A stretch of DNA of 64,000 bases from assembly GCF_001054325.1 (NCBI RefSeq), contig NZ_JVVM01000026.1:1-64000 (forward strand). The letters are read 5' to 3'. The DNA is from Corynebacterium vitaeruminis (GTDB lineage Bacteria > Actinomycetota > Actinomycetes > Mycobacteriales > Mycobacteriaceae). Position 1 is the stretch's first letter; each line of letters begins with the position of its first letter. The notes below the pieces were generated by a model, which saw nothing but the letters and a program-made list of their open reading frames with translations, was not told the origin of the DNA and made no database searches. Below are positions 1-64,000 of this stretch, piece by piece. Position numbers and translations under genes: made by a program.

Positions 1-51
1 ACTACTTCTCCTGGTCGAAAGTGGTGATGCATTCACCGCCTGAACCTACCA

Positions 52-84
52 CCTGAAAGCGTCATAAACCTAGTCAGCAACTTG
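52..84 (-). repeat. Remnant of the dispersed intergenic repeat
   Basis: Read on the minus strand, this stretch contains GTTGCTGACTAGGTTTATGA, which differs at three positions from the core unit GTTACTGACTGCGTTTATGA of the element seen at 39246-39382. The adjoining CCTGAAAG-CGTCATAAAC on the plus strand matches the other arm of the same element. It sits just 3' of tatB, like the other copies, which also lie 3' of genes. It is short and degenerate, so it may be a decayed or solo half copy. Confidence 0.5.
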
Positions 85-107
85 CGGTCGGGAACGGTTT
101 GCAACCT

Positions 108-722
108 CTATAGGTTGTCGTCGTCGACCCAGGCCTGCACCCCACGGGGCTGCTGAGGTTGTTGCGGTTGTTGCGGCTGCTGTGGTGTTTGCTGTGCCTG
201 CTGCTGGCGAGCCTGGGCAACCGGATCCTGCCATGCACCCGGCTGCTGTGGCTGCTGGTATTGCTGTGGCTGAATTGGCTGGGCTGGCTGCTGGTTCATG
301 TTGGACTGCTGATTTTTCTGGCCTGCAGCACCAACGGCGCCAGCCGCACCGGCTACTCCAGTGGCTCCGGTGGGTCCACCGGCTCCACCGGCTCCAGCCG
401 CACCAGCTCCACCACCCGCTGCGGGCTTACCGGAGAGCATGTCCAGATAGGTGTCATCGCCGTCGAAAAGCGTCCTGGTGATGGCGGTCTTCGGGTTGAG
501 GCGACGGAGATCGTTGAGCTCCTGCAGCGGCTTGCGAAGATCGTCGAAGTCTTCACCGAACTCGTCCGAGAGGTTATCGCGTGCGTCATTGATCGCGGTG
601 CGCGCGGCCAAGACCATTGCGCGAATGTCCTCAATTACCTTCGGCAACCGCTCAGGTCCGATGAGAATTAATCCGAGGATAAAGAGGACGAGAATCTCGC
701 CCCAGCCAACATTAGAAAACAC
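108..722 (-). CDS. tatB: Sec-independent (Tat) translocase subunit TatB
   Basis: TatB is the receptor partner of TatC for folded proteins with twin-arginine signals. Residues 5-22 form a membrane helix followed by the hinge GPERLP and an amphipathic helix (about 25-60), the standard TatA/B architecture. The GTG start is preceded by AAGGTGG at good spacing. The 204-residue length is long for the family because of the tail: residues about 104-134 are a Gly-X-Y, collagen-like run rich in GAAG, and residues 136-193 are dominated by Gln and Pro in PQQ steps. The position next to htrA, the anti-sigma gene and sigE matches the block known in Corynebacterium and Mycobacterium and supports TatB rather than TatA. 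The tail is probably disordered and is not needed to identify the family. Confidence 0.93.
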
Positions 723-860
723 GTTATACCACCTTAGTTGCAGTGAAACTCACATGCAGCATTGCGCGGCCAAATCCCACGACACCTGCCAAAAATAGCT
801 AGAACCAGCCAAGTCCAGCCAATCCCAGCCATGCCGCACCCAGCCAGAACCAGCAACACC

Positions 861-2180
861 CTACTCCGGCGTGATTCTCGCCTCCAGCTCGGCTCCGTGG
901 CGAACAATCTTCAATACCGCCTCATTACCAGCGCCAACAGTCCACAGCGCCACCGTGAGCTCATCTGCGGACGATACGGCACGGTCGCCCACAGCCGTAA
1001 TCACATCGCCTTCCTGGAGGCCTTCCCGGTCGGCGACGCCTCCAGGCAGAATACTGGCAATCTCGGCGCCAGTCAGTGCGCCATTGGACACCGTCCGCGC
1101 TGTCACACCAATTCCTGGGTGAACCGGCTGTTCACCGGCCATGAGCTGCTCGGCGATGGCGACTGCTGAATTGATTGGAATCGCAAAGCCCAAGCCCTGC
1201 GAGCCACCCGAGCTACTGAAAATCACCGTATTAATACCGACGATTGCACCGCGGATATCCACCAGTGGACCACCCGAGTTACCCGGGTTGATGGAGGCAT
1301 CGGTCTGAATCGCATCGGCGTAGCCATCCGTATCAGTCCCCTCAGCAGCCAGGCGTACCGGCCGATTAAGCGCCGAGACAATTCCCGAAGTCACCGTTCC
1401 GCCCAGCCCCTGCGGCGACCCCATCGCAATCACCGTGTCACCGACTGCAACCGCATTGGAATCACCAAGCTGCGCCACAGTCAGCCCCGCAACGTCTTCG
1501 ACCTTAATCACGGCAAGGTCGGTCTTCGGGTCACGGCCAATAATCTTGGCCGGCACCTCTTTCAACTTGCCGCCGTCCCAAAACGTTACCGAGACCTGCA
1601 TATCCTGACGGTCCGCCACCGCCGAAACGACATGGTTATTCGTCAAAATATGACCGTCACCATCAATGACAAACCCCGAGCCCACGCCCGAGACCTCACC
1701 GGCACTGACCGCAATCGACACCACTGCGGGACGAAGAGTCTCCGCCACCTTGCCGATTTCGGTCAAATCACCGTTGCCCGGGCGCCCCTCGACCTGTTGC
1801 AACTCCACACGCTGGTAGTCCGAGCGGAAAGTCTTGCCAGCCCAACCTCCAACAAAGCCGCCAACACCGCCAATCAGCAGCACCACGGCCGCCGATGCCG
1901 CAAGCACACGCCACGGCACCTCGCGGCCAAAAATCACTTCCCGCGCGCTGACGCGGGGAACCGTCCTCGGGCGAGTTTTCTTCTTCGCTTCGGGTTTGCG
2001 CGCTGGACGCCCCGTCGTCATGCGTGACGACGAATCTTGCCACGGCGAATACTCTTTAGTGGTGGCGCTGGTGTCGTCGTCAAGCTTCTGCCCTGGCGCA
2101 CGCTGTAACCCGCCAGTTGCGGCGGCACGATCGGCGTCTGGGGCAAACGCGGAATCATCGAAAGAGCGATGTTTGCCCAC
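861..2180 (-). CDS. htrA: HtrA/DegP-like membrane-anchored serine protease with PDZ domain
   Basis: This envelope quality-control protease has a cytoplasmic Lys/Arg-rich N-terminus (1-90), one membrane helix (92-114), a trypsin-like domain and a C-terminal PDZ domain (about 355-439). The catalytic triad is visible: His183 in NNHVV, Asp221 in KTDLAV and Ser302 in GNSGGPL. The protease domain should therefore face the cell-wall side. The start is GTG, and its last base overlaps the TAG stop of the upstream anti-sigma gene by one base, so translation is probably coupled. The order sigE - anti-sigma - htrA - tatB is the known actinobacterial envelope-stress locus (Rv1221-Rv1224 in M. tuberculosis). 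Length and motifs are complete. Confidence 0.95.
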   Translation of the reverse strand: MGKHRSFDDSAFAPDADRAAATGGLQRAPGQKLDDDTSATTKEYSPWQDSSSRMTTGRPARKPEAKKKTRPRTVPRVSAREVIFGREVPWRVLAASAAVVLLIGGVGGFVGGWAGKTFRSDYQRVELQQVEGRPGNGDLTEIGKVAETLRPAVVSIAVSAGEVSGVGSGFVIDGDGHILTNNHVVSAVADRQDMQVSVTFWDGGKLKEVPAKIIGRDPKTDLAVIKVEDVAGLTVAQLGDSNAVAVGDTVIAMGSPQGLGGTVTSGIVSALNRPVRLAAEGTDTDGYADAIQTDASINPGNSGGPLVDIRGAIVGINTVIFSSSGGSQGLGFAIPINSAVAIAEQLMAGEQPVHPGIGVTARTVSNGALTGAEIASILPGGVADREGLQEGDVITAVGDRAVSSADELTVALWTVGAGNEAVLKIVRHGAELEARITPE

Positions 2181-2572
2181 TAGTGACTACCGCCTTTACG
2201 AAAACCGCGAACAATCTGCTCCAACGCAGCAGTCAGCGACTCCGGCGGACGGTGCGCGAGATGACGCGCGGACCGGCGGGGCTCAGCGTCCTCGCCACTG
2301 CCTGCGAAATCCGCGATACGAGCGCGCAGCTCAGCGGGAATGTGCAACGCCGCACTATCACGCAGACGCTTAGCCGCCTGCCGCTGCTTCGCAACCTCCC
2401 GGCGACACTCCGAACACGCCATCAAATGTGCCTGCGCGCGGCGCTCAGCCACGAGCGACAACTCGCCATCAACAAACGCGGCAATCGCCTCGGTGCCGAG
2501 ATGCTCCGTCGACAAAAAACGCTTGTCATCGTCCTGCCGAATCACAGACTGCAGCACCTCCAGAAATCGCAC
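2180..2572 (-). CDS. cseE: Zinc-binding anti-sigma factor of SigE (CseE/RseA type)
   Basis: This short soluble protein carries the zinc anti-sigma signature His-x3-Cys-x2-Cys (H49, C53, C56 in HLMACSEC), placing it in the ZAS family that binds and silences an ECF sigma factor. The preceding segment HLGTEAIAAFVDGELS is typical of the corynebacterial CseE and mycobacterial RseA proteins. It lies directly downstream of sigE and ends in a one-base overlap with htrA. The first GTG (2572) has no clear ribosome site, whereas a GTG at 2545 has GGAGG about 11 bases upstream, so the true protein may be nine residues shorter. The sigma partner is inferred from position. Confidence 0.88.
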   Translation of the reverse strand: MRFLEVLQSVIRQDDDKRFLSTEHLGTEAIAAFVDGELSLVAERRAQAHLMACSECRREVAKQRQAAKRLRDSAALHIPAELRARIADFAGSGEDAEPRRSARHLAHRPPESLTAALEQIVRGFRKGGSH

Positions 2573-2623
2573 CTACATAACTAGCCCCACAATAGCCGCT
2601 CCCGCGGATTGAGTGCGGGAAAA

Positions 2624-3277
2624 CTAGCCTGCGGTGACCGACTCCGGCAGTTCCTGCCGCTGCCTCTCCAAGCGCTCCAAGGTTGCGCGCAGACTGGAAC
2701 GCGCCCTGTGAATACGGGACCGCACCGTGCCCATTTTGAGACCAAGGGTGCTAGCGATTTCCTCATACGTCAGCCCCACGACATCGCAGAGGACAACCAC
2801 CGCGCGATAATCCGGCTGCAGCTCAGCCAGCGCAATTTCCAAATCCGGGTCAAGCATCGCGTCATCGACGGCCTGCTCCGGAGTCTTCAGCGTACCCGGG
2901 ACGCGGTCATAGTTTTCCGGCAGTGCTTCCATCCGGATGACCTGCCGGTGCCGGACCATATCCAAGAACAAATTTGTGGTAATCCGGTGCAACCAACCTT
3001 CAAAAGTGCCGGGACGGTAGGACTTCAGTGAGCGGAACACACGCATGAACGTCTCCTGCGTCAGGTCTTCCGCGTCCTGCTGGTTACCAGTCAACCGATA
3101 TGCGAGACCGTAAACGCTATCCGCGTGGGCCTGGACAAGTTCGGACCACGACGGCATCTCCCCCACACCTGCATCGAAAGCCGCGGTGCCGGACAGTTGC
3201 TCAGTTGCATCAGCAACCGGGGCGTCTTCGCCGGTGTCGCCTGCGCTGACTTGTTCGGGCTTGACTCGTTCGGGCAT
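2624..3277 (-). CDS. sigE: ECF RNA polymerase sigma factor SigE
   Basis: Sigma-70 region 2 is recognised in [18 protein letters not shown] and region 4 in [20 protein letters not shown], the DNA-recognition helix. The protein has no region 3, as in ECF sigma factors. An ATG at 3277 is preferred because AAGGA lies about ten bases upstream; the frame stays open to 3370, and using that start would add 31 residues with no family resemblance. The neighbouring zinc anti-sigma factor and htrA place it as the cell-envelope stress sigma factor SigE. It is divergent from the O-methyltransferase gene, again as in mycobacteria. Autoregulation is likely from family knowledge, but I do not see a convincing SigE-type promoter here. 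Confidence 0.93.
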
Positions 3278-3434
3278 GGGTTCAGTGTTCCTTACCAACC
3301 TTAGGTTTGTAGTGACCTTACCCTGAAAATAGTTTGAGAGTCCAGAGAAGTTTAGCGTGCTTTTAGCCACCTACTCCCGTGCCTACCGGCGCGCCCCTCT
3401 GCCCTGCACGGAGTTTTTTCCTACGCTGTAGAGC

Positions 3435-4109
3435 GTGTCCGAAACGAGTTCTTCAGCTACCCCGCTATCCGCACATGACGCTATTGCACAGCACGTCAAC
3501 AACACAACCGTAGTCTCCGAGACCCTCGGCAGCGCCCGTGAGAGCGCTCGCGAATACGGAGTTGCCGTCCCCGATACGATGACCGGCGCCGCGTTGACCT
3601 CGCTCATGGCTCTGGCCAGTGCCCGCCGCGACGGCCACCCCGCTGCAGTCATCGCATCCCCGGCAGCAGGCGTAGTCGGGCTGCATCTCGCCGCCGGTCT
3701 TGGCGACGACGGCGTACTCACCTGCATCGACCCGGAGCTCGAGCACCAGTCCCTGGCCAAGGCCGCTTTCCGAGCCGCAGGCATCCGACCCAACCGCCAG
3801 CGCTTTTTGCCCTCGCAACCGCTGGAGGTCATGGATCGCCTGGCCGCCGACTCCTACGACCTGGTCTATCTGGACGTTGCCCCGGCAATCCTCCGCGCTG
3901 CCCAGGAAAAAGCCTGGCCGTTGCTTCGCTCTGGCGGCGCACTCGTGCTGACCGGCGCACTTCTCGACGGCACCATCGCTGACTCGTCACGCACTGACCG
4001 TGACACCGTCGCCGCCCGCGAAGCCGACGAATACATGCTCCAGCTTGACGACGCTTACGTGATGCGCCTCCCTCTGGCAGCTGGCACCACTGTGCTGGTG
4101 AAGAAGTAG
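3435..4109 (+). CDS. Class I SAM-dependent O-methyltransferase family protein
   Basis: The 224-residue protein has the layout of the small catechol/caffeoyl-CoA O-methyltransferase family: an N-terminal helix bundle, an alternating fold with LTCIDPELEH (ribose-binding strand) and YDLVYLDV, and a C-terminal GGALVLTGALLDG strand. Translation starts at GTG 3435. Its position divergent to sigE matches Rv1220c in M. tuberculosis and the gene beside sigE in C. glutamicum. The first glycine-rich SAM loop is atypical: it reads VIASPAAGVVGLHLA where most members have an acidic residue followed by Gly-x-Gly. Cofactor binding is therefore plausible but less secure than the fold. The substrate is unknown. 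Confidence 0.82.
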   Translation: MSETSSSATPLSAHDAIAQHVNNTTVVSETLGSARESAREYGVAVPDTMTGAALTSLMALASARRDGHPAAVIASPAAGVVGLHLAAGLGDDGVLTCIDPELEHQSLAKAAFRAAGIRPNRQRFLPSQPLEVMDRLAADSYDLVYLDVAPAILRAAQEKAWPLLRSGGALVLTGALLDGTIADSSRTDRDTVAAREADEYMLQLDDAYVMRLPLAAGTTVLVKK

Positions 4110-4165
4110 TTATCTCCTGTTTGCCAGCTGGCAGCGGTGGCTGCGATGGCGGCGGTGGCGGCTGG

Positions 4166-4260
4166 GCCAATGCGAGTTACTGCCTGCGTTTATGTCAAAA
4201 ATAGCCCGAAAAATGGCCTGAAAGTGTCATAAACTCGCACAGTTTCACATTTGCAGCCCG
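4166..4260 (+). repeat. Dispersed intergenic repeat, copy A
   Basis: This 95-bp copy runs from GCCAATGCGAGTTACTGCC to CACATTTGCAGCCCG. It shares nearly its whole length with 10574-10702 and, inverted, with 39246-39382. It carries one 26-bp core unit, an arm TTATGTCA, a loop with two AAAATGGCC-like steps, and an opposing arm TGTCATAA. It sits between the convergent O-methyltransferase and glgC genes, just before their shared terminator. Confidence 0.85.
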
Positions 4261-4310
4261 CAATTTTTCGGGGTTGCCGGTCTTCGGACTAACCCGCAAA
4301 AAGGGTCAAT

Positions 4311-4345
4311 AAAAAGGCACGTACCACACGGTACGTGCCTTTTTT
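4311..4345. terminator. Bidirectional rho-independent terminator
   Basis: A 15-bp perfect stem, AAAAAGGCACGTACC with its complement, closes on a four-base ACAC loop. T-runs follow on both strands, so it can end both the O-methyltransferase transcript and the convergent glgC transcript. Confidence 0.9.
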
Positions 4346-4368
4346 GCAGCCAATCTGGCTCAGACAGG

Positions 4369-5595
4369 CTAAATAACCTGGCCCTTACCGACGGCCACAA
4401 CGCCACCAGCGCTGACCTTGAAGCGCTCTGCGTCCTTCTCCGGATCGACACCAATGATGGCGCCGTCGGAGACAACAACGTTCTTGTCCAAGATCGCGTG
4501 ACGAACCACTGCTCCGCGGCCGACGCGTACACCTGGGAAGAGAACCGAGCCCTCCACCGTCGCGCCATCCTCGACCACAACGTTGGTGCTAACCACCGAG
4601 TTGCGGACTGTGCCACCAGAGACAATCGAACCGGCACCCACCATGGAAGCCTGAGCAATACCGCCCTGGACGAACTTCGCCGGAGGCAGGTTCTCCTCCG
4701 AGAAGGTGTGGATTGGCCACTTCTTGTTGTAGAGGTTAAACACCGGGTGGACGGAAATCAGGTCCATATTGGCCTCGTAGAAGGCATCGATGGTACCGAC
4801 GTCACGCCAGTAGCCCTTATCACGTTCGGTCTCACCCGGAACGTAGCTGTCCTTGAAGTCCCAGACGAAGGCCTCGCCCTCCTCTACCAACATCGGAATG
4901 ATGTCTCCGCCCATGTCATGGTCGGAGTTTTCATCTTCCGAGTCACGCTTAATTGCGTCGATAAGCGCGGAGGTAGTGAAGATGTAGTTACCCATCGACG
5001 CGAACGTCGAGTCTGGGTCATCTGGGGTGCCAGGCGGATCAGCCGGCTTCTCCAGGAACTCGGTGATTCGGTTATTGTCATCCGCATCGATGACACCGAA
5101 TGCGCTGGCCTCGGAGCGTGGGACACGGATACCCGCAACGGTAACGCCAGCGCCAGACTCGATGTGGGCCTCCAGCATCTGCTGCGGGTCCATACGGTAG
5201 ACGTGGTCGGCACCGAAGACGATGACGTACTCCGGATCCTCGTCATAAACCAAATTCAGCGACTGCAAAATCGCGTCAGCCGAACCGGTGAACCAGCGCT
5301 TACCCAGACGCTGCTGAGCCGGCACCGGAGTGACGTACTGGCCGGTGATGCCGGACAGCTGCCACGCCTGCGAAATGTGACGGTCGAGCGAGTGGGACTT
5401 GTACTGGGTCAGCACACAGATTTTTAGGAAACCTGCGTTGACCAAGTTCGACAGCACGAAGTCGATAAGCCGATAGCTACCGCCGAAAGGCACGGCGGGC
5501 TTAGCGCGGTCTTCCGTCAGCGGGAAGAGACGCTTGCCTTCGCCACCGGCAAGGACAATGGACAAAACATGTGGTTGACTCCTCACACCAACCAA
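4369..5595 (-). CDS. glgC: Glucose-1-phosphate adenylyltransferase (ADP-glucose pyrophosphorylase)
   Basis: GlgC makes ADP-glucose from glucose-1-phosphate and ATP, the first step of glycogen and alpha-glucan synthesis. The N-terminal nucleotidyltransferase signature [14 protein letters not shown] (residues about 14-27) is intact, as are RLIDFVLSN and the central YRMDPQQ and ITEFLEKP motifs. The C-terminal third forms the left-handed beta-helix with repeated G-A-x-V steps ([16 protein letters not shown]). The length of about 408 is normal. The frame opens at TTG 5595; a GTG three codons downstream is an alternative, and GAGGAAAG lies further upstream than usual. It is divergent from glgA across about 100 bp, as in C. 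glutamicum, and shares a terminator with the O-methyltransferase gene. Confidence 0.96.
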
Positions 5596-5698
5596 CCTAT
5601 ATGCGATTTACTTTCCTCGCTGCCAGTCTCCCCTCCCCACTACCCACACCCGGGCATATCAAGCGACGGAAATTGTCAAATCTGGTTACGCTGGAGCT

Positions 5699-6895
5699 AT
5701 GCGTGTTGCCATGATGACCAAGGAATACCCTCCGGAGATTTACGGCGGAGCAGGTGTTCACGTAACTGAATTGACCCGTTTCATGCGCGGCCTCGACGGC
5801 GTTGAGGTCGACGTGCACTGCATGGGCGGTCCTCGCAATGAGGCGGATGTTTTTGTCCACGGCGTTGATCCGGAGCTGAAGGATGCCAACGCCTCGATTA
5901 AGACGCTGTCCACTGGCCTGCGTATGGCCAATGCCGCTGCGGAAACCGACATTGATGTCGTTCACTCTCACACCTGGTACTCAGGCTTGGGCGGTCACCT
6001 CACCGGTCTACTCAAGGGCATTCCGCATGTGGCCACCGCGCACTCGCTGGAGCCACACCGCCCGTGGAAGCGCGAACAGCTCGGCGGCGGTTACGACGTT
6101 TCCAGCTGGTCCGAGCGCAATGCTATGGAATACGCGGACGCCGTCATTGCTGTCTCCGCGCGCATGAAGGACGCCATCCTGGATGCCTACCCGCGCATCT
6201 CCCCAGACAAGGTTCACGTCGTGCTAAACGGCATCGACACCGAGCTGTGGCGCCCGCGCCCGACGTGGGAAGAGTCCAAGGAGCAGAACGGCTGGTCCGT
6301 CCTGGAGGACCTCGGCGTCGACCCGTCTCGCCCGATGGTCGCTTTCGTCGGCCGCATCACCCGCCAGAAGGGTGTCGCTCACCTGGTCAAGGCCGCATCG
6401 CTTTTCGACGACGGTGTGCAACTTGTACTGTGCGCCGGCGCGCCGGACACCCCGGAAATCGCTAAGGAGACCGAACAGCTCGTTCACGACCTCCAGGAAA
6501 AGCGCGACGGCATTTTCTGGGTGAAGGACATGCTGCCGAAGGAAAAGATCCAGGAAATCCTGACGGCTGCAGATTCCTTCGTCTGCCCGTCTATCTACGA
6601 GCCGCTGGGCATCGTCAACCTCGAGGCTATGGCCTGTGGCACCGCCGTCGTCGCCTCTGATGTCGGCGGTATTCCGGAGGTTGTCGTCGACGGTGAAACC
6701 GGCACTCTGGTTCACTACGACGAGTCCGATCCGGAGGGCTTCGAACGCGACATTGCTGCCGCTGTCAACAACATGGTCGCTGACCGCGAACGCGCTGCCA
6801 AGATTGGCCAGGCGGGCAAGAAGCGCGCCGAGGATGTGTTTAGCTGGGAGAACATCGCCGAGCAGACCGTCGAAGTCTACAAGTCTTTGATGTAG
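5699..6895 (+). CDS. glgA: GT4-family glycogen/alpha-glucan synthase (GlgA, GlgM-like)
   Basis: This GT-B glycosyltransferase of about 398 residues belongs to the actinobacterial GT4 type rather than the larger GT5 bacterial GlgA. The N-terminal donor-domain loop KEYPPEIYGGAGVHV and the C-terminal EPLGIVNLEAMACG, with its spaced glutamates, are the sugar-nucleotide binding signatures; VAFVGRITRQKG starts the second Rossmann domain. Orthologues are called glgA in C. glutamicum and GlgM (maltose-1-phosphate forming) in M. tuberculosis (Rv1212c), so the acceptor could be a glucan or glucose-1-phosphate. It uses the ADP-glucose made by the divergent glgC. The ATG has GGAGCT almost abutting it, so translation may depend on a short leader. 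A good terminator follows. Confidence 0.94.
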   Translation: MRVAMMTKEYPPEIYGGAGVHVTELTRFMRGLDGVEVDVHCMGGPRNEADVFVHGVDPELKDANASIKTLSTGLRMANAAAETDIDVVHSHTWYSGLGGHLTGLLKGIPHVATAHSLEPHRPWKREQLGGGYDVSSWSERNAMEYADAVIAVSARMKDAILDAYPRISPDKVHVVLNGIDTELWRPRPTWEESKEQNGWSVLEDLGVDPSRPMVAFVGRITRQKGVAHLVKAASLFDDGVQLVLCAGAPDTPEIAKETEQLVHDLQEKRDGIFWVKDMLPKEKIQEILTAADSFVCPSIYEPLGIVNLEAMACGTAVVASDVGGIPEVVVDGETGTLVHYDESDPEGFERDIAAAVNNMVADRERAAKIGQAGKKRAEDVFSWENIAEQTVEVYKSLM

Positions 6896-6958
6896 CAGGC
6901 CGGTTGTCGCGCACCGTTTCTATGCCGCGGCTGCGCACCACACGGAGCCTCCTCACAA

Positions 6959-6995
6959 GACCCATCGCTTCCGAAGAAGCGGTGGGTCTTTTTCT
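6959..6995 (+). terminator. Rho-independent terminator after glgA
   Basis: A 13-bp stem (GACCCATCGCTTC with its complement, one G:T pair) and a CGAA loop are followed by TTTTTCTTT. Confidence 0.9.
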
Positions 6996-7107
6996 TTGCC
7001 TCTTGCTAACCCCGTTCAGGACATTTACTTATGCCATTGACCACATTTTCTAAGCCTAAGTTGAATTTTGGGTGACTTTATCAATACTGGTCAATAGCAT
7101 ATTGAGT

Positions 7108-8631
7108 ATGAGATTCACTAAGAAGGTGGCAGCAGTAGGCGCCGCCATTGCCATAGCGCTAGCGGGTGCAGTACCGCATCAGGCGCTCGCTACCGAAGTA
7201 GCGTCCTCCCCCGACACCGCTACCATCACTGAGCGTGGGCCCCTTGGACAGTCCGGCCGCTGGTTCACCGACGGCGACGGCCGAGCTTTCCTCACTCAGG
7301 GTTCAAACATCGTCTACAAGCACGATCCCTACACTCCAGAGGCCGGTGGCTTTAATGAGGACGATGCTGACTGGCTCGTGGAGCAGGGCTTCGACTCCAT
7401 GCGAGTCGGCATTATCTGGAAAGCAGTAGAGCCAAAGCCCGGCGAGTACGACGACGAATACCTGGATTCCATTGCCCGCACCATCTCCATGCTCACTGAG
7501 CGTGGAATCGCGGTCTTGGTCGATGCCCATCAGGACATGTACAACGAAAAGTTCGAGGGCGAATTTGCCCCGGACTGGGCTGTCATTGACGACGGCGTTC
7601 CCAGCCTTCTAAAGGTCGGCTTCCCGGCTAACCAGGCCCTCAATATCGGTCTCATTAGGGCATACGACAACTTCCTGAATAACCGCGAAGGACCGGGTGG
7701 CGTTGGGCTGCAGGAGCGTTATGCAGCCATGTGGGGTCATGTCGCAAAACGTCTCGGTGACATGCCGGGACTGATGGGCTACGACATCATAAATGAACCT
7801 TGGCCGGGTTCGGCATACCCACTGTGCTACCTGGCTCTGGGCGACTGTGGTCCAGCTAAGGCAAAGCTCGATGAACTGCACCAGAAGGCTGCAGATCAAA
7901 TTGTCGCCAAAGATGCAGACGCAATTGTCCACTACGAGCCCTACTCCATGTGGAACACGGGATTGAATACCAATCCGGCCGCGCCAAAGGTTCCTGAAAC
8001 CGCAGGTACGGCCCTCAGCTGGCATGTCTACTGCACCACAAACGCCCTGTTCAATACCTACACGGGCTGCGACTTCTTCGATGGTCGCGTCTTCGACAAT
8101 GCAGAAATCGTCTCGTCCGGTAACGGCTCGGCCACACTACTGTCCGAGTTCGGCGCTACCGACGATGCCGATACCCTCAACGGCGTAATTTCGCTTGCCC
8201 GCCGCCACATGGTCGGCTGGCAGTACTGGTCCTACTGCGGCTGCAACGATCCGACGACGCAGAACCAGAAGGAACAGGGCATGGTCTTCGACCCGACTGT
8301 TCCAGGGCCGGTAGGTGCTGATGCCTTCAACCGCGACAAGATGACCATCCTCGCCGCTCCTCACCTGCGGGCGGTCGCGGGTACTCCACAGGCCACTGAA
8401 TGGAACGCAGACACCCGGGTCTACCAGGCCAGCTGGAATAACAGCCGTGTCGATGGCACCGGAGTTTTCGCACCTGGTTCCACCAGCGAGCTCGTTGTGC
8501 CCTCGATCAACTTCCCGAATGGGTTTACAGTGAATGTCGAAGGCGGCCACGCCACCGTTGCTGCCGATGGCCAGACGGTTCATATCGTCTCTACTGCTGA
8601 CCAGGTTACTGTCACCATCCAGCCGAAGTAA
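7108..8631 (+). CDS. Secreted endoglycoceramidase-like glycoside hydrolase (GH5)
   Basis: The ATG at 7108 gives a clean Sec signal peptide (MRFTKKVAAVGAAIAIALAG, cleavage near ALATEV), so this start is preferred over the in-frame ATG at 7072. The mature protein is a GH5 TIM barrel: SMRVGIIWKAVEP near the N-terminus, the acid/base glutamate in YDIINEPWPG and the nucleophile glutamate in LLSEFGATDD, followed by a C-terminal beta-sandwich of about 100 residues. This arrangement and the NEPWPG motif are those of endoglycoceramidases, which cut the glycan-ceramide bond of glycosphingolipids. The enzyme is probably extracellular and acts on host glycolipids, which fits a skin or mucosal commensal. 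Other GH5 glucosidase activities are possible. It stands alone between two terminators, which suggests an accessory gene. Confidence 0.85.
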   Translation: MRFTKKVAAVGAAIAIALAGAVPHQALATEVASSPDTATITERGPLGQSGRWFTDGDGRAFLTQGSNIVYKHDPYTPEAGGFNEDDADWLVEQGFDSMRVGIIWKAVEPKPGEYDDEYLDSIARTISMLTERGIAVLVDAHQDMYNEKFEGEFAPDWAVIDDGVPSLLKVGFPANQALNIGLIRAYDNFLNNREGPGGVGLQERYAAMWGHVAKRLGDMPGLMGYDIINEPWPGSAYPLCYLALGDCGPAKAKLDELHQKAADQIVAKDADAIVHYEPYSMWNTGLNTNPAAPKVPETAGTALSWHVYCTTNALFNTYTGCDFFDGRVFDNAEIVSSGNGSATLLSEFGATDDADTLNGVISLARRHMVGWQYWSYCGCNDPTTQNQKEQGMVFDPTVPGPVGADAFNRDKMTILAAPHLRAVAGTPQATEWNADTRVYQASWNNSRVDGTGVFAPGSTSELVVPSINFPNGFTVNVEGGHATVAADGQTVHIVSTADQVTVTIQPK

Positions 8632-8682
8632 GACGAGCCGACACAGAACCAGACGAGGCAAACTCCCGCGGCTCACCGAATC

Positions 8683-8713
8683 ACGCCCTGTGGAAGACTC
8701 CACAGGGCGTTAT
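8683..8713 (+). terminator. Rho-independent terminator after the GH5 gene
   Basis: An 11-12-bp stem ACGCCCTGTGG/CCACAGGGCGT has a short loop and is followed by a weak TATT tract. Confidence 0.7.
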
Positions 8714-8820
8714 TCGTACCACGAGACCCTTCCCCCCCGTTTTCCTTCCCCTCGTTTTCCTCCCCCCACAGCCCTGCCCGCAGATCCGCCCAAACTTGAG
8801 CCATAAATATCGCGAATATA

Positions 8821-9570
8821 ATGGCTGGCATGACCACTCACGAGAATTTTCCAACGGTCCGACACACAATTTTCCAAAACTCACTGATGTCCGCGCTGCT
8901 CGATGGCATCTACGACGGCGAGATGACCATTGGCGAAATCCTCGGTCATGGCAACTTCGGCATCGGCACCTTCGACGGCCTCGACGGAGAGATGGTGATT
9001 CTCGACGGGGTCTGCTGGCAGGTGCGTCACGACGGCTCCGCGACCCGAGCCACCATGGATCAGCGCAGCCCCTACACAGTGGTGACCAACTTCGTCCCCC
9101 ACACGGTGATGGATGCGCCGGAAAACCTGACTCGCAAGGAAATTAGCCCCATCATCGATTCCCTGGTACCGAGCCAAAACTTTATGTACGCACTGAGGAT
9201 TACCGGCGAATTTGAGTGGGTAAAGACTCGAACCGTCGTGAAGCAGGAAAAGCCGTACCAGAAGATGGTTGATGCGACGGAAGAAGATGCGTCGGTTGAT
9301 TTTGAGAACCTGAGCGGCACGATTGCGGGCTTCCGCACGCCAGTCTACGAGAAGGGAATTTCGGTGCCCGGCTGCCATGTGCACTTCCTCGCCGAAGGCG
9401 GCACCGGCGGCGGGCATGTACTGGACTTCAAGCTGCGTTCAGGCACTATCGAGTTGTGCCCGGGCACTGACCTGCAGCTCCGTCTTCCGCTAACGGCGGA
9501 ATTCTCGGATGCGGATCTGGATCCAGAAGACCTGGATGATCAGATTCACAAAACCGAGGTTAAGGAGTAG
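8821..9570 (+). CDS. budA: Alpha-acetolactate decarboxylase
   Basis: Acetolactate decarboxylase converts alpha-acetolactate to acetoin, diverting excess pyruvate away from acids. The 249-residue protein shows the family landmarks: NSLMSALLDGIYDGEMTIGE near the N-terminus, FDGLDGEMVILDG in the middle, and the metal-binding segment CHVHFLAEGG followed by GGHVLDF, which supplies the three zinc-ligand histidines (H-x-H and a downstream H). No acetolactate synthase or acetoin dehydrogenase gene adjoins it, so its substrate must come from an ilvBN or alsS product elsewhere. It ends three bases before the convergent methyltransferase gene. No signal peptide is present and it should be cytoplasmic. 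Confidence 0.93.
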   Translation: MAGMTTHENFPTVRHTIFQNSLMSALLDGIYDGEMTIGEILGHGNFGIGTFDGLDGEMVILDGVCWQVRHDGSATRATMDQRSPYTVVTNFVPHTVMDAPENLTRKEISPIIDSLVPSQNFMYALRITGEFEWVKTRTVVKQEKPYQKMVDATEEDASVDFENLSGTIAGFRTPVYEKGISVPGCHVHFLAEGGTGGGHVLDFKLRSGTIELCPGTDLQLRLPLTAEFSDADLDPEDLDDQIHKTEVKE

Positions 9571-9573
9571 ACG

Positions 9574-10458
9574 CTAGTCTCCCGGTCGGCCAAGACGAGT
9601 TACATAGGCGCGGGCGGTAACGTGCATTTCTGCAGGTAGCGCTGCAATGCGCTCCTGCAGCACCTCCGGGTGAATATGGCGTGCCGACGGGCTCATACCA
9701 ATCTGAGCGGCAATTGCACTCTGATTGAGGTTCATATCGAACTCCACCAGCTCCGGGTCACCAACAGGCACAAGGTGGCCCTCTGCCTGGGAAATCATGC
9801 GCTCGACTTTGCCACGCTCGACGTCGATGATGCCCAGTGGCTCGCGAAGCTCGCCTAGGTGACCGGTGGTGGCAGTCAGAACTACGACCTGGCCGCCTGG
9901 CTTAAGTACGCGGGCGAACTCCTCCGCGTTGCGAGGTGCGAAGACAACCGTGAGGGCATCGATGGAGCTATCACGCAGCGGCAGACGCGCCCACGCATCA
10001 GCCACAACCGCACCGAGACGCGGATGGCTCTTCGCAAGGTGCTTGGCGGCCGGCACAGACACATCGATGCCGATGCCCCGAGAATTGGGAATGCTGTCCA
10101 GCGTGTGTGCAAGGTAGTAACCAGTTCCCGCACCGACTTCGCAGATGACCGGGCTGGCGGCCTCGGACACGTGGGCGTCGTCAAGCACGTCCTGGACGTT
10201 GCCAGTAACCGCCTCAACGAATGGACCATAGTGGCCGCCAGAGAGGAATTCCTCACGGGCGGTAATCATCTTGGCATCATCGCCGGTGTAGCGCAGACCA
10301 GCCCCGCCGGCGAGCGTGACATAACCCTGGCGGGCGATGTCATAGCTATGGCCGGATTCCGACTTCAGAGTCATTCGTTCGGCATCACCAAACTTCAAAT
10401 CAGTGCCATCGATTGGGTCCGCAAGCACATCAATGATGTCAGCTAGCACGTCGGTCAC
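9574..10458 (-). CDS. RlmA/TlrB-type 23S rRNA (guanine-N1) methyltransferase family protein
   Basis: The sequence follows the RlmA family. It has an N-terminal segment ending in HSYDIARQGYVTL, a linker (MITAREEFLSGGHYGPF) and a Rossmann methyltransferase domain with the SAM loop VICEVGAGTGYYLAHTL, then GIGIDVSVPAAKHLAK and VVFAPRNAEEFARVLKPGG. In E. coli RlmA the N-terminus binds zinc through cysteines; those cysteines are absent here, so the N-terminal module must fold without metal. The cellular role is most likely methylation of G745/G748-region 23S rRNA, sometimes linked to macrolide susceptibility, but the target base is inferred only from the family. It is convergent with budA. Confidence 0.82.
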   Translation of the reverse strand: MTDVLADIIDVLADPIDGTDLKFGDAERMTLKSESGHSYDIARQGYVTLAGGAGLRYTGDDAKMITAREEFLSGGHYGPFVEAVTGNVQDVLDDAHVSEAASPVICEVGAGTGYYLAHTLDSIPNSRGIGIDVSVPAAKHLAKSHPRLGAVVADAWARLPLRDSSIDALTVVFAPRNAEEFARVLKPGGQVVVLTATTGHLGELREPLGIIDVERGKVERMISQAEGHLVPVGDPELVEFDMNLNQSAIAAQIGMSPSARHIHPEVLQERIAALPAEMHVTARAYVTRLGRPGD

Positions 10459-10830
10459 TCCTCAAACTGAGCTAGAAAAATAATTTTTACCATCTTAGCC
10501 CGTGTCGAGCTCAGCCAAGTAACTCATACCTGGCGATTCGATAATCCGACTTACTCGAATCCAACTCGTTGGCGGGTTAATGACTGCGTTTATGTGTGGC
10601 GCCGGCAGGTCAATGCAAGTTAGTGACCGCGCTTATAGCAAAAATGGCCAAAAAATGGCCTGAAAGTGCTATAAACTCGCACAGTTTCACATTTGCAGCC
10701 CGTACTGTTGTTCATAAACCCTCATTCGAGCCGTTATCACCTGAAAAGGCAAAGGCGACCTACACCACTTGTGTAGGTCGCCGCTGGGTCAAAACCGGAC
10801 AGGCCCGACCACTACCCGGGCACTACCCCG
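10459..10830. other. Intergenic region holding repeat copy B
   Basis: This 372-bp gap lies between the rlmA-type gene and the DUF3117 gene, both on the minus strand. It contains repeat copy B (10574-10702). Bases 10746-10785 hold GGCGACCTACACC-ACTT-GTGTAGGTCGCC, a 12-13-bp hairpin that could terminate the DUF3117 transcript, but the flanking T-run is poor. I see no coding potential. Confidence 0.6.
10574..10702 (+). repeat. Dispersed intergenic repeat, copy B
   Basis: This 129-bp copy has two core units (TTAATGACTGCGTTTATG and AATGCAAGTTAGTGACCGCG) separated by 17 bases, then the hairpin part with arms TTATAGCA and TGCTATAA, and the conserved end CACAGTTTCACATTTGCAG. The hairpin arms differ from those of copies A and C but remain perfectly complementary. 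Confidence 0.87.
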
Positions 10831-10998
10831 CTACTCCACTACGGCTACGAGCTCAGCGCCGAGCTCCTTTGCTTCCTCCGGGGAGAGTTCCACGACCAGG
10901 CGACCGCCGCCATCTGCGGGGACGCGCATCACAATCTTCTTGCCCTCTTTAACTGCCTCCAGCGGACCATCACCGGTACGCGGCTTCATTGCTGCCAT
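10831..10998 (-). CDS. Small conserved DUF3117 protein
   Basis: This 55-residue protein is translated from ATG 10998 with AAGGAG six bases upstream. It begins MAAMKPRTGDGPLEAVKEG, continues KKIVMRVPADGGGRLVVELS and ends AKELGAELVAVVE. This is the whole DUF3117 family, nearly invariant across Actinobacteria (Rv1211 in M. tuberculosis, next to glgA as here). Function is unknown; the strong conservation and the Pro-Glu-Glu-Ala helix suggest a small binding or regulatory protein. Confidence 0.93.
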   Translation of the reverse strand: MAAMKPRTGDGPLEAVKEGKKIVMRVPADGGGRLVVELSPEEAKELGAELVAVVE

Positions 10999-11080
10999 GT
11001 GAACTCCTTCGTTCTAAGACAATGTCGATGCAGGAGACCACCAGCTACCTCAGTCCAACTGGGGCAGCCGGGAGATTGAC

Positions 11081-11115
11081 AATCCCGGTTTAGAATCCCG
11101 GTTTAGAATCCCGGT
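11081..11115. repeat. 13-bp tandem repeat upstream of the DUF3117 gene
   Basis: AATCCCGGTTTAG occurs twice in full and a third time in part (AATCCCGGTCGG). It lies about 85-115 bp upstream of the DUF3117 start codon and might affect its promoter. Confidence 0.8.
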
Positions 11116-11193
11116 CGGCATTTCGACTACTTCTCTTCATCATAGTCTTTTGTCTCACGCAGCGACATGGGTTAAGTGGGCAGGGCTACGCCC

Positions 11194-12045
11194 CTACACC
11201 AGCCCACGCACCGGATGCAGTGGCGCAAAATCACCGGAAATGGCCAGCGTCATACGGCAGACATCGAGGGTTTCGGCCACCTGATGCGAGCGGAACACCG
11301 CAACACCGGCAGCTGCCGCATGAGCGGTCGCGGCCAGAGTGCCGGGCACACGCTGCTCGACCGAGCGGTTCAGCGTTTCACCAACGAAGTCCTTATTCGA
11401 CAAAGCCATGAGTACCGGCCAGCCTGTAGCCACGAGCTCATTGCACCTCCGCAGAAGTTCGAGACCGTGGTAGGTATTCTTGCCAAAATCGTGGGTGGGA
11501 TCGATGAGAATCCGGTCCTCCGGCACGCCAGCGTCCACTGCCCTCTGGGCAAGCTTGCCGGTCTCTGAGATGACATCGTCTACGACGTCGTCGTAACGCA
11601 CGCGAACCGGATTGGTCCGTGGCAGTGCCCCACCGGTGTGCGAACAGACGTAGCCCACCCCGTGTGCGCCCGCAACTTCCAGCAGTTCCGGATCGTGGCC
11701 TGCCCATGTGTCGTTGATGAGGTTGGCGCCGGCTTTGATAGCGGCCTCTCCCACTTCGGCACGCCAGGTATCGACGCTAAGGTGCAGGTCAGAATAGCGC
11801 TCGCGAACCTTCGCGATGGTCGGCACCACTCGATCAATCTCTTCGGCAACGGTGACTTCCGCGCCGATACCGGCCTTGACGCCTCCGATGTCGACGATGC
11901 CCGCACCGGCAGCAACAACTTCATCGACGCGGGCGAGCGCAGCCTCCTCCGCTGCCGTCGCGCCACGGTCATAGAACGAATCCGGGGTGCGATTGACGAT
12001 GGCCATCACCGTCGGCACCGCAGAGTCCTGATAAAAGCTCCGCAC
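11194..12045 (-). CDS. folP2: Dihydropteroate synthase homologue FolP2
   Basis: The protein has the DHPS TIM barrel: MAIVNRTPDSFYDRG (pterin-binding loop 1), GAGIVDIGGVKAG, LSVDTWRAEV, LINDTWAG and ILIDPTHDFGKNTYH, with the terminal FRSHQV region. It matches the second actinobacterial paralogue (FolP2, Rv1207) rather than the sulfonamide-target FolP1: in loop 2 it reads DIGGVKAG, where FolP1 proteins have the Asp-x-Gly-Gly-Glu-Ser-Thr/Ser form. M. leprae FolP2 is reported to lack DHPS activity. Its place in the folP2-LOG-dapE block supports the assignment. Whether it makes dihydropteroate here cannot be told from sequence. Confidence 0.9.
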   Translation of the reverse strand: MRSFYQDSAVPTVMAIVNRTPDSFYDRGATAAEEAALARVDEVVAAGAGIVDIGGVKAGIGAEVTVAEEIDRVVPTIAKVRERYSDLHLSVDTWRAEVGEAAIKAGANLINDTWAGHDPELLEVAGAHGVGYVCSHTGGALPRTNPVRVRYDDVVDDVISETGKLAQRAVDAGVPEDRILIDPTHDFGKNTYHGLELLRRCNELVATGWPVLMALSNKDFVGETLNRSVEQRVPGTLAATAHAAAAGVAVFRSHQVAETLDVCRMTLAISGDFAPLHPVRGLV

Positions 12046-12051
12046 AGCGTT

Positions 12052-12879
12052 TTACCTCTCGCTGAAGCGGCGGACGCGCCGGAGCTTCTCACGAACGTCG
12101 GAGGTCTGCTCGCACTCTTCCATCAGCTTTTCGTGCGCGGTCTCGATGTACTCGACGGCTTCTTCAATGGAGTCGGTGACCAAGAAAAGGTCCATATCAG
12201 TCGGCGAGATTAGCTCCATGGCCACCAGTTTCTCGCGCATCCAATCAACCAGGCCCGACCAGAACTCAGTGCCCAGCAGCACAATCGGGTGATTCTCCAC
12301 CTTCTCGGTCTGCACCATCACCAGTGACTCAAAGAGTTCATCGAGAGTGCCGAAACCGCCCGGCAGACAAATAAACGCCTGCGAGTACTTCAGGAACATG
12401 GTCTTGCGCACAAAGAAGTAGCGGAAGTTCATGCCCAGGTCGACCCAGTCGTTCAAGTGCTGCTCGTGCGGCAGCTCAATGCCCAGACCAATGGACAAAC
12501 CATCGGCATCGTAGCAACCTCGGTTAGCCGCTTCCATGATGCCCGGGCCACCACCAGTAATGGTCGCGTAACCGGCTTCTGCCAGCGCTTTGCCCAGGTC
12601 AAAGCCCAATTGGTAGTACGGGCTGTCCTCGGGCAGACGTGCCGAACCGTACACCGTCACTGCCGGCGGAATCTCCGCCAACGCACCGAAGCCGTCAACG
12701 AACTCCGACTGAATGCGCAGCACACGCCAAGTGTCGTTGTGCAGCCAGTCCGTGTTCGGATTGTGCGACAACAGCCTGCGGTCGGTCGTGGACGCCTGCG
12801 GTTCGCCCGCCTGTCGGATTGCGATGGGGCCACGGAGTGCACGGCGCTTAGCTGGGGACGGAGTACGTACAGGTTTCAT
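12052..12879 (-). CDS. LOG-family (TIGR00730) Rossmann-fold nucleotide phosphoribohydrolase
   Basis: The family hallmarks are present: ATITGGGPGIMEAANRGC and the PGGFGTLDELFE loop that forms the active site of LONELY GUY proteins. These cleave cytokinin or AMP ribotides to the base and ribose-5-phosphate. The ATG at 12879 has GAGG about five bases upstream and starts a basic N-terminus (MKPVRTPSPAKRRALRG). A longer open frame reaching 13056 would overlap dapE and is not credible. The length of about 275 is on the long side of the family. It lies six bases upstream of folP2 and is probably co-transcribed with it. Older annotation as lysine decarboxylase is not supported. Confidence 0.88.
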   Translation of the reverse strand: MKPVRTPSPAKRRALRGPIAIRQAGEPQASTTDRRLLSHNPNTDWLHNDTWRVLRIQSEFVDGFGALAEIPPAVTVYGSARLPEDSPYYQLGFDLGKALAEAGYATITGGGPGIMEAANRGCYDADGLSIGLGIELPHEQHLNDWVDLGMNFRYFFVRKTMFLKYSQAFICLPGGFGTLDELFESLVMVQTEKVENHPIVLLGTEFWSGLVDWMREKLVAMELISPTDMDLFLVTDSIEEAVEYIETAHEKLMEECEQTSDVREKLRRVRRFSER

Positions 12880-12992
12880 AACCTCACAATGTATGTCAGC
12901 AATGACATACGCGCACCCGCTCAGCGTGACAGGGTGTGATTCGAGGCCATCACAGGTACTTAAGCAGTGCCTGTCGCAGCTGCTGGACGAGG

Positions 12993-14129
12993 TCAGCCAG
13001 CCACGGGCGCGGTGGTCAGGTACCGTCGCAAATCCGCCCACAGTGCCGTAATGCACTCGACCGGAATCTGCTCGTCTTTCTTGTGGCAGTACGCCGGGTC
13101 ACCCGGGCCAAAGTTCACCGCAGGAATGCCGAGCGCCGAAAAACGCGCCACATCCGTCCACCCAAACTTGGGCTTTACGACGTCGCCTGCGACCGCAACC
13201 AATTCCTTAGCAGCAGCCGCATGCAATCCCGGCAGTGCCCCAGGGCTCACATCTTCGACATCGACGGTGAGATCCTCTGCCGCAAACTCGTCGAGCCCCA
13301 GCACCTCGCGAAAGTGCACCATGGCCTCGTCGGCACTACGGTTGGGTGCGAACCGAAAGTTGACCCGCAGCACTGCCTTGTCGGGAACCGTATTAGTGGC
13401 AACGCCGGCTTCCACCCAAACGACATTGAGACCTTCGCGGTAAGCCAACCCGTCGATGTCCACGATCTGCGGCTCGTACGCGGCAATGCGTGACAGCACC
13501 GGCGCCAGCTTATGCACCGCATTGTCACCGAGCCACGCCCGAGCCGAGTGCGCGCGTGTGCCGTGAGCGGTTAGCCGCAGGCGAATAGAGCCCTGACAAC
13601 CAGCCTCGATGGCATTACCGCTGGGCTCGCCCAGCAGGGCGACATCGCCGGTCAGGAGCTCCGGATACGACTCACTCAAGTGACGCAATCCGTTGAACTC
13701 CGCCGCGATTTCTTCGCATTCATACATAATGAGCGTCAGGTCGCGCTGCAGCTCCTGGCTTGCCGCCAGCGTCGCAAAAGCATGCAGATAGACCGCGTCA
13801 CCACTCTTCATATCCACGGTTCCGCAACCAAAGAGCGTATCCCGCCCCTGCGCGTCTACCCCACGCGTCGAAGGCACATTATCCGCAGTCGGCACCGTAT
13901 CCAAGTGCCCCGCCAGAATCACGCGCTGTGGCAACCCGCGATGGGTACGCGCAATCACGTTGTTATCTATGCGCAGGACCTCAATCGACTCATCTGCCTG
14001 CGCGACCTCACGCAATGCCGCCTCGACGGCATCCGCAATCGCGGTCTCATTGTGGGACACCGATTCGATGTCCACCAGCGCCGCCGTAAGGTCGACAGGG
14101 TCTTGGAGCAGGTTTAACGTCGCATTCAC
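12993..14129 (-). CDS. dapE: Succinyl-diaminopimelate desuccinylase
   Basis: DapE removes succinate from N-succinyl-LL-2,6-diaminopimelate in the succinylase branch of lysine and cell-wall diaminopimelate synthesis. It is an M20 dizinc peptidase: the ligand motifs AGHLDTVPTAD and GTVDMKSGDAV and the catalytic pair in MYECEEIAAE are all present, followed by the lid domain and a second metal-binding segment near DVARFSALGIPAVNFGPG. The length of 378 is normal. Its start codon overlaps the stop of the upstream membrane-protein gene by four bases. dapD lies on the opposite strand nearby and dapC further on, so three of the branch enzymes are clustered. Confidence 0.95.
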   Translation of the reverse strand: MNATLNLLQDPVDLTAALVDIESVSHNETAIADAVEAALREVAQADESIEVLRIDNNVIARTHRGLPQRVILAGHLDTVPTADNVPSTRGVDAQGRDTLFGCGTVDMKSGDAVYLHAFATLAASQELQRDLTLIMYECEEIAAEFNGLRHLSESYPELLTGDVALLGEPSGNAIEAGCQGSIRLRLTAHGTRAHSARAWLGDNAVHKLAPVLSRIAAYEPQIVDIDGLAYREGLNVVWVEAGVATNTVPDKAVLRVNFRFAPNRSADEAMVHFREVLGLDEFAAEDLTVDVEDVSPGALPGLHAAAAKELVAVAGDVVKPKFGWTDVARFSALGIPAVNFGPGDPAYCHKKDEQIPVECITALWADLRRYLTTAPVAG

Positions 14130-15058
14130 ATCAAACCAGCGTACAAACCATTGTGCGCCAGCGAAACCAAAACTTTGTGATGAATATGCGCCGCACGGCC
14201 GTTAATCGCATCACCGTTGGCAGGCGCACCACCGCCAAGGAACAGCGCCAGCTCATGTGGCTCTGCGGACGTCACCCCAATTCGTCCCTCTGCCGGGCGC
14301 TTGAGTCCATCAGCCACCTCAAAGACCAGGGTTTTCGCTCCCTCTGGGAGAGTCTGTGCGATGATCGCCTCCGGAGTTTCGCTTGTCGACGACCCCAGCG
14401 CCCGCTCCCCTACCGCCAATTCGGCGACATCCCCATTGACGTTATCTTCCTCAACAACACCCGCGCCGGGACCATAGACCACAGCCACACGAGAGCCATA
14501 GACGGCAATGACCGGCCGCAGCTCATTCGTGCTGACAATCACAGTGGAACCGGACAGCGGTTTACAGACGGCCGCGACAATCTTGGCGGTTGCATGTGGC
14601 AGCCGCACTGGAGCCGAATCGATGTCACGTCGATAAGCAGGACGGAGCGTTGCGGCAACATCCCCCAGCTCATCGCGTTCCCACATAGGCAGGGCATCGA
14701 TACGGGCTTGCTGATCACGGCTCTTGCGCTCCAGCAGAAGGCGAGCAATCATGCCACCGCCGAGTCCCACGGCGATGGCAGCTGCGAGAACCAAGACAAG
14801 ACGGTTCGGAGCGATTACCGCAACTACTGCAGCAATAATCACTCCAACAGCGCCGATCGGCATTGCCCTCGGCGGCAAAACGAAGCCAAAGAAGCTGGCC
14901 ACAGCAAGAGTCCAGGCGCTGAATAGCGCGAAGCCGACGAAGAAGACCACCGGCAAGACCAGGATGAAACCTAGTCCGAGCACACTGACAGCAATGATGA
15001 GGCTAACCAGGAACCACTGCTTCATCTTTTGTGTGCTTTCAAGGCCAGCTAGGGGCAT
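14126..15058 (-). CDS. Conserved corynebacterial membrane protein of unknown function
   Basis: Residues about 12-115 form four hydrophobic segments (KMKQWFLVSLIIAVSVLG onward, then FVGFALFSAWTLAVASF, PIGAVGVIIAAVVAVIA and LVLVLAAAIAVGLGGG). A soluble domain of about 190 residues follows, rich in short beta-strands (RPVIAVYGSRVAVVYGPG). AAAGGATG precedes the ATG at 15058. Its stop overlaps the dapE start (ATGA), so the two are translationally coupled, and a linked role in cell-wall precursor supply is conceivable. I do not recognise a family. Confidence 0.75.
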   Translation of the reverse strand: MPLAGLESTQKMKQWFLVSLIIAVSVLGLGFILVLPVVFFVGFALFSAWTLAVASFFGFVLPPRAMPIGAVGVIIAAVVAVIAPNRLVLVLAAAIAVGLGGGMIARLLLERKSRDQQARIDALPMWERDELGDVAATLRPAYRRDIDSAPVRLPHATAKIVAAVCKPLSGSTVIVSTNELRPVIAVYGSRVAVVYGPGAGVVEEDNVNGDVAELAVGERALGSSTSETPEAIIAQTLPEGAKTLVFEVADGLKRPAEGRIGVTSAEPHELALFLGGGAPANGDAINGRAAHIHHKVLVSLAHNGLYAGLM

Positions 15059-15108
15059 AGTTCATCCTTTCGCGAAGAATCCTTAGAGGGATACTAATAT
15101 TAAGAATC

Positions 15109-16101
15109 ATGATTACATCTGGTGCTGTCGCTACGGGAATCGCCAACATCGCAATGGACGGTACAGTTCTTGATACTTGGTTTCCCGCACCTCAGTTAAG
15201 CGATGAGGTCGTAGAATCGGGTACTCACCGACTCGGCGCCGCTGATTTAACCCCCCAGCTGCTGCGCCAGGTGATTTTGGACGAAGACCGCCGTGTGGAG
15301 CAGGTTGCGGTGCGCACGTCCATTGAGGATTTGTCGAAGCCTGCGATTGACCCACACGATGCCTACCTACGCCTGCATTTGCTCTCCCACCGCCTGGTCA
15401 AGCCGCATCAGCTGAATACCAAGGGCCTCTACGAGTTGCTCCACGTCGTGGCGTGGACCAACAAGGGGCCGTGTCTGCCAGATAACTTCGAGCAGCTGCG
15501 CACCCACCTGCGCGTTCGCGGTTTGATTCACGTCTATGCCATCGACCGCATGCCACGCATGGTCGACTATGTGCTGCCAGCCGGTGTCCGCATTGCAGAG
15601 GCCGAGCGTGTGCGGCTGGGCGCGTATCTGGCGCCGGGCACCTCAGTACTGCGTGAGGGATTTGTCTCGCTGAACTCGGGCACCTTGGGCCCGTGCAAGA
15701 TTGAAGGGCGCCTGTCCTCCGGTGTCGTCATTGGCGCGCACACCAAGGTGGGTCTGTCAGCCTCTATCATCGCCGCCCACGACGATGACGGTCAACGTAA
15801 GCCGCTCACCATTGGCGAGCGCTGCCACATCGACATCGCTGCCGGCACCGTCGGCATCAGCCTCGGCAATGACTGCGTTATTGACCGAAGCATCCTCATC
15901 GCCCCCGATACACCCATCGATGTCCCCTCGGAAAACCGCCGTATTCAAGCGTGGGAGATTTCGGGTCACGACAACATGCACTTCTACCACCACCCGGACC
16001 ACTCGGCAGTGTGTGTCCGCCGCACCGAACGCCCGGGCAACGACGAAGACGCCACTGCTTTCACTCAGCTTGCCGACGTGCCGGATGAGCTGGCCGGATA
16101 G
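15109..16101 (+). CDS. Divergent DapD paralogue (tetrahydrodipicolinate N-succinyltransferase-like)
   Basis: Most of the protein aligns with the genuine DapD at 17746: the start [72 protein letters not shown]-like (AERVRLGAYLA) and EGFVSLNSGTLGP with the conserved glutamate. The left-handed beta-helix region then departs. Where DapD has [17 protein letters not shown], this copy has VGLSASIIAAHDDDGQR, and the [11 protein letters not shown] loop becomes DIAAGTVGISLG. These loops shape the acyl-CoA and substrate site, so activity is probably altered or lost. A DapD-like frame beside an amino-acid permease and dapE is known in C. glutamicum. No strong ribosome site precedes ATG 15109. Confidence 0.82.
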   Translation: MITSGAVATGIANIAMDGTVLDTWFPAPQLSDEVVESGTHRLGAADLTPQLLRQVILDEDRRVEQVAVRTSIEDLSKPAIDPHDAYLRLHLLSHRLVKPHQLNTKGLYELLHVVAWTNKGPCLPDNFEQLRTHLRVRGLIHVYAIDRMPRMVDYVLPAGVRIAEAERVRLGAYLAPGTSVLREGFVSLNSGTLGPCKIEGRLSSGVVIGAHTKVGLSASIIAAHDDDGQRKPLTIGERCHIDIAAGTVGISLGNDCVIDRSILIAPDTPIDVPSENRRIQAWEISGHDNMHFYHHPDHSAVCVRRTERPGNDEDATAFTQLADVPDELAG

Positions 16102-16210
16102 CCTAAATTAGGTGCTCTGTTTACAACGTAAATTGGCACCCGAACTGTAAATGGGGGTAACCCCGTTCTACGGTTATTGCCCCTGTTATCAGCCAGGTAA
16201 TGTTTGCGAC

Positions 16211-17629
16211 ATGACCGAATCGCAAATTACCTCCACCTCCAGCGAGACAACTCAGCTGGGCAAGGGGCTGCAGGTTCGACACCTGACCATGATGGGTCTC
16301 GGCTCCGCAATCGGCGCCGGTCTTTTCCTTGGTACGGGTGTCGGTATTAAGGCAGCTGGCCCGGGTGTTCTGATTTCCTATGTCATCGCTGGCTTCATCG
16401 TCGTCCTCGTCATGCAGATGCTCGGCGAGATGGCTGCTGCCCGCCCGACACCGGGTAGCTTCTCCACCTACGCTGAGATGGCCTTTGGCTCCTCGGCGGG
16501 CTTTGTCCTCGGCTGGCTCTACTGGTTCATGCTCATCATGGTGCTCGGTGCTGAAATCACCGGTGCCGGCGCCATCATGGGTGCGTGGTTCGGCATTCCG
16601 GGCTGGATTCCTGGCCTAATCTGTGTCGTCTTCTTCGCTGTGGTGAACCTGGCGAATGTGCGCGGTTTCGGCGAGTTCGAGTTCTGGTTCGCATTCATCA
16701 AGGTCGCAGTGATTATCGCCTTCCTGGTTATTGGCGTTCTTCTCTTCTTCGGTCTCCTGCCGGGCACAAGCTTTGTCGGTACTACGCATATTGCAGAATC
16801 CGGATTCCTCCCGAATGGCGCTTCCGGTATTGCTGCTGGTCTGTTGGCCGTGGCCTTTGCCTTCGGCGGTATTGAAATCGTCACCATCGCCGCAGCTGAG
16901 GCCGCAGATCCGCAGCGCTCCATCGCGGCTGCCGTCCGCTCGGTGATCTTCCGCATCTCTGTGTTCTACCTGGGCTGCGTGACTGTCATCATCCTGCTGC
17001 TGCCGTACGCCCAGATCGACGGCGCTGACTCCGCAGAGGAATCGCCGTTCACCCTGGTTCTAAAGCAGGCAAACATTCCGGGTGCGGTTGGCTTCATGGA
17101 GGCCATTATCGTTCTGGCGCTGTTGTCTGCATTCAACGCACAGATTTACGCCACCTCTCGTCTGGTCTACTCCATGTCCACCCGCGGTGAGGCTCCGCGT
17201 TTCTTCGCTCACACCAATGAGCATGCTGTGCCAAACCGTGCCGTCATCATGTCGATGGTGTTCGCCTTCTTCTCCGTTGGCCTGCAGGTTGTTTTCGACG
17301 GTTCGAGTGTCTTGGTCTTCCTGCTGAACGCTGTCGGTGGCTGCTTGCTGGTGATTTGGTTGGTCATTGCCCTGTCCGAAATCAAGCTGCGCCCGCAAAT
17401 GGAGGCCAATAACGAGCTTTCCGTTCGCATGTGGGCTTACCCGACGCTGTCCTGGGTCGCGGTCATCCTGATTCTGGGCCTCGCTGTTGGCATGCTCACC
17501 GACCCGGGTGCTCGCCAGCAGGTCATCGCCGTTTTGTGTGTCACCGCGTTCCTCGCAGTACTTGCCGCACTGACTAAGAAGGGTCGTACCGCTGCGCGCG
17601 AGACTCTCGAGTCCACCGAGAGTAACTAG
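16211..17629 (+). CDS. aroP: APC-family amino-acid permease (AroP-like)
   Basis: This is a 12-helix amino acid/polyamine/organocation transporter of the amino-acid transporter (AAT) subfamily. It opens with the signature HLTMMGLGSAIGAGLFLGTG and continues through GPGVLISYVIAGFIV and QMLGEMAAARPTPGSFSTYA, the substrate-pocket helices. The ATG at 16211 gives MTESQITSTSSETTQLGKG, the usual cytoplasmic N-terminus; the earlier ATG at 16151 lacks a ribosome site. Location between the two dapD-like genes matches the known aroP locus of C. glutamicum, where AroP imports aromatic amino acids. Specificity is inferred from position and family and could be for another neutral amino acid. Confidence 0.85.
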   Translation: MTESQITSTSSETTQLGKGLQVRHLTMMGLGSAIGAGLFLGTGVGIKAAGPGVLISYVIAGFIVVLVMQMLGEMAAARPTPGSFSTYAEMAFGSSAGFVLGWLYWFMLIMVLGAEITGAGAIMGAWFGIPGWIPGLICVVFFAVVNLANVRGFGEFEFWFAFIKVAVIIAFLVIGVLLFFGLLPGTSFVGTTHIAESGFLPNGASGIAAGLLAVAFAFGGIEIVTIAAAEAADPQRSIAAAVRSVIFRISVFYLGCVTVIILLLPYAQIDGADSAEESPFTLVLKQANIPGAVGFMEAIIVLALLSAFNAQIYATSRLVYSMSTRGEAPRFFAHTNEHAVPNRAVIMSMVFAFFSVGLQVVFDGSSVLVFLLNAVGGCLLVIWLVIALSEIKLRPQMEANNELSVRMWAYPTLSWVAVILILGLAVGMLTDPGARQQVIAVLCVTAFLAVLAALTKKGRTAARETLESTESN

Positions 17630-17745
17630 TCGACAGCAACTAACTGCAGGGCGTGACCGCTCTGCTACCCCTATCCGAACAATTCGTTCCTACACATTTA
17701 CGGAATGCTTTTCATAGATAGGGATTTGCCGGTAGCCTGTTTTCC

Positions 17746-18717
17746 ATGAAATTTGGAGCACAAGCTACCGGCATCGCCACTTTTAACCACGATTCTGTTC
17801 TCGACGTCTGGTTCCCCGCCCCCGAGCTCATCGAAGAGGGCGTCGCAACCTCCACAACGACTGGAACTATTGATGCCGATGCGCTGCCCGAAGATTTCGC
17901 CTACCTCGCAGATCTGGCCGTAGCCGATGCGGACCGCGGCACTACACGTCGTCTGGTCACGGCTACCATCGGTTCACTCGCTGACGCACCAGTCGACACC
18001 ATCGACGTCTACCTGCGACTCCACTTGCTCTCTCACCGCCTGGTCACCCCCAACAGCATCAACCTGGACGGTGTTTTCGGAAAGCTCAACAATGTTGTGT
18101 GGACCAACTTTGGCCCCTGCGCTGTCGAAGGTTTCGAAGTAACCCGAGCCAAGCTGTCACGCCGCGGGACGGTCACCGTCTACTCCATCGATAAGTTCCC
18201 CCGCATGGTCGACTACGTCACTCCCACCGGAGTCCGCATCGGTGACGCCGACCGTGTGCGCCTTGGCGCCCACCTCGCAGAGGGCACCACAGTCATGCAC
18301 GAGGGCTTCGTCAACTTCAACGCAGGCACGCTTGGGCACTCCATGGTGGAAGGCCGTATCTCTCAGGGCGTCGTTGTCGATGACGGCTCCGACGTCGGCG
18401 GCGGCGCCTCCATCATGGGCACACTATCCGGTGGAGGTAAGGAAGTTGTGTCCGTCGGCAAGCGGTGCCTACTCGGTGCGAACGCTGGACTCGGCATCTC
18501 GCTCGGCGATGACTGCGTGCTTGAGGCTGGCCTCTACATCACCGCAGGTACCAAGTGCCATGTCGCATTGGACGGCGTGCAAAAGACGCTCAAGGCACGC
18601 GAACTCTCGGGCGGGTCGAATATGCTCTTCCGCCGCAATTCGCTCTCTGGTGCGGTAGAGGTTGTGCCGTGGGCTGCTGAGAAGGTGAAGCTCAGCGCTG
18701 AACTGCACGCTAACTAG
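17746..18717 (+). CDS. dapD: 2,3,4,5-tetrahydropyridine-2,6-dicarboxylate N-succinyltransferase
   Basis: This is the catalytic DapD, which transfers succinyl from succinyl-CoA to tetrahydrodipicolinate. All conserved blocks of the actinobacterial type are intact: [68 protein letters not shown] with the active-site glutamate, [34 protein letters not shown] and LYITAGTK. The C-terminal half is the left-handed beta-helix expected of this trimer. The length of 323 is standard. Its 3' end overlaps the convergent pseudouridine synthase gene by eight bases. With dapC and dapE in the same 8 kb it forms the succinylase pathway cluster. Confidence 0.95.
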
Positions 18718-19654
18718 AAGTGGTCGGCCTGTCTGCTGGAGCCGCAATATTCCGCGTGCTCCGGTATGCACGTCGCTCGCCTGTGACAGGGTCGATGAAC
18801 GCCAGCGCAGTCGCTGTCAGCCGCAGCTGCGGCGTGTACTTCGACGCGCCGTCTTCGCTTGCCGACGGCCCCTGCGCCCCCGCTTCCCCGCCATAAGTGT
18901 CCTCACCGAGAATCGGATAGCCCAACCAGTCCATCGTCGCCCGCAGCTGATGCGTGCGGCCCGTATGAGGCTGCAGCCGCCAGTGCGCCACCTGCATGCG
19001 ACTGCCGCAATGCCCGCAGCCACAGCCGACTGTGTGGAGCGGAATGCTGGAGCTGGTCCCGCCACCGCCGCGATTGCTCGCCAGCACATCGCCGATATCC
19101 GCCGCTACCGGGCCCAGGAAGGTCACTGTTGTGTGTGCCAGCTTGAGCTTGGGATTCTCCGCAGCGGCGCGTGGTGGATCATTGGTCTCCACAACTTTTA
19201 CTCCGCGCTCTGCCGGGTTGGGGTCGAGCAGGAGTGTGACTTCCCTGCTTTCTCCCGCATGCCAATCATCGGGCATCACGGTGAGGCATTCGTATTCTTT
19301 GGTGATTTCCTGTTTTTGGAAAAGCTGCTGGTACCGAGCACGCGTAACCGGATTCCGGGACAGCAGCATCAACCCGCTGGTGAGTAGGTCCAGACGGTGA
19401 ACGGCCACAATTTCCGGTTCACCGAGGATGCCACGCAAGCGCTCCTGCACGGTATTGGCCACAATACGGCCATTGGGGGTTGCAGGCAGGAAAGGTGGCT
19501 TGTCCACCACCAGAAATTCATCGGTGTCGGCCAGAATTACCGGCTCAAAGGGGATGTACTCCTCACGCTCATGAGCAGCGACATCGACCTGGGCTGCCTG
19601 ACGGTTCTTCTCAAGCCCCCACCAGTCATCGCGGTTGCCAGCGGCTCGCCCCAC
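18710..19654 (-). CDS. RluA-family RNA pseudouridine synthase
   Basis: The catalytic aspartate sits in [19 protein letters not shown], the RluA motif, and [28 protein letters not shown] is the second conserved block. The N-terminal [18 protein letters not shown] is also typical. A cysteine/glycine insert of unusual character ([12 protein letters not shown], about residue 215) lies just before the HTGRTHQLR block and could bind metal. The enzyme isomerises uridine in rRNA or tRNA; the target is not predictable from the sequence. No S4 domain is evident. The gene converges on dapD with a small overlap. Confidence 0.87.
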
Positions 19655-19764
19655 AGCACACTCCCCTTATTTCCCATTTCGTTCGATGCCGATATCGGCA
19701 CCGTTGATAGCGCCTCGGTCTAGCCATACCAGCACATCTAGCCGACCCAACTGGGTTAGCAGAG

Positions 19765-20892
19765 CTAGCCGCGAATGCGCGCCGCTGCCACTTCGATGTC
19801 GTTGAGCGTCGCTGTGAGCCCCACCCGCACGTGCTGCGCCCCCTTGGGGCCGTAGAAGCTGCCCGGCGCGACCAGGATGCCACGTTCGGCCAGCCAATCA
19901 ACCGTCTGCCAGCAGTCTTCCCCGCGAGTAGCCCATAGGTAGAGTCCGCCTTCGGAGTTGTCGATTCGAAAGCCTGCGGACACAAGTGCATTGTGCAGAA
20001 TCTCGCGGCGATCACAGTAGCGCTGCTTCTGTTCGGCCTCGTGGGAGTCGTCGTTAAGCGCGGCGATTGTGGCGTGCTGGATGGGCCCCGGCATCATCAG
20101 CCCCATGTGACGGCGCACGGAAACCAGCTCCGCGATGAGATTCGCATCGCCGGCGAACCAACCCGCGCGGTACGACGCCATGTTCGAGGTCTTGGACAGC
20201 GAGTGGATAGCCAACAGGTTGGTGAAATCACCGTCGCATACTCGCGGGTCGAGAATGCTGACTGGCTGTTCGGTCCAGCCGAGCCCCAGGTAGCATTCGT
20301 CGGAGGCGACGATGACGTCCCGCTCACGAGCCCACTCAACTACCTTGCGCAGGTGCTCAACACCGAGGACCTTGCCGTTGGGGTTGCCCGGGGAGTTAAT
20401 AAACATCAGTGTCGGCGAAGCAGGGCCAATCTGGGTCAGTGAATCCGCGCGCAGTAGCTCAGCGCCCGCAATGCGTACGCCGACCTCGTAGGTCGGGTAT
20501 GCCAGCTCCGGAATGACGACGGTATGCCCTGCGCCTACGCCGAGGAGGAACGGCAGCCAGCCAATTGCTTCCTTGGTGCCGATGACCGGAAGGACATTGC
20601 CACCGTTGACCGCTGACTCCAGTCCCGTCACGCCGTAGCGCCGCGCCATTGCTGCATCGATCGCAGTGCGCAGCTCAGGCGTGCCGACGGTCTGTGGGTA
20701 ACCCGGTTCCGCAGCGCCTTCGGAAAGGCTCTGCCGGATAATCTGAGCGACTTCATCGACCGGTGTACCAACCGAGAGATTCACCATGCCCTCGGGATAC
20801 GCAGCCGCAGTGGCTTTCGCCTGCGTGAGAGAATCCCACGGAAACTGAGGCAGAAGAGAACCGGGAGTTACACGCTTGCGGGCAGCTGACAT
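19765..20892 (-). CDS. dapC: Succinyldiaminopimelate transaminase
   Basis: DapC is a PLP enzyme of aminotransferase fold type I that aminates N-succinyl-2-amino-6-ketopimelate. The Schiff-base lysine lies in HSLSKTSNMASYRAGWFAGD, MFINSPGNPNGKVLG carries the Asn-Pro turn, and DECYLGLGW holds the cofactor-binding Asp/Tyr. The start MSAARKRVTPGSLLPQFPWDSL closely resembles corynebacterial DapC. The gene lies downstream of fdxC, as in C. glutamicum and M. tuberculosis. Together with dapD and dapE it covers three consecutive steps of diaminopimelate synthesis. Confidence 0.94.
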   Translation of the reverse strand: MSAARKRVTPGSLLPQFPWDSLTQAKATAAAYPEGMVNLSVGTPVDEVAQIIRQSLSEGAAEPGYPQTVGTPELRTAIDAAMARRYGVTGLESAVNGGNVLPVIGTKEAIGWLPFLLGVGAGHTVVIPELAYPTYEVGVRIAGAELLRADSLTQIGPASPTLMFINSPGNPNGKVLGVEHLRKVVEWARERDVIVASDECYLGLGWTEQPVSILDPRVCDGDFTNLLAIHSLSKTSNMASYRAGWFAGDANLIAELVSVRRHMGLMMPGPIQHATIAALNDDSHEAEQKQRYCDRREILHNALVSAGFRIDNSEGGLYLWATRGEDCWQTVDWLAERGILVAPGSFYGPKGAQHVRVGLTATLNDIEVAAARIRG

Positions 20893-20947
20893 GAGCGGTG
20901 ATGAAGTCCTTACCGGGAAAAGGAAATGGTTTTAATCCTCTGTGGAT

Positions 20948-21271
20948 TTAGTCTTCTGCCTGCGGCGGCAGAGCTGCCACGAATGGCACGTCGAAGTCCT
21001 GCGGGCCGAGCTTGGCAGCGCCGCCCGGGGAACCCAGCTCATCGAACCAGTCGACGTTGGCATCGATGTATTCAATCCACTCATCCGGCACATCGTCTTC
21101 GTAGAAGATGGCCTCGACTGGGCAGACCGGCTCACAGGCGCCGCAGTCCACGCACTCATCAGGGTGAATGTAGAGCATGCGCTTGCCCTCATAAATGCAG
21201 TCAACCGGGCACTCTTCGACGCAGGCTCGGTCGAGGACATCAACACATGGCTGGGCAATGATGTAAGTCAT
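20948..21271 (-). CDS. fdxC: Seven-iron ferredoxin FdxC
   Basis: This small acidic ferredoxin starts [20 protein letters not shown], with a [3Fe-4S]-type cysteine set followed by the [4Fe-4S] motif [15 protein letters not shown], which is the bacterial 7Fe pattern. The C-terminal tail ending [12 protein letters not shown] is the conserved actinobacterial extension. The ATG at 21271 is preferred; an upstream GTG at 21298 would add nine residues that the family lacks. It probably feeds electrons to cytochromes P450 or reductases and could serve the 2-oxoacid oxidoreductase at 52-57 kb, but nothing in the sequence proves that pairing. Confidence 0.95.
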
Positions 21272-21505
21272 GGTTTTAGGTTTAAGAACCTTTCTCACAA
21301 GATATGGGCTGAGGCTTTCGCTATCTGTCGATTATGCCGTTCCGACGAGAAGCAGAGCAAAAATAGACAGAGCGGTATATTCAGATTGGAGTCTACACCC
21401 AACGTAGGTGTTGTTTTCAACTAGCTCCAGAAATAGACATATTGATGCAGGGCTGCCCTGCATCAAGTCCTGAACCGCTTCCTGCGGGATCAGCTGCCAT
21501 ATCAG

Positions 21506-22027
21506 CTAGAGCGCCCGCAGATGACGCAATGGCCAGGCACCGCCCAGCACACCGAAACCGAGCAGCAGAACTGTTCGCAACCACTGCCCCATTGCCAAAT
21601 CCCCACCGAAAGGCAGTACTGCCCACAGCAAAATGCCTGCAAAACCCAGCACCCAGATGACAGTCGGAATCGCAGCTTTAGAGCGATCACGAGTCCACAG
21701 CAACGCTGTATTGGTGATGATCAGATTGGCAATGTAGGCCAACGGAATAGTCCACGGCAACGGAATAGCAACCGAGCCGATGGTAATCCAGGCGCCGAGG
21801 AAAACTACCTCAATTACCAGCGCTGCTAGCGCAGCCAGCGACAGCCATACCAGCGCTACCGTGACCTCACCCTGATGAAAATTCTCGCGTGGCTGCGAAC
21901 GTTCCGGATCACCCCAATAACGCTCATCCCCGAACGTGCGCTTTTCAATACTCAAGCGCTCGTTTTTCAACTTTCCACCAGCAGCGTTAATCACGTCTTC
22001 ATTTTCGTGAGGTTGAGGATTACTCAC
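21506..22027 (-). CDS. Four-helix membrane protein downstream of mshB
   Basis: About 50 polar residues are followed by four hydrophobic segments (VALVWLSLAALAALVIEVVF, IPLPWTIPLAYIANLIIT, PTVIWVLGFAGILLWAVLP and WLRTVLLLGFGVLGGAW). The GTG at 22027 is preferred because GGAGGTGA lies nine bases upstream; the longer GTG at 22036 would sit on top of that site. The start lies within the last codons of mshB, so translation is coupled. A similar small membrane protein lies between fdxC and mshB in other corynebacteria. Function is unknown. Confidence 0.8.
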   Translation of the reverse strand: MSNPQPHENEDVINAAGGKLKNERLSIEKRTFGDERYWGDPERSQPRENFHQGEVTVALVWLSLAALAALVIEVVFLGAWITIGSVAIPLPWTIPLAYIANLIITNTALLWTRDRSKAAIPTVIWVLGFAGILLWAVLPFGGDLAMGQWLRTVLLLGFGVLGGAWPLRHLRAL

Positions 22028-22973
22028 CGTCCGCACTCACCTCCACCGCCGGGTCCGCGCCCGGCACCGAGTCGGCGCTTGCTACCGGATCCTGCAGCAA
22101 TCGGATATCCGCCAGCTTACCCAGGGCTTCCAGGGTTGCAGTGGTCGCCGTACCAAAACGATAGGCCTCCGTCGGTGTCACCGGTTGACACAGCAAATTG
22201 GAAAACGCCCAGACGGCTCGTGCGCGACCAGAGCCATCAGTCTGCCCATAGACAGCATCCGGATTGACCTCACTGACTGAGCCATCGGCGAACCACACCT
22301 GCGTCGCATGCGCGCGCATCGCCTCAACCTTGGCAGCCACCGCGGTGTCGTCCAGTTGAACCTCGAAATGGCCGGTCACGGTGGCGAAGTCATCAACATC
22401 GCACGCCTGCCAGCTCTCCGGCACCACGGTAATGGCATCCAGTCCCGCCGCCATGGCCTCCCGGTCGGTGACCGCCCACAGCGTCGGAAAGCGCTTGCCA
22501 CATGCCGCGACCGTGATCTCGTGCGCGCGAATGTGATCCGGGTGCCCATAGCCACCATCGGCGTCGTAGGTAATGACCACGTCCGGCTGCAACTCATCGA
22601 GGATGGTGCGAAGCTGGGCGACCGCCTCATCACCTGAGTTCACGAAGGCACGTGGATGCTCATTGCCCTTGTCACCGGCCATCCCGGAGTCACGCCAACG
22701 TCCAGCGCCGCCGAGGAAACGCGGCGCGTTATCAGGACCGTTGGCGCCTAACGCCCGCAGGGCCGAGCGCAACTCGGCCACGCGAAAACCTCCCAACTGG
22801 TCAGCTTTGTCAGCAACCAGCTCTTGGTACGGCGCGCCGATGACCTCTCCCAGCTCACCCATCGTGCAGGTCACTATGCTTACCGACGCCCCGGAGCGCG
22901 CGGCAGCCGCAATCAAACCACCTGTCCAAATGGACTCGTCATCTGGATGTGCGTGCACAAAAAGTAGTTTCAC
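22020..22973 (-). CDS. mshB: Mycothiol biosynthesis deacetylase MshB
   Basis: MshB deacetylates N-acetylglucosaminyl-inositol on the way to mycothiol, the main low-molecular-weight thiol of Actinobacteria. The zinc site of the LmbE/PIG-L family is visible as HAHPDDESIWTGG (residues 7-19) together with GYGHPDHIRAHE (around residue 140). The central VTCTMGELGEV is also typical. The length of 317 is normal. The start is GTG. It lies nine bases downstream of lpqW and overlaps the next small membrane-protein gene, so the three form one transcription unit. The presence of mshB is strong evidence for an actinobacterium. Confidence 0.95.
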   Translation of the reverse strand: MKLLFVHAHPDDESIWTGGLIAAAARSGASVSIVTCTMGELGEVIGAPYQELVADKADQLGGFRVAELRSALRALGANGPDNAPRFLGGAGRWRDSGMAGDKGNEHPRAFVNSGDEAVAQLRTILDELQPDVVITYDADGGYGHPDHIRAHEITVAACGKRFPTLWAVTDREAMAAGLDAITVVPESWQACDVDDFATVTGHFEVQLDDTAVAAKVEAMRAHATQVWFADGSVSEVNPDAVYGQTDGSGRARAVWAFSNLLCQPVTPTEAYRFGTATTATLEALGKLADIRLLQDPVASADSVPGADPAVEVSADGE

Positions 22974-22981
22974 GAGCTTTC

Positions 22982-25120
22982 TTACTTCCCCTTGCTCTCC
23001 TGGTCGGCGCTATCGAGACCTTCATTGCTCTGGCCTGAACCGCCCTGCTTATTCTCTTCGCGCAGATCATCGCCCGATTGAGAGTTCTCAGACGATTCTC
23101 GAGCTCCATTTTGTGCAGAAACTCGGCGAACCTCTCCCAGCGTACCGAGACGCCCCAACACTGGATCATCCGTCCACTGTGAGGAGTCCTTGCGTCCAGC
23201 AATTGTAATTTCCGGACTGACCACCGTCAGCAAGCCGTCCTTCACCAAGGTCACCTCGATGCTGTGACCAGTAATGATGTCGGACAGTTCAGCGGGCAGC
23301 TCAGAGCTGTCGGGAGCGAGCAATTCATCAACTGCCGGGTCACATAGGCCGGCGAGATTCTCGCTCCGCGCAGCCGATTTCGGAGCAACAGGCACTCCAC
23401 GCAGATCCCCTGACTCTGCAGCGGTAGGAGAACTGGACTGCTCAGACGGTGATGTCCCGTCCATCGAGCTTTGCTCTTCAGCACTCTTTTCCCGATCTCT
23501 ACTTGGAGCTGGCTTTGTTGAACTGTCCACGCCATCAGACTCAGGCCCGGACTCGGTACTCGACTCTGCGCCTGCTTCGTCCAAATCCTTCGGCGGCAGC
23601 GAGCTAACCGATCCTCCTGTACACGCATAGCGTTCACGAGCCGCCTGCACAGAATTGGGTTGCTCTGCCCACGCCACCACGGCATCGACAGTTCCGTAGG
23701 GCAACGAAGAACGCAGCATGTCCGCCGGAGAATACGAAACGACTGTGGCGGGGATACCAGCCGCAGTCAGTTGGTCAGATACAGCAAAAGCTGCAGCTCG
23801 TGCCGGCACACCGTCACTGATGACGCCAATTCGCATCGGATTGTCCTCAGTAAAACCGGCTTGGGGCACCTTTGGCTGTTTCTGGTCGACACCTTCCTCA
23901 GAGCTACCTACAATTCGGCGACCAGTGGCCACCTCCGCAACCTCTGCAACATTTATGGTGCTCAGAATGGCGTGGCGGACGGACTCGTCGGCAAGTCTGC
24001 TCGACGCCAGATTTGTACTAAAAACCAGTTCTCGGTTCGGCTCATGGAAAAACTCAGCAACACCAGGAACCAGACCGTAGGTCAGTTCAGACGTCTCCTT
24101 CGGTCGGACCTGCACGGCCTGGATCTGCTTCGAGCGCAGCTGCTCCGCACCGTCGATGGCACTGCGCATGGCGCGCAGCGTGATAATTTCCGAGGTTGCT
24201 GGCTGCTCACCCCAGTAGCGGTCATTTCGAACTAGTCGAATGATATTGCGGCCGACATCCATCGACTCGACTGTGTACTGACCACCGGACGCCGGGAAAC
24301 GGCTGGCCAACCCCTCGGAAAAACCATCAGTATTCGAACGCATCAGATGTGCTGGCAAAAGGTGGGCAAACAGCCGCTGCCACTGCGTAATCGGCTGGGT
24401 AAACTTCACGTCAATCTGACGGCCACCGTCGGAGACATCAATGGACTTAATCAGCTCATAGGTCGCCGTATCCAGGGCTCCTGGCGTGGACGTGACTTGG
24501 GAATACAGGTAACGGAAGTCCTCGCCGCTGATCGGCGTGCCATCGCTCCACTGTGCACCCTTGCGAATGCGATAGCGGACATGTTCGGCCGTCACCGTCG
24601 GATCAGTCACATCCACATCGGCTGCTTTCCAGCTGCCAGCCCCACTATTAGGAGTACCATCCTTGCTGTTGTCGTCGACTATGACCTGCACGGAATCCAG
24701 CAAGTCGGCGTTGAGCAGCCACTGAGGAATAACCGCTGAGCGAGCGTTCGCAGCATTATCTACCACTCCGGGAGCTTGCGAGGAGGCGGCAGCGTCACCT
24801 GTCCCGCCCGCTACTGGCGCGGGGGTGAAAACACTGGGCAGTGTCAGCCGCGCGACAAGGCTGGTCACCGGGGATACGTCGGCAAGCAAATGCGGGTTGA
24901 AGCCTTCGACAAATTCGTCGACGCCGACCGTGACCTCACGCATCTTTTTTACCTGGTCAACGGGGTCTTCCTGCTGCACCGGCGCTTCCTGCCTCCCGGG
25001 CACAGTCGGAGCGTCCGACGGACGAGCCATACACGAAGACGCCAAAGCCGCCGTCACGCAGAGCGTCGATGCTACGAAGAATCGACGGGAAGCTGCGTGA
25101 CGACGGCTGCGAATAAACAT
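22982..25120 (-). CDS. lpqW: LpqW-like family 5 solute-binding lipoprotein
   Basis: A basic N-terminus and hydrophobic stretch end in ALASSC, a lipobox, so the mature protein is probably anchored by its cysteine. The body resembles the oligopeptide/nickel-binding SBP family 5: YRIRKGAQWSDGTPISGEDF, a substrate-binding lobe hinge, and FAVSDQLTAAGIPATVVSY. A low-complexity Ser/Glu/Pro insert occurs at about residues 525-600 and another charged tail ends the protein. Position next to mshB matches mycobacterial LpqW (Rv1166), which works in phosphatidylinositol mannoside and lipoarabinomannan synthesis rather than as a transporter subunit; no permease genes are near here either. An upstream GTG at 25141 is an alternative start. 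Confidence 0.85.
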   Translation of the reverse strand: MFIRSRRHAASRRFFVASTLCVTAALASSCMARPSDAPTVPGRQEAPVQQEDPVDQVKKMREVTVGVDEFVEGFNPHLLADVSPVTSLVARLTLPSVFTPAPVAGGTGDAAASSQAPGVVDNAANARSAVIPQWLLNADLLDSVQVIVDDNSKDGTPNSGAGSWKAADVDVTDPTVTAEHVRYRIRKGAQWSDGTPISGEDFRYLYSQVTSTPGALDTATYELIKSIDVSDGGRQIDVKFTQPITQWQRLFAHLLPAHLMRSNTDGFSEGLASRFPASGGQYTVESMDVGRNIIRLVRNDRYWGEQPATSEIITLRAMRSAIDGAEQLRSKQIQAVQVRPKETSELTYGLVPGVAEFFHEPNRELVFSTNLASSRLADESVRHAILSTINVAEVAEVATGRRIVGSSEEGVDQKQPKVPQAGFTEDNPMRIGVISDGVPARAAAFAVSDQLTAAGIPATVVSYSPADMLRSSLPYGTVDAVVAWAEQPNSVQAARERYACTGGSVSSLPPKDLDEAGAESSTESGPESDGVDSSTKPAPSRDREKSAEEQSSMDGTSPSEQSSSPTAAESGDLRGVPVAPKSAARSENLAGLCDPAVDELLAPDSSELPAELSDIITGHSIEVTLVKDGLLTVVSPEITIAGRKDSSQWTDDPVLGRLGTLGEVRRVSAQNGARESSENSQSGDDLREENKQGGSGQSNEGLDSADQESKGK

Positions 25121-25201
25121 ATTCACGAGATTACTCGACACCTGGCTGAGTCAGTTACCCCGAGACTGTTTTTCAGGTGGTCTCGCCCCTGACAACCTGA
25201 A

Positions 25202-27115
25202 TTACTTCTTATTCATGGCCTTCGCGCGGGAACGAGCGCGGGCGCGATCGGTGGCGCTAAGGATCTGCTTGCGTACGCGGATGCCCTCCGGGGTGACCTC
25301 AACGCACTCGTCGGCGCCACAGAACTCCATAGCCTCATCGAGGGAGAGCTTGTGGGCCTTCTCCAGGGTCACGGTCGCATCAGCCGAGGCTGCGCGCATA
25401 TTGGTCAGCTTCTTTTCCTTGGTGATGTTGATGTCCATGTCTTCATCACGCGGGTTCTGGCCGACCACCATGCCCTCGTAAGCCTGGTCACCCGGCTCGA
25501 CGAAGAAGGTGCCACGGTCTGAGAGCTGAATCAGCGCGTAGGCGGTGATTTGGCCGGTACGGTCGGCCACCAGCGAACCGGTCGGGCGGTCCTTAATCTC
25601 GCCAGCCCACTCGCCATAACCGGCCGAGTAGTGGTTGGCTATACCGGTGCCCTTGGTTTCCGTCATGAAGGTGGTACGGAAGCCAATCAGGCCGCGGGAC
25701 GGAATGAGGAACTCCATGCGCACCCAGCCGGTGCCCTGGTTGCCCATCTGTTCCATACGCCCCTTGCGGGCAGCCATCAGCTGGGTGACAGCACCCAGGT
25801 GCTCTTCTGGAACGTCGATGGTCAGGTGCTCGTACGGCTCTTGAACCTTGCCGTCGACGGTCTTGGTCACAACCTGCGGCTTACCGACGGTCAGCTCAAA
25901 ACCTTCACGGCGCATGGTTTCAACCAGGACGGACAGCGCCATTTCGCCACGGCCCTGCACCTCCCAGGCATCCGGACGCTCGGTCGGCAGCACGCGCAGC
26001 GAAACGTTACCAATCAGCTCCTGGTCCAGGCGGGCCTTGACCATGCGAGCAGTCAGCTTGTCGCCGCCACCCTGGCCAGCCAGCGGCGAGGTGTTAACGC
26101 CGATCGTCATGGAGATGGCCGGCTCGTCTACCAGAATGCGCGGCAATGGATCCGGGTGCTCGACGTCGCACAGCGAGTCGCCGATCATAACCTCGTCGAT
26201 ACCGGAGATAGCGGCGATGTCACCTGCAATAGCTTCTTCAGCAGGCACACGGGTCACGCCGACGGTACGCAACAACTCTGCGACCTTCGCGTTCTTAATA
26301 TGCTCCTTGCCGTCGGAGTCGTAGTGAATCCACGAAATCTGCTGCCCCTTGCGGATACGACCCTTGTGAATACGAATCAGACCAATTCGACCGAGGAAGG
26401 AGCTGGAGTCCAGGTTGGTAACCTGCGCCTGCAGCGGCGCGTCAATCTCAGCGGACGGCTCCGGGAGCACCTCGGTAATGACGTCGAACAATGGCTGCAG
26501 GTTCTCGGACTCCGGCAGGTTACCGTTGCCCGGGTTCTCAGTCGAAGCCTTACCTGCACGGCCGGAGGCGTAGAGAACCGGCAGTTCCAGGTTGCGCTCT
26601 GCAACCTCAGCGGCATCCGGATCCTCCAGGGTGGAGGCCAACTCGAGCAGCAAATCCTGTGCTTCCTCGACGACCTCGTCGATACGCGCATCTGGACGGT
26701 CGGTCTTGTTGACCACAATGATGACCGGCATGGACGCAGCCAGAGCCTTGCCCAGCACGAAGCGAGTCTGTGGCAACGGACCTTCGGAAGAGTCAATCAG
26801 CAGCACGACGCCGTCAACCATGGACAGCGCTCGCTCCACCTCACCACCGAAGTCGGCGTGGCCAGGGGTGTCGATGACGTTGATGATGAGATCTTCGCCG
26901 TTCTTGCCCTCACCTTTTCGGCGAATAGCGGTGTTCTTCGCCAAGATGGTGATGCCCTTTTCCTTTTCAAGGTCACCAGAGTCCATCACTCGGTCTGCAA
27001 CTTCTTCGTGATCGCTGAAAACGCCGGACTGCTCCAGCATGGCGTTCACGAGAGTGGTCTTGCCATGGTCGACGTGTGCGACGATGGCGACATTACGGAA
27101 CTCGGTATCGCTCAC
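25202..27115 (-). CDS. typA: Ribosome-associated GTPase TypA/BipA
   Basis: This translation-factor GTPase has G1 AHVDHGKTTL, G3 DTPGHADF and G4 NKTDRPDA intact, followed by the EF-Tu-like beta-barrel, two EF-G-like domains and the BipA-specific C-terminal region (SRGLIGFRTTFMTETKGTG, NPRDEDMDINITKEKKLTN). The length of 637 is normal and the end is Arg/Lys-rich. The start is GTG with AGGAG about ten bases upstream. BipA aids 50S assembly and stress adaptation. The lpqW-mshB block lies downstream on the same strand, 60 bp away. Confidence 0.97.
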   Translation of the reverse strand: MSDTEFRNVAIVAHVDHGKTTLVNAMLEQSGVFSDHEEVADRVMDSGDLEKEKGITILAKNTAIRRKGEGKNGEDLIINVIDTPGHADFGGEVERALSMVDGVVLLIDSSEGPLPQTRFVLGKALAASMPVIIVVNKTDRPDARIDEVVEEAQDLLLELASTLEDPDAAEVAERNLELPVLYASGRAGKASTENPGNGNLPESENLQPLFDVITEVLPEPSAEIDAPLQAQVTNLDSSSFLGRIGLIRIHKGRIRKGQQISWIHYDSDGKEHIKNAKVAELLRTVGVTRVPAEEAIAGDIAAISGIDEVMIGDSLCDVEHPDPLPRILVDEPAISMTIGVNTSPLAGQGGGDKLTARMVKARLDQELIGNVSLRVLPTERPDAWEVQGRGEMALSVLVETMRREGFELTVGKPQVVTKTVDGKVQEPYEHLTIDVPEEHLGAVTQLMAARKGRMEQMGNQGTGWVRMEFLIPSRGLIGFRTTFMTETKGTGIANHYSAGYGEWAGEIKDRPTGSLVADRTGQITAYALIQLSDRGTFFVEPGDQAYEGMVVGQNPRDEDMDINITKEKKLTNMRAASADATVTLEKAHKLSLDEAMEFCGADECVEVTPEGIRVRKQILSATDRARARSRAKAMNKK

Positions 27116-27752
27116 AGGCGGATAGCTCCTAACAAGCTAAGAGGACTAAAAGAAAATAGATACGGCCTTGCCATTATTGGCTACCTCAAATGAGAAGCCA
27201 TTAATGACTCGCATCAACGCGCAATAAAGCGTTCTACAGTCTACTCCTTCTTATTGACCCCGCACATCCGGCCGCTCTTTTCGCAACCCCGGGCACCTAT
27301 CCGTCATGCAAAGTGGCGCCCCTTCCCCGCCGCCAGGCAGAAATTACCCCCTTGCTACACCCCCGCTTTGCCGCCAGTCGAAACGGCAAACTTTCCCCTA
27401 TTAGGACGCTTCACGACGGCAACCTCTCAGCCCCTCACGTAACAGATGTGACTAAATGCCACTGCTGTAACCCACGGGATAAGACTTGACTTCACTTGCG
27501 TACACGCTGCGAAACACCATTAACCCCTTACGTATACGCGGAGTATCAATTTTCACAGCCGTTTCCTTTTACACCATTTTTTACTCTGATCAACTTGCGA
27601 CACGCAGGAATGCATGCGTTAATCTCCTGAGAAGATTCTGAAGATTTCTTTTTCAAATCTTTCCAATTCACGTTGAAGTCGTTTTAAGATGAGCAACGAT
27701 TCCGAAATTTTGATTCCGACTCCAATAGCCCACGAATGAGAGGTTCTTCACC
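27116..27752. other. Long divergent intergenic region between typA and a secreted-protein gene
   Basis: This 637-bp gap is AT-richer than its surroundings and carries no convincing open frame. It holds promoters for both divergent genes. I can see a TTGACT box (27486), a short palindrome CGTATACG near 27530, and a hairpin with arms AAGATTT (27641-27647) and AAATCTT (27655-27661) about 90 bp before the plus-strand gene. Its length suggests a long regulated leader or a small RNA, but none is proven. Confidence 0.5.
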
Positions 27753-28445
27753 GTGGTTTCGACTGGACGCTCCTTCCTGCGCCGTGCCGCAGCGACCTTG
27801 GGTGCAGCTGCAATTCTCACTGCGGGCATGACTCCCGCCGCTTCTGCTTCCCCATCGCTGGACTCCCTGAACATCGCTTCGCCGGATCTTTACGGCAACG
27901 CGCGCGACATCATCAACTCCCCAGGTGTTCCTGAGGAAATTTCCAGCGCTCTGAACAAGGGAATTGATTTCCTGACTGGTGAGGGTGACGGCGAGCCGGG
28001 CTTCAACATTCCGGACCGCGCCCCAAAGACCAACCAGTTCCTGCTGCCGACCGTGGCTGACAAGTGCATCGGTGGCGACAGCCGCTCCATCGGTCTGGCC
28101 ACCACCGTTCCGGGCCCAGCTGAGCTGCCGCTGCCGGGCGTTCCGGAGAACCAGCTTGGCTTCGTCTTCACTGGTCTGGGCACCAAGCAGCTGGCTAAGG
28201 AACAGAACACCGAGATGAACGTCTACTGGGTCAACGTTGCCAACGGCAAGTACGGCAAGACCACCCTGCAGAACAATGGCATCAACGCCAAGGAGGGCCC
28301 GGGCGCTGTCAACGGCACCGCTGACACGGGCAAGGGCATGGTCATCGCTGTCATGCAGGGCGGTATCACCACCCAGGAAGAGCCTGGCCCGACTAACTGC
28401 AACTACACCCCGACCGCCGGTGTCTTCCCGGTCGGCCTGAACTAA
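27753..28445 (+). CDS. Secreted corynebacterial protein of unknown function
   Basis: A signal peptide (MVSTGRSFLRRAAATLGAAA, cleavage near ASASPS) opens a 230-residue protein with no further membrane segments. Two cysteines (DKCIGGDSR and PTNCNY) could form a disulphide. The middle and C-terminal parts contain GLGTKQLAKEQNTEMNVYWVN and MVIAVMQGGITTQEEPGP. Codon use is strongly biased to CTG, ACC, AAG and GGC, typical of very highly expressed genes. GTG 27753 has GAGAGG about ten bases upstream, and a strong terminator follows. I recall similar secreted proteins in other Corynebacterium genomes, but no function. High expression and export suggest a surface or cell-wall role. Confidence 0.85.
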   Translation: MVSTGRSFLRRAAATLGAAAILTAGMTPAASASPSLDSLNIASPDLYGNARDIINSPGVPEEISSALNKGIDFLTGEGDGEPGFNIPDRAPKTNQFLLPTVADKCIGGDSRSIGLATTVPGPAELPLPGVPENQLGFVFTGLGTKQLAKEQNTEMNVYWVNVANGKYGKTTLQNNGINAKEGPGAVNGTADTGKGMVIAVMQGGITTQEEPGPTNCNYTPTAGVFPVGLN

Positions 28446-28464
28446 GTTTTTCTAGTTCTCCCCC

Positions 28465-28503
28465 AGCCCTTTTTGCATCGCACATGCAAAAAGGGCTTTT
28501 CTA
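28465..28503 (+). terminator. Strong rho-independent terminator
   Basis: A 13-14-bp stem AGCCCTTTTTGCAT with its complement and a five-base loop CGCAC end in TTTT. It follows the highly expressed secreted-protein gene. Confidence 0.92.
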
Positions 28504-28541
28504 TGCCCAAATAGGCAGCAGACACACGTTAAGGTATTCGC

Positions 28542-29186
28542 ATGTCCATTTCACCGGCTCCTTCGCCTTCATCCTCGGCAACTCCTGCGCCCACCTCCAT
28601 CCACTCGAGCCAGGACACACATCCTCCGAAGGCCGAAACTTTTAATCTGCGTGAAATGGTCAACATCGACCCCAAGGGTTTTCGGCGCAAAGTCGACGAG
28701 TTCCAACTCCTTACGCCCAACCGCCTGTACATGCGTCGCGGAATGGATCATCCAAAGTTCGGGTATCTCGAGTCATTCCTGCTTGCCGACGAGGGGCTGC
28801 GCATCAGCATTTATCACTTCCGTCCGGGCGTAAAGGTGGAGCACCAACGATACGTCGATATCGTCAGCATCGACCACACTGACCCGCAGTGCTGGCGTAT
28901 GACCGATCTGTATCTCGACATCCTCCAGGCGCCGAGCGATGCTGAGGCCGTAGCTCCCCTACCTGCCGATGCAGCCACACAGATTCGGGTTGAAGATGTC
29001 GACGAACTTGTTGCAGCCCATACTCAGGGACTGATTAGCGATGAACTCACCGAGTTCGCCATCGAGACCACGCTGACTGCACGCGCCGCAATCGCTGCGC
29101 ACGGTGACAGCATTGATGCGTGGATGCAGTCTTTGAATCTCAATACGACCTGGGCCGATGCCGTTGAGCTTTCGCCCGCAGTCTAG
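28542..29186 (+). CDS. DUF402 domain protein
   Basis: After a Pro/Ser-rich N-terminus of about 45 residues, the DUF402 core is seen in FGYLESFLLADEGLRISIYHF and VEHQRYVDIVSI, ending with the helical region VDELVAAHTQGLISDELTEF. The family includes small nucleotide hydrolases and FomD-like proteins, so a phosphate-transfer or nucleotide-binding role is possible, but the substrate is not known. The gene has AAGGT upstream of its ATG and lies 29 bp before the next gene on the same strand, so the two may be co-transcribed. Confidence 0.78.
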   Translation: MSISPAPSPSSSATPAPTSIHSSQDTHPPKAETFNLREMVNIDPKGFRRKVDEFQLLTPNRLYMRRGMDHPKFGYLESFLLADEGLRISIYHFRPGVKVEHQRYVDIVSIDHTDPQCWRMTDLYLDILQAPSDAEAVAPLPADAATQIRVEDVDELVAAHTQGLISDELTEFAIETTLTARAAIAAHGDSIDAWMQSLNLNTTWADAVELSPAV

Positions 29187-29215
29187 AACGACCATCCCGA
29201 CAAGGAGTACCGTCC

Positions 29216-29827
29216 GTGTTCGACAACCTAACCGGCCCAATTCCTCCCGCCGGCCCCGATAGCAATGCGATTATCAAGGCCGTCCGAGCAGCATTTACCT
29301 CCTACTTTGAAGAGTCCAATCCAGGCGAGGCCCAGCTGACCTTCCTTGGGTCTGCGCCACTGAAGATGCTGCGCTTTGGCCCTGACACCGACCGCATCGT
29401 CACCTACGCAACACTCGGTTGCAGTGCCGAGGCTATGCAGGACCCGTCCGCAATGGTCGTGGACACCAGCTCCGGCCCACGCGCTGAACTCATCCTGCCC
29501 ATCCGCGGTGGCCTGGACGAAGTCATTCGCCCGCTGGGGATTCTCGCTGCTTCCCCCAGCATCGAAGGACTCATCCTCACCGACGGGGCGCTTATCGACT
29601 TCGGCCAGCCACTGTGGGATCAGTCGCGCTTCACCGGTTTTGTCCTGCTCAAGGCAGAAATCCCGCCGGTTGTAGTAGAGGAAACCGAAGTCACGATTTT
29701 CCAGCCGGTCCCGGCCACTACCAACGAATTTGCCCTTGCTCGTGCTAAGGGCGTTGACGAACTGCGTCGCGTCTGGGAAACCCAAGGTGTCGACTTCACC
29801 GATCCGCACCGCACCAGCGCCGTATAA
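29216..29827 (+). CDS. Suppressor-of-fused (SUFU) domain protein
   Basis: This 203-residue cytoplasmic protein starts at GTG 29216 with AAGGAG at good spacing. DRIVTYATLGCSAEAM, ELILPIRGG and the closing AKGVDELRRVWETQGVDFTDP fit the bacterial SUFU-like fold, often found in toxin-immunity and stress contexts but also as conserved housekeeping genes in Corynebacterium. No toxin gene is adjacent. The role is unknown. Confidence 0.72.
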   Translation: MFDNLTGPIPPAGPDSNAIIKAVRAAFTSYFEESNPGEAQLTFLGSAPLKMLRFGPDTDRIVTYATLGCSAEAMQDPSAMVVDTSSGPRAELILPIRGGLDEVIRPLGILAASPSIEGLILTDGALIDFGQPLWDQSRFTGFVLLKAEIPPVVVEETEVTIFQPVPATTNEFALARAKGVDELRRVWETQGVDFTDPHRTSAV

Positions 29828-29934
29828 AAGCTAGCTTTGTGGGCGGTTACCGATTAGGTGCTCGTCGACAAGCAATAAGCGCAACCTAGCAGTGACGTTT
29901 CGCGCCGCGACAGCGTGGTTTAGAGTGTGGAGTT

Positions 29935-30432
29935 ATGGCAGTCAATTCGACCAAAGACGTTCCTTTCCATGCGGCGCAGTCCTTTAGGTGGTGGCGACTG
30001 GCGGTGTATGTCTACATCCCGGCGCTAATCCTCACCGTGGTCAGTTCTCTGTTGAAGTGGGATGCGACTGTTACGGAAGCGGCAAAAGCCAATAATATCG
30101 AGATTTCTGCTGCTCAGACCAGCTTGGCCGTGAGCTTCGCGTTTGCGATTATCGCGCAGACGGCAACGGCGATTGCGTGCTGGTGGCTTGCTGGCAAACT
30201 CCTTGAGGGATCAACTGCGGCGCGCACTGTGCTGTCAGTGGCGGCGGCAGTTTTTGTCATTAATGCATCGATGACTTTGGTCGGAGCGATTTCGCAGGTG
30301 CGAGCCGACAATTCATCGGTCCTTGGCTTGATTACGGCCGGTCTACTCATTATTGCCTCTATCATCGCGGCGACTGCGACGGCACAGTCCTACCGCGGCG
30401 AGCGAAATCAGAAGTTCTTTGTGACTACGTAG
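29935..30432 (+). CDS. Four-helix membrane protein
   Basis: The 165-residue product has a short polar N-terminus and four hydrophobic segments (LAVYVYIPALILTVVSSLL, LAVSFAFAIIAQTATAIACW, RTVLSVAAAVFVINASMTLV and LGLITAGLLIIASIIAATAT). Tryptophans follow the start (FRWWRLAVY). Codon use is less biased than in the genes before it. I do not recognise the family. Confidence 0.72.
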   Translation: MAVNSTKDVPFHAAQSFRWWRLAVYVYIPALILTVVSSLLKWDATVTEAAKANNIEISAAQTSLAVSFAFAIIAQTATAIACWWLAGKLLEGSTAARTVLSVAAAVFVINASMTLVGAISQVRADNSSVLGLITAGLLIIASIIAATATAQSYRGERNQKFFVTT

Positions 30433-30732
30433 ACAGCTCTTAGTGGCTCGGCGGCTTTGTGGATGAGAGCAGCGCCGTTGGCAACCACAACCCTGCTTTT
30501 GCCCCTGATCTCCAACCGACCCTTGACCGAGGAGCAGAGGCAATCGTTGTAGCTGCCTATGCTTGGTTGGCGAAATGAGGGTGTGATTAGCGAGGCTGAT
30601 GCGTGCGGCCACTGGCGAGCTGGTGGATGGCGTAGTGCGGGACCAGTGCGGGACGGGCGAAAAGCCTGGGTGATGCGGCGACATGAAAAAGCCCCCGCCT
30701 TGGTAGCGAGGGCTTAGCATGTGCGCTGGTGA
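30433..30732. other. Convergent intergenic region
   Basis: This 300-bp gap lies between the four-helix membrane gene and the convergent acyl-CoA dehydrogenase gene. The only clear feature is the minus-strand terminator at 30686-30713. No convincing coding region is seen. Confidence 0.6.
30686..30713 (-). terminator. Rho-independent terminator of the acyl-CoA dehydrogenase gene
   Basis: Read on the minus strand, GCCCTCGC pairs with GCGGGGGC across a seven-base loop and is followed by TTTTT. Confidence 0.82.
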
Positions 30733-31917
30733 TTAGCGCTTTTGTGCGTCTGCGAGAATCTGGCGACCTGCGACCATGCGGCAAATCTGGTTGGTGCCCT
30801 CGTAAATCTGGGTGATCTTGGCGTCACGCATCATGCGCTCGACCGGGAAGTCACGGGTGAAGCCGTAACCACCGAGCAGTTGCACAGCGTCAGTGGTGAC
30901 CTGCATAGCAACGTCGGAGGCGAAAGCCTTGGCGTTTGCGGCCATCATGCCCAGGCGCGCGCCGCCCTCAGCGGTGCCACGCTCAGCGTTGGCGGCCGCG
31001 GTGTAGACCATGAGGCGAGCAGCGTCAATCTTCATACGCATGTCAGCCAGCATGAACTGGGTGTTCTGGAAAGCAGCAATCGGCTTGCCGAACTGCTGAC
31101 GCTCCTGGACGTAGCCAACTGCGTAGTCGAAAGCACCCTGCGCAATACCCAGTGCCTGTGCACCAATGGTCGGGCGGGTGTGGTCCAGGGTCTCCAGGGC
31201 GGTCTTGAAACCAGTGCCCTCTTCACCGATGATGCGGTCAGCCGGGATGCGGCAGTTTTCGAAGTACAGCTCAGCGGTCGGAGAACCCTTGATGCCCAGC
31301 TTGTGCTCCAGACCACCGACGCGGAAGCCCTCGTCATCCTTGTGAACCATGAATGCGGAGATGCCGTTAGCACCCTTTTCCGGGTCGGTGACAGCCATGA
31401 CGGTGTACCAGGTGGAGCGACCACCGTTGGTGATGAAGCACTTGGAGCCGTTGAGGACCCACTCATCGCCCTCGCGGACAGCGCGGGTCTTCATGGAACC
31501 GGCATCCGAACCAGCCTCGCGCTCAGTCAGCGCGTAGGAGGCCATTTCACCGTTGGCGATGTCCGGCAGGACCTTGCTCTTCAGCTCGTCGGAGCCCTTG
31601 AGGATCAGGCCCATGGTGCCCAGCTTGTTCACAGCCGGGATAAGGGAGGCCGAGCCACAGACGCGAGCAACTTCCTCAATGACGATGCAGGCTGCAACCG
31701 AGTCCGCACCCTGACCACCGAACTGCTCCGGAACGTGGATGGCGTTGAAGCCGGCCTCGTTGAGAGCCTTCAGAGCCTCCTCCGGGAAACGCTCGTTCTC
31801 GTCGACGTCCGCTGCATACGGAGCAATCTGCTTCTCTGCCAGATCACGGATAACGGCGCGGAGCTCCTGGTGCTCCTCTGGCAGCTGGAACAGGTCGAAT
31901 CCTGGGGTCAAAGCCAT
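30733..31917 (-). CDS. Acyl-CoA dehydrogenase
   Basis: This is a flavoprotein of about 394 residues that oxidises acyl-CoA to enoyl-CoA and passes electrons to ETF. The signature SYALTEREAGSDAGSMKTRAV, the FAD/substrate loop CFITNGGRSTWYTVMAVTDP and the catalytic glutamate in IYEGTNQICRM are intact. GGGAGGAAC precedes the ATG. It resembles short/medium-chain butyryl-CoA-type enzymes (FadE25-like in mycobacteria). No thiolase or hydratase gene adjoins it, so the pathway context is missing from the window. It has its own terminator. Confidence 0.93.
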   Translation of the reverse strand: MALTPGFDLFQLPEEHQELRAVIRDLAEKQIAPYAADVDENERFPEEALKALNEAGFNAIHVPEQFGGQGADSVAACIVIEEVARVCGSASLIPAVNKLGTMGLILKGSDELKSKVLPDIANGEMASYALTEREAGSDAGSMKTRAVREGDEWVLNGSKCFITNGGRSTWYTVMAVTDPEKGANGISAFMVHKDDEGFRVGGLEHKLGIKGSPTAELYFENCRIPADRIIGEEGTGFKTALETLDHTRPTIGAQALGIAQGAFDYAVGYVQERQQFGKPIAAFQNTQFMLADMRMKIDAARLMVYTAAANAERGTAEGGARLGMMAANAKAFASDVAMQVTTDAVQLLGGYGFTRDFPVERMMRDAKITQIYEGTNQICRMVAGRQILADAQKR

Positions 31918-32013
31918 GTGGGTGTTCCTCCCGAATAATGATTCCGATGTCGTGCTTGATATCGCTTTTCAAGCAGCGCTATCACCGCACAACGTAATTA
32001 TCTCCGTTCGATA

Positions 32014-32859
32014 CTACTGGCTAACACTTTGTTGCACCCGGGAAATCCGCAAAATTCTCGTATTCCCGCGCGGTGCCCACAGAATGAATTGCGCTAGAAA
32101 TTCCCGCAGCATCGATGTCGCCCAGTACCGCAACGGCGTATAGGCCCCGATGACACACCAGGACTCCAGTCCCCGTTCGCGCACTAGCTTCGCTACCCGC
32201 GGCACATGAAAATCGCTGGTCACAATAACCGTGCCAGCACTCAACGCACCGTGGATGCCACGCATCAACTCGCACGCATAGTCAATGTTTTCCGACGTAT
32301 TCGTCGATTGGTCCTCGGGGATTAACTCGATATCGCCACGCTTTACGACGTCCCCAGCGACTGCAGCCAACCACTCCACCATGGCATCCGCCTCGGAGCG
32401 GGTGGCATCTGTCACCGCTTCGCTGCCGAGCCCACCGGCGCAAATGATTCGCTCGGTGCGCTCATCACAGACTGCTACGGCTCGATGTAATCTCCTGGCC
32501 AGCAATTCCGAAGGTTGATTGTTCTTCAAGGCGCATCCCAACACAATCACGGTGTGTGGTGGCACAGTTGGGTTTTTGGCGGCACATCGACGGCGAACGG
32601 CTTCGAAAATTATGGCCGTGGCTCCTGGCACTGCGAGGCCGGTGAGCAGGGGCGTCGTCAAGCGATGCGGTGCGCGTGCCTGGTAACTGCTGTAGCTGGC
32701 GAGCATCCACGCGGCACCGACAGCGGGCAGACCCCACCGCGGGGGCCTGCGATTGGGCAGGCGTGGTGGGCGTAGCTCCGAGCTGGCGACGACGCGCAGT
32801 CCGCCGACGAGGAGCATGGAACCGAAGCCTGCACCGAGGCAAGCGAGTATTTTTCTCAT
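32014..32859 (-). CDS. YdcF/DUF218 family membrane-anchored protein
   Basis: Two hydrophobic segments near the N-terminus (ILACLGAGFGSMLLVGGLR and WGLPAVGAAWMLASYSSY) lead to a DUF218 domain: TVIVLGCALKNNQPSELLARRL, IICAGGLGSEAVTDATRSEADAM, ENIDYACELM and TVIVTSDFHVPRVAKLVRERG. The family includes SanA and YdcF, linked to envelope integrity and S-adenosylmethionine binding. The start codon overlaps the stop of the kinase-like gene by one base, so translation is coupled. Confidence 0.85.
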   Translation of the reverse strand: MRKILACLGAGFGSMLLVGGLRVVASSELRPPRLPNRRPPRWGLPAVGAAWMLASYSSYQARAPHRLTTPLLTGLAVPGATAIIFEAVRRRCAAKNPTVPPHTVIVLGCALKNNQPSELLARRLHRAVAVCDERTERIICAGGLGSEAVTDATRSEADAMVEWLAAVAGDVVKRGDIELIPEDQSTNTSENIDYACELMRGIHGALSAGTVIVTSDFHVPRVAKLVRERGLESWCVIGAYTPLRYWATSMLREFLAQFILWAPRGNTRILRISRVQQSVSQ

Positions 32860-33374
32860 CAGAGATCCCAGGTTAAAGGTTCTGGCGGGGTGATGGTCCA
32901 GTCAACGAGCTTTTGCGGATTGTGCTTGGCCATGTGCTGGGATTCCTGCTCGGCCCACATGTCCCAGTACTCCTCGAAGTGGTCGTCGCGAGCCATGGCG
33001 CGGGCAAAGCGAGTCTGCGTGTCCAGCTCTACCCAGACTCCCCACGCGTTGCCGTCGCCGATGGCACGGGCAGCGGCAAGATTAGCTTCAGTGACAGCGC
33101 CGCAGCCTTCGACGATGAGAGAACAGTCCGGTGGCGTAGGTACCCACTCGGCGAATTCACTGGCGTACCAGTCCCAACGGCGATACCCCCGCTCATCGGC
33201 CGGTAGCGCGGGATTCAAAATGGTCTCCGCGACTGCGGCCGATGCTTTCTGCAGGCCGGACCAGCCCGGATAAACATCCTCCAAGTGAATCACTGGCCAA
33301 CCGAGGATACTGTGCAACTTTGCCGAAAAGGTGGTTTTGCCACTGCCGGAACGGCCGTCGATAAGCAGAATCAT
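32859..33374 (-). CDS. Small P-loop NTPase / uridine-kinase-like protein
   Basis: The ATG at 33374 begins MILLIDGRSGSGKTTFSAKL, which places the Walker A loop (GRSGSGKT) right at the N-terminus as expected for nucleoside kinases. The frame extends to 33656, but that part would overlap the EcfT gene in another frame and is rejected. Downstream, IHLEDVYPGWSGL carries a DxxYpGW substrate motif and LIVEGCGAV a second acidic strand. The length of about 171 matches AAA/kinase-like proteins found next to ECF transporters in Corynebacterium. The substrate is not known; a vitamin precursor kinase is possible from context only. Confidence 0.78.
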   Translation of the reverse strand: MILLIDGRSGSGKTTFSAKLHSILGWPVIHLEDVYPGWSGLQKASAAVAETILNPALPADERGYRRWDWYASEFAEWVPTPPDCSLIVEGCGAVTEANLAAARAIGDGNAWGVWVELDTQTRFARAMARDDHFEEYWDMWAEQESQHMAKHNPQKLVDWTITPPEPLTWDL

Positions 33375-33393
33375 CGTGATTGAAACGCCTTTA

Positions 33394-34212
33394 CTACGCC
33401 ACGCCCAGGAAGCGGAACTCCCCGGCCCACACGGAAATACCGATTGCTGCGACGGCGATGGCAAGGCAGGCAGCCATGGTGACGTAGTCGCGCGCAGCCA
33501 GAGTCGAGGTATGCCACCATGTGCGCTTAATCGGTGCACCAAAACCGCGGGCTTCCATGGCGGTGGCCAGCTTGGTGCCGCGGCGCAGCGCAAACACCAG
33601 CAGGGCGAACACCTGGGAAATAGTGCGGCGAATTGCTCCGTGGTCACCCAAACCACGTGCGCGACGGGCTCGGGTCAGCGCCTGCCAATCATTGATGAAC
33701 AGACCGACGAGCCGCAGACTCGCCACCGTTGCCAACACAAACCGACTGGGCAGCCTGAGAATCTGTGCCAGCCCGTTGCCCAGATCAGTGGGATCGATGT
33801 TGGCTGTCAGCACGATTACGGGAGTACCGATGGCCAGCACACGCAGCATAATCGCGATGGCCAGAGAGATGGAATTATCCGTCACATGCGCAAGCAGGAA
33901 AGAGAAATACTCTTTACCTTCCGGGTTGCCGTAGAGCGCCATCGAGATACCTGAGATGGGCGCGGCGATAAGAAGCGGCAGGCTGCGTCCTAGAAAACGA
34001 CGAAAACCCAAGCCTGACAGTGGCACCAAGAAAAGCGTGCAGACAAGTGCCACCACTGCGGATACCCAGTCGATAGAAATCAACAGCGGCGTAGTGAGCA
34101 GGAATAGGCCTAATACTCTCGCCACCGGGTTGACCGTCGCGAGGAAAGGCTGCTTGCTCTGGGCGGCGCTATGTGAGCTTTCAGCCGTACCAACGGTGTC
34201 GAACTCAGTCAC
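33394..34212 (-). CDS. ECF transporter transmembrane (T) component, YkoC/EcfT-like
   Basis: Several hydrophobic helices surround the coupling motif of EcfT proteins, seen here as ALTRARRARGLGD and TAMEARGFGAP, the two Ala-Arg-Gly helices that dock on the ATPase. Residues 1-25 are polar. The gene overlaps the ATPase gene by four bases. Together with the ATPase and S component upstream it builds an energy-coupling-factor importer. The arrangement S - double ATPase - T equals B. subtilis ykoE-ykoD-ykoC. Confidence 0.9.
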   Translation of the reverse strand: MTEFDTVGTAESSHSAAQSKQPFLATVNPVARVLGLFLLTTPLLISIDWVSAVVALVCTLFLVPLSGLGFRRFLGRSLPLLIAAPISGISMALYGNPEGKEYFSFLLAHVTDNSISLAIAIMLRVLAIGTPVIVLTANIDPTDLGNGLAQILRLPSRFVLATVASLRLVGLFINDWQALTRARRARGLGDHGAIRRTISQVFALLVFALRRGTKLATAMEARGFGAPIKRTWWHTSTLAARDYVTMAACLAIAVAAIGISVWAGEFRFLGVA

Positions 34213-35843
34213 GGTTTCCCTCCTGCTTCGCCCTGGCCGCTCGGCCGGTCCCGACCACTTGGCTCGTCCTGCCTGCTCGCACCACTGTGCCCAGGCGTCC
34301 TGTTCTGCCCCAGCGCCGCACGCCCTGACCGCTCCGGATGAAACGCATCCATGTCTACGACGTAGTCACCCATCGTCTGCATCACCAGCGGATCGTGGGT
34401 AATCGAGATGACAGTCCGGCCGTCATCGGCAAGCTGGCGAAGTAGAGTAAGCAGCTCAGTGAATGTCCGGCGGTCTTGGCCGAAGGTCGGTTCGTCGAGA
34501 AGCACAATATCCGGTGCTGTCGCCAGCATCGTCGCCACCGACAGGCGTCGCTTCTCACCGCCGGACAGCGAAAATGGGTTCGCCTTGGTCAGGGCTGTCA
34601 GCCGCAGACGCTCAAGTAGCTCCTCGATGCGTTTGTCGGCGTTGACACCTACCAGCTTGGGGCCAAGCTGCAATTCTTCCAGCACAGTGCCCGTGACAAA
34701 CTGGTGCTCAGGATCCTGGAACACTGTGCCAATCCGAGTGGCCAATTTCTTTGACGGCCATTTCCACGGCGCGCTGCCGCTGCCTGCAACTTGGACAGTG
34801 CCCGCCATCGGCTCAAGCAGGCCGCCAAGCGTCAGCGCCAGAGTGGACTTGCCACTGCCATTGTGCCCAACGATGCAGGTGGAAGCCTGCGATGGAATAG
34901 CAATTGATACATCGCGAGCAATCGGCTCAACGTTTTCTCCGCCGCTGAACCACGATTTCTTCGCGCCATAGCCGATGTCCAGCCCACGGGTTTCGATGGC
35001 GATGTCACCGCTCGGGTACCCGTCCTGGTCGCAGGCAACGGAACGCGCATCCGGCAACGCGGGCGGAGCACCCGGAATCCACACACCGGCGTCCGTCAGG
35101 GCCTGCCCGTAATCTTCCAACACCTGATGTGGTGCACCATCGGCAATCACACCTTCACGGCCGAGCACCACAATACGGTCAACCGAATCGACCCACGCAT
35201 CCACTCGATGCTCGACCACAATCAGTGCCGCACCGGTTCTCTCTGCCGCTGCAATCGTGGCATCGCGCAGTACAGGTACACCAGCCGGGTCAATATTGGC
35301 TGTCGGCTCATCCAGGCAGATGACGCGTGCGCCCATTGCCAGCACACCCGCCAATGCGAGGCGCTGCTTCTGCCCACCGGAAAGCCTGTGCGTCGGATGG
35401 TCCAACGGCAAATCGAGCCCCACCAGATCCAGGCTGGCACGCACTCGGTTGCCAATCTCGGCCGGGTCAACGCCGAGGTTTTCCGCGCCAAATGCGACAT
35501 CGTCGCCAACGCGAGCACTAATCGTCTGCGAGTCAGGGTCTTGCAGCACTAGGCCCACCGCACCGCGTGCGGAAGCGGGCGTGCGGCCTTCGATCAGGAG
35601 TTTTCCGGTGGCCTCGCCATCGGAGTCGTCGCCAAGCACGCCAGCAATAGCGGCGAGCAGCGTCGACTTCCCCACCCCCGACGCGCCGAGCAACAGCACC
35701 TTTTCGCCGCTCTCAATGTCCAGCGTGATGTCGTTCAGTACCGCGGCCTTCCGCCCCGCGTGCCGGTACCCGAAACCCCGCGCACTCACCGCAGGAATAT
35801 TTCCGCTTGACGACGACCCCCGCGTCAACGCCTCATCTGTCAT
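34209..35843 (-). CDS. ECF transporter double ATPase, YkoD-like
   Basis: Two ABC domains lie in one chain. The first has Walker A LLGASGVGKSTLL, signature LSGGQKQRLALAG and Walker B VICLDEPTAN; the second has VGHNGSGKSTLA, LSGGEKRRLSVA and IVLLDEPTFG. A Pro/Gly/Arg-rich tail of about 35 residues follows. The fusion fits the YkoD type. The four-base overlap with the T gene and eight-base gap to the S gene indicate one operon. Confidence 0.93.
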   Translation of the reverse strand: MTDEALTRGSSSSGNIPAVSARGFGYRHAGRKAAVLNDITLDIESGEKVLLLGASGVGKSTLLAAIAGVLGDDSDGEATGKLLIEGRTPASARGAVGLVLQDPDSQTISARVGDDVAFGAENLGVDPAEIGNRVRASLDLVGLDLPLDHPTHRLSGGQKQRLALAGVLAMGARVICLDEPTANIDPAGVPVLRDATIAAAERTGAALIVVEHRVDAWVDSVDRIVVLGREGVIADGAPHQVLEDYGQALTDAGVWIPGAPPALPDARSVACDQDGYPSGDIAIETRGLDIGYGAKKSWFSGGENVEPIARDVSIAIPSQASTCIVGHNGSGKSTLALTLGGLLEPMAGTVQVAGSGSAPWKWPSKKLATRIGTVFQDPEHQFVTGTVLEELQLGPKLVGVNADKRIEELLERLRLTALTKANPFSLSGGEKRRLSVATMLATAPDIVLLDEPTFGQDRRTFTELLTLLRQLADDGRTVISITHDPLVMQTMGDYVVDMDAFHPERSGRAALGQNRTPGHSGASRQDEPSGRDRPSGQGEAGGKP

Positions 35844-35851
35844 CGGTTTTC

Positions 35852-36460
35852 CTAGATGTCGTCGTGTCGCTCTCGCCCGATGGCAAAGCGATCTAGTGCG
35901 CCGGTTGCCGCCAGCGCTTTAGCCAGGAAGTACGCCAGAAAGCCAGCGAGGACAGCACCCGACAGTGCAGTGGAAATCAGGTAGATGAGTTTGTATTCGA
36001 AAGTCTTGGCCAAGTTGTCGGTGAAAAGTTCATAGGTCCAAGCGCCGACGCCAGCCATGAGACCGGAAATCACCACGGTGGCCATGTTGTAGCGCTTATA
36101 CGCCAGGATGAGGAACACCAGCTCCGCGCCGAACCCCTGCGCCAAACCTGAGTACAGGGTGGTAATCCCCCACTGGTTACCAATCAGCGCCGAGACCGTC
36201 GCCGCGATTACCTCGACGAAGATAGCGGCGCCGGGCTTACGGATGATGTATGCGCCGAGAGGACCACCGAGGAACCACATGCCTGCAACCAAACCGCCGA
36301 GGCCTGGAGTGAGCGCGTTGACAGCTTCGTAGCCCGCGCCACCGACGATGTTCCAAATAACAAAGATCAGACCGACAGCCACGCCGATGACAGCTGCAAT
36401 GATGATGTCGATATTGCGCCACGAGAAGTTAGCGCGCGCTGCACTCGCCGATTGCGTCAT
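35852..36460 (-). CDS. ECF transporter S component, YkoE-like (thiamine/HMP precursor)
   Basis: This hydrophobic protein of about 202 residues has five to six helices. WNIVGGAGYEAVNALTPGLG, GMWFLGGPLGAYIIRKPGAA and ALIGNQWGITTLYSGLAQGF are characteristic of the YkoE family, which binds thiamine or its hydroxymethylpyrimidine part. AGGAG precedes the ATG at good spacing. The gene heads the transporter operon. Unlike thiC in the same window, no TPP riboswitch is visible upstream, so thiamine specificity rests on family resemblance only. Confidence 0.85.
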   Translation of the reverse strand: MTQSASAARANFSWRNIDIIIAAVIGVAVGLIFVIWNIVGGAGYEAVNALTPGLGGLVAGMWFLGGPLGAYIIRKPGAAIFVEVIAATVSALIGNQWGITTLYSGLAQGFGAELVFLILAYKRYNMATVVISGLMAGVGAWTYELFTDNLAKTFEYKLIYLISTALSGAVLAGFLAYFLAKALAATGALDRFAIGRERHDDI

Positions 36461-36619
36461 CCCACTTGCTCCTAATTACTTTCTTTAACTCGAGCAGTCT
36501 TGCTCAAACGTTATTGATGTACGCGTTATTAGCGTATGGGACTCTGCCGACACGCCCTAAGCACTAACTTTTGCATACCCTACCGCGCTCAGCAGATGGC
36601 CTATATAACATAAGGAACC

Positions 36620-38671
36620 ATGACTAAAGCCGAGCGGTCATCTGCTGGAGATACCCCAACTGCCCAAAACCCTCATACGCCGACAGTGGGCGATGAGGAG
36701 ACAGCCACGGATTCCGCAGTGAAAACTGCCGAAGCCCCCGATGCTGACAACACCGCTGAGCAGGCAAGTTCTCGACCATACTACATGCCTAACTTGACAT
36801 GGGGAGAGAGACTTGACCTGTCTGCGAAGCAGTGGTGGTCACTCATCGGAGTTGTCATTGTCATACAGCTTTTCGCTCGCATTCTGGTGCTGACCAGCCA
36901 TGGTTTTTACTGGGATGACTTCATCATTGTCGGCCATCTTTATGACACCCCGCTGCTGAGCAAGGACTACCTGCTTCAGGATCACGACGGACACCTTGCA
37001 CCTCTGGCCTTCTTAGTACAAGGTCTCTATCACCTCATCGCGCCGTGGAACTGGTGGTTGCCGGCTATCACCATGGCCGTGATGTCAGTAGCGCTGACCT
37101 ACGCCACAACTAAGCTCTTTGAGCTTCTCACTGGTCGCACATTGGTGTCGCTCTTCCTCATCACGGTCGTCGCCTGGACACCGCTGATGCTTCCGGGCGA
37201 CACCTGGTGGTCGGCCGCGGCCAATTCACAGCCGTTCCACCTGGCATTCGTGATTTTCATGATTGTCACGATTCGCACCACGATGCGCCGCTCCTTCGGC
37301 CCCCGCCCGTGGGAAGCTGTTGGCCTGTTCGTGCTGCTTGCAGTAGCGCTGGGATTCTTTGAGAAGTCCCTGGCTATCGCGCCGATTTCCATGCTGATTG
37401 TCGCCACTTTGGCTTACATGGAGCGCCGCAATATCCTGCAGGTTCTCCGTCGCGGCCTGATTATCTGGATTCCGTCGATGCTACTGACCGGCGCCTGGGC
37501 ATTGTGGTACTACTTCGGCTCCGCCGAGACCACCGGCTACATTTCCGACAAGCTACAGCCAGAGCTGTTCTTCAACGGCCTCGGACAAATCTTTGCTGGC
37601 ATCATCGGTGGCCCGACCAGCTGGGAACGCTGGGCTCCGGGACAGCCATTTGCCTCCGCTTCGTCCGAGCTCATTACTCTCGGCGGCATTATCTTGTTGA
37701 TTCTGTCTGCCACCCTCATCGGCCGCGACTACCGCGGCTGGGCTCCGTGGACGCTGTCGGTGGCGTACATGTTCACCACCTTGTTCGCCATTACCCTGTT
37801 CCGCTCGGGCGAGAACACCTCTGGCGTGCTGGCGCACACTTTGCACTACTACTCGGACGTCGCGCTGATACTTGTGGTCTGTGTCGCGATTTCCCTGGCA
37901 GGACTTCCCCCGAAGAATGAGGCCCCAGCCCTCCTTCCAGCCCGTACACACATTCTCATTTGGTCGCTGGGCGTCGCACTGGCTGTCACGTCCACGATTT
38001 CCGTGGTCACTTACCGCAATGCCTGGTCTGACGACATCGCAATGGAGTGGACTAGCAACAGCAAGTCATCACTGTCCGCGTTGCGTGAGGAGGCCGACGC
38101 CGCTGGCCCCGACAAGGCAATCGACTACAACCTCATCGACCAGCCCGTCCCCTTCGAGATTCTCGTGCCCGTAGCCGCTCCCATGAACATGTACTCGCAC
38201 GTGTTTGATGCGGTCGCCGATCGCCCACCATTTGAGCGTGTCACCGGTCACCCACGCATGTTCAATACCGACGGTTCGCTTATCGACGCCAAGGTCTCCG
38301 AGATCACCCGTGTCACTGATGGCCCTGTCGAGCAGTGTGGCCATCGCATCACAGTTGGTGAGGACGGCACTGCGTCTGAGGACATCAAGCTTGAGCACAT
38401 CATCAAGCTCGGTGACTGGGTGCTTGAATTCCCAGCCACGGCCTCTGAGAACATGGATGTGCGACTGTCGCTTCCTAATCCTTTCGAGACCGAAGAGCAG
38501 ACCCGCGGTGGTTCCACGGTCGTGAAGATGAATAATGACCTGCGACCGCGTTATGTCTACCTCAACGGTGGTGGAAATACTCTGCATGTCGATGTGGAAA
38601 AGGCGACTCCAGGGGCGACGCTGTGCATCGGAGCGGGGGCGATTGGCCCCTTGGTTCCCGCAAGCCGTTAA
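36620..38671 (+). CDS. Polytopic membrane protein of GT-C glycosyltransferase type
   Basis: The 683-residue protein has about 75 polar residues, then about 11-12 membrane helices up to residue 465, then a C-terminal extracytoplasmic domain of about 200 residues rich in beta-strand. The first external loop contains HGFYWDDFIIVG, an acidic DD pair where GT-C enzymes (PMT, ArnT, EmbC types) place their catalytic acids, and QDHDGHLAPL lies in the same loop. Such enzymes use polyprenyl-phosphate sugars to glycosylate proteins or cell-wall glycans outside the membrane. The substrate is unknown. A 65-residue lipoprotein gene follows 89 bp downstream on the same strand before a strong terminator. Confidence 0.75.
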   Translation: MTKAERSSAGDTPTAQNPHTPTVGDEETATDSAVKTAEAPDADNTAEQASSRPYYMPNLTWGERLDLSAKQWWSLIGVVIVIQLFARILVLTSHGFYWDDFIIVGHLYDTPLLSKDYLLQDHDGHLAPLAFLVQGLYHLIAPWNWWLPAITMAVMSVALTYATTKLFELLTGRTLVSLFLITVVAWTPLMLPGDTWWSAAANSQPFHLAFVIFMIVTIRTTMRRSFGPRPWEAVGLFVLLAVALGFFEKSLAIAPISMLIVATLAYMERRNILQVLRRGLIIWIPSMLLTGAWALWYYFGSAETTGYISDKLQPELFFNGLGQIFAGIIGGPTSWERWAPGQPFASASSELITLGGIILLILSATLIGRDYRGWAPWTLSVAYMFTTLFAITLFRSGENTSGVLAHTLHYYSDVALILVVCVAISLAGLPPKNEAPALLPARTHILIWSLGVALAVTSTISVVTYRNAWSDDIAMEWTSNSKSSLSALREEADAAGPDKAIDYNLIDQPVPFEILVPVAAPMNMYSHVFDAVADRPPFERVTGHPRMFNTDGSLIDAKVSEITRVTDGPVEQCGHRITVGEDGTASEDIKLEHIIKLGDWVLEFPATASENMDVRLSLPNPFETEEQTRGGSTVVKMNNDLRPRYVYLNGGGNTLHVDVEKATPGATLCIGAGAIGPLVPASR

Positions 38672-38760
38672 GAATCCTCTAAGATATTGCTTTAAGATAT
38701 TGTGAGAAAAGTTCATTAGCCCCTTGTAGCTATTGTTTTTCCGACAGAGGAGCCACATCC

Positions 38761-38958
38761 ATGCGTAACCGCATCGCCGGCGCTATCGCCGCATCCGCCA
38801 TTGCCGCAGCAGCCCTGGTCGCTTGCTCTCCCCCTAATGAGGTTGACTCGGACGTGAAGGTCGGAGACCAGGCCAACCCGTCGGGGACCTTCGAGCAGAA
38901 GACCACCACCCCGGCCCCCTCCGAAGAGATGATCCCTTCTGAGACTGCACAGATGTAA
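38761..38958 (+). CDS. Tiny predicted lipoprotein
   Basis: The 65-residue product has a clear lipoprotein signal: MRNRIAGAIAASAIAAAALV followed by AC, so the mature part is only about 44 residues, acidic and Pro/Ser/Thr-rich (PSGTFEQKTTTPAPSEEM). GAGGAGCC precedes the ATG. It is downstream of the GT-C-like gene and upstream of a strong terminator. The Thr/Pro-rich tail is the kind of sequence that surface mannosyltransferases modify, but that link is inference. Confidence 0.8.
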   Translation: MRNRIAGAIAASAIAAAALVACSPPNEVDSDVKVGDQANPSGTFEQKTTTPAPSEEMIPSETAQM

Positions 38959-39052
38959 TTGCAGATTCAATAATTACATCTGCGAAAACCGGGGTAGGTG
39001 GCAAACAGGTGGTCTAATTCCCTGGGTGCCGATGATTAAACCCCTGAAAATA

Positions 39053-39094
39053 GGGCTTGAATAAGGTTTCGCTCCTTATTCAAGCCCCTTTTTT
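39053..39094 (+). terminator. Strong rho-independent terminator
   Basis: A 14-bp perfect stem GGGCTTGAATAAGG with its complement and loop TTTCGCT is followed by CTTTTTTG. It ends the GT-C/lipoprotein transcript. Confidence 0.95.
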
Positions 39095-39117
39095 GTTCAA
39101 TCCACCGGAATGGCACC

Positions 39118-39183
39118 CGCATGTTGGCCGCATGTTGGCCGCATGTTGGACGCATGCCGGTGTGCTGCATGCTGGTGTGCTGG
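39118..39183. repeat. Short tandem repeats in intergenic DNA
   Basis: CGCATGTTGGCC is repeated about three times, with a fourth degenerate copy, followed by GGTGTGCTGCATGCT and GGTGTGCTGG. The motif GCATG recurs throughout. Confidence 0.8.
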
Positions 39184-39245
39184 AACCGAAGCGATGGGAA
39201 ATCAACAACCAACAGCGTGGAAAGCGGGGTCCACGCCCCGCTCTA

Positions 39246-39382
39246 CGGGCTGCAAATGTGAAACTGTGTGAGCTTATGACACTTTCAGGCTATTTTTCGG
39301 GCCATTTTTGTCATAAACGCAGTCAGTAACTCGGATTGGCCCGCTGCCGCCGAACATAAACGCAGTCACTAACTCGCATTGG
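39246..39382 (-). repeat. Dispersed intergenic repeat, copy C (inverted)
   Basis: On the minus strand this copy starts CCAATGCGAGTTAGTGACTG and ends CACATTTGCAGCCCG. It has two 26-bp core units (differing at two positions) spaced by 17 bases, exactly as in copy B, then hairpin arms TTATGACA and TGTCATAA. At 137 bp it is the longest and most intact copy. Confidence 0.88.
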
Positions 39383-39498
39383 GGTTAAGTAGGGCGAAAT
39401 AGCAAAAGGTGCCCACCCGGCGACACGCTGGGCGGACATGCTTTCTGTCTATTAACCCGGTTTTTGCTCTCCGGGCAGCCTAGTGCCGCCAGGAGCGC

Positions 39499-40869
39499 CT
39501 AGGAAAACTCAAATTCCACATGGTCACCGTCTCGGATTACCGCGCTGGCTGCGCCGTTTTCCAGATTCAGCTCGACAATAAGCGAGGGCATCTCGCCAGA
39601 AGTGTCAGAAGCACCAGAAGCACCAGAAGCACCGGCGTCCTTGGAAACCCCAGCACCCCCGCCGACCAGCGCCGCATCGGTCGCGGTCACGCGGTAGCGC
39701 AGGAAACCATTGCGCAACTCGTTAGTTTCCACGCAAGCGGAGTGCAGCCACGGGAAGCGGCGTCGCACTGCAACTAGCTGCTGGTAAGCGCGATAGAGAT
39801 CCTCACCGAGCGTAGACAGTTCCTCCGGGCTATCCGGGAACACCGGTCGGACCTGGTCATCACCGCCGATGCGTTCCTCCTTAGTTCCGGTGTAGCCCTG
39901 TTCGTCGCCGTAGTACACCAGCGGCACACCAGCCACAGTAAACAGCACAGTTGCCGCCAGCACAGCCTTGTCAGGCCCCACCTGCGTCGCAATGCGCGAA
40001 ACATCGTGATTGCCCACAAAGGTCACCGGCACAAACGACTCTGCGAAGGTGTTATGGCGCTTCAGGGTCCAGTCCAGCTCGAAGAAGTTCTCCTCCTTCA
40101 GCGCGGACCAGGTCGCCTTCCACAACTCATATTCCGTCACCGAGTCCATACCGGACACCGACACGATCTCCGCATAGTCACCGTGGATGACCTCGCCGTA
40201 GATGTAAGCGTGCGGGTGTTCGGCACGCACTCGCGGCAAAACCTTGCGCCAGAACTGTGGATCCACTGCGTAAGCCGCGTCCAGCCGCCAGCCATCAATC
40301 CCCCGTGCCAGCCAGTAGTTCATCACGTCCACGACAAAGTCGGCGGTCGCATCACTGGTGTGATCAAACTCGACCAAACTCTCGTGGCCTTCAAACACCG
40401 GCGCAGTCATGTCTCCGTTGGAATGCGTAAACGCAAAGAGCTGCGCTTCTTCAGAATCAGGGTTTTCCTTCGCAGTCTTCAGCGCGGGCGCCTCTGACCC
40501 GATGTGGTTGAAGACGCCGTCGAAAAGCACTTTAATGCCGTGCTCATGGGCGGCGTCGATGACAGCCTTCATGTCCTCTTCGGTGCCCAGGCGCGAGTCA
40601 ATGCGGTAGTAGTCCTCGGTGTCGTAGCCGTGACTGGTGGACTCGAAGACTGGTGCCAGCTGCAGGACGTTGAGACCGAGTTCTTGGACGTACGGCAGCC
40701 AGTCAATCAGTTTGCGAATTCGATTGACCGGCGCGGCACCTCGATTCTTCTCCCGGATGGGTGCTCCCACAAACCCCAGGGGATAGACGTGCCATCCAAT
40801 CGCCCACTTCGTCCACTCGGGTGCGGTGGCAGCGAGCGTCTTATCAGGGGCGTTGGGGTTAGTGGACAT
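39499..40869 (-). CDS. GH13 alpha-amylase-family protein
   Basis: The four GH13 regions are present: DGVFNHIG (I), GWRLDAAYA with the nucleophile aspartate (II), YIYGEVIHG with the acid/base glutamate (III) and FVGNHDVSR (IV). GYDTEDYYRIDSRLGTEEDM is the usual substrate-loop approach. No signal peptide is seen, so it probably acts on intracellular glucans or maltodextrins, consistent with glgC and glgA in the same genome. ATG 40869 is preferred; the open frame reaching 41010 overlaps the upstream gene. Near the C-terminus a low-complexity run GASGASGASDTSG is encoded by a 9-bp DNA repeat. It lies four bases after the M20 gene, so both are in one operon. Confidence 0.88.
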   Translation of the reverse strand: MSTNPNAPDKTLAATAPEWTKWAIGWHVYPLGFVGAPIREKNRGAAPVNRIRKLIDWLPYVQELGLNVLQLAPVFESTSHGYDTEDYYRIDSRLGTEEDMKAVIDAAHEHGIKVLFDGVFNHIGSEAPALKTAKENPDSEEAQLFAFTHSNGDMTAPVFEGHESLVEFDHTSDATADFVVDVMNYWLARGIDGWRLDAAYAVDPQFWRKVLPRVRAEHPHAYIYGEVIHGDYAEIVSVSGMDSVTEYELWKATWSALKEENFFELDWTLKRHNTFAESFVPVTFVGNHDVSRIATQVGPDKAVLAATVLFTVAGVPLVYYGDEQGYTGTKEERIGGDDQVRPVFPDSPEELSTLGEDLYRAYQQLVAVRRRFPWLHSACVETNELRNGFLRYRVTATDAALVGGGAGVSKDAGASGASGASDTSGEMPSLIVELNLENGAASAVIRDGDHVEFEFS

Positions 40870-40873
40870 TGTC

Positions 40874-42289
40874 CTATGCATCCTCTCTAGGTGCCTGAGA
40901 CTGATTGGAATTGTTCGGCGCCGTCGCTGCCTCAGGACTCGGTGAGGTCTCCCCCTCCGATTCGCTTGACGACGCCCGCGCCTGGCCAGCATGCGACTTC
41001 GGCGTGCCAAGGCCTGGGTTCCGCGGCCGTGGAGGCACGGAACCGGCTGCGGGCATGGTCTGAGATGCGGCAGGCCGCTCCGGCGGTTGATTCTTCGACG
41101 GGTTCAGTGCGTCGAGCGCGATTTGGATTTCCGTGCGCATGCCACTGACCATGGCTCTCTCCACAATTTTAAACTTGGAGTTGTGGAGAAAGAAGGGATT
41201 ACCCGCTTCCGGGCCACCGGTGCCGAGGAACATGTAGCAGCCCGGCGCTTCGCGGGAGAAGTACGAGAAGTCATCCGAAGGTGCCCATGGGTCGGCAGTG
41301 AACACCTTGGAGTTGCCGATCGCTTTCGTGGCCGCGTGCCAGGCGCGGTTGACGGCAATGTCGGCGTTGACCACCATCGGATACGGAATCTGCCAGTCGA
41401 AAGTCGCCTGCGCGCCGTGAGCTTGGCAGACACCATTGACGACGGCCTCGATACGCTGACAGACGATCTCCCAGTCCGACTCATCCACCGAGCGAATGGA
41501 CACTTCCAGGTTGGACGTATCCGGAATCACGTTGCCGGCTTCGCCCGAATGCAGTGAGCCGACGTTGACGATGTTCATGTGCTTCGGATCCACATCGCGG
41601 GAGACGATCGTGTTCAGCATGAGAGTCACCTCACTGGCGATGAGCACCGGGTCAATCGACAGCTGCGGGTTCGATGAGTGTCCGCCACGACCACGAATCG
41701 CGATGGAGACAATGCCAGACATGGTTGTCACTCGCCCTGGGCAAATCCCCACATGCCCCACCGGATGAGGCGCCACGTGGAAGGCGTAGACCTCATCCAA
41801 GTCATCGGCGGCGCCCTTATCGACCAGCTCACGAGCACCCCCCGGCAACATCTCTTCGGCGTGCTGGAAGATGCACAGCACCTTGCCGTGCAGCTGATCG
41901 CGCATTCCGGAGAGTACCTTCGCCGTGCCCAACAGCATCGCCGTGTGAACATCGTGACCGCAGGCGTGCATGACACCCGGCGTGCGCGAGGCATACGGCA
42001 GTCCCGTTTCCTCCTGAATCGGCAGCGCATCAATATCCGCGCGGTAGCCAATCACACGCCCGGTGTTGGGGTCGCCCGCAGTGCCCTCGATGACGCCGAT
42101 TACCGATGTCGGGGTCAACCGGTACGTCGGGATATCCCACTGATTGAGCAAGTCCTCAATCATGTCCGAGGTCCTGTACTCCCGGAAGCTCAGTTCCGGA
42201 TTCTGGTGCAGTTGGCGACGCCATGCCACCGCCTCGTCGATAGGTACTTCAAGGCGGTGCGACGGCAGGGTGTCGTTAGCATCGTTCAT
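40874..42289 (-). CDS. M20D-type amidohydrolase
   Basis: The sequence fits N-acyl-amino-acid or peptide amidohydrolases (AmiA/HipO type). It has LHQNPELSFREYRTSD at the start, the metal motif MHACGHDVHTAMLLGTA, FQHAEEMLPGGARELVDKGA with the catalytic glutamate, and the lid motif GRGGHSSNPQLSIDP. The last 75 residues, beginning near PSKNQPPERPAA, form a Pro/Ser/Glu-rich disordered tail that is not usual for the family. Zn or Mn ligands all appear present. It is upstream of the GH13 gene by four bases. The substrate is not predictable. Confidence 0.88.
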   Translation of the reverse strand: MNDANDTLPSHRLEVPIDEAVAWRRQLHQNPELSFREYRTSDMIEDLLNQWDIPTYRLTPTSVIGVIEGTAGDPNTGRVIGYRADIDALPIQEETGLPYASRTPGVMHACGHDVHTAMLLGTAKVLSGMRDQLHGKVLCIFQHAEEMLPGGARELVDKGAADDLDEVYAFHVAPHPVGHVGICPGRVTTMSGIVSIAIRGRGGHSSNPQLSIDPVLIASEVTLMLNTIVSRDVDPKHMNIVNVGSLHSGEAGNVIPDTSNLEVSIRSVDESDWEIVCQRIEAVVNGVCQAHGAQATFDWQIPYPMVVNADIAVNRAWHAATKAIGNSKVFTADPWAPSDDFSYFSREAPGCYMFLGTGGPEAGNPFFLHNSKFKIVERAMVSGMRTEIQIALDALNPSKNQPPERPAASQTMPAAGSVPPRPRNPGLGTPKSHAGQARASSSESEGETSPSPEAATAPNNSNQSQAPREDA

Positions 42290-42424
42290 GGTTCATAGCA
42301 TGACAGAAAATAGGCTCCACGACGAGCGCCTGTGGAAAATCTCCTGCCAATTCTCGCTTTCCGACGGCCACAGCGACCCAACATCTCCCCTGCTAGGGGT
42401 GGCTTAAGCGCTGCCTGCGGGCTG

Positions 42425-43825
42425 TTAGTTCTCTGCGCCCCAGAAATCCACAGTAAGCTCGGCCAACCACCATGGATCGATGGTCCCGCACATCTCGCGT
42501 GCCGAGTGCATGGAGACCATCGCAGCTCCGATATCGATAGTGTCGATGCCCAATCGCGTTGCGGTAATCGGACCGATGGTGGAGCCGCATGGTTTGTGGT
42601 TCGCAGAGACAAAGTACTGTACTGGCACTTCTTGGCCAATGCGCTTGGACGTCGCTTCCGCGATACGGACAACCTCGGCCTGACCGGCCGCCGTGGTGGC
42701 GTAGCGCTGATTGGCATTAATCTTCACCACTGGGCCAGCATTGAGTTCCGGCTGGTGCCCCGGCTCGTGCTCGCCTGCATAGTTCGGGTGCACACCGTGT
42801 GCGCCATCCGCAGAGAGGCAGACGGAGCCACGGTAGAGCTGCTGGGTGCGTTCAAGGCCAGCGCCTGTGGCCGCTGCGATGCGGGATAGAACGTCGGCAA
42901 GCAGTGGCCCTGCAGCGCCCGTGGTGGAGGCAGAACCGACTTCTTCGTGGTCGAAAGCGACCATGACGGGGATGGTGGTCCACGCGCTCCGATGTTGGCG
43001 GAGCAAGGTCTCGAAAGCGACCAAGGATGAGTGAACGCTGAGCAGGTTATCCAGTCGACCTGAGGCGAGGAATTCATCGTGAGCGCCGAAGGTGCGTGGC
43101 TTCTGGGTGTCGAAGGAAATGAGATCCCAGGCGACAATCTCATTGACAGACAGGCCCGCTGCATCGGCGATGACCTGGTGTACATCGGCGCCGAAGGTAT
43201 CCAGTCCGATGATTGGTGCAGTGTGATTCTGCTTGTGGAGCTTCAATCCCTCTTCGTTAACTGCACGATTGAGGTGGATAGCCAACTGCGGAATACGCGC
43301 GACCGGGCCGGTGCGAGCAAGGTGCTCATTGCCATTTTTATCAATTACACGACCGGCGAACTCAATTTCGCGGTCGGTCCAGCTTCCCAACAGCGCGCCG
43401 CCATAGACTTCGACGGCGACCTGTGCATAGCCTGCGGCGGAGGTGCGCGCGTTGGGCTTCACACGAAAACCGGGCGAATCCGTGTGGGAACCCACAATAC
43501 GGAAACCGGTCAAATCGGCAGCCGGTGTCTCCGGGACGATCCAAGCAACGGCAGCGCCATCGCGACGCAGGACGTAGGCACCGGGTTCGCTTGGCCACTG
43601 TTCGTGCTCGTCGACGACCGTGGCGCCGGCTGCACTCAGACGGTCAACGACCTGTTGTGCCGCATGAAATGAGCTTGGCGACGCAGCCACAAAATCAATT
43701 AGATCCTCAACGTGCCTGAGCGCTGCCGCCGGAACGCTGCGCGATGTCGTTTCCGAGGTACCCGGGGAATCCGGCGAATCCGGGGACTCAGGGGACTCAG
43801 GGGCGGGTGCCGAAGAAATAGCCAT
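42425..43825 (-). CDS. M18-family aspartyl aminopeptidase
   Basis: M18 aminopeptidases are dodecameric dizinc exopeptidases preferring acidic N-terminal residues. VGSHTDSPGFRVKPN (first ligand His/Asp), DHEEVGSAS (catalytic glutamates) and NHKPCGSTIGPITATRLGI near the end are the family marks. The ATG at 43825 has TAGGAG seven bases upstream; the frame extends to 43912 without a ribosome site. The first 25 residues are a repeat of Ser-Pro-Asp/Glu (ESPESPDSPDSPG) from a 9-bp DNA repeat, probably disordered. The length of 466 is slightly long because of that. It is a single gene. Confidence 0.92.
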   Translation of the reverse strand: MAISSAPAPESPESPDSPDSPGTSETTSRSVPAAALRHVEDLIDFVAASPSSFHAAQQVVDRLSAAGATVVDEHEQWPSEPGAYVLRRDGAAVAWIVPETPAADLTGFRIVGSHTDSPGFRVKPNARTSAAGYAQVAVEVYGGALLGSWTDREIEFAGRVIDKNGNEHLARTGPVARIPQLAIHLNRAVNEEGLKLHKQNHTAPIIGLDTFGADVHQVIADAAGLSVNEIVAWDLISFDTQKPRTFGAHDEFLASGRLDNLLSVHSSLVAFETLLRQHRSAWTTIPVMVAFDHEEVGSASTTGAAGPLLADVLSRIAAATGAGLERTQQLYRGSVCLSADGAHGVHPNYAGEHEPGHQPELNAGPVVKINANQRYATTAAGQAEVVRIAEATSKRIGQEVPVQYFVSANHKPCGSTIGPITATRLGIDTIDIGAAMVSMHSAREMCGTIDPWWLAELTVDFWGAEN

Positions 43826-43960
43826 AACCAAACTCCTACTACAAATTTGATTCCGCATTTCATTGTATTGGAGCCCCACAACTGACCGTGACCGCGTATT
43901 AAGCCGGACCACAGTGTGATGCAGCTTTCATGTTGGGAACGGTATCCGCTTAGTCACTTT

Positions 43961-43986
43961 TGCCCGTTTTAACTCGATAACGGGCA
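43961..43986. promoter_or_regulatory. Inverted repeat upstream of a small gene
   Basis: TGCCCGTT and AACGGGCA are perfect 8-bp arms separated by ten bases, about 105 bp before the 65-residue gene. A possible -10 element (TATAGT) follows at about 43997. It could be an operator or an RNA hairpin. Confidence 0.5.
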
Positions 43987-44090
43987 TATTCAGACATATA
44001 GTGGCAACGGCATCAAAGAAAACCATGTGAATACAGAAACTTTCAAACCGGAGTCCTGACCGGATTCCGACCACAGAAAGGGTTTATACC

Positions 44091-44288
44091 GTGAGCCTTG
44101 AAAACCTGTTCCCCCGTTCCTTCACTACCAAGCGCACCTTTTTCTCCCAGCCACTGCACGAGGCGTTTACCCGCGACACCAGCAGTGAAGCCAACGCAGT
44201 CCACTTCGGTCGCCGGGTTGAGTGCGCCCGGAACGAAATTTACAGCGACATGTCTCCCCGTGACATCGTCTCTATGCTGAGCCGCTAA
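44091..44288 (+). CDS. Small hypothetical protein (65 aa)
   Basis: A GTG start with GAAAGGG about nine bases upstream opens a 65-residue frame: MSLENLFPRSFTTKRTFFSQ at the start, VHFGRRVECARNEIYSDMSP in the middle. It is polar with no membrane helix. The single cysteine and Arg-rich middle do not indicate a family. The clear ribosome site, inverted repeat upstream and dedicated 180-bp leader favour a real gene. Its stop is two bases from the convergent GT87 gene. Confidence 0.6.
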   Translation: MSLENLFPRSFTTKRTFFSQPLHEAFTRDTSSEANAVHFGRRVECARNEIYSDMSPRDIVSMLSR

Positions 44289-44290
44289 AT

Positions 44291-45808
44291 CTAGCGCTTC
44301 CTCAAGTCGAATAAGACCATTGGCTCTGGCTGAGGCACTTTCAAAGTCCCCTTGGCAGATAGTCCACTGCCCACACCGGTACTAGCCTCGCCTGCATCAT
44401 CGTCGCCGTACCGATGTACTGCGAAAGCATGGCAACCACCGATGATTAACAGTAGCGCCAACGCCAAGAGCATCGCAGTAATTCCCGAGTACATAAATCC
44501 GTCGGTATATGGCGTAGCAGCAATCGGGTTTGTAATCGGGTACGACAGTAGAATTACCAACGTGGCAATACCAATATACGGCCACTGTCTGGTCAATCGA
44601 GTCCGCGACATCGCGACAAAACCGAACGCAGGCGTGACCAGCATCAACATATAGTGCGTCCAAAGAACCGATGAGAACGTGACTGCGATAAGCCAAGCTC
44701 CAGTAACCAGAAGCTCAAAGCGATAGACCGGGTTCAACCACGCAACTACCGTGACCATCAACACCACGCCAAGCGCAATACACAGTGGAATCGTTTTCAC
44801 GTGACTCGGGTAATCACGAACCACTGTTACTAATAAATCAGGTTTGCCCAGGTCTGTGGCTAAAGTCGACGCCAACGACTGATTCGCACCGCCGACCAAG
44901 ACCGATGAACCAATGTCGCCGATTCGATCAATCCAATCCGAAATTACCGACATATCAACGCGGATAAACATCCAGACCGCCAGTACCGCCGTGGTGGCCA
45001 GCGACCAGAGGGCTGCGCGCCGTCGATAAGCGAAAAAGAGCATCACAGCGATGAGCGCATACGGAGTCAATTTAATGGATGCGACGATGCCGAGCACGAT
45101 CCCCGCGAGCCAATGACGAGTGCGCGAGGCAGCAAGACCATAGGCGACGCCCGCGACGATCAGCGGTGTCGTCTGACCGATCCAGAACGAATTAAGAGTG
45201 GTCGGCAGAGCGAATACGCATGCGGTAACCAGCGCTGCGATGCCCCAGGGCATGGTGGACCGAAACCACAGGTGGTAGGAGGCTGCGACGAGGACCACGA
45301 CGGCCATTCCAGAGAGAAAGAGCAACCAAGCAACCGAGGTTTCAAAGCTCATGACGTGGGATATCACTCCCAGAGCCTTTGCGAACAAAGGGTTTTGCAC
45401 AAAGGGATGCGTAAATGGCGCAGACACTTCCTGCGCCAGGCGTGGCCAGACCTCTCCACTCATGGCGGTGAAATCGATTGGATCGGCGTCATAGAGATGG
45501 GACTCAAGTCCCCTGTCCATAAGTAGCCCGCCTACCCAGAGCGAAGCCCAATCGTCCGGCTGAGTACGACCATTCCAGGCCAACAGCGAGGCAAGACCAC
45601 CGAGCAGCGAGACCAGAATAAGAGGCCAGCTCATCACAGGCGATTGCGCCAGCGCGGGGGTCTGACTGGGTTTGCGAGCCCACATTTTTCGCGAGACCTG
45701 TGACCAAGACTTCGCAACAGCACGTTGCGACTCCGCAGCCTGTGACGATGCGCCATCCTGTGACACAGGTCCTTCTGCCCGACTATGCCGTCCCACGTTC
45801 CTCCTCAT
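44291..45808 (-). CDS. GT87-family polyprenyl-phosphate-dependent glycosyltransferase
   Basis: After a polar basic N-terminus of about 60 residues, ten or so membrane helices follow. The extracytoplasmic loop after the first helix carries NGRTQPDDWASLW, with the acidic pair expected for a GT-C catalytic site. NSFWIGQTTPLIVAGVAYGL and GIVASIKLTPYALI are the helix motifs shared by GT87 enzymes such as AftC and PimE, which add arabinose or mannose to cell-wall glycans and lipids. The polar C-terminus is about 35 residues. Donor and acceptor cannot be told from the sequence. No operon partner is seen. Confidence 0.83.
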   Translation of the reverse strand: MRRNVGRHSRAEGPVSQDGASSQAAESQRAVAKSWSQVSRKMWARKPSQTPALAQSPVMSWPLILVSLLGGLASLLAWNGRTQPDDWASLWVGGLLMDRGLESHLYDADPIDFTAMSGEVWPRLAQEVSAPFTHPFVQNPLFAKALGVISHVMSFETSVAWLLFLSGMAVVVLVAASYHLWFRSTMPWGIAALVTACVFALPTTLNSFWIGQTTPLIVAGVAYGLAASRTRHWLAGIVLGIVASIKLTPYALIAVMLFFAYRRRAALWSLATTAVLAVWMFIRVDMSVISDWIDRIGDIGSSVLVGGANQSLASTLATDLGKPDLLVTVVRDYPSHVKTIPLCIALGVVLMVTVVAWLNPVYRFELLVTGAWLIAVTFSSVLWTHYMLMLVTPAFGFVAMSRTRLTRQWPYIGIATLVILLSYPITNPIAATPYTDGFMYSGITAMLLALALLLIIGGCHAFAVHRYGDDDAGEASTGVGSGLSAKGTLKVPQPEPMVLFDLRKR

Positions 45809-45946
45809 CGCTGGTAAGCGCCTCTATCTAATGTAGTGATTCCAATACGGCAGTGGTTACACCCCGCAAGAACCCACAAGGTATGACGGCTTACTTTGAA
45901 CAAAGTGCCAGGAGGACGACAGTTGGCGGCCGTGATGGCCGGAGGA

Positions 45947-47011
45947 CTATCGAATCTGTGAAATAGTGCCGATGGTCGTAATCAGCTGATCTCCATCGCT
46001 GTCGACCACGGCGGCTATGGGCATGCGCTCCATCTCATCCGGGCCGACATCGTAGCCCTGCGAGACCTCTGCCGTAATAATCTTTCCGGTCGGGCCTTCC
46101 TCAATGCGCGGATTACGAACGACCACATGAACCAGACTGAACTTCGCGGTGATGTGAACTTCTCCGCGGTAGCTCTCCCCTTCGGCATTGCTGTTGTCAT
46201 TGTCGCGGGTGAATGAGACGACACCGGCCTCAGGCTCTAGGGCACCGTTCTTGGCAGTGACACCACCGCCCAGTGCGCCGAATACTTTTTCCAATGCGGA
46301 CACCGAAATCACTAAATCCTCGCTGGAGGGAGCCGGGGCATTCTTACCCGGAGCGTCCGAGTAACTCAACGGAATGTAAATTTCCTCGGCCTCATTAATG
46401 GAACCGGCCGCCGGGTAGACGTAAATGCCCCAGTTTTCACCAGCTGGGGTCTCTGGCGGGTCAACAACAATGCGAGCCTCAAAGCTGCCGTCATCTGTCA
46501 TCGGGGTAGCCTGACGAGCGATAGAACGTCGCATGTCGACGCCCTGGTTCGGTATCGCCTCGAGAGTTCCAGCCGGCGTGACCCAAGCTATGTTGTCGTG
46601 CGGATGTTTCCGCGACGAGGACGGAGCACCTTCACTTGGCTTCCAGGAGTCTGGGAACGCACTGTAGAGAACGTAAACACCATTGGGCACACCCGGAGGA
46701 ATTGGAAGCGGGTAACCACCACGGTTGGCCGACGGATTGAAACCACTACCGCGAACGATAAGAACATCGCCGCGATGAACCGTGGCACCTTCAGCTGGTG
46801 TGCCGTCCTCAAAAGTGACAGTAACTTCCGGAGATTCGACATACTTCGAATCCTGCGGCTGGAAGTTCTCCGCTGGATTAATCACATTGGGAAAGTTGTC
46901 TGGCACGATTGGCTTCGCAGTTTCAGCCATTGCTGGGGACACAAACGCCGAAAGGACCATGGCACCGGACAGCGAAACCGCAGTAACACCTCTGCGCGCA
47001 CTCTGCCTCAC
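45947..47011 (-). CDS. Secreted HtaA-domain protein, probably iron-regulated
   Basis: The GTG at 47011 has GAGAAGG about eleven bases upstream and begins a compact signal peptide (RQSARRGVTAVSLSGAMVLS, cleavage near AMAETAK). ATGs at 47131 and 47164 would give an implausibly long polar N-region, and the latter lies inside the DtxR box. The N-terminal half is Ig-like (VHRGDVLIVRGSGFNP, GVPNGVYVLYSAFPDSW). The C-terminal part (SYRGEVHITAKFSLVHVVVR, NPRIEEGPTGKIITAEV) resembles the HtaA domain of corynebacterial heme-binding proteins, although a usual histidine is replaced. No C-terminal membrane anchor is seen. Heme or surface binding under iron limitation is a reasonable inference. Confidence 0.72.
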   Translation of the reverse strand: MRQSARRGVTAVSLSGAMVLSAFVSPAMAETAKPIVPDNFPNVINPAENFQPQDSKYVESPEVTVTFEDGTPAEGATVHRGDVLIVRGSGFNPSANRGGYPLPIPPGVPNGVYVLYSAFPDSWKPSEGAPSSSRKHPHDNIAWVTPAGTLEAIPNQGVDMRRSIARQATPMTDDGSFEARIVVDPPETPAGENWGIYVYPAAGSINEAEEIYIPLSYSDAPGKNAPAPSSEDLVISVSALEKVFGALGGGVTAKNGALEPEAGVVSFTRDNDNSNAEGESYRGEVHITAKFSLVHVVVRNPRIEEGPTGKIITAEVSQGYDVGPDEMERMPIAAVVDSDGDQLITTIGTISQIR

Positions 47012-47154
47012 CGGTCGACGCTTGCCTTCTCCAACGGGCGATGATTCGGAGCCGGACGAAAGGCGAGTTTCGTGAGCACCCGCAAGATGGCCGTGGGAAT
47101 GATCGAAAGTCAGGAACTTCAGACTGTGCATACAAGCAATGTACACCCCGCATA

Positions 47155-47173
47155 TTAGGCTCACCTAACCTAG
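47155..47173. promoter_or_regulatory. DtxR-type iron box
   Basis: TTAGGCTCACCTAACCTAG matches the DtxR consensus TTAGGTTAGGCTAACCTAA at 14 of 19 positions, with both outer half-sites (TTAGG and AACCTA) intact. It lies upstream of the HtaA-domain gene and should repress it when iron is plentiful. Confidence 0.7.
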
Positions 47174-47242
47174 TTATTAAGGCGCGCCTTATCCACCCCC
47201 GTTAGAGTCTCAACGCTGGGATTGGAAGAAATGGCTGAGAGC

Positions 47243-47287
47243 AAAAGAAAACCGCGGCCAAGCCCAATAGAGCTCGACCGCGGCTTG
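47243..47287 (-). terminator. Probable terminator of thiC
   Basis: On the minus strand AAGCCGCGGTC and GGCCGCGGTTTTC form a GC-rich stem, extended by GAGCTC with GGGCTT through G:T pairs. A T-rich run TTTTCTTTTG follows. Confidence 0.7.
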
Positions 47288-47311
47288 CTTCAACAGCTTT
47301 GCGCCAATCGA

Positions 47312-49131
<1,820 letters not shown>

Positions 49132-49399
49132 TTTGCAATGCGTCTCACAGTCTAACCAATCGTTCGGATTTCTTCGGCCATCACACCCACGATTGCCACT
49201 ACCGCTTAACGACGGTACGGAGAAAGCACCCTAAAGGTGCAGGTTGTGGCTGTGCAGCAGCGTTTATCCTGTGCGCCGACCGTTTTATCCACACCCCAAA
49301 AAGTTATCCACAGCTCGCCCATTTTTTCAGCTTTTCAACAAGCACGATTGTGACCGCAGTGTTATATCTTTGTCACGCAAATTTTTTGGGGAGGGAAAA
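49132..49399. other. Divergent promoter region between thiC and the DUF3558 gene
   Basis: This non-coding stretch must hold the thiC promoter and that of the DUF3558 lipoprotein gene. A plus-strand pair TTGTGA (49345) and TATATC (49364) is a possible promoter. A 52-codon extension of the DUF3558 frame into this region has no ribosome site. Confidence 0.5.
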
Positions 49400-50053
49400 T
49401 TGAAAAAGGCGACTACTGCTGCCCTACTGTCAGCACTTTTATTGGGAACAACGGGGATTAGTTGCTCATCGACTGAGACTTCCGGCGAGGACGTTCAACC
49501 TGTCGGTGACAACCTAACAACCATCACCACTGACTCGGGCGTGACATTGCCTGCGGGTGTACTTCCACCTGACAATCCGCCGGAGCCCGGCGATGCTCCA
49601 CTCGGGCCCGATGGGCACTATAACTACGACGCACCCGAATTCATCCTGACCAATCCGTGCGATGACCCGGAGATTATGGGGCGTTTAGACAGGCTGGGGT
49701 TCCGGGAGCAGACGTACATGGAAGGCCGAATCAAAGGAAATAAGCAGATTGGCTGTGTTATCGAATCCGATGCTTCCGACCTACTAAGCATCTGGCATGC
49801 GGCGGTCGCTCACTCGCAACTTGAACGCTACAGTGCTGAGCCTTTGGCTCATCATGACGAGACTTTCAATTGGGTGACGTTCACGCAAACAGAACCACTA
49901 GGAAGTTCCGCCTGTATTGCTTCTGTCGAAACGGAAAAAGGGGCTCTCGGATTCGTTATCGACACAACCGGACAAGATGAACCTGATCCACAACACCGAC
50001 GGTGCGCTCCCGTAAATGAACTGTTAATTGATTACTTGGGGGAAAAATCATGA
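49400..50053 (+). CDS. DUF3558-family lipoprotein
   Basis: A TTG start at 49400 with GGGGAGGG five bases upstream begins a lipoprotein signal (LKKATTAALLSALLLGTTG, then ISC). The mature part is acidic and Pro-rich at first, then shows the DUF3558 hallmark LTNPCDDPEI, followed by GCVIESDASDLLSIW and GSSACIASVET, and ends in RRCAPVNELLIDYLG. Four cysteines in the domain probably form disulphides. DUF3558 is an actinobacterial family of exported proteins often encoded beside PE/PPE-like genes. Its stop overlaps the next start by four bases (ATGA), so the two proteins are made together and may interact. Confidence 0.82.
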   Translation: MKKATTAALLSALLLGTTGISCSSTETSGEDVQPVGDNLTTITTDSGVTLPAGVLPPDNPPEPGDAPLGPDGHYNYDAPEFILTNPCDDPEIMGRLDRLGFREQTYMEGRIKGNKQIGCVIESDASDLLSIWHAAVAHSQLERYSAEPLAHHDETFNWVTFTQTEPLGSSACIASVETEKGALGFVIDTTGQDEPDPQHRRCAPVNELLIDYLGEKS

Positions 50054-51915
50054 TGCATGCCGTAATTCCAGCAATCGACTCTGCAATCCAGCAGTTCAAT
50101 ATTACGAATGTGCTAGCAAGCGGTTCCAGACTTATGCAGCCCAACCTGGCTGGTTACTCGCAGGTTCCGTCACTCCAGCTAGTAGCGACAGAGCACAGCC
50201 TGGCGATTTCCGGTAGTTCCGGAAGCTCTGCAGCCGTCGGACTATCCCTCGGCAAGCAACTCACGTGGGCCCAAACGAATCTCGCTGATTTCCGTCGCGT
50301 AATCACTGAGCACGAGTCCACCATGAACCGGATCCTTCGAAGCATTAACCCATTCAATGGCGACGGTGCTTCCCTTGCTGAAGTAGCGCGAACAAACGGC
50401 GTGTTTCAACGTCGACCAATGTTTGAAGCCGGAAGTCTCACTTTCGCGCCAGTTACTCTTTCTGCAGAACTTGGTCTGGACGTCAAAGCACTACTATCCA
50501 TGTTTTCCTCGACAAACGACGGTGTCGTAGCCGAGGCAATCGCCTACTGGAACAACTTCGCCGAAACTATGACCACGTTGGCCGGAAATCTAACCTCCAT
50601 CTCATCCGGCTTGGTATCGAGCAACAGCGGTGCAGTCTTCTCCGCTGCTGACGCGACAATGAAAGGTCTAGCCGCCCGAGCGACAAGCATCGCTGCCGCA
50701 TCCGAGGTCATGGCCGGTCATCTAGCAGTATTGCCATCCGTAAAGGCAATGGCGGTTAACGCACTGTCTGCGATCGAAGCCGAATCCAAGGCACTCTCAA
50801 ATCCCGGCGCGCAAAAGGCATTTGAGCAGGCTGAGGTAGCGGCTTTTCTTTCTGGTCCGTATACCGCACAGCTACAGACTGCTATTCCCCGAATTCCTAA
50901 CCTGGTTTCCGCCGATGCGGGCAGTGGCGTAACCGCTACAGTGTCCGTTGGAGCCACAGTCGCGGGGCGTTCGGGAACGAGCCAGTTCGGTCTTTCGCCT
51001 GCAGGAATGACTGGAAGCATGCAAGCCGCCAGCGCACCAGTTGGTGCCACCTCAACTGTTCCGGATTCTCCAACACCACAATCCACAGCCGCGAGCTCTT
51101 CCGCTCCCTCGCATGTTCAACCGAGCACTTCGACTTTGTCGAGCCCCACCAATCCGTCCGCTGCACCTGTGCAAACCGCGTCACCCAGCAGTCCAACGAG
51201 CTCCACGCTCACTCCAACGAACCCTACCAATGCGTCAGCCATGCCTCAGTCAAACGCGGCGAATCCAGGAATGGTCGCCCCATCTAGTGCGAATGCTCCG
51301 CAACGAATTCAGGGGACTCATCCTGCACTGTCGTCACAAGGATCTACGCCATACGCAACTCACAGCAGCCGCCCTGCGGGATCCTTCGGTACAGGAACAC
51401 CTGCACGTGTCACACCAGCGGGTAACATCTCGGCACTGCCGGCTTCTGGGAACCCAAACTCCCGACCACAAATCTCAGGACTTCCGACTTCAAGCCCCGG
51501 CCGTGTGCCAACACCAAAAGCGGGTCTTGGGATGGGAGTCGGATTGGGTGCCGGAATCGCTGGTTCTGCCCTGCCGAACGCCGCAAATAGTCCCACGCAG
51601 CGTGGCAGTGGATTGATGAATTCCCTGATCAACGCCCGCAACGGAGCTGCTACAGGCGCGTCGGGCACCGCTGGCGGAACCGCGGGTACCGCTGCTGGAA
51701 ACCGTGGCTCCGGTGTCCTCGCGTCCACCACTGCGGGCAACCGTGGCGGACTGTTTCAAAAGGGCACCACACCATCGGCACGCAAACTAGCTAATGTAGC
51801 CGCTATCAGGGATAACGATGCCGGGGCCTTCGAGCAGAACGAATACCAGAAGGAGCTCTTCGGAGACGCGCCTACCACAATTCCGGCAGTGATTGGCCAC
51901 AACGTCCGAGCGTAA
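50050..51915 (+). CDS. PPE/EspB-like (WXG100-superfamily) protein with long low-complexity tail
   Basis: Residues 1-285 are predicted helical and contain KQLTWAQTNLADFRRVITEH and AIAYWNNFAETMTTLAGNL, with tryptophans and small residues in the pattern of WXG100/PPE helical hairpins. Residues about 330-580 are Ala/Ser/Pro/Thr/Gly-rich and disordered. The last 45 residues (KLANVAAIRDNDAGAFEQNE, then YQKELFGDAPTTIPAVIG) form a conserved-looking C-terminal motif; it has a tyrosine followed by an acidic residue, though not the exact YxxxD/E of type VII substrates. No signal peptide is present, consistent with type VII export. Coupling to a DUF3558 lipoprotein supports this family. No ESX genes are in the window. 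Confidence 0.62.
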   Translation: MMHAVIPAIDSAIQQFNITNVLASGSRLMQPNLAGYSQVPSLQLVATEHSLAISGSSGSSAAVGLSLGKQLTWAQTNLADFRRVITEHESTMNRILRSINPFNGDGASLAEVARTNGVFQRRPMFEAGSLTFAPVTLSAELGLDVKALLSMFSSTNDGVVAEAIAYWNNFAETMTTLAGNLTSISSGLVSSNSGAVFSAADATMKGLAARATSIAAASEVMAGHLAVLPSVKAMAVNALSAIEAESKALSNPGAQKAFEQAEVAAFLSGPYTAQLQTAIPRIPNLVSADAGSGVTATVSVGATVAGRSGTSQFGLSPAGMTGSMQAASAPVGATSTVPDSPTPQSTAASSSAPSHVQPSTSTLSSPTNPSAAPVQTASPSSPTSSTLTPTNPTNASAMPQSNAANPGMVAPSSANAPQRIQGTHPALSSQGSTPYATHSSRPAGSFGTGTPARVTPAGNISALPASGNPNSRPQISGLPTSSPGRVPTPKAGLGMGVGLGAGIAGSALPNAANSPTQRGSGLMNSLINARNGAATGASGTAGGTAGTAAGNRGSGVLASTTAGNRGGLFQKGTTPSARKLANVAAIRDNDAGAFEQNEYQKELFGDAPTTIPAVIGHNVRA

Positions 51916-51952
51916 AGTGCCGACTGTAAAGCCAGCGCGTAAACGCTGACCT

Positions 51953-53677
51953 TTAGATCTCCTCCGGCACCATGGAGATCGCACCACACGGGCACTCTTC
52001 GGCACAGACGCCACAGCCCTTGCAGTAGTCGTACTTGAACTCGTACTTTCCAGGTTCGAGTTTAAGTACGGCGTTGTCCGGGCAGACACCGAAACAGTTG
52101 TCACAGCCGAAGCAATTACCGCAGCTCATGCAACGGCGTGCTTCGAACAGTGCAGATTCCTCATCGAGTCCCTGCACAACCTCATCGAAGTTCGAAGCGC
52201 GTCGTGCTCCCTCGAGTTTCACGCGGACCTTCTGCGGCGCATCGGAGTAATACCAGGTCTCCATGCGGTCCAAAGTGGCATCGCCGTGCTTGGCAGGCGG
52301 TTCGTACTCAGCACCAGAAAGGTACGCATCAATGTAGCGCGCAGCCTTCTTACCGTGCCCAATGGCGACAGTGACATTCTTCTCACTCGGCACCATGTCA
52401 CCACCGGCGAATACACCGGGCAGGCCGGTCATCATCTGGTTGTTGACAGTCACGCTGCCACGGTCCGTGGCAATCTCATTTACGCCGTCGAACAGCGTCA
52501 AGTCAGTTTCCTGCCCCAACGCCATCACCAGCGAGTCCGCCGCCAGTTCTTCGTATTCGCCGGTCGGTTGTGGGAACCCGTTTTCGTCGAGCTCCATCTT
52601 CTCAATCTTGATACTGCCGCCATCGACGTGATTAACGGTCGACAGCCACCGCATGGTGATGCCCTCTTCCTCAGCCTCCAGGACCTCGGAATCATGGGCT
52701 GGCATCTGCTCGCGATTACGTCGGTACAAAATCACCGAATCCGCAGCGCCAAGGCGCTTTGCGGTACGCGCCGCGTCAATCGCCGTATTACCACCACCGT
52801 AGACAACGACAGTGCGGCCCAACATCGGCTTGGCTTCGTCGTCCACAGAGGTTTGCTTCTCGACGTCGGCAAGCACGTCAATCGCATCCATAATGTGTGC
52901 AGCCTCACCTGCGGGCACGCCAATGTTCCTCGCCAGACCGGCACCGATAGCGGTGAACACAGCGTCGAATTCCTCTCGCGCGGCGGCGAGATCATCAACG
53001 CACTTTCCCTGTTCAAAGACCACGCCCATGTCAGCGATTCGGCGAATCTCGGCATCGAGAATTCCGCGTGGCAGGCGGTAGGACGGGATGCCGTAGCGCA
53101 TCATGCCACCGGGCTTGTCGGCTTTGTCGCGCACGGTCACACTGTGCCCAAGAAGCGCCAAGTGGTAAGCGGCGGACAGCCCCGACGGACCGGAGCCCAC
53201 TATGAGTACCTTTTTGCCGGTTGGTTCGCAGGCGACTCGGGGCTGCCAGCCCTCTTCGATGGCCTTGTCACCGAGGAAGCGCTCGATAGCGTTGATACCG
53301 ACTGCCTCATCGACTTGTGCGCGGTTGCAGGCAGTCTGACAGGAGTGGTAGCACACACGTCCCATTACTGCAGGCAGCGGGTTGTTTCGCATGATTTCTC
53401 GCCAGGCGTCTTCATAGTGGCCTTCTTCAGCGTGGTAGAGCCACTGCTGAATGTTCTCTCCCGCCGGGCACGCCTTGTTGCACGGCGGCAACAAGTCCAC
53501 GTACACGGGACGCTCTGTGCGCCACGAGCCTGTCTCGTTGGCCAGCGACGATCCTACATCGAGGGAAATCGCAAATGGCAGCAGAGTCTTCTTCGATTCG
53601 CCCTTCTTGGTCTCGCCTGCCGATGCTCCTCCAGCCTTGCCAGCCGGAGTCGATGACTGAGATTCCTGATTGCTCAT
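51953..53677 (-). CDS. NADPH oxidoreductase (GltD-like) fused to a 2x[4Fe-4S] ferredoxin domain
   Basis: The N-terminal part has the cysteine cluster CNKACPAGENIQQW and then VCYHSCQTACNRA, as in the glutamate-synthase small subunit and dihydropyrimidine dehydrogenase. Two dinucleotide-binding folds follow: VLIVGSGPSGLSAAYHLA (FAD) and VVVYGGGNTAIDAARTAKRL (NADPH), with GVFAGGDMVPSEKNVTVAIG. The C-terminal 80 residues contain CMSCGNCFGCDNCFGVCPD and CKGCGVCAEECPCG, a bacterial two-cluster ferredoxin equal to the delta subunit of 2-oxoacid oxidoreductases. ATG 53677 has GGGAGAAAG upstream. It is the last gene of the operon and probably moves electrons between ferredoxin clusters and NADP(H). 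Confidence 0.88.
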   Translation of the reverse strand: MSNQESQSSTPAGKAGGASAGETKKGESKKTLLPFAISLDVGSSLANETGSWRTERPVYVDLLPPCNKACPAGENIQQWLYHAEEGHYEDAWREIMRNNPLPAVMGRVCYHSCQTACNRAQVDEAVGINAIERFLGDKAIEEGWQPRVACEPTGKKVLIVGSGPSGLSAAYHLALLGHSVTVRDKADKPGGMMRYGIPSYRLPRGILDAEIRRIADMGVVFEQGKCVDDLAAAREEFDAVFTAIGAGLARNIGVPAGEAAHIMDAIDVLADVEKQTSVDDEAKPMLGRTVVVYGGGNTAIDAARTAKRLGAADSVILYRRNREQMPAHDSEVLEAEEEGITMRWLSTVNHVDGGSIKIEKMELDENGFPQPTGEYEELAADSLVMALGQETDLTLFDGVNEIATDRGSVTVNNQMMTGLPGVFAGGDMVPSEKNVTVAIGHGKKAARYIDAYLSGAEYEPPAKHGDATLDRMETWYYSDAPQKVRVKLEGARRASNFDEVVQGLDEESALFEARRCMSCGNCFGCDNCFGVCPDNAVLKLEPGKYEFKYDYCKGCGVCAEECPCGAISMVPEEI

Positions 53678-53690
53678 TGCTGCTTTCTCC

Positions 53691-54803
53691 CTACCGCTCA
53701 CTGGAAGTCATTGATTCGCTTGCCGACGTCCCCTGCGGCTTCTCCAGCAAATCCAGGGCGTCATCGTCGATGAGGTTGTACCGGCGGATGTTCCGATCCG
53801 CGCCCGCCTGCAGCTGTTCGAGCACCTGTGGGTCAGCACCCTTTTTGAACAGGTGTGCAAAGCGCCGCTGCAGCTTCAAGTACTCGGTCACCGGTACCGG
53901 ACGGCGAATCTTAGCCACCGAGGTGACCTCGCCGTACTCGGCCTCAAAGACCGGGAACATGCCCGACTGCGTCGCCATGCGAGCGACCTTAATTGTGTGA
54001 TTCGAGGCCGAGCCCCACCCCAGCGGGCATGGCACGAGCACGTGGATGTAGCGCGCGCCGCGGAATTCCATAGCGCGGGTGACCTTGTACTCCAGGTCGC
54101 GCAAGTCCGCGACGGTGGCGGTGGCGACATAGGGAATCTCATGCGCCATCGCGATACGCGGCAAGTCTTTGCCCTGGCCAAAGGTGTTACCCGGGTGCTC
54201 ACCGACCGGCTGTGTGGTCGCAGTTCGGGCGGCCGGCGGGGTTGCGCCGGAGCGCTGGACACCGGTGTTCATATAGGCCTCGTTGTCGTAGCAGATGTAG
54301 AGCACATCATCATTGCGCTCAAACATGCCGGACAGTGGCCCGAAACCGATGTCGACTGTGCCACCGTCACCACCTTGGGCGACCACGCGGACGTCGTCAC
54401 GCCCCTTTGCCTTCATTGCAGCCTGCACGCCGGTCGCGACGGCGGGGGCGTTGCCGAACAGGGAGTGAATCCACGGCAAGTTCCAGGACGTTTCCGGGTA
54501 CGGAGTTGAGAAAACCTCCAGGCAGCCGGTGGCATTTACTGCGATGACTTGTTTATCGGCGGCAGCCACGGCGGCGTCGAGGGCGTAGCGAGCTCCCAGT
54601 GCCTCACCGCAGCCCTGACAAGCGCGGTGTCCCGAGGTCAGCGAGTTGAAACGCTCGGTGCCGGACTGCACGGAGCGCAGCTTTTCCTCGACCAGTCGGT
54701 TACCAATGGCAAAGGAGCCGACTTGGTAGAACTTTGCCTCTTCACGAGACGGAATTTCTGTGGCGCGGTAGTGCGGGGTGGGAAGTGGCGTTGGACTAGT
54801 CAT
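53691..54803 (-). CDS. porB: 2-oxoacid:ferredoxin oxidoreductase beta subunit (TPP-binding)
   Basis: The thiamine-diphosphate site is VVAQGGDGGTVDIGFG through DNEAYMNTGVQRSG, and the cluster cysteines start in HRACQGCGEALGARYA. PLGWGSASNHTIKVARMATQ is the typical beta-subunit end region. ATG 54803 has GGAG nine bases upstream and overlaps the alpha gene by eight bases; the open frame that runs to 55034 lies within porA and is discarded. With the alpha, gamma and fused delta subunits it forms a pyruvate:ferredoxin-type enzyme. Confidence 0.92.
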   Translation of the reverse strand: MTSPTPLPTPHYRATEIPSREEAKFYQVGSFAIGNRLVEEKLRSVQSGTERFNSLTSGHRACQGCGEALGARYALDAAVAAADKQVIAVNATGCLEVFSTPYPETSWNLPWIHSLFGNAPAVATGVQAAMKAKGRDDVRVVAQGGDGGTVDIGFGPLSGMFERNDDVLYICYDNEAYMNTGVQRSGATPPAARTATTQPVGEHPGNTFGQGKDLPRIAMAHEIPYVATATVADLRDLEYKVTRAMEFRGARYIHVLVPCPLGWGSASNHTIKVARMATQSGMFPVFEAEYGEVTSVAKIRRPVPVTEYLKLQRRFAHLFKKGADPQVLEQLQAGADRNIRRYNLIDDDALDLLEKPQGTSASESMTSSER

Positions 54804-56073
54804 TGTGGGTCTCCTCGGAGTAGTGACCGACCATGGCCTTGTTGGATACATCCTTAAGCAGGTTTTCCGGGATGGATCCGGAGCGACGCTGCAGCTTTTC
54901 GCGCTCGAGTTCGCGGTCAACGAGCTCTCGGTCGAGGTCGAGGAAAGTCGTATCCTCAACTTCGTCGCGAACGGCCTTGTCCAGGTAAGAGTGCAGCGAG
55001 CTCTTCGTGATGTCGCGTCCACCCAACCCGGCAATCAGCTCGTGGCAGATGAATCGACGACCGCGCATCGCAGCGCGGCAGTGGGACGACACAATGCCGC
55101 CGATACCGACCGAAAATGCCTTCTCCAGCACGATGAATCGCTTCGCGTTACTCAGGGCTTCACGCACTGCTTCCGTCGGGAAGGGGCGGAAGGAGACCAG
55201 GGACAGCACACCAATCTTCTCCCCTGCTTCACGACGCTCGTCCACGACATCTCGGAGGGTTCCGGTGACTGAGCCGAGGCAGACAATAATGGTCTCGGCA
55301 TCCTCAGTGCGGTACTTGTGCAGCAGACCACCGGAAGCACGGCCGAAGATCCCCTCAAATTCCTTTTGCACACGCGGAATGATGTCCAGCGCCTGCAGCT
55401 GCTTGTGGTGAGCGAGGTAGCGCACCTCGGTGAACGCCTCGGGCCCAACCATGGCACCGATGGAAATCGGGTCTGCCGGATCGAGCACCTGGCGGGGCTC
55501 GTACGGTGGCAGGAATTCGCTGACCTGGTCCGCTTCTGGAACGTCAACCTGCTCCATCGCGTGTGTCAAAATGAACCCATCCATGCACACCATGACGGGG
55601 ATTGAGAGTTCTTCGGCAATTTTGAAGGCCTGAACATGCAGGTCGGCTGCCTCTTGGTTGTCGATGGCGTAGAGCTGCAGCCAACCGGAGTCACGCTGAC
55701 TCATCGAGTCGGTATGGTCGTTCCAGATGTTAATCGGCGAACCGATGGCACGGTTGGCCACTGTCATCACGATGGGCAGCCCCAGACCAGAGGCGTTGTA
55801 GACGGCCTCCACCATGTAGAGCAGCCCCTGCGAAGCGGTTGCGGTATAGGAGCGAGCACCTGCTGCCGAGGCGCCAATCGATGCCGACATCGCAGAAAAC
55901 TCGGATTCTACGTTGACATATTCGCAGCCTGTTAGCTCGCCAGATTTCACCAGAGCCGACAGAGCTTCCACGATGTGAGTCTGCGGGGAAATGGGATAGG
56001 CGCAGATAACTTCTGGACGACATGCTGCGACGGTCTGCGCTACCGCCTGGCTGCCCTCAATTTGCTTAAGCAT
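54796..56073 (-). CDS. porA: 2-oxoacid:ferredoxin oxidoreductase alpha subunit
   Basis: YPISPQTHIVEALSALVKSG is the TPP-pyrimidine domain signature, and NVESEFSAMSASIGASAAGA with SYTATASQGLLYMVEA continues it. The segment INIWNDHTDSMSQRDSGWLQ is close to archaeal and bacterial PorA, favouring pyruvate over 2-oxoglutarate. The C-terminal part has the transketolase-C-like fold (IGVLSLVSFRPFPTEAVREA). The length of 425 is normal. It is eight bases downstream of the gamma gene. Confidence 0.92.
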   Translation of the reverse strand: MLKQIEGSQAVAQTVAACRPEVICAYPISPQTHIVEALSALVKSGELTGCEYVNVESEFSAMSASIGASAAGARSYTATASQGLLYMVEAVYNASGLGLPIVMTVANRAIGSPINIWNDHTDSMSQRDSGWLQLYAIDNQEAADLHVQAFKIAEELSIPVMVCMDGFILTHAMEQVDVPEADQVSEFLPPYEPRQVLDPADPISIGAMVGPEAFTEVRYLAHHKQLQALDIIPRVQKEFEGIFGRASGGLLHKYRTEDAETIIVCLGSVTGTLRDVVDERREAGEKIGVLSLVSFRPFPTEAVREALSNAKRFIVLEKAFSVGIGGIVSSHCRAAMRGRRFICHELIAGLGGRDITKSSLHSYLDKAVRDEVEDTTFLDLDRELVDRELEREKLQRRSGSIPENLLKDVSNKAMVGHYSEETHND

Positions 56074-56081
56074 CTACTCGC

Positions 56082-56693
56082 CTACTTTTCCTGTGCTGGG
56101 TTTTTCGCGGCTGCTGGGTTTTGTGCTGCTTTCTTTTTCTCATTGACCAGCTCATATGCTGCCTTGGCCGCGGCTACGTTCTTCTCGCCGACAGACTTTG
56201 AGAAGCGTTGCATAACCGCATCGGCTACCGACTGCATCTCAATGAGCCCGGTCAGCGCGGCCATTCCTCCGAGCAGCACGGCATTCGGGACGGTACGGCC
56301 GGTGTATTCACGTGCGATGTCGGTGGCAGGAATTGTCATAAAGTGCCCCGCCGGTTGGCGCGCTTGCAGCTCGGACAATCCGAGCTCAGCGGTGCGTTTC
56401 GAGGAGTTAATGAGCACATACCCCTCGTCGGAAAGCCCCGAAAACACGTCCAAAATCGGCAGCAGCGTCGGATCTTGGATGATTAATAGATCCGGGTGGA
56501 GCACCGGTTCGCGGGTGCGAATCTCGCGATCACTAATGCGGCAATACGCGACAACCGGCGCACCTGTGCGTTCAGAACCAAAGGATGGAAATGCCTGTGC
56601 GTGACGCCCCTCCGCGAAAGCCGCCATCGCGATGAGATCAGAGGCGGTGACTACGCCTTGCCCTCCGCGTCCGTGAATTCGTACCTCGACCAT
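56082..56693 (-). CDS. porC: 2-oxoacid:ferredoxin oxidoreductase gamma subunit
   Basis: EVRIHGRGGQGVVTASDLIA is the gamma-domain glycine-rich start, followed by PSFGSERTGAPVVAYCRI. The last 30 residues are Lys/Ala/Pro-rich (EKKKAAQNPAAAKNPAQEK), an extension beyond the family. It is the first gene of the four-gene operon porC-porA-porB-oxidoreductase and is divergent from the MFS exporter. The promoter region is 128 bp, shared with the TetR operator region. Confidence 0.92.
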   Translation of the reverse strand: MVEVRIHGRGGQGVVTASDLIAMAAFAEGRHAQAFPSFGSERTGAPVVAYCRISDREIRTREPVLHPDLLIIQDPTLLPILDVFSGLSDEGYVLINSSKRTAELGLSELQARQPAGHFMTIPATDIAREYTGRTVPNAVLLGGMAALTGLIEMQSVADAVMQRFSKSVGEKNVAAAKAAYELVNEKKKAAQNPAAAKNPAQEK

Positions 56694-56787
56694 GCCTTCA
56701 ACTTAGACGCTTTTCCACCATCCCGCTGGGTAAGATTGGCTTACTTTTCCTGCAGCTTCATGCCTAATTTCCTAAATTTCAGAAGTT

Positions 56788-56817
56788 GTAACTAAACCGA
56801 ACGTTCGTTACAGTTAC
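56788..56817. promoter_or_regulatory. Palindromic operator of the MFS-TetR operon
   Basis: Half-sites GTAACTAAACCGAAC and GTTCGTTACAGTTAC form a 30-bp imperfect palindrome centred on CGAACGTTCG. It ends four bases before the exporter start codon, which suggests direct repression by the TetR-family protein of the same operon. The start of the divergent por operon lies 95 bp away. Confidence 0.82.
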
Positions 56818-56821
56818 TGGA

Positions 56822-58318
56822 ATGACAAGCACCGACAAAACCGCTCCCGCGGGGGCAAATCCGCCCACTCCAGTCACCCACAGGTGGCTCTTCCTCGCTA
56901 TCATCAGCGCCGGCCTACTACTTATCGGCGTAGATAACTCGGTGCTCTACACAGCTCTACCCGTCCTGCGCGAACAGCTTCACACCACTGAGCTAGAGGG
57001 ACTGTGGATTATCAACGCCTACCCCCTGGTAATCTCCGCGCTCCTGCTCGGCACGGGCACCCTGGGAGACCGCATCGGCCACCGCAAAATGTTTCTTGTC
57101 GGCCTGACAATCTTTGGCTTTTCATCCCTGGCCGCCGCGTTTGCTCCAAATGCTTGGGCTCTGGTCGCCGCCCGTGGTTTTTTGGGTCTGGGAGCTGCCA
57201 CCATGATGCCGGCCACCCTCGCCCTGCTACGCGAGACTTTCCACCACCCTCGCGAACTCGCCACGGCTATTGGCATTTGGTCAGCCACGGCGACGCTGGG
57301 CGCTGCCGCCGGCCCCGTCGTTGGTGGCTTCCTGCTGGAGCACTTTTGGTGGGGGTCTATCTTCCTTATCAACATCCCAGTCGTGATTCTCGCAATCATT
57401 GGCACGCTGATTTTTGCGCCCTCGAATCAACCAAACCCTGCCAAACACTGGGACTTCCTCACCAGCTTCTACGCGATGCTGGCCATGCTGGGTCTGGTTT
57501 CACTCATTAAGGAACTCGCCGGTCATCGCTCCTCCATCGCCATCGTGGCAGCTATCGCCTGCGGGCTGGTGGGCGCGGTACTGTTTCGACGTCGCCAAGC
57601 ACGTCTTACCGAGCCCCTCATCGACTTCTCCGTCTTCGGTTCGCCGATGTTCACCGGTGGCGTGCTGGCGGCCGCGCTTGCCATGTTTGTTCTGGCAGGC
57701 TCCGAATTGATGACTACGCAGCGCTTCCAGATTTCCGTCGGCTACACACCACTCGACGCTGGCCTGCTAGTCGCCACCGCGGCATTGGCATCCCTCCCCG
57801 TTGCAGTCATCGGCGGTATGGTGCTGCACCGGGTGGGTTTCCGCACGCTCATCACTGGCGGGTTCCTACTGAATGCCGTCGGCCTGGGGTTTATGTACTA
57901 CGGCGTTTCCTCGGGCAGTTTCCCGCTCACAATCGCGGGATTGATACTGCTCGGCGCAGGGGCGGGTTCTGTGATGTCGGTGTCGTCGACCGCGATTATC
58001 GGCTCGGCTCCGAAGTCAAAGGCAGGCATGGCAGCGGCGATGGAATCCGTGTCCTACGAATTCGGCACGCTGATTACCGTCGCCATCACCGGCAGCCTCC
58101 TGCCCATGTTCTACGCTCTGTTCACGCCCGTTGACGCCAGCATCTCGCTCACCGATGCGCTTCACACACCAGCGCTTAACGACGGCGCCCGCGCCGGACT
58201 CGACAGCTCCTACCTGGCCATTTTGATTATTCTGGCTGTCGTTGCTGTCATTGCGGCAATCGTGACTGCGGTGACATTCCGCGGAAATCCGAAGGAGACC
58301 GAATATGCGCACGAGTAA
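56822..58318 (+). CDS. MFS drug exporter of the DHA2 (14-TMS, EmrB/QacA) family
   Basis: The first loop carries IGVDNSVLYTALPVLREQL, the DHA2 motif with an acidic residue in helix 1, then LWIINAYPLVISALLLGTG and LGDRIGHRKMFLVG (motif A). Motif C is represented by WSATATLGAAAGPVVGGFLL. Fourteen hydrophobic segments are expected from the 498-residue length. The family exports quaternary ammonium compounds, dyes and biocides (SmvA, QacA, LfrA). It overlaps the TetR gene by 14 bases, so the regulator is co-expressed with its target, and an operator palindrome sits at its start codon. The actual substrate is not predictable. Confidence 0.92.
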   Translation: MTSTDKTAPAGANPPTPVTHRWLFLAIISAGLLLIGVDNSVLYTALPVLREQLHTTELEGLWIINAYPLVISALLLGTGTLGDRIGHRKMFLVGLTIFGFSSLAAAFAPNAWALVAARGFLGLGAATMMPATLALLRETFHHPRELATAIGIWSATATLGAAAGPVVGGFLLEHFWWGSIFLINIPVVILAIIGTLIFAPSNQPNPAKHWDFLTSFYAMLAMLGLVSLIKELAGHRSSIAIVAAIACGLVGAVLFRRRQARLTEPLIDFSVFGSPMFTGGVLAAALAMFVLAGSELMTTQRFQISVGYTPLDAGLLVATAALASLPVAVIGGMVLHRVGFRTLITGGFLLNAVGLGFMYYGVSSGSFPLTIAGLILLGAGAGSVMSVSSTAIIGSAPKSKAGMAAAMESVSYEFGTLITVAITGSLLPMFYALFTPVDASISLTDALHTPALNDGARAGLDSSYLAILIILAVVAVIAAIVTAVTFRGNPKETEYAHE

Positions 58319-58850
58319 GCGCACTGCCATCCTCGACACAATCGTTGAGATTATCGAGACAAGCGGATTTTCCGAGGTCACCTACGAAAATGTCGCAACT
58401 CAATGCGGAATGAGTAAATCAGGGTTGATTTACCACTTCCCCTCCCGCGAAGACATGATCCGCAGCGTCCATGAATACATGGCGCAGCTATGGGAGGAAG
58501 AACTGATTGAAGCCGCAGGCGGGCCCGCGGATGAGGTCTCCCCCGCCAACCGCTTACGTGCAAACCTCCAGGTCTCGCTGGATACGGCAACGAGAGCTGA
58601 ACTACTTATGTCCATCGACTCCGCTGCAGACCCGGAGCTGCGCGAGATTTGGACCCGCCTTTTGCGCCGATGGAATCCGCCGGTGGAGCAGATTGCCACC
58701 GATGAGGACGCCTGTATGGCCTACGTTGTCCAGATGATCTCCGATGGACTCTGGGCTAACGACTATCTCAATGGCAATCAGCTCACGAAAGCACAGCGCA
58801 AGGCCATTGTCGAGGCCGCGACAAAATTGATTCCGGAGTCAATGGAGTAG
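58305..58850 (+). CDS. TetR-family transcriptional regulator
   Basis: The N-terminal helix-turn-helix reads RTAILDTIVEIIETSGFSEV followed by YENVATQCGMSKSGLIYHFP, a standard TetR domain. The rest (about 120 residues) is the ligand-binding helical domain, ending LTKAQRKAIVEAATKLIP. The length of 181 is normal. It starts within the end of the exporter gene. It probably represses the operon through the palindrome at 56788-56817 and is released by an exported compound. Confidence 0.9.
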   Translation: MRTSKRTAILDTIVEIIETSGFSEVTYENVATQCGMSKSGLIYHFPSREDMIRSVHEYMAQLWEEELIEAAGGPADEVSPANRLRANLQVSLDTATRAELLMSIDSAADPELREIWTRLLRRWNPPVEQIATDEDACMAYVVQMISDGLWANDYLNGNQLTKAQRKAIVEAATKLIPESME

Positions 58851-58861
58851 CTGATTTTAAA

Positions 58862-58921
58862 ACGCCCTTACGCTAAACGCCCTTACGCTAAACCCCCTTA
58901 CGCTGAACGTCCTTGAGCTCA
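58862..58921. repeat. 15-bp tandem repeat covering the 3' end of the hydrolase gene
   Basis: ACGCCCTTACGCTAA is repeated four times: two identical copies, one with two changes, and a degenerate one. The unit is five codons long. Read on the minus strand the coding copies give VQRKG, and a CAG-to-TAG change in the next unit creates the stop codon. Confidence 0.88.
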
Positions 58922-60090
58922 GAGTCAGTGGCCAGGCTGTAGTTAGCACCTTCATAGACGGCCTTTGCGCGCTCCGTTCCGTCGAGCACATACTCACCAA
59001 AGGACAGCACCAGCGAGCCGAGCACATTCTTGGACGGATCGTCCAGGTAGCTGCCGTGATAGGAACCGGTGACCACCGCTTCCCAGGCAGGCCCTGCAGC
59101 GTCGCGGTAACCACGTCGATCCGCATCAAAAGGAACGATGTCCTCGTACTCAGCAATGGCAACGAGGCTCGGAATCTCCGGCGGAGTGGAGAGCAGCCCA
59201 GCGTCGGAAGGCCCTGGGTTGATGGCGACAAGCCCGCGGGTGACCATGTCAATCCCCGCAGCCTGGAAGGCCTTATCCATCCTGTTGTTCAGGAAGATTG
59301 CGGAGCCACCACCTGCGGAATGCCCGACCAGCATCGTGCGGGAGAAATCGATCTTGCCTGCAAGCGGCGTGGATTCGTCCTTATTGGCCGCGGCAGCAAC
59401 TGATGCTGCGAGCACCATCTGTGGCGCGAACCAGTTGGTGAAGTTGTAGCCCAGAGCCACGACGTATCCGTGGCTTGCGTACAGTCGCGCATGCGCGTCA
59501 TACATGCCCGGCTCGGTGCCGATGCCAGGGCTTAAAACAATCAGTGGTGCGGACTCCATGGAGTCAATATCCGCCGGGTAGATAAGCTGCGCGCCAACTG
59601 GGGAGGCGTTGGCCGACTCCGGCAACACGTCGTAACAGCCGGTGGTGTCGTGGACACCGTGGAGGTCTCGCAGTACGCGGTTGTAGATGGTGTAGACCAC
59701 GCCATCGCATGGCATTGCCTCGCGGGTTGCGGCAACCGGATGGGAGCCCATCGCTCCGAACTCGTTGCGCAACTGCCCTGCTTCTGGAGCAAACGGCTCG
59801 GTGATATGCCCGCTTTCACCATCAGTGATGATGCGGTTCACGCCACCCATAACATCAACCAGGCCACCGCCAATTTTGTCCACGGTTTCCGAGTTCTGGT
59901 AGTCAATAGTGCTTTCACGTGCAGTGATGTCCGGCAGCTGACCAATGTGCGGCGCTGCCTGTGCTGGCATCTGTCCACCGAGAATTACACCAGCTGCGAG
60001 CGAGAGAGCAACCACCTTTGAGGCCTTGCGTCCCCACCCTTGATGGGATGCCACCACAGTCTTTCCGGCCGTCCTTACTGAACCAATCAT
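58888..60090 (-). CDS. Secreted alpha/beta-hydrolase (lipase/esterase-like)
   Basis: ATG 60090 with AAGGAAAAC just upstream starts a long Sec signal (a basic stretch, then VVALSLAAGVILGGQMPAQA). The body is an alpha/beta-hydrolase: the oxyanion strand LIVLSPGIGTEPGMYD, nucleophile serine in MLVGHSAGGGSAIF, acid aspartate in AIAEYEDIVPFD and histidine in TGSYHGSYLDD. The order resembles secreted triacylglycerol lipases and polyester-type hydrolases of Actinobacteria. Two cysteines (MPCDGVV and TTGCYDV) may pair. The final codons lie in a 15-bp tandem repeat. The substrate is probably an ester lipid but is not proven. The frame extends to 60189 without a ribosome site. Confidence 0.83.
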   Translation of the reverse strand: MIGSVRTAGKTVVASHQGWGRKASKVVALSLAAGVILGGQMPAQAAPHIGQLPDITARESTIDYQNSETVDKIGGGLVDVMGGVNRIITDGESGHITEPFAPEAGQLRNEFGAMGSHPVAATREAMPCDGVVYTIYNRVLRDLHGVHDTTGCYDVLPESANASPVGAQLIYPADIDSMESAPLIVLSPGIGTEPGMYDAHARLYASHGYVVALGYNFTNWFAPQMVLAASVAAAANKDESTPLAGKIDFSRTMLVGHSAGGGSAIFLNNRMDKAFQAAGIDMVTRGLVAINPGPSDAGLLSTPPEIPSLVAIAEYEDIVPFDADRRGYRDAAGPAWEAVVTGSYHGSYLDDPSKNVLGSLVLSFGEYVLDGTERAKAVYEGANYSLATDSELKDVQRKGV

Positions 60091-60467
60091 TGTTTTCCTT
60101 ATCTCTTGCCAAGAACCTAGGAATACGAATCTACCTAAAGTGTAAAGATAGAAGTAACCTCCCCCAAATTTCACCCCCCAAACAATCACCGAGCGCGATA
60201 CAAATGTTCACTCTCGCGCGAAAATAACACCCCTTACCCCCATTGCCTACCCCCTTACACTATTGCGCAAAATCGAAAACACCCACCTCACCACCGTTAC
60301 CCGCATATTTTTATTACCTTTTTCCACAAACACCTCCGCGACCTCACCACCAGCGCATACCTTATTGACACCAAGGAGAAAGCGGTCACGCCCACACTCA
60401 CTGTCAACCAACAACCGAGTGCGCATGGCCCTTAACAAAACCCCCCGAATAGAAAAGAACTCCCACA
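60091..60467. other. Divergent promoter region of the hydrolase and pntA genes
   Basis: This 377-bp gap has strong C-runs on the plus strand and AT-rich blocks. An inverted repeat GCGCGA/TCGCGC occurs at 60193-60219. A purine-rich AAAAGAA before pntA is the only ribosome-site candidate. I see no gene. Confidence 0.55.
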
Positions 60468-62060
60468 ATGAGAATCGGCATCCCCTTAGAACCCGATCCC
60501 CAGCAAACAATTGTGGCTGCGACCCCGGATACCGTCAGCAAGCTCGTCAAGCTTGGCTACGATGTCGCCGTGCAGGCTGACGCCGGCCTGGCTGCTAAGT
60601 TCACCAACGCGGACTACGAATCCGCCGGTGCCACCATTGTCGACGAGTCTGTCTGGCACAGCGATATCGTCGTAACGCTCGACACCCCGCCGGAGCAGTT
60701 CCGTGCACTGCTTAACGACGGTGCCCTGCTGATTAGCCGACTTGCGCCAGGCCGTAACGAAGAACTGGTCGAAGAGCTCGCTCAGCGCAACATCACTGCC
60801 CTTGCTATGGACGCAGTTCCCCGCATTTCCAGGGCACAGTCGATGGACGTGCTGTCCTCGATGGCCAACATCGGCGGCTACCGCGCAGTGGTCGAAGCGG
60901 CTTCTGCGTACGGTCGTCTTTTCACTGGCCAGGTGACTGCTGCAGGCAAAATGCCACCGGCTACCGTCTATGTCATCGGTGCCGGTGTCGGTGGACTGGC
61001 CGCAATTGGTACGGCCAACTCGATGGGCGCAATTGTCAAGGCAACGGACCTGCGCCCTGAAGCCGGCGAACAGGTCGAATCGATGGGTGCAGAGTTCATC
61101 CCGATTCCGGCTGCCACCGAGAAGTCTGAGGACGGCTACGCCAAGGAAATGACCAATGATCAGGCTGCCGCTGCCGCGAAGCTCTACTCCGAGCAGTCCG
61201 CGCAGGCTGACATCGTCATTACCACCGCGAACATTCCGGGCCGACGCTCTCCGCTGCTACTGACTGCTGCAGACGTTGCAGCTATGAAGCCGGGCAGCGT
61301 CATCGTCGACATGGCTGCCGCCGGTGGCGGTAACTGCGAGATGACCGTTCCGGGCAAGACCATTGTCACCGACAACGGTGTGACCATCATCGGTTACACC
61401 GACCTCGCTGGACGTCTGCCCGCTCAGGCATCGTCGCTGTACGGCCAGAACATCGTCAACCTGTTCAAGCTGATTACGCCAGAAAAGGATGGCTCTCCGG
61501 TTCTCGATCTCGAGGACGAGATTATCCGTGGCATCACCGTGACGAAGGCTCGCCCGCAGGCAGGTGGCACTGGCGCTACCGGAGCTGAGATTCTCTGGCC
61601 ACCGCCGCCAATCAAGGTTGCTGTCACCCCGGCTGCCCCACTGCAGGAGCAGCAAGCTCAGCAGGCTGCGTTTGAAGAAAACGCACCGGAGAAGGTCTCC
61701 TTCATGGGCGGAGGAATGGGCTCCAAGATTGCTATTGGTTTGACTGCATTGCTGGCGATTGTGGTCATGCTCAGCGCACCGCACAGCGTGAGCTCCAACT
61801 TCATGGTTCTCACCTTGGCCATCGTGCTTGGCTTCTACGTCATCTCCGCGGTCACTCCACGCTTGCACACTCCACTGATGTCTGAGACCAACGCGATTTC
61901 CGGCATTGTGCTGGTGGGCGCGATTCTGCAGGTCGGAAGCTCCAACCTGCTGGTTTCCGGACTCGCATTCGCGGCCATCGTGGTCAGCTCCATCAACATC
62001 TTCGGCGGTTTCGCCGTCACCGACCGCATGCTTGGCATGTTTGTGAAAGAGGAGGCATAA
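60468..62060 (+). CDS. pntA: Proton-translocating NAD(P) transhydrogenase alpha subunit
   Basis: This subunit binds NAD(H) and, with PntB, couples hydride transfer to NADP+ with proton flow. The alanine-dehydrogenase-like domain I starts MRIGIPLEPDPQQTIVAATP, with the dinucleotide loop VYVIGAGVGGLAAIGTANSM and the RQD-like region around DAVPRISRAQSMDVLSSMAN. A linker of about 40 residues rich in Ala/Gln follows, then the membrane domain with four helices (IAIGLTALLAIVVMLSAPHS, SSNFMVLTLAIVLGFYVISA). The two domains that are separate proteins (PntAa and PntAb) in some bacteria are fused here, as in E. coli. pntB begins six bases downstream. Confidence 0.95.
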   Translation: MRIGIPLEPDPQQTIVAATPDTVSKLVKLGYDVAVQADAGLAAKFTNADYESAGATIVDESVWHSDIVVTLDTPPEQFRALLNDGALLISRLAPGRNEELVEELAQRNITALAMDAVPRISRAQSMDVLSSMANIGGYRAVVEAASAYGRLFTGQVTAAGKMPPATVYVIGAGVGGLAAIGTANSMGAIVKATDLRPEAGEQVESMGAEFIPIPAATEKSEDGYAKEMTNDQAAAAAKLYSEQSAQADIVITTANIPGRRSPLLLTAADVAAMKPGSVIVDMAAAGGGNCEMTVPGKTIVTDNGVTIIGYTDLAGRLPAQASSLYGQNIVNLFKLITPEKDGSPVLDLEDEIIRGITVTKARPQAGGTGATGAEILWPPPPIKVAVTPAAPLQEQQAQQAAFEENAPEKVSFMGGGMGSKIAIGLTALLAIVVMLSAPHSVSSNFMVLTLAIVLGFYVISAVTPRLHTPLMSETNAISGIVLVGAILQVGSSNLLVSGLAFAAIVVSSINIFGGFAVTDRMLGMFVKEEA

Positions 62061-62066
62061 AGTCTA

Positions 62067-63542
62067 ATGGCTAGCATTGATACTGCTTCGCTTCTGGACT
62101 GGACCTACCGTCTGTCCAACGTCGGCTACATTGTCGCCGCCGTCCTGTTCCTCGCTGCCCTCTCGGGCCTGTCCAAGCCGGAGACCGCTCGCCGCGGAAA
62201 CGCCTTCGGTATTGCCGGCATGGCCGTCGCCGTTGTAATTGCCATCTTTCAGGCACTCGTCACCGCTGACACCAAGCCGGATTCTCACTTCTCCCCGCTG
62301 ATTACCCTGATTCTCATCGCTGTCGCTATCGGCATCGGTGGTGTCATCGGTATCACCCGCGCACGCAGCGTTGCCATGACTGGTATGCCGCAGCTGATTG
62401 CACTGTTCAACGGTCTGGTTGGACTCGGCGCTATCTTCATCGGCTTCAACTCGTACATCTTCGCCGAAGATGTTGACGCCGATGCCCTGAAGTTCCACTT
62501 CGGCGAGGTCTACATTGGCGTCTTCATCGGCGCTGTGACCTTCACTGGTTCCATCGTCGCTGGCCTGAAGCTGTCTGAGAAGATCAAGGGCTCGCCGCTG
62601 CTGCTGCCGGGCCGCAATGCTCTGAACATTGCCATTCTGGTGGTCACGCTGGTTCTGCTGGGTGTCTTCGTCGTAACCGGTGCGAACGGCGACGCCATCG
62701 CATGGGCGTGCATGATTGCAGTCACTGCTTTGGGGCTGTTCTTGGGCTGGCACCTGGTCATCGCTATCGGTGGTGGCGACATGCCGGTCGTCGTGTCCAT
62801 CATGAACTCCTACTCCGGTTGGGCCGCCGCTTTCACCGGTCTCATGCTTGGCAACCCGCTGCTCATCATCACCGGTGCGCTGGTTGGTTCCTCCGGCGCC
62901 TACCTGTCGTACATCATGTGTGAGGCCATGAACCGCTCCTTTGCCAACGTTATTCTGGGCGGCTTTGGCTCCGAAGCTTCGTCGGCAAGCGCCGTGGAAG
63001 GCTCCCACACCGAGGTCAACCACGAGGACACCGCCGAGATCCTGCGTGATGCAGACAAGATTCTCATCGCTCCGGGCTACGGTATGGCTGTAGCACAGGC
63101 TCAGTACGCCGTTGCCGACCTGGTCCGTAACCTGCGTGAAGCAGGTAAGGAAGTCGTCTTCGGTATCCACCCAGTCGCCGGCCGACTGCCGGGTCACATG
63201 AACGTGCTGCTGGCTGAGGCCAAGGTTCCGTACGACATCGTGCTGGAGCTGGACGAGGTCAACGACGACTTCGCTGATGTGGATGTCACCCTGGTCATCG
63301 GCGCAAATGACACCGTCAACCCGATGGCAGAGCAACCGGGCTCCCCGATTGCGGGTATGCCGGTGCTGAAGGTGTGGGAATCTGAGCGCGTGATTGTTCT
63401 CAAGCGTTCGATGGGTTCGGGTTACTCGGGCGTGCAGAACCCGCTGTTCTTCAACGAAAACACCGATATGCTCATCGGTGATGCGAAGGCCAGCATCGAC
63501 TCCCTGAACCGCATCCTGGCGGATTCGAAGGTCAACGCTTAA
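62067..63542 (+). CDS. pntB: Proton-translocating NAD(P) transhydrogenase beta subunit
   Basis: Nine or so membrane helices (about residues 10-265) form the rest of the proton channel, and the C-terminal 170 residues form NADP(H)-binding domain III. That domain contains [40 protein letters not shown] and [20 protein letters not shown], all characteristic of PntB. The end [18 protein letters not shown] is also conserved. The length of 491 is slightly longer than E. coli PntB (462). It forms a two-gene operon with pntA. Confidence 0.96.
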
Positions 63543-63589
63543 CGCTTTGCGCAAACAGCGCGTAATAGTGGTGCCCGGGCGATTAATTC

Positions 63590-64000
63590 CTAGGCTTCGC
63601 CGCTACCTGCATCACGCACCATCGTGATGTGCTCAATGCCGGCTTCCATGAAGGTCTCCCCGATCTCATGGAAGCCGACTTTTGCGTACACAGCCTTCGC
63701 CTGCGTCTGGGCATGCAGGATGAGCCCGGTGTTCGGATGGTCTGCGATGACCTGCTGCAGCAGTTTCGAAGACAATCCCCTACCCCGGTCCGCGGCATCC
63801 ACGACAACGCGGCCGATGGTGCGCGGGTAGCTCGACGAGAACTCATCGAGCGTGTCAATAACACGCAAGTACGCAACAACCTTGCGGGAGTCATTGTCGT
63901 CGCGGATGAAATAGTGCTCCGCGGTATCTTCCAGATCGCGCCAATCCATTTCCGGCTCCGTACAGGACTGCTCGAGATAGAAAACGTCGGTACGCAGTGC
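63590..64000 (-). CDS. ElaA-type GNAT acetyltransferase, cut by the window edge
   Basis: The frame runs off the right edge. Within the window an internal ATG at 63949 exists, but the upstream codons read ALRTDVFYLEQSCTEPE and join DWRDLEDTAEHYFIRDD, which is the ElaA pattern (LRxDVFxxEQ, then RDLED). The gene is therefore 5'-incomplete. The acetyl-CoA-binding segment is TIGRVVVDAADRGRGLSSKLLQ, a variant of the GNAT Q/RxxGxG/A loop. The substrate is unknown. Confidence 0.85.
   Translation of the reverse strand, partial: ALRTDVFYLEQSCTEPEMDWRDLEDTAEHYFIRDDNDSRKVVAYLRVIDTLDEFSSSYPRTIGRVVVDAADRGRGLSSKLLQQVIADHPNTGLILHAQTQAKAVYAKVGFHEIGETFMEAGIEHITMVRDAGSGEA

What the first reader, a model, noticed from the sequence alone, without database searches (positions are those of the whole stretch)
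49400..51915. Translationally coupled DUF3558 lipoprotein and PPE/EspB-like protein
The genes overlap by ATGA. The second product has WXG/PPE-like helices, a 250-residue disordered Ala/Ser/Pro tail and a conserved-looking end (LFGDAPTTIPAVIG) but no signal peptide. PPE-like partners outside mycobacteria are poorly described, and no ESX locus is nearby, so this may be an orphan type VII substrate with a dedicated lipoprotein.
Basis: inference. Interest (0 to 1): 0.7.

Follow-up and report, generated by a model that had tools for sequence, protein, structure and literature searches.

The report
Shuffled lipoprotein and PPE-like partner pair
Almost every Corynebacterium examined carries a surface lipoprotein gene joined to a gene for a probably secreted helical protein, and the touching ends of the two genes are swapped together between strains while the rest stays constant, which looks like a self/non-self or effector-immunity pair rather than a lone secreted protein.

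Summary
In detail: lipoprotein 49400-50053 (TTG start) and a 621-aa protein 50050-51915 overlap by ATGA; the second has no signal peptide. It is not an orphan. A homologue occurs in 194 of 201 Corynebacterium genomes. A lipoprotein-type ORF lies within 30 bp upstream in 135 of 148 distinct copies (126 by script, 9 by eye). The host genome has an ESX-4-type locus. Profiles link both proteins to DUF3558/PPE pairs of another actinobacterial family. The new finding is polymorphism: among near-identical copies, one block is replaced as a unit by recombination, the DUF3558 domain plus the first ~30-72 residues of the partner. Distances in the two halves correlate at r=0.89; with the partner's core r=0.10. 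Some genomes hold surplus or tandem lipoproteins (surplus of two or more in 8 of 200 comparable genomes, never the reverse). This matches polymorphic effector-immunity or identity systems. I propose that the lipoprotein is the cognate surface immunity/recognition protein of an ESX-4-exported PPE/EspB-like protein. Secretion, binding and toxicity are inferred, not shown.

The parts
49285..49312 (+). two TTATCCACA (DnaA-box-like) 9-mers upstream of the pair, 49285-49293 and 49304-49312; role unknown
   Evidence: only two matches in 64 kb, 0.25 expected, 2 of 100 shuffles had as many; in SK46 the first reads TTGTCCACA, the second is kept; DnaA-box identity recalled
49390..49399 (+). ribosome-binding site of the lipoprotein gene
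   Evidence: GGAGGGAAAA before TTG 49400
49400..50053 (+). DUF3558-type lipoprotein, 217 aa
   Evidence: lipobox Cys codon 49463-49465; PF12079 in 17 of 28 aligned members, not in this copy
49628..50050 (+). variable DUF3558-type domain of the lipoprotein with four conserved Cys (start approximate)
   Evidence: Cys 65, 97, 150, 180 counted from the residue after the lipid Cys; most columns differ in 40-80% of close pairs, the four Cys in 0%
50038..50042 (+). ribosome-binding site of the partner gene inside the lipoprotein gene
   Evidence: GGGGG; a run of four or more G before the start in 15 of the 18 homologues printed
50050..51915 (+). PPE/EspB-like partner protein, 621 aa, no signal peptide, overlaps by ATGA
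50050..50139 (+). hypervariable N-terminal segment of the partner (residues 1-30)
   Evidence: helix 5-24 in the low-confidence model
50230..50265 (+). second variable patch, residues 61-72 (61, 62, 65, 68, 72)
   Evidence: tracks the cassette (patch residues were chosen)
50467..50889 (+). conserved PPE-like helical module, residues 140-280 (invariant W167)
   Evidence: hhalign to PPE-like proteins of another family, 93% probability, columns 140-262; S. aureus EsxA E 0.011; W167 invariant in 57 of 57 aligned
50920..51850 (+). low-complexity Ala/Ser/Gly/Pro/Thr tail
51856..51897 (+). conserved C-terminal motif LFGDAPTTIPAVIG
   Evidence: similar ...FGTDERTAPPVIG ends elsewhere

Best explanation
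The two genes make a polymorphic, allele-matched pair. The lipoprotein is anchored outside the membrane and binds the N-terminal region (about residues 1-72) of its own partner. The partner is a PPE/EspB-like helical protein with a long flexible tail, exported without a signal peptide by the ESX-4-type system encoded elsewhere in the genome. Matching lipoprotein means self: the incoming or newly exported partner is bound and neutralised, or recognised. A non-matching partner acts on the neighbour (killing, arrest or exclusion). Selection for new specificities, and against mismatched recombinants, makes the lipoprotein domain and the partner's N-terminus move together as one recombination cassette. 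Extra lipoprotein copies are kept as an immunity repertoire. Shown by sequence: operon, conservation, co-inherited hypervariable block, recombination signature, lipoprotein surplus in some genomes. Inferred: ESX-4 export, direct binding, what a mismatch does.
For: Near-universal pair: partner in 194 of 201 genomes; lipoprotein-type ORF within 30 bp upstream in 135 of 148 copies (126 by script, 9 by eye). Cassette: in 156 close pairs (core 80-99.5% identical, 92 loci) most lipoprotein-domain columns differ in 40-80% of pairs (four Cys 0%), partner residues 1-30 in 37-69%, residues beyond 72 in about 2-15% per ten-residue bin. In 40 pairs with core >=97% identical, synonymous divergence is 0.20 in the lipoprotein linker and 0.195 in the core, but 0.61, 0.57, 0.48 and 0.58 in the lipoprotein domain and partner residues 1-30, 32-60 and 61-72, so blocks are imported by recombination. 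Co-inheritance: in 153 pairs r=0.89 for lipoprotein domain against residues 2-30, 0.10 against core; partial 0.88; 0 of 2000 within-group permutations reach it; of 21 pairs with similar and 103 with different N-terminus none is grossly discordant (29 pairs lie between). Tandem arrays (two to four lipoproteins beside one partner) and lipoproteins without partner in 7.5-12 kb were read in the DNA. Export route: signal-less partner of a lipoprotein, PPE homology, ESX-4 locus. Precedents: S. aureus TslA/TilA (PMC10730906, passages); recombining T7SS immunity arrays (PMC9484751, abstract).
Against: No toxin domain is recognisable. The YxxxD/E secretion signal is not enriched and EspG is absent (0 of 101 genomes over cut-off), so ESX export is indirect. 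Three genomes with a partner match (G107, G129, G184) gave only a weak, FtsK-strength EccC hit (about 1e-28), though only five candidates each were scored. Physical linkage alone also gives correlated distances, and pairs are not independent. In the C. amycolatum group the N-terminus differs (pN 0.20, L003 against L087) while the lipoprotein domain hardly does (pN 0.03), so some changes need no large domain change. Three partner copies (L163, L174, L177) show no lipoprotein ORF upstream, and copies L008 and L133 have an N-terminal hydrophobic segment without lipobox Cys. Most genomes have one of each; partner matches exceed lipoprotein matches by one in 24 genomes. Some surplus matches are pieces of broken genes (L293, L300). 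My first count, with a narrower partner profile, gave two genomes without partner (G041, G075) that the broader profile does find partners in.
Confidence: 0.47

Rival explanations
1. Non-lethal identity system like Proteus IdsD/IdsE: the partner is a self-marker and the lipoprotein its allele-specific receptor; mismatch changes behaviour, not viability.
For: Adjacent genes with matched variable regions and a constant remainder; no toxin domain found; most genomes have one of each. IdsD/IdsE: binding decides self, export by a dedicated secretion system, no loss of viability (PMC6682164, passages).
Against: Lipoprotein arrays fit an immunity stock better than a single identity marker; the receptor here is outside the membrane.
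Confidence: 0.22
2. Arms race with phage or host: the lipoprotein domain is the exposed, attacked surface and diversifies; the partner's N-terminus docks on it and must follow. Surplus copies are decoys or antigenic variants.
For: The lipoprotein domain is as variable as the partner N-terminus; dispersed copies in one genome differ just there.
Against: It does not by itself explain why the partner N-terminus is equally variable. No title about a corynebacterial lipoprotein of this kind as phage receptor appeared in the listing (12 of 21 papers listed, none read).
Confidence: 0.17
3. Ordinary orphan ESX substrate with a dedicated lipoprotein chaperone or anchor; polymorphism is relaxed constraint plus hitchhiking.
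For: Tight coupling and pair conservation; the swapped block is one contiguous stretch, so linkage explains part of the correlation.
Against: Lipoprotein arrays and lipoproteins without partner nearby, import of divergent cassettes between near-identical copies, and a second variable patch that tracks the cassette (mean difference 0.47 against 0.14; other residues of 32-80 0.18 against 0.04, patch chosen, partial correlation with the domain only 0.22).
Confidence: 0.14

Closest known systems
TslA/TilA of Staphylococcus aureus (T7SS lipase toxin and immunity lipoprotein, DUF576)
   Same: lipoprotein gene directly upstream of a T7SS substrate gene; lipoprotein binds the N-terminal part; lipoprotein family in variable multi-copy clusters (PMC10730906, passages)
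   Different: TslA has a lipase domain at its N-terminus and a helical C-terminus; here the N-terminus is helical, PPE-like and without recognisable enzyme; lipoprotein family is DUF3558; phylum is Actinomycetota
EsaG and TipC immunity gene strings of T7SS toxins (TsaI as a string without clear recombination)
   Same: tandem non-identical immunity genes; recombination through conserved blocks for EsaG and TipC (PMC9484751, abstract)
   Different: here recombination replaces one block that spans parts of two different genes
DUF3558-type lipoprotein - PPE/WXG-like protein - EspG-like gene sets of another actinobacterial family (G037, G227, G237, G246, G255, G262, G269, G276; also L098, L099)
   Same: gene order where the lipoprotein was found (15 of 40 by script); both proteins homologous by profile; P.VIG-like end in 32 of 40
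   Different: an EspG-like ORF follows in examples read by eye; EspG absent from Corynebacterium
EspB of ESX-1
   Same: about 280-residue helical region followed by a long disordered tail in one chain (recalled); listed by VIA-align at Z 7.5-7.6
   Different: not among the PDB sequence matches; Z is below the stated level for helical bundles; PE/PPE motifs not conserved
IdsD/IdsE of Proteus mirabilis
   Same: paired proteins whose allele-matched binding decides self; IdsD export by a secretion system (PMC6682164, passages); adjacency of the genes recalled
   Different: T6SS; no homology expected (recalled, not tested); receptor not a lipoprotein (recalled)

Membership tests
DUF3558 (PF12079) lipoprotein | profile match over the curated cut-off | tested here: inconclusive
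   window copy no hit; 17 of 28 homologues hit at E<=1, best 1.7e-16; window copy aligns with them with all four Cys
DUF3558 (PF12079) lipoprotein | lipoprotein signal with lipobox | tested here: met
   sequence LLLGTTGISC
PPE family (PF00823) | profile match over the curated cut-off | tested here: not met
   window protein none; own genome none; 2 of 19 homologues weakly, best 0.0037
PPE family (PF00823) | Pro-Pro-Glu near the N-terminus | tested here: not met
   0 of 148
PPE family (PF00823) | homology of the helical core | tested here: met
   hhalign to PPE-like proteins of another actinobacterial family 93%, E 3.2e-7, reversed control 0.3%; to ten PPE-profile loci of other genera of the window's own family only 16.8%, E 0.0015 (reversed 0.1%)
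EspB-like | PE-PPE fold in one chain | tested here: inconclusive
   model pLDDT 49.9; Foldseek no match at E<=0.001; VIA Z 7.5-7.6
Type VII (ESX) substrate | YxxxD/E or WxG signal | tested here: not met
   26 of 148 with YxxxD/E against 45 expected; W-x-G 40 against 31
Type VII (ESX) substrate | ESX-dependent export | not testable with these tools
   ESX-4-type locus present in the genome
Polymorphic effector-immunity system | matched variable segments in adjacent genes with constant remainder | tested here: met
Polymorphic effector-immunity system | immunity genes in excess or orphan | tested here: met
   surplus of at least two in 8 of 200 genomes (G212 set aside), none the other way; arrays and lone lipoproteins read in 20 sites. 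Only a minority of genomes
Polymorphic effector-immunity system | recognisable toxin activity | tested here: not met
   no domain found; activity itself not testable

The most novel reading that the evidence does not exclude
Corynebacterium runs a genus-wide self/non-self system through its ancestral ESX-4 machine: a PPE/EspB-like effector whose specificity sits in its first helices, matched to a DUF3558 surface lipoprotein, with the two specificity segments shuffled as one cross-gene cassette and spare lipoproteins kept as an immunity stock in some species. It would give ESX-4 a polymorphic substrate and DUF3558 a function.
Probability: 0.38. Interest if true: 0.9.

Novelty: new variant of a known kind. 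Interest (0 to 1): 0.72.

Why it matters
Pfam lists DUF3558 as of unknown function, and the one paper holding the name in the library searched is unrelated by its title. ESX-4 is regarded as the ancestral ESX system (PMC12607788, passages); the one functional study of it in Corynebacterium that my searches listed describes a WXG100 iron-binding effector, not this pair (abstract and passages). If the pair is an allele-matched effector/immunity or identity system, it offers a simple test bed: a genus with lab strains, natural alleles that differ mainly in the cassette, and a clear swap experiment. It would also carry the lipoprotein-immunity idea known from S. aureus T7SS into the PPE world. For the PPE proteins of other actinobacteria that sit beside the same kind of lipoprotein it gives a ready hypothesis.

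Tried and rejected
Pfam and NCBIfam scans of the two window proteins gave nothing useful. The single genome-contig scan found only C. amycolatum SK46. AlphaFold2 was run with two-sequence alignments only, because its stated rule does not list loci from the genome search or the fetch from genomes; both models are poor (partner N-domain pLDDT 49.9; lipoprotein 36.0), so the lipoprotein model was not searched. Foldseek gave no match at E<=0.001; two PPE4 chains (6uuj) and EspB (7p0z) appear at E 1.2, 2.2 and 3.4, not significant. VIA-align put EspB at Z 7.5-7.6 among unrelated helical bundles; no family is excluded by absence there. In the PDB sequence search a designed coiled coil (E 0.00089) ranks above EsxA. 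Lipoprotein profile against PDB: no match. Plasmid and phage records: no match for the partner N-domain. Order-wide search: 7 of 150 genomes including the window's own, the other six weak; four of those six loci (L097, L100, L101, L102) were read and look like other WXG-type or hydrolase loci, dropped. L019 and L023 were judged chance matches and dropped before counting. The C-terminal motif profile alone did not separate from its reversed control. EccC cannot discriminate, as every genome matched at E<=0.001.

A two-chain co-fold was not available. A first lipoprotein-surplus count used a partner profile that missed genes: one search showed a partner in G002 that one search had not listed. 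I rebuilt the profile (57 rows), searched again and recounted; the count of genomes with a surplus of two or more fell from 10 to 8 plus the capped G212, and my confidence was lowered from 0.50 to 0.47 (novel case 0.40 to 0.38, with two rivals raised slightly).

On print: searches for DUF3558; Corynebacterium with type VII secretion and ESX-4; PPE with EspG and Amycolatopsis; Corynebacterium with phage receptor and lipoprotein; type VII secretion with lipoprotein, immunity protein and polymorphic; Corynebacterium glutamicum with T7SS and effector; Corynebacterium with PPE, WXG100 and lipoprotein listed nothing that I recognised as describing this pair. Searches listed only 12 of 21 and 15 of 23 papers. 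Only PMC12607788, PMC10730906, PMC9484751 and PMC6682164 were opened (abstracts or passages), the rest seen as listings. The library lacks most subscription papers and all bioRxiv preprints.
Full report
WHAT IS THERE. The window holds a lipoprotein gene at 49400-50053 (TTG start, GGAGGG upstream, lipobox ...LLLGTTGIS-C) and a 621-aa gene at 50050-51915; the two overlap by ATGA. The neighbours lie on the other strand: thiC before, a 2-oxoacid:ferredoxin oxidoreductase set after, so the pair stands alone. The genome (2.49 Mb, 35 contigs) is a Corynebacterium close to but distinct from C. amycolatum: SK46 carries the same pair, partner 85% identical in its best segment.

THE FAMILY. With the partner's N-terminal 290 residues, 17 of 41 genomes matched, the window's own and one chance match (G027) included. 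With a profile of 19 members, 187 of 201 Corynebacterium genomes matched at E<=1e-5; with a broader profile of 57 members, 194 of 201 at E<=1e-3. The partner proteins are mostly 520-670 residues: a helical region of about 285 residues, a low-complexity tail and a conserved end. I held 167 loci with the gene, 148 distinct partner sequences. An upstream ORF with lipobox ends within 30 bp of the partner start in 126 of 148 by script. Nine more were seen by eye: L008, L039, L082, L106, L133, L161, L162 and L160, L164. L008 and L133 lack the lipobox Cys, and L039's signal region was not in the open frame. The script's other six hits lie further off and are not counted; at least one (L006) looks like another kind of lipoprotein. 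Two copies are visibly broken (L059, L151), one is masked (L103), three show none (L163, L174, L177), and one lies at a contig edge (L038).

RELATIVES OUTSIDE THE GENUS. Order-wide, only weak matches appear. Two of them (L098, L099) are WXG/PPE-like ORFs ending ...FGTDERT-PPVIG, with a DUF3558-type lipoprotein just before and an EspG-like ORF after (both named by eye). Of 40 PPE-profile loci from eight genomes of one other actinobacterial family, 32 end in a P-x-V-I-G-like motif (pattern chosen after seeing examples) and 15 have a lipoprotein directly upstream by script. The Corynebacterium lipoprotein-domain profile hits ORFs in that set (these 40 loci plus L098 and L099): 13 at E<=0.01, best 3.1e-7, none in reversed controls; the partner profile hits 6 at E<=0.01, best 1.2e-5, none reversed. 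Profile-profile comparison of the partner with those PPE-like proteins gives 93% probability, E 3.2e-7 (reversed 0.3%); with ten PPE-profile loci from other genera of the window's own family (presumably mycobacteria and kin) only 16.8%, E 0.0015. The best natural PDB sequence match is S. aureus EsxA, E 0.011, below a designed coiled coil. So the partner is PPE-like by descent in residues 140-280, but it is not a PPE by motif or by Pfam cut-off. EspG is missing from Corynebacterium (0 of 101 genomes over cut-off, one weak match). The host genome has EccB, mycosin, EccD, EccC, an Rv3446c-type gene and two WXG100 genes in one locus; EccB is under its curated cut-off (121 against 154 bits), the others are over theirs.

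THE MAIN FINDING: A CROSS-GENE HYPERVARIABLE CASSETTE. Alleles of related genomes and paralogues within one genome share the lipoprotein's signal and linker and the partner's core, but differ in a block between them (in some groups, as G068, the linker varies too). In 156 pairs with core 80-99.5% identical (92 loci), most lipoprotein-domain columns differ in 40-80% of pairs while its four cysteines never do; partner residues 1-30 differ in 37-69% and residues beyond 72 in about 2-15% per ten-residue bin. A second patch, residues 61, 62, 65, 68 and 72, is raised (32-53%); the i, i+4, i+7, i+11 spacing of 61, 65, 68, 72 fits one face of a helix. Residues 47, 50 and 54 (31-47%) and a few elsewhere, such as 114 and 116 (31-35%), are raised too. 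In 40 pairs with core >=97% identical, synonymous divergence is 0.20 in the linker and 0.195 in the core, but 0.61 in the lipoprotein domain and 0.57, 0.48 and 0.58 in partner residues 1-30, 32-60 and 61-72. The block is therefore imported by recombination, not only mutated in place. Example L015/L017: linker pS 0.06, lipoprotein domain pN 0.62, residues 1-30 pN 0.71, core pN 0.01.

CO-INHERITANCE. In 153 pairs from 14 groups (70 loci), lipoprotein-domain distance correlates with the distance in residues 2-30 at r=0.89, with core distance at 0.10; partial correlation given core and linker is 0.88; 0 of 2000 permutations within groups reach it. Pairs with similar N-terminus (21) have similar domains (mean difference 0.11, range 0.00-0.27); pairs with different N-terminus (103) have different domains (0.63, range 0.30-0.87); 29 pairs lie between, and no pair is grossly discordant by the thresholds used. 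The second patch (tested as 47, 50, 54, 61, 62, 65, 68, 69, 72, picked, so partly circular) differs by 0.47 when the cassette differs and 0.14 when it does not, against 0.18 and 0.04 for the other residues of 32-80. Linkage alone could give part of this; pairs are not independent, and the partial correlation of the patch with the domain is only 0.22. Against a strict lock: in the C. amycolatum group the N-terminus changes (L003/L087, pN 0.20) with little domain change (pN 0.03), though a Thr-Glu/Ile-Asn difference in the lipoprotein segregates with the N-terminal allele in four sequences (too few to count).

LIPOPROTEIN SURPLUS. The lipoprotein profile matches 181 of the same 201 genomes. Against the broader partner profile, totals are 294 lipoprotein and 267 partner matches; both in 179 genomes, neither in 5. 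Lipoproteins exceed partners in 19 genomes and the reverse in 24, but a difference of two or more occurs only for lipoproteins: G041 7 to 3, G109 3 to 1, G119 3 to 1, G134 9 to 1 (53% complete), G137 4 to 1, G157 12 to 7, G180 10 to 2, G198 9 to 5 (typed from the tables). G212 (16 to 11) is set aside because 16 and 11 are the numbers scored in each search. The lipoprotein profile misses copies (20 genomes without match, 15 of them with a partner), so lipoproteins are more likely under- than overcounted, but some matches are pieces of broken genes. An earlier count with the narrower partner profile wrongly showed G041 and G075 without partners. DNA of 20 sites shows the arrays: in G212 four, three and two lipoproteins in a row beside one partner (L284, L285, L286); three in G157 (L292); five lipoprotein matches and no partner in 12 kb of G180 (L288); single lipoproteins without partner in the stretch read in L289, L295, L296, L299.

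MECHANISM. The partner has no signal peptide, yet its co-varying mate is a lipoprotein, so the partner probably acts outside the membrane. ESX-4 is the natural route but is not shown; the short secretion motifs are not enriched. The lipoprotein surplus argues for immunity: S. aureus TilA is a lipoprotein encoded upstream of its T7SS toxin, binds its N-terminal domain and varies in copy number (PMC10730906, passages), and strings of EsaG and TipC genes recombine through conserved blocks (PMC9484751, abstract). The lack of a toxin domain, and the one-to-one count in most genomes, keep open a non-lethal identity system as in IdsD/IdsE (PMC6682164, passages). C. glutamicum ESX-4 is functional and secretes ExsI for iron uptake, a different protein (PMC12607788, abstract and passages).

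JUDGEMENT. Confidence that the two proteins are an interacting, co-diversifying pair: about 0.8. That the lipoprotein is immunity or recognition for an exported effector: about 0.47 for the effector-immunity reading, 0.22 for non-lethal identity; the first figure was lowered from 0.50 after the recount. The kind is known; the cross-gene cassette on a PPE-like protein with a DUF3558 lipoprotein is a new variant.

Noticed in passing
49285-49312: Two DnaA-box-like TTATCCACA 9-mers lie upstream of the pair, the only two in 64 kb; conserved in C. amycolatum SK46 with one base changed.
   Followed up: partly
51953-56693 (-): A pyruvate/2-oxoacid:ferredoxin oxidoreductase gene set (POR_N, POR, TPP domain, Fe-S flavoprotein) in a Corynebacterium.
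   Followed up: no
G042, G151, G212: Several EccC matches per genome, some over the whole TIGR03924 model and others only over 291-672, so some corynebacteria seem to have more than one ESX system.
   Followed up: no
L163 / L290 (G180): A partner copy without upstream lipoprotein has instead an ORF with a GHSYGS motif (alpha/beta hydrolase-like by eye) just before it.
   Followed up: no
G041, G180: Genomes with many more DUF3558-type lipoproteins than partners (7 to 3 and 10 to 2).
   Followed up: partly
L097, L101: WXG-type helical genes followed by ORFs that look by eye like separate effector and immunity genes in another actinobacterial family.
   Followed up: no
45947-47164 (-): About 405-aa protein with an Ala-rich signal-like segment and no Pfam match at E<=1e-5, beside thiC.
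   Followed up: no
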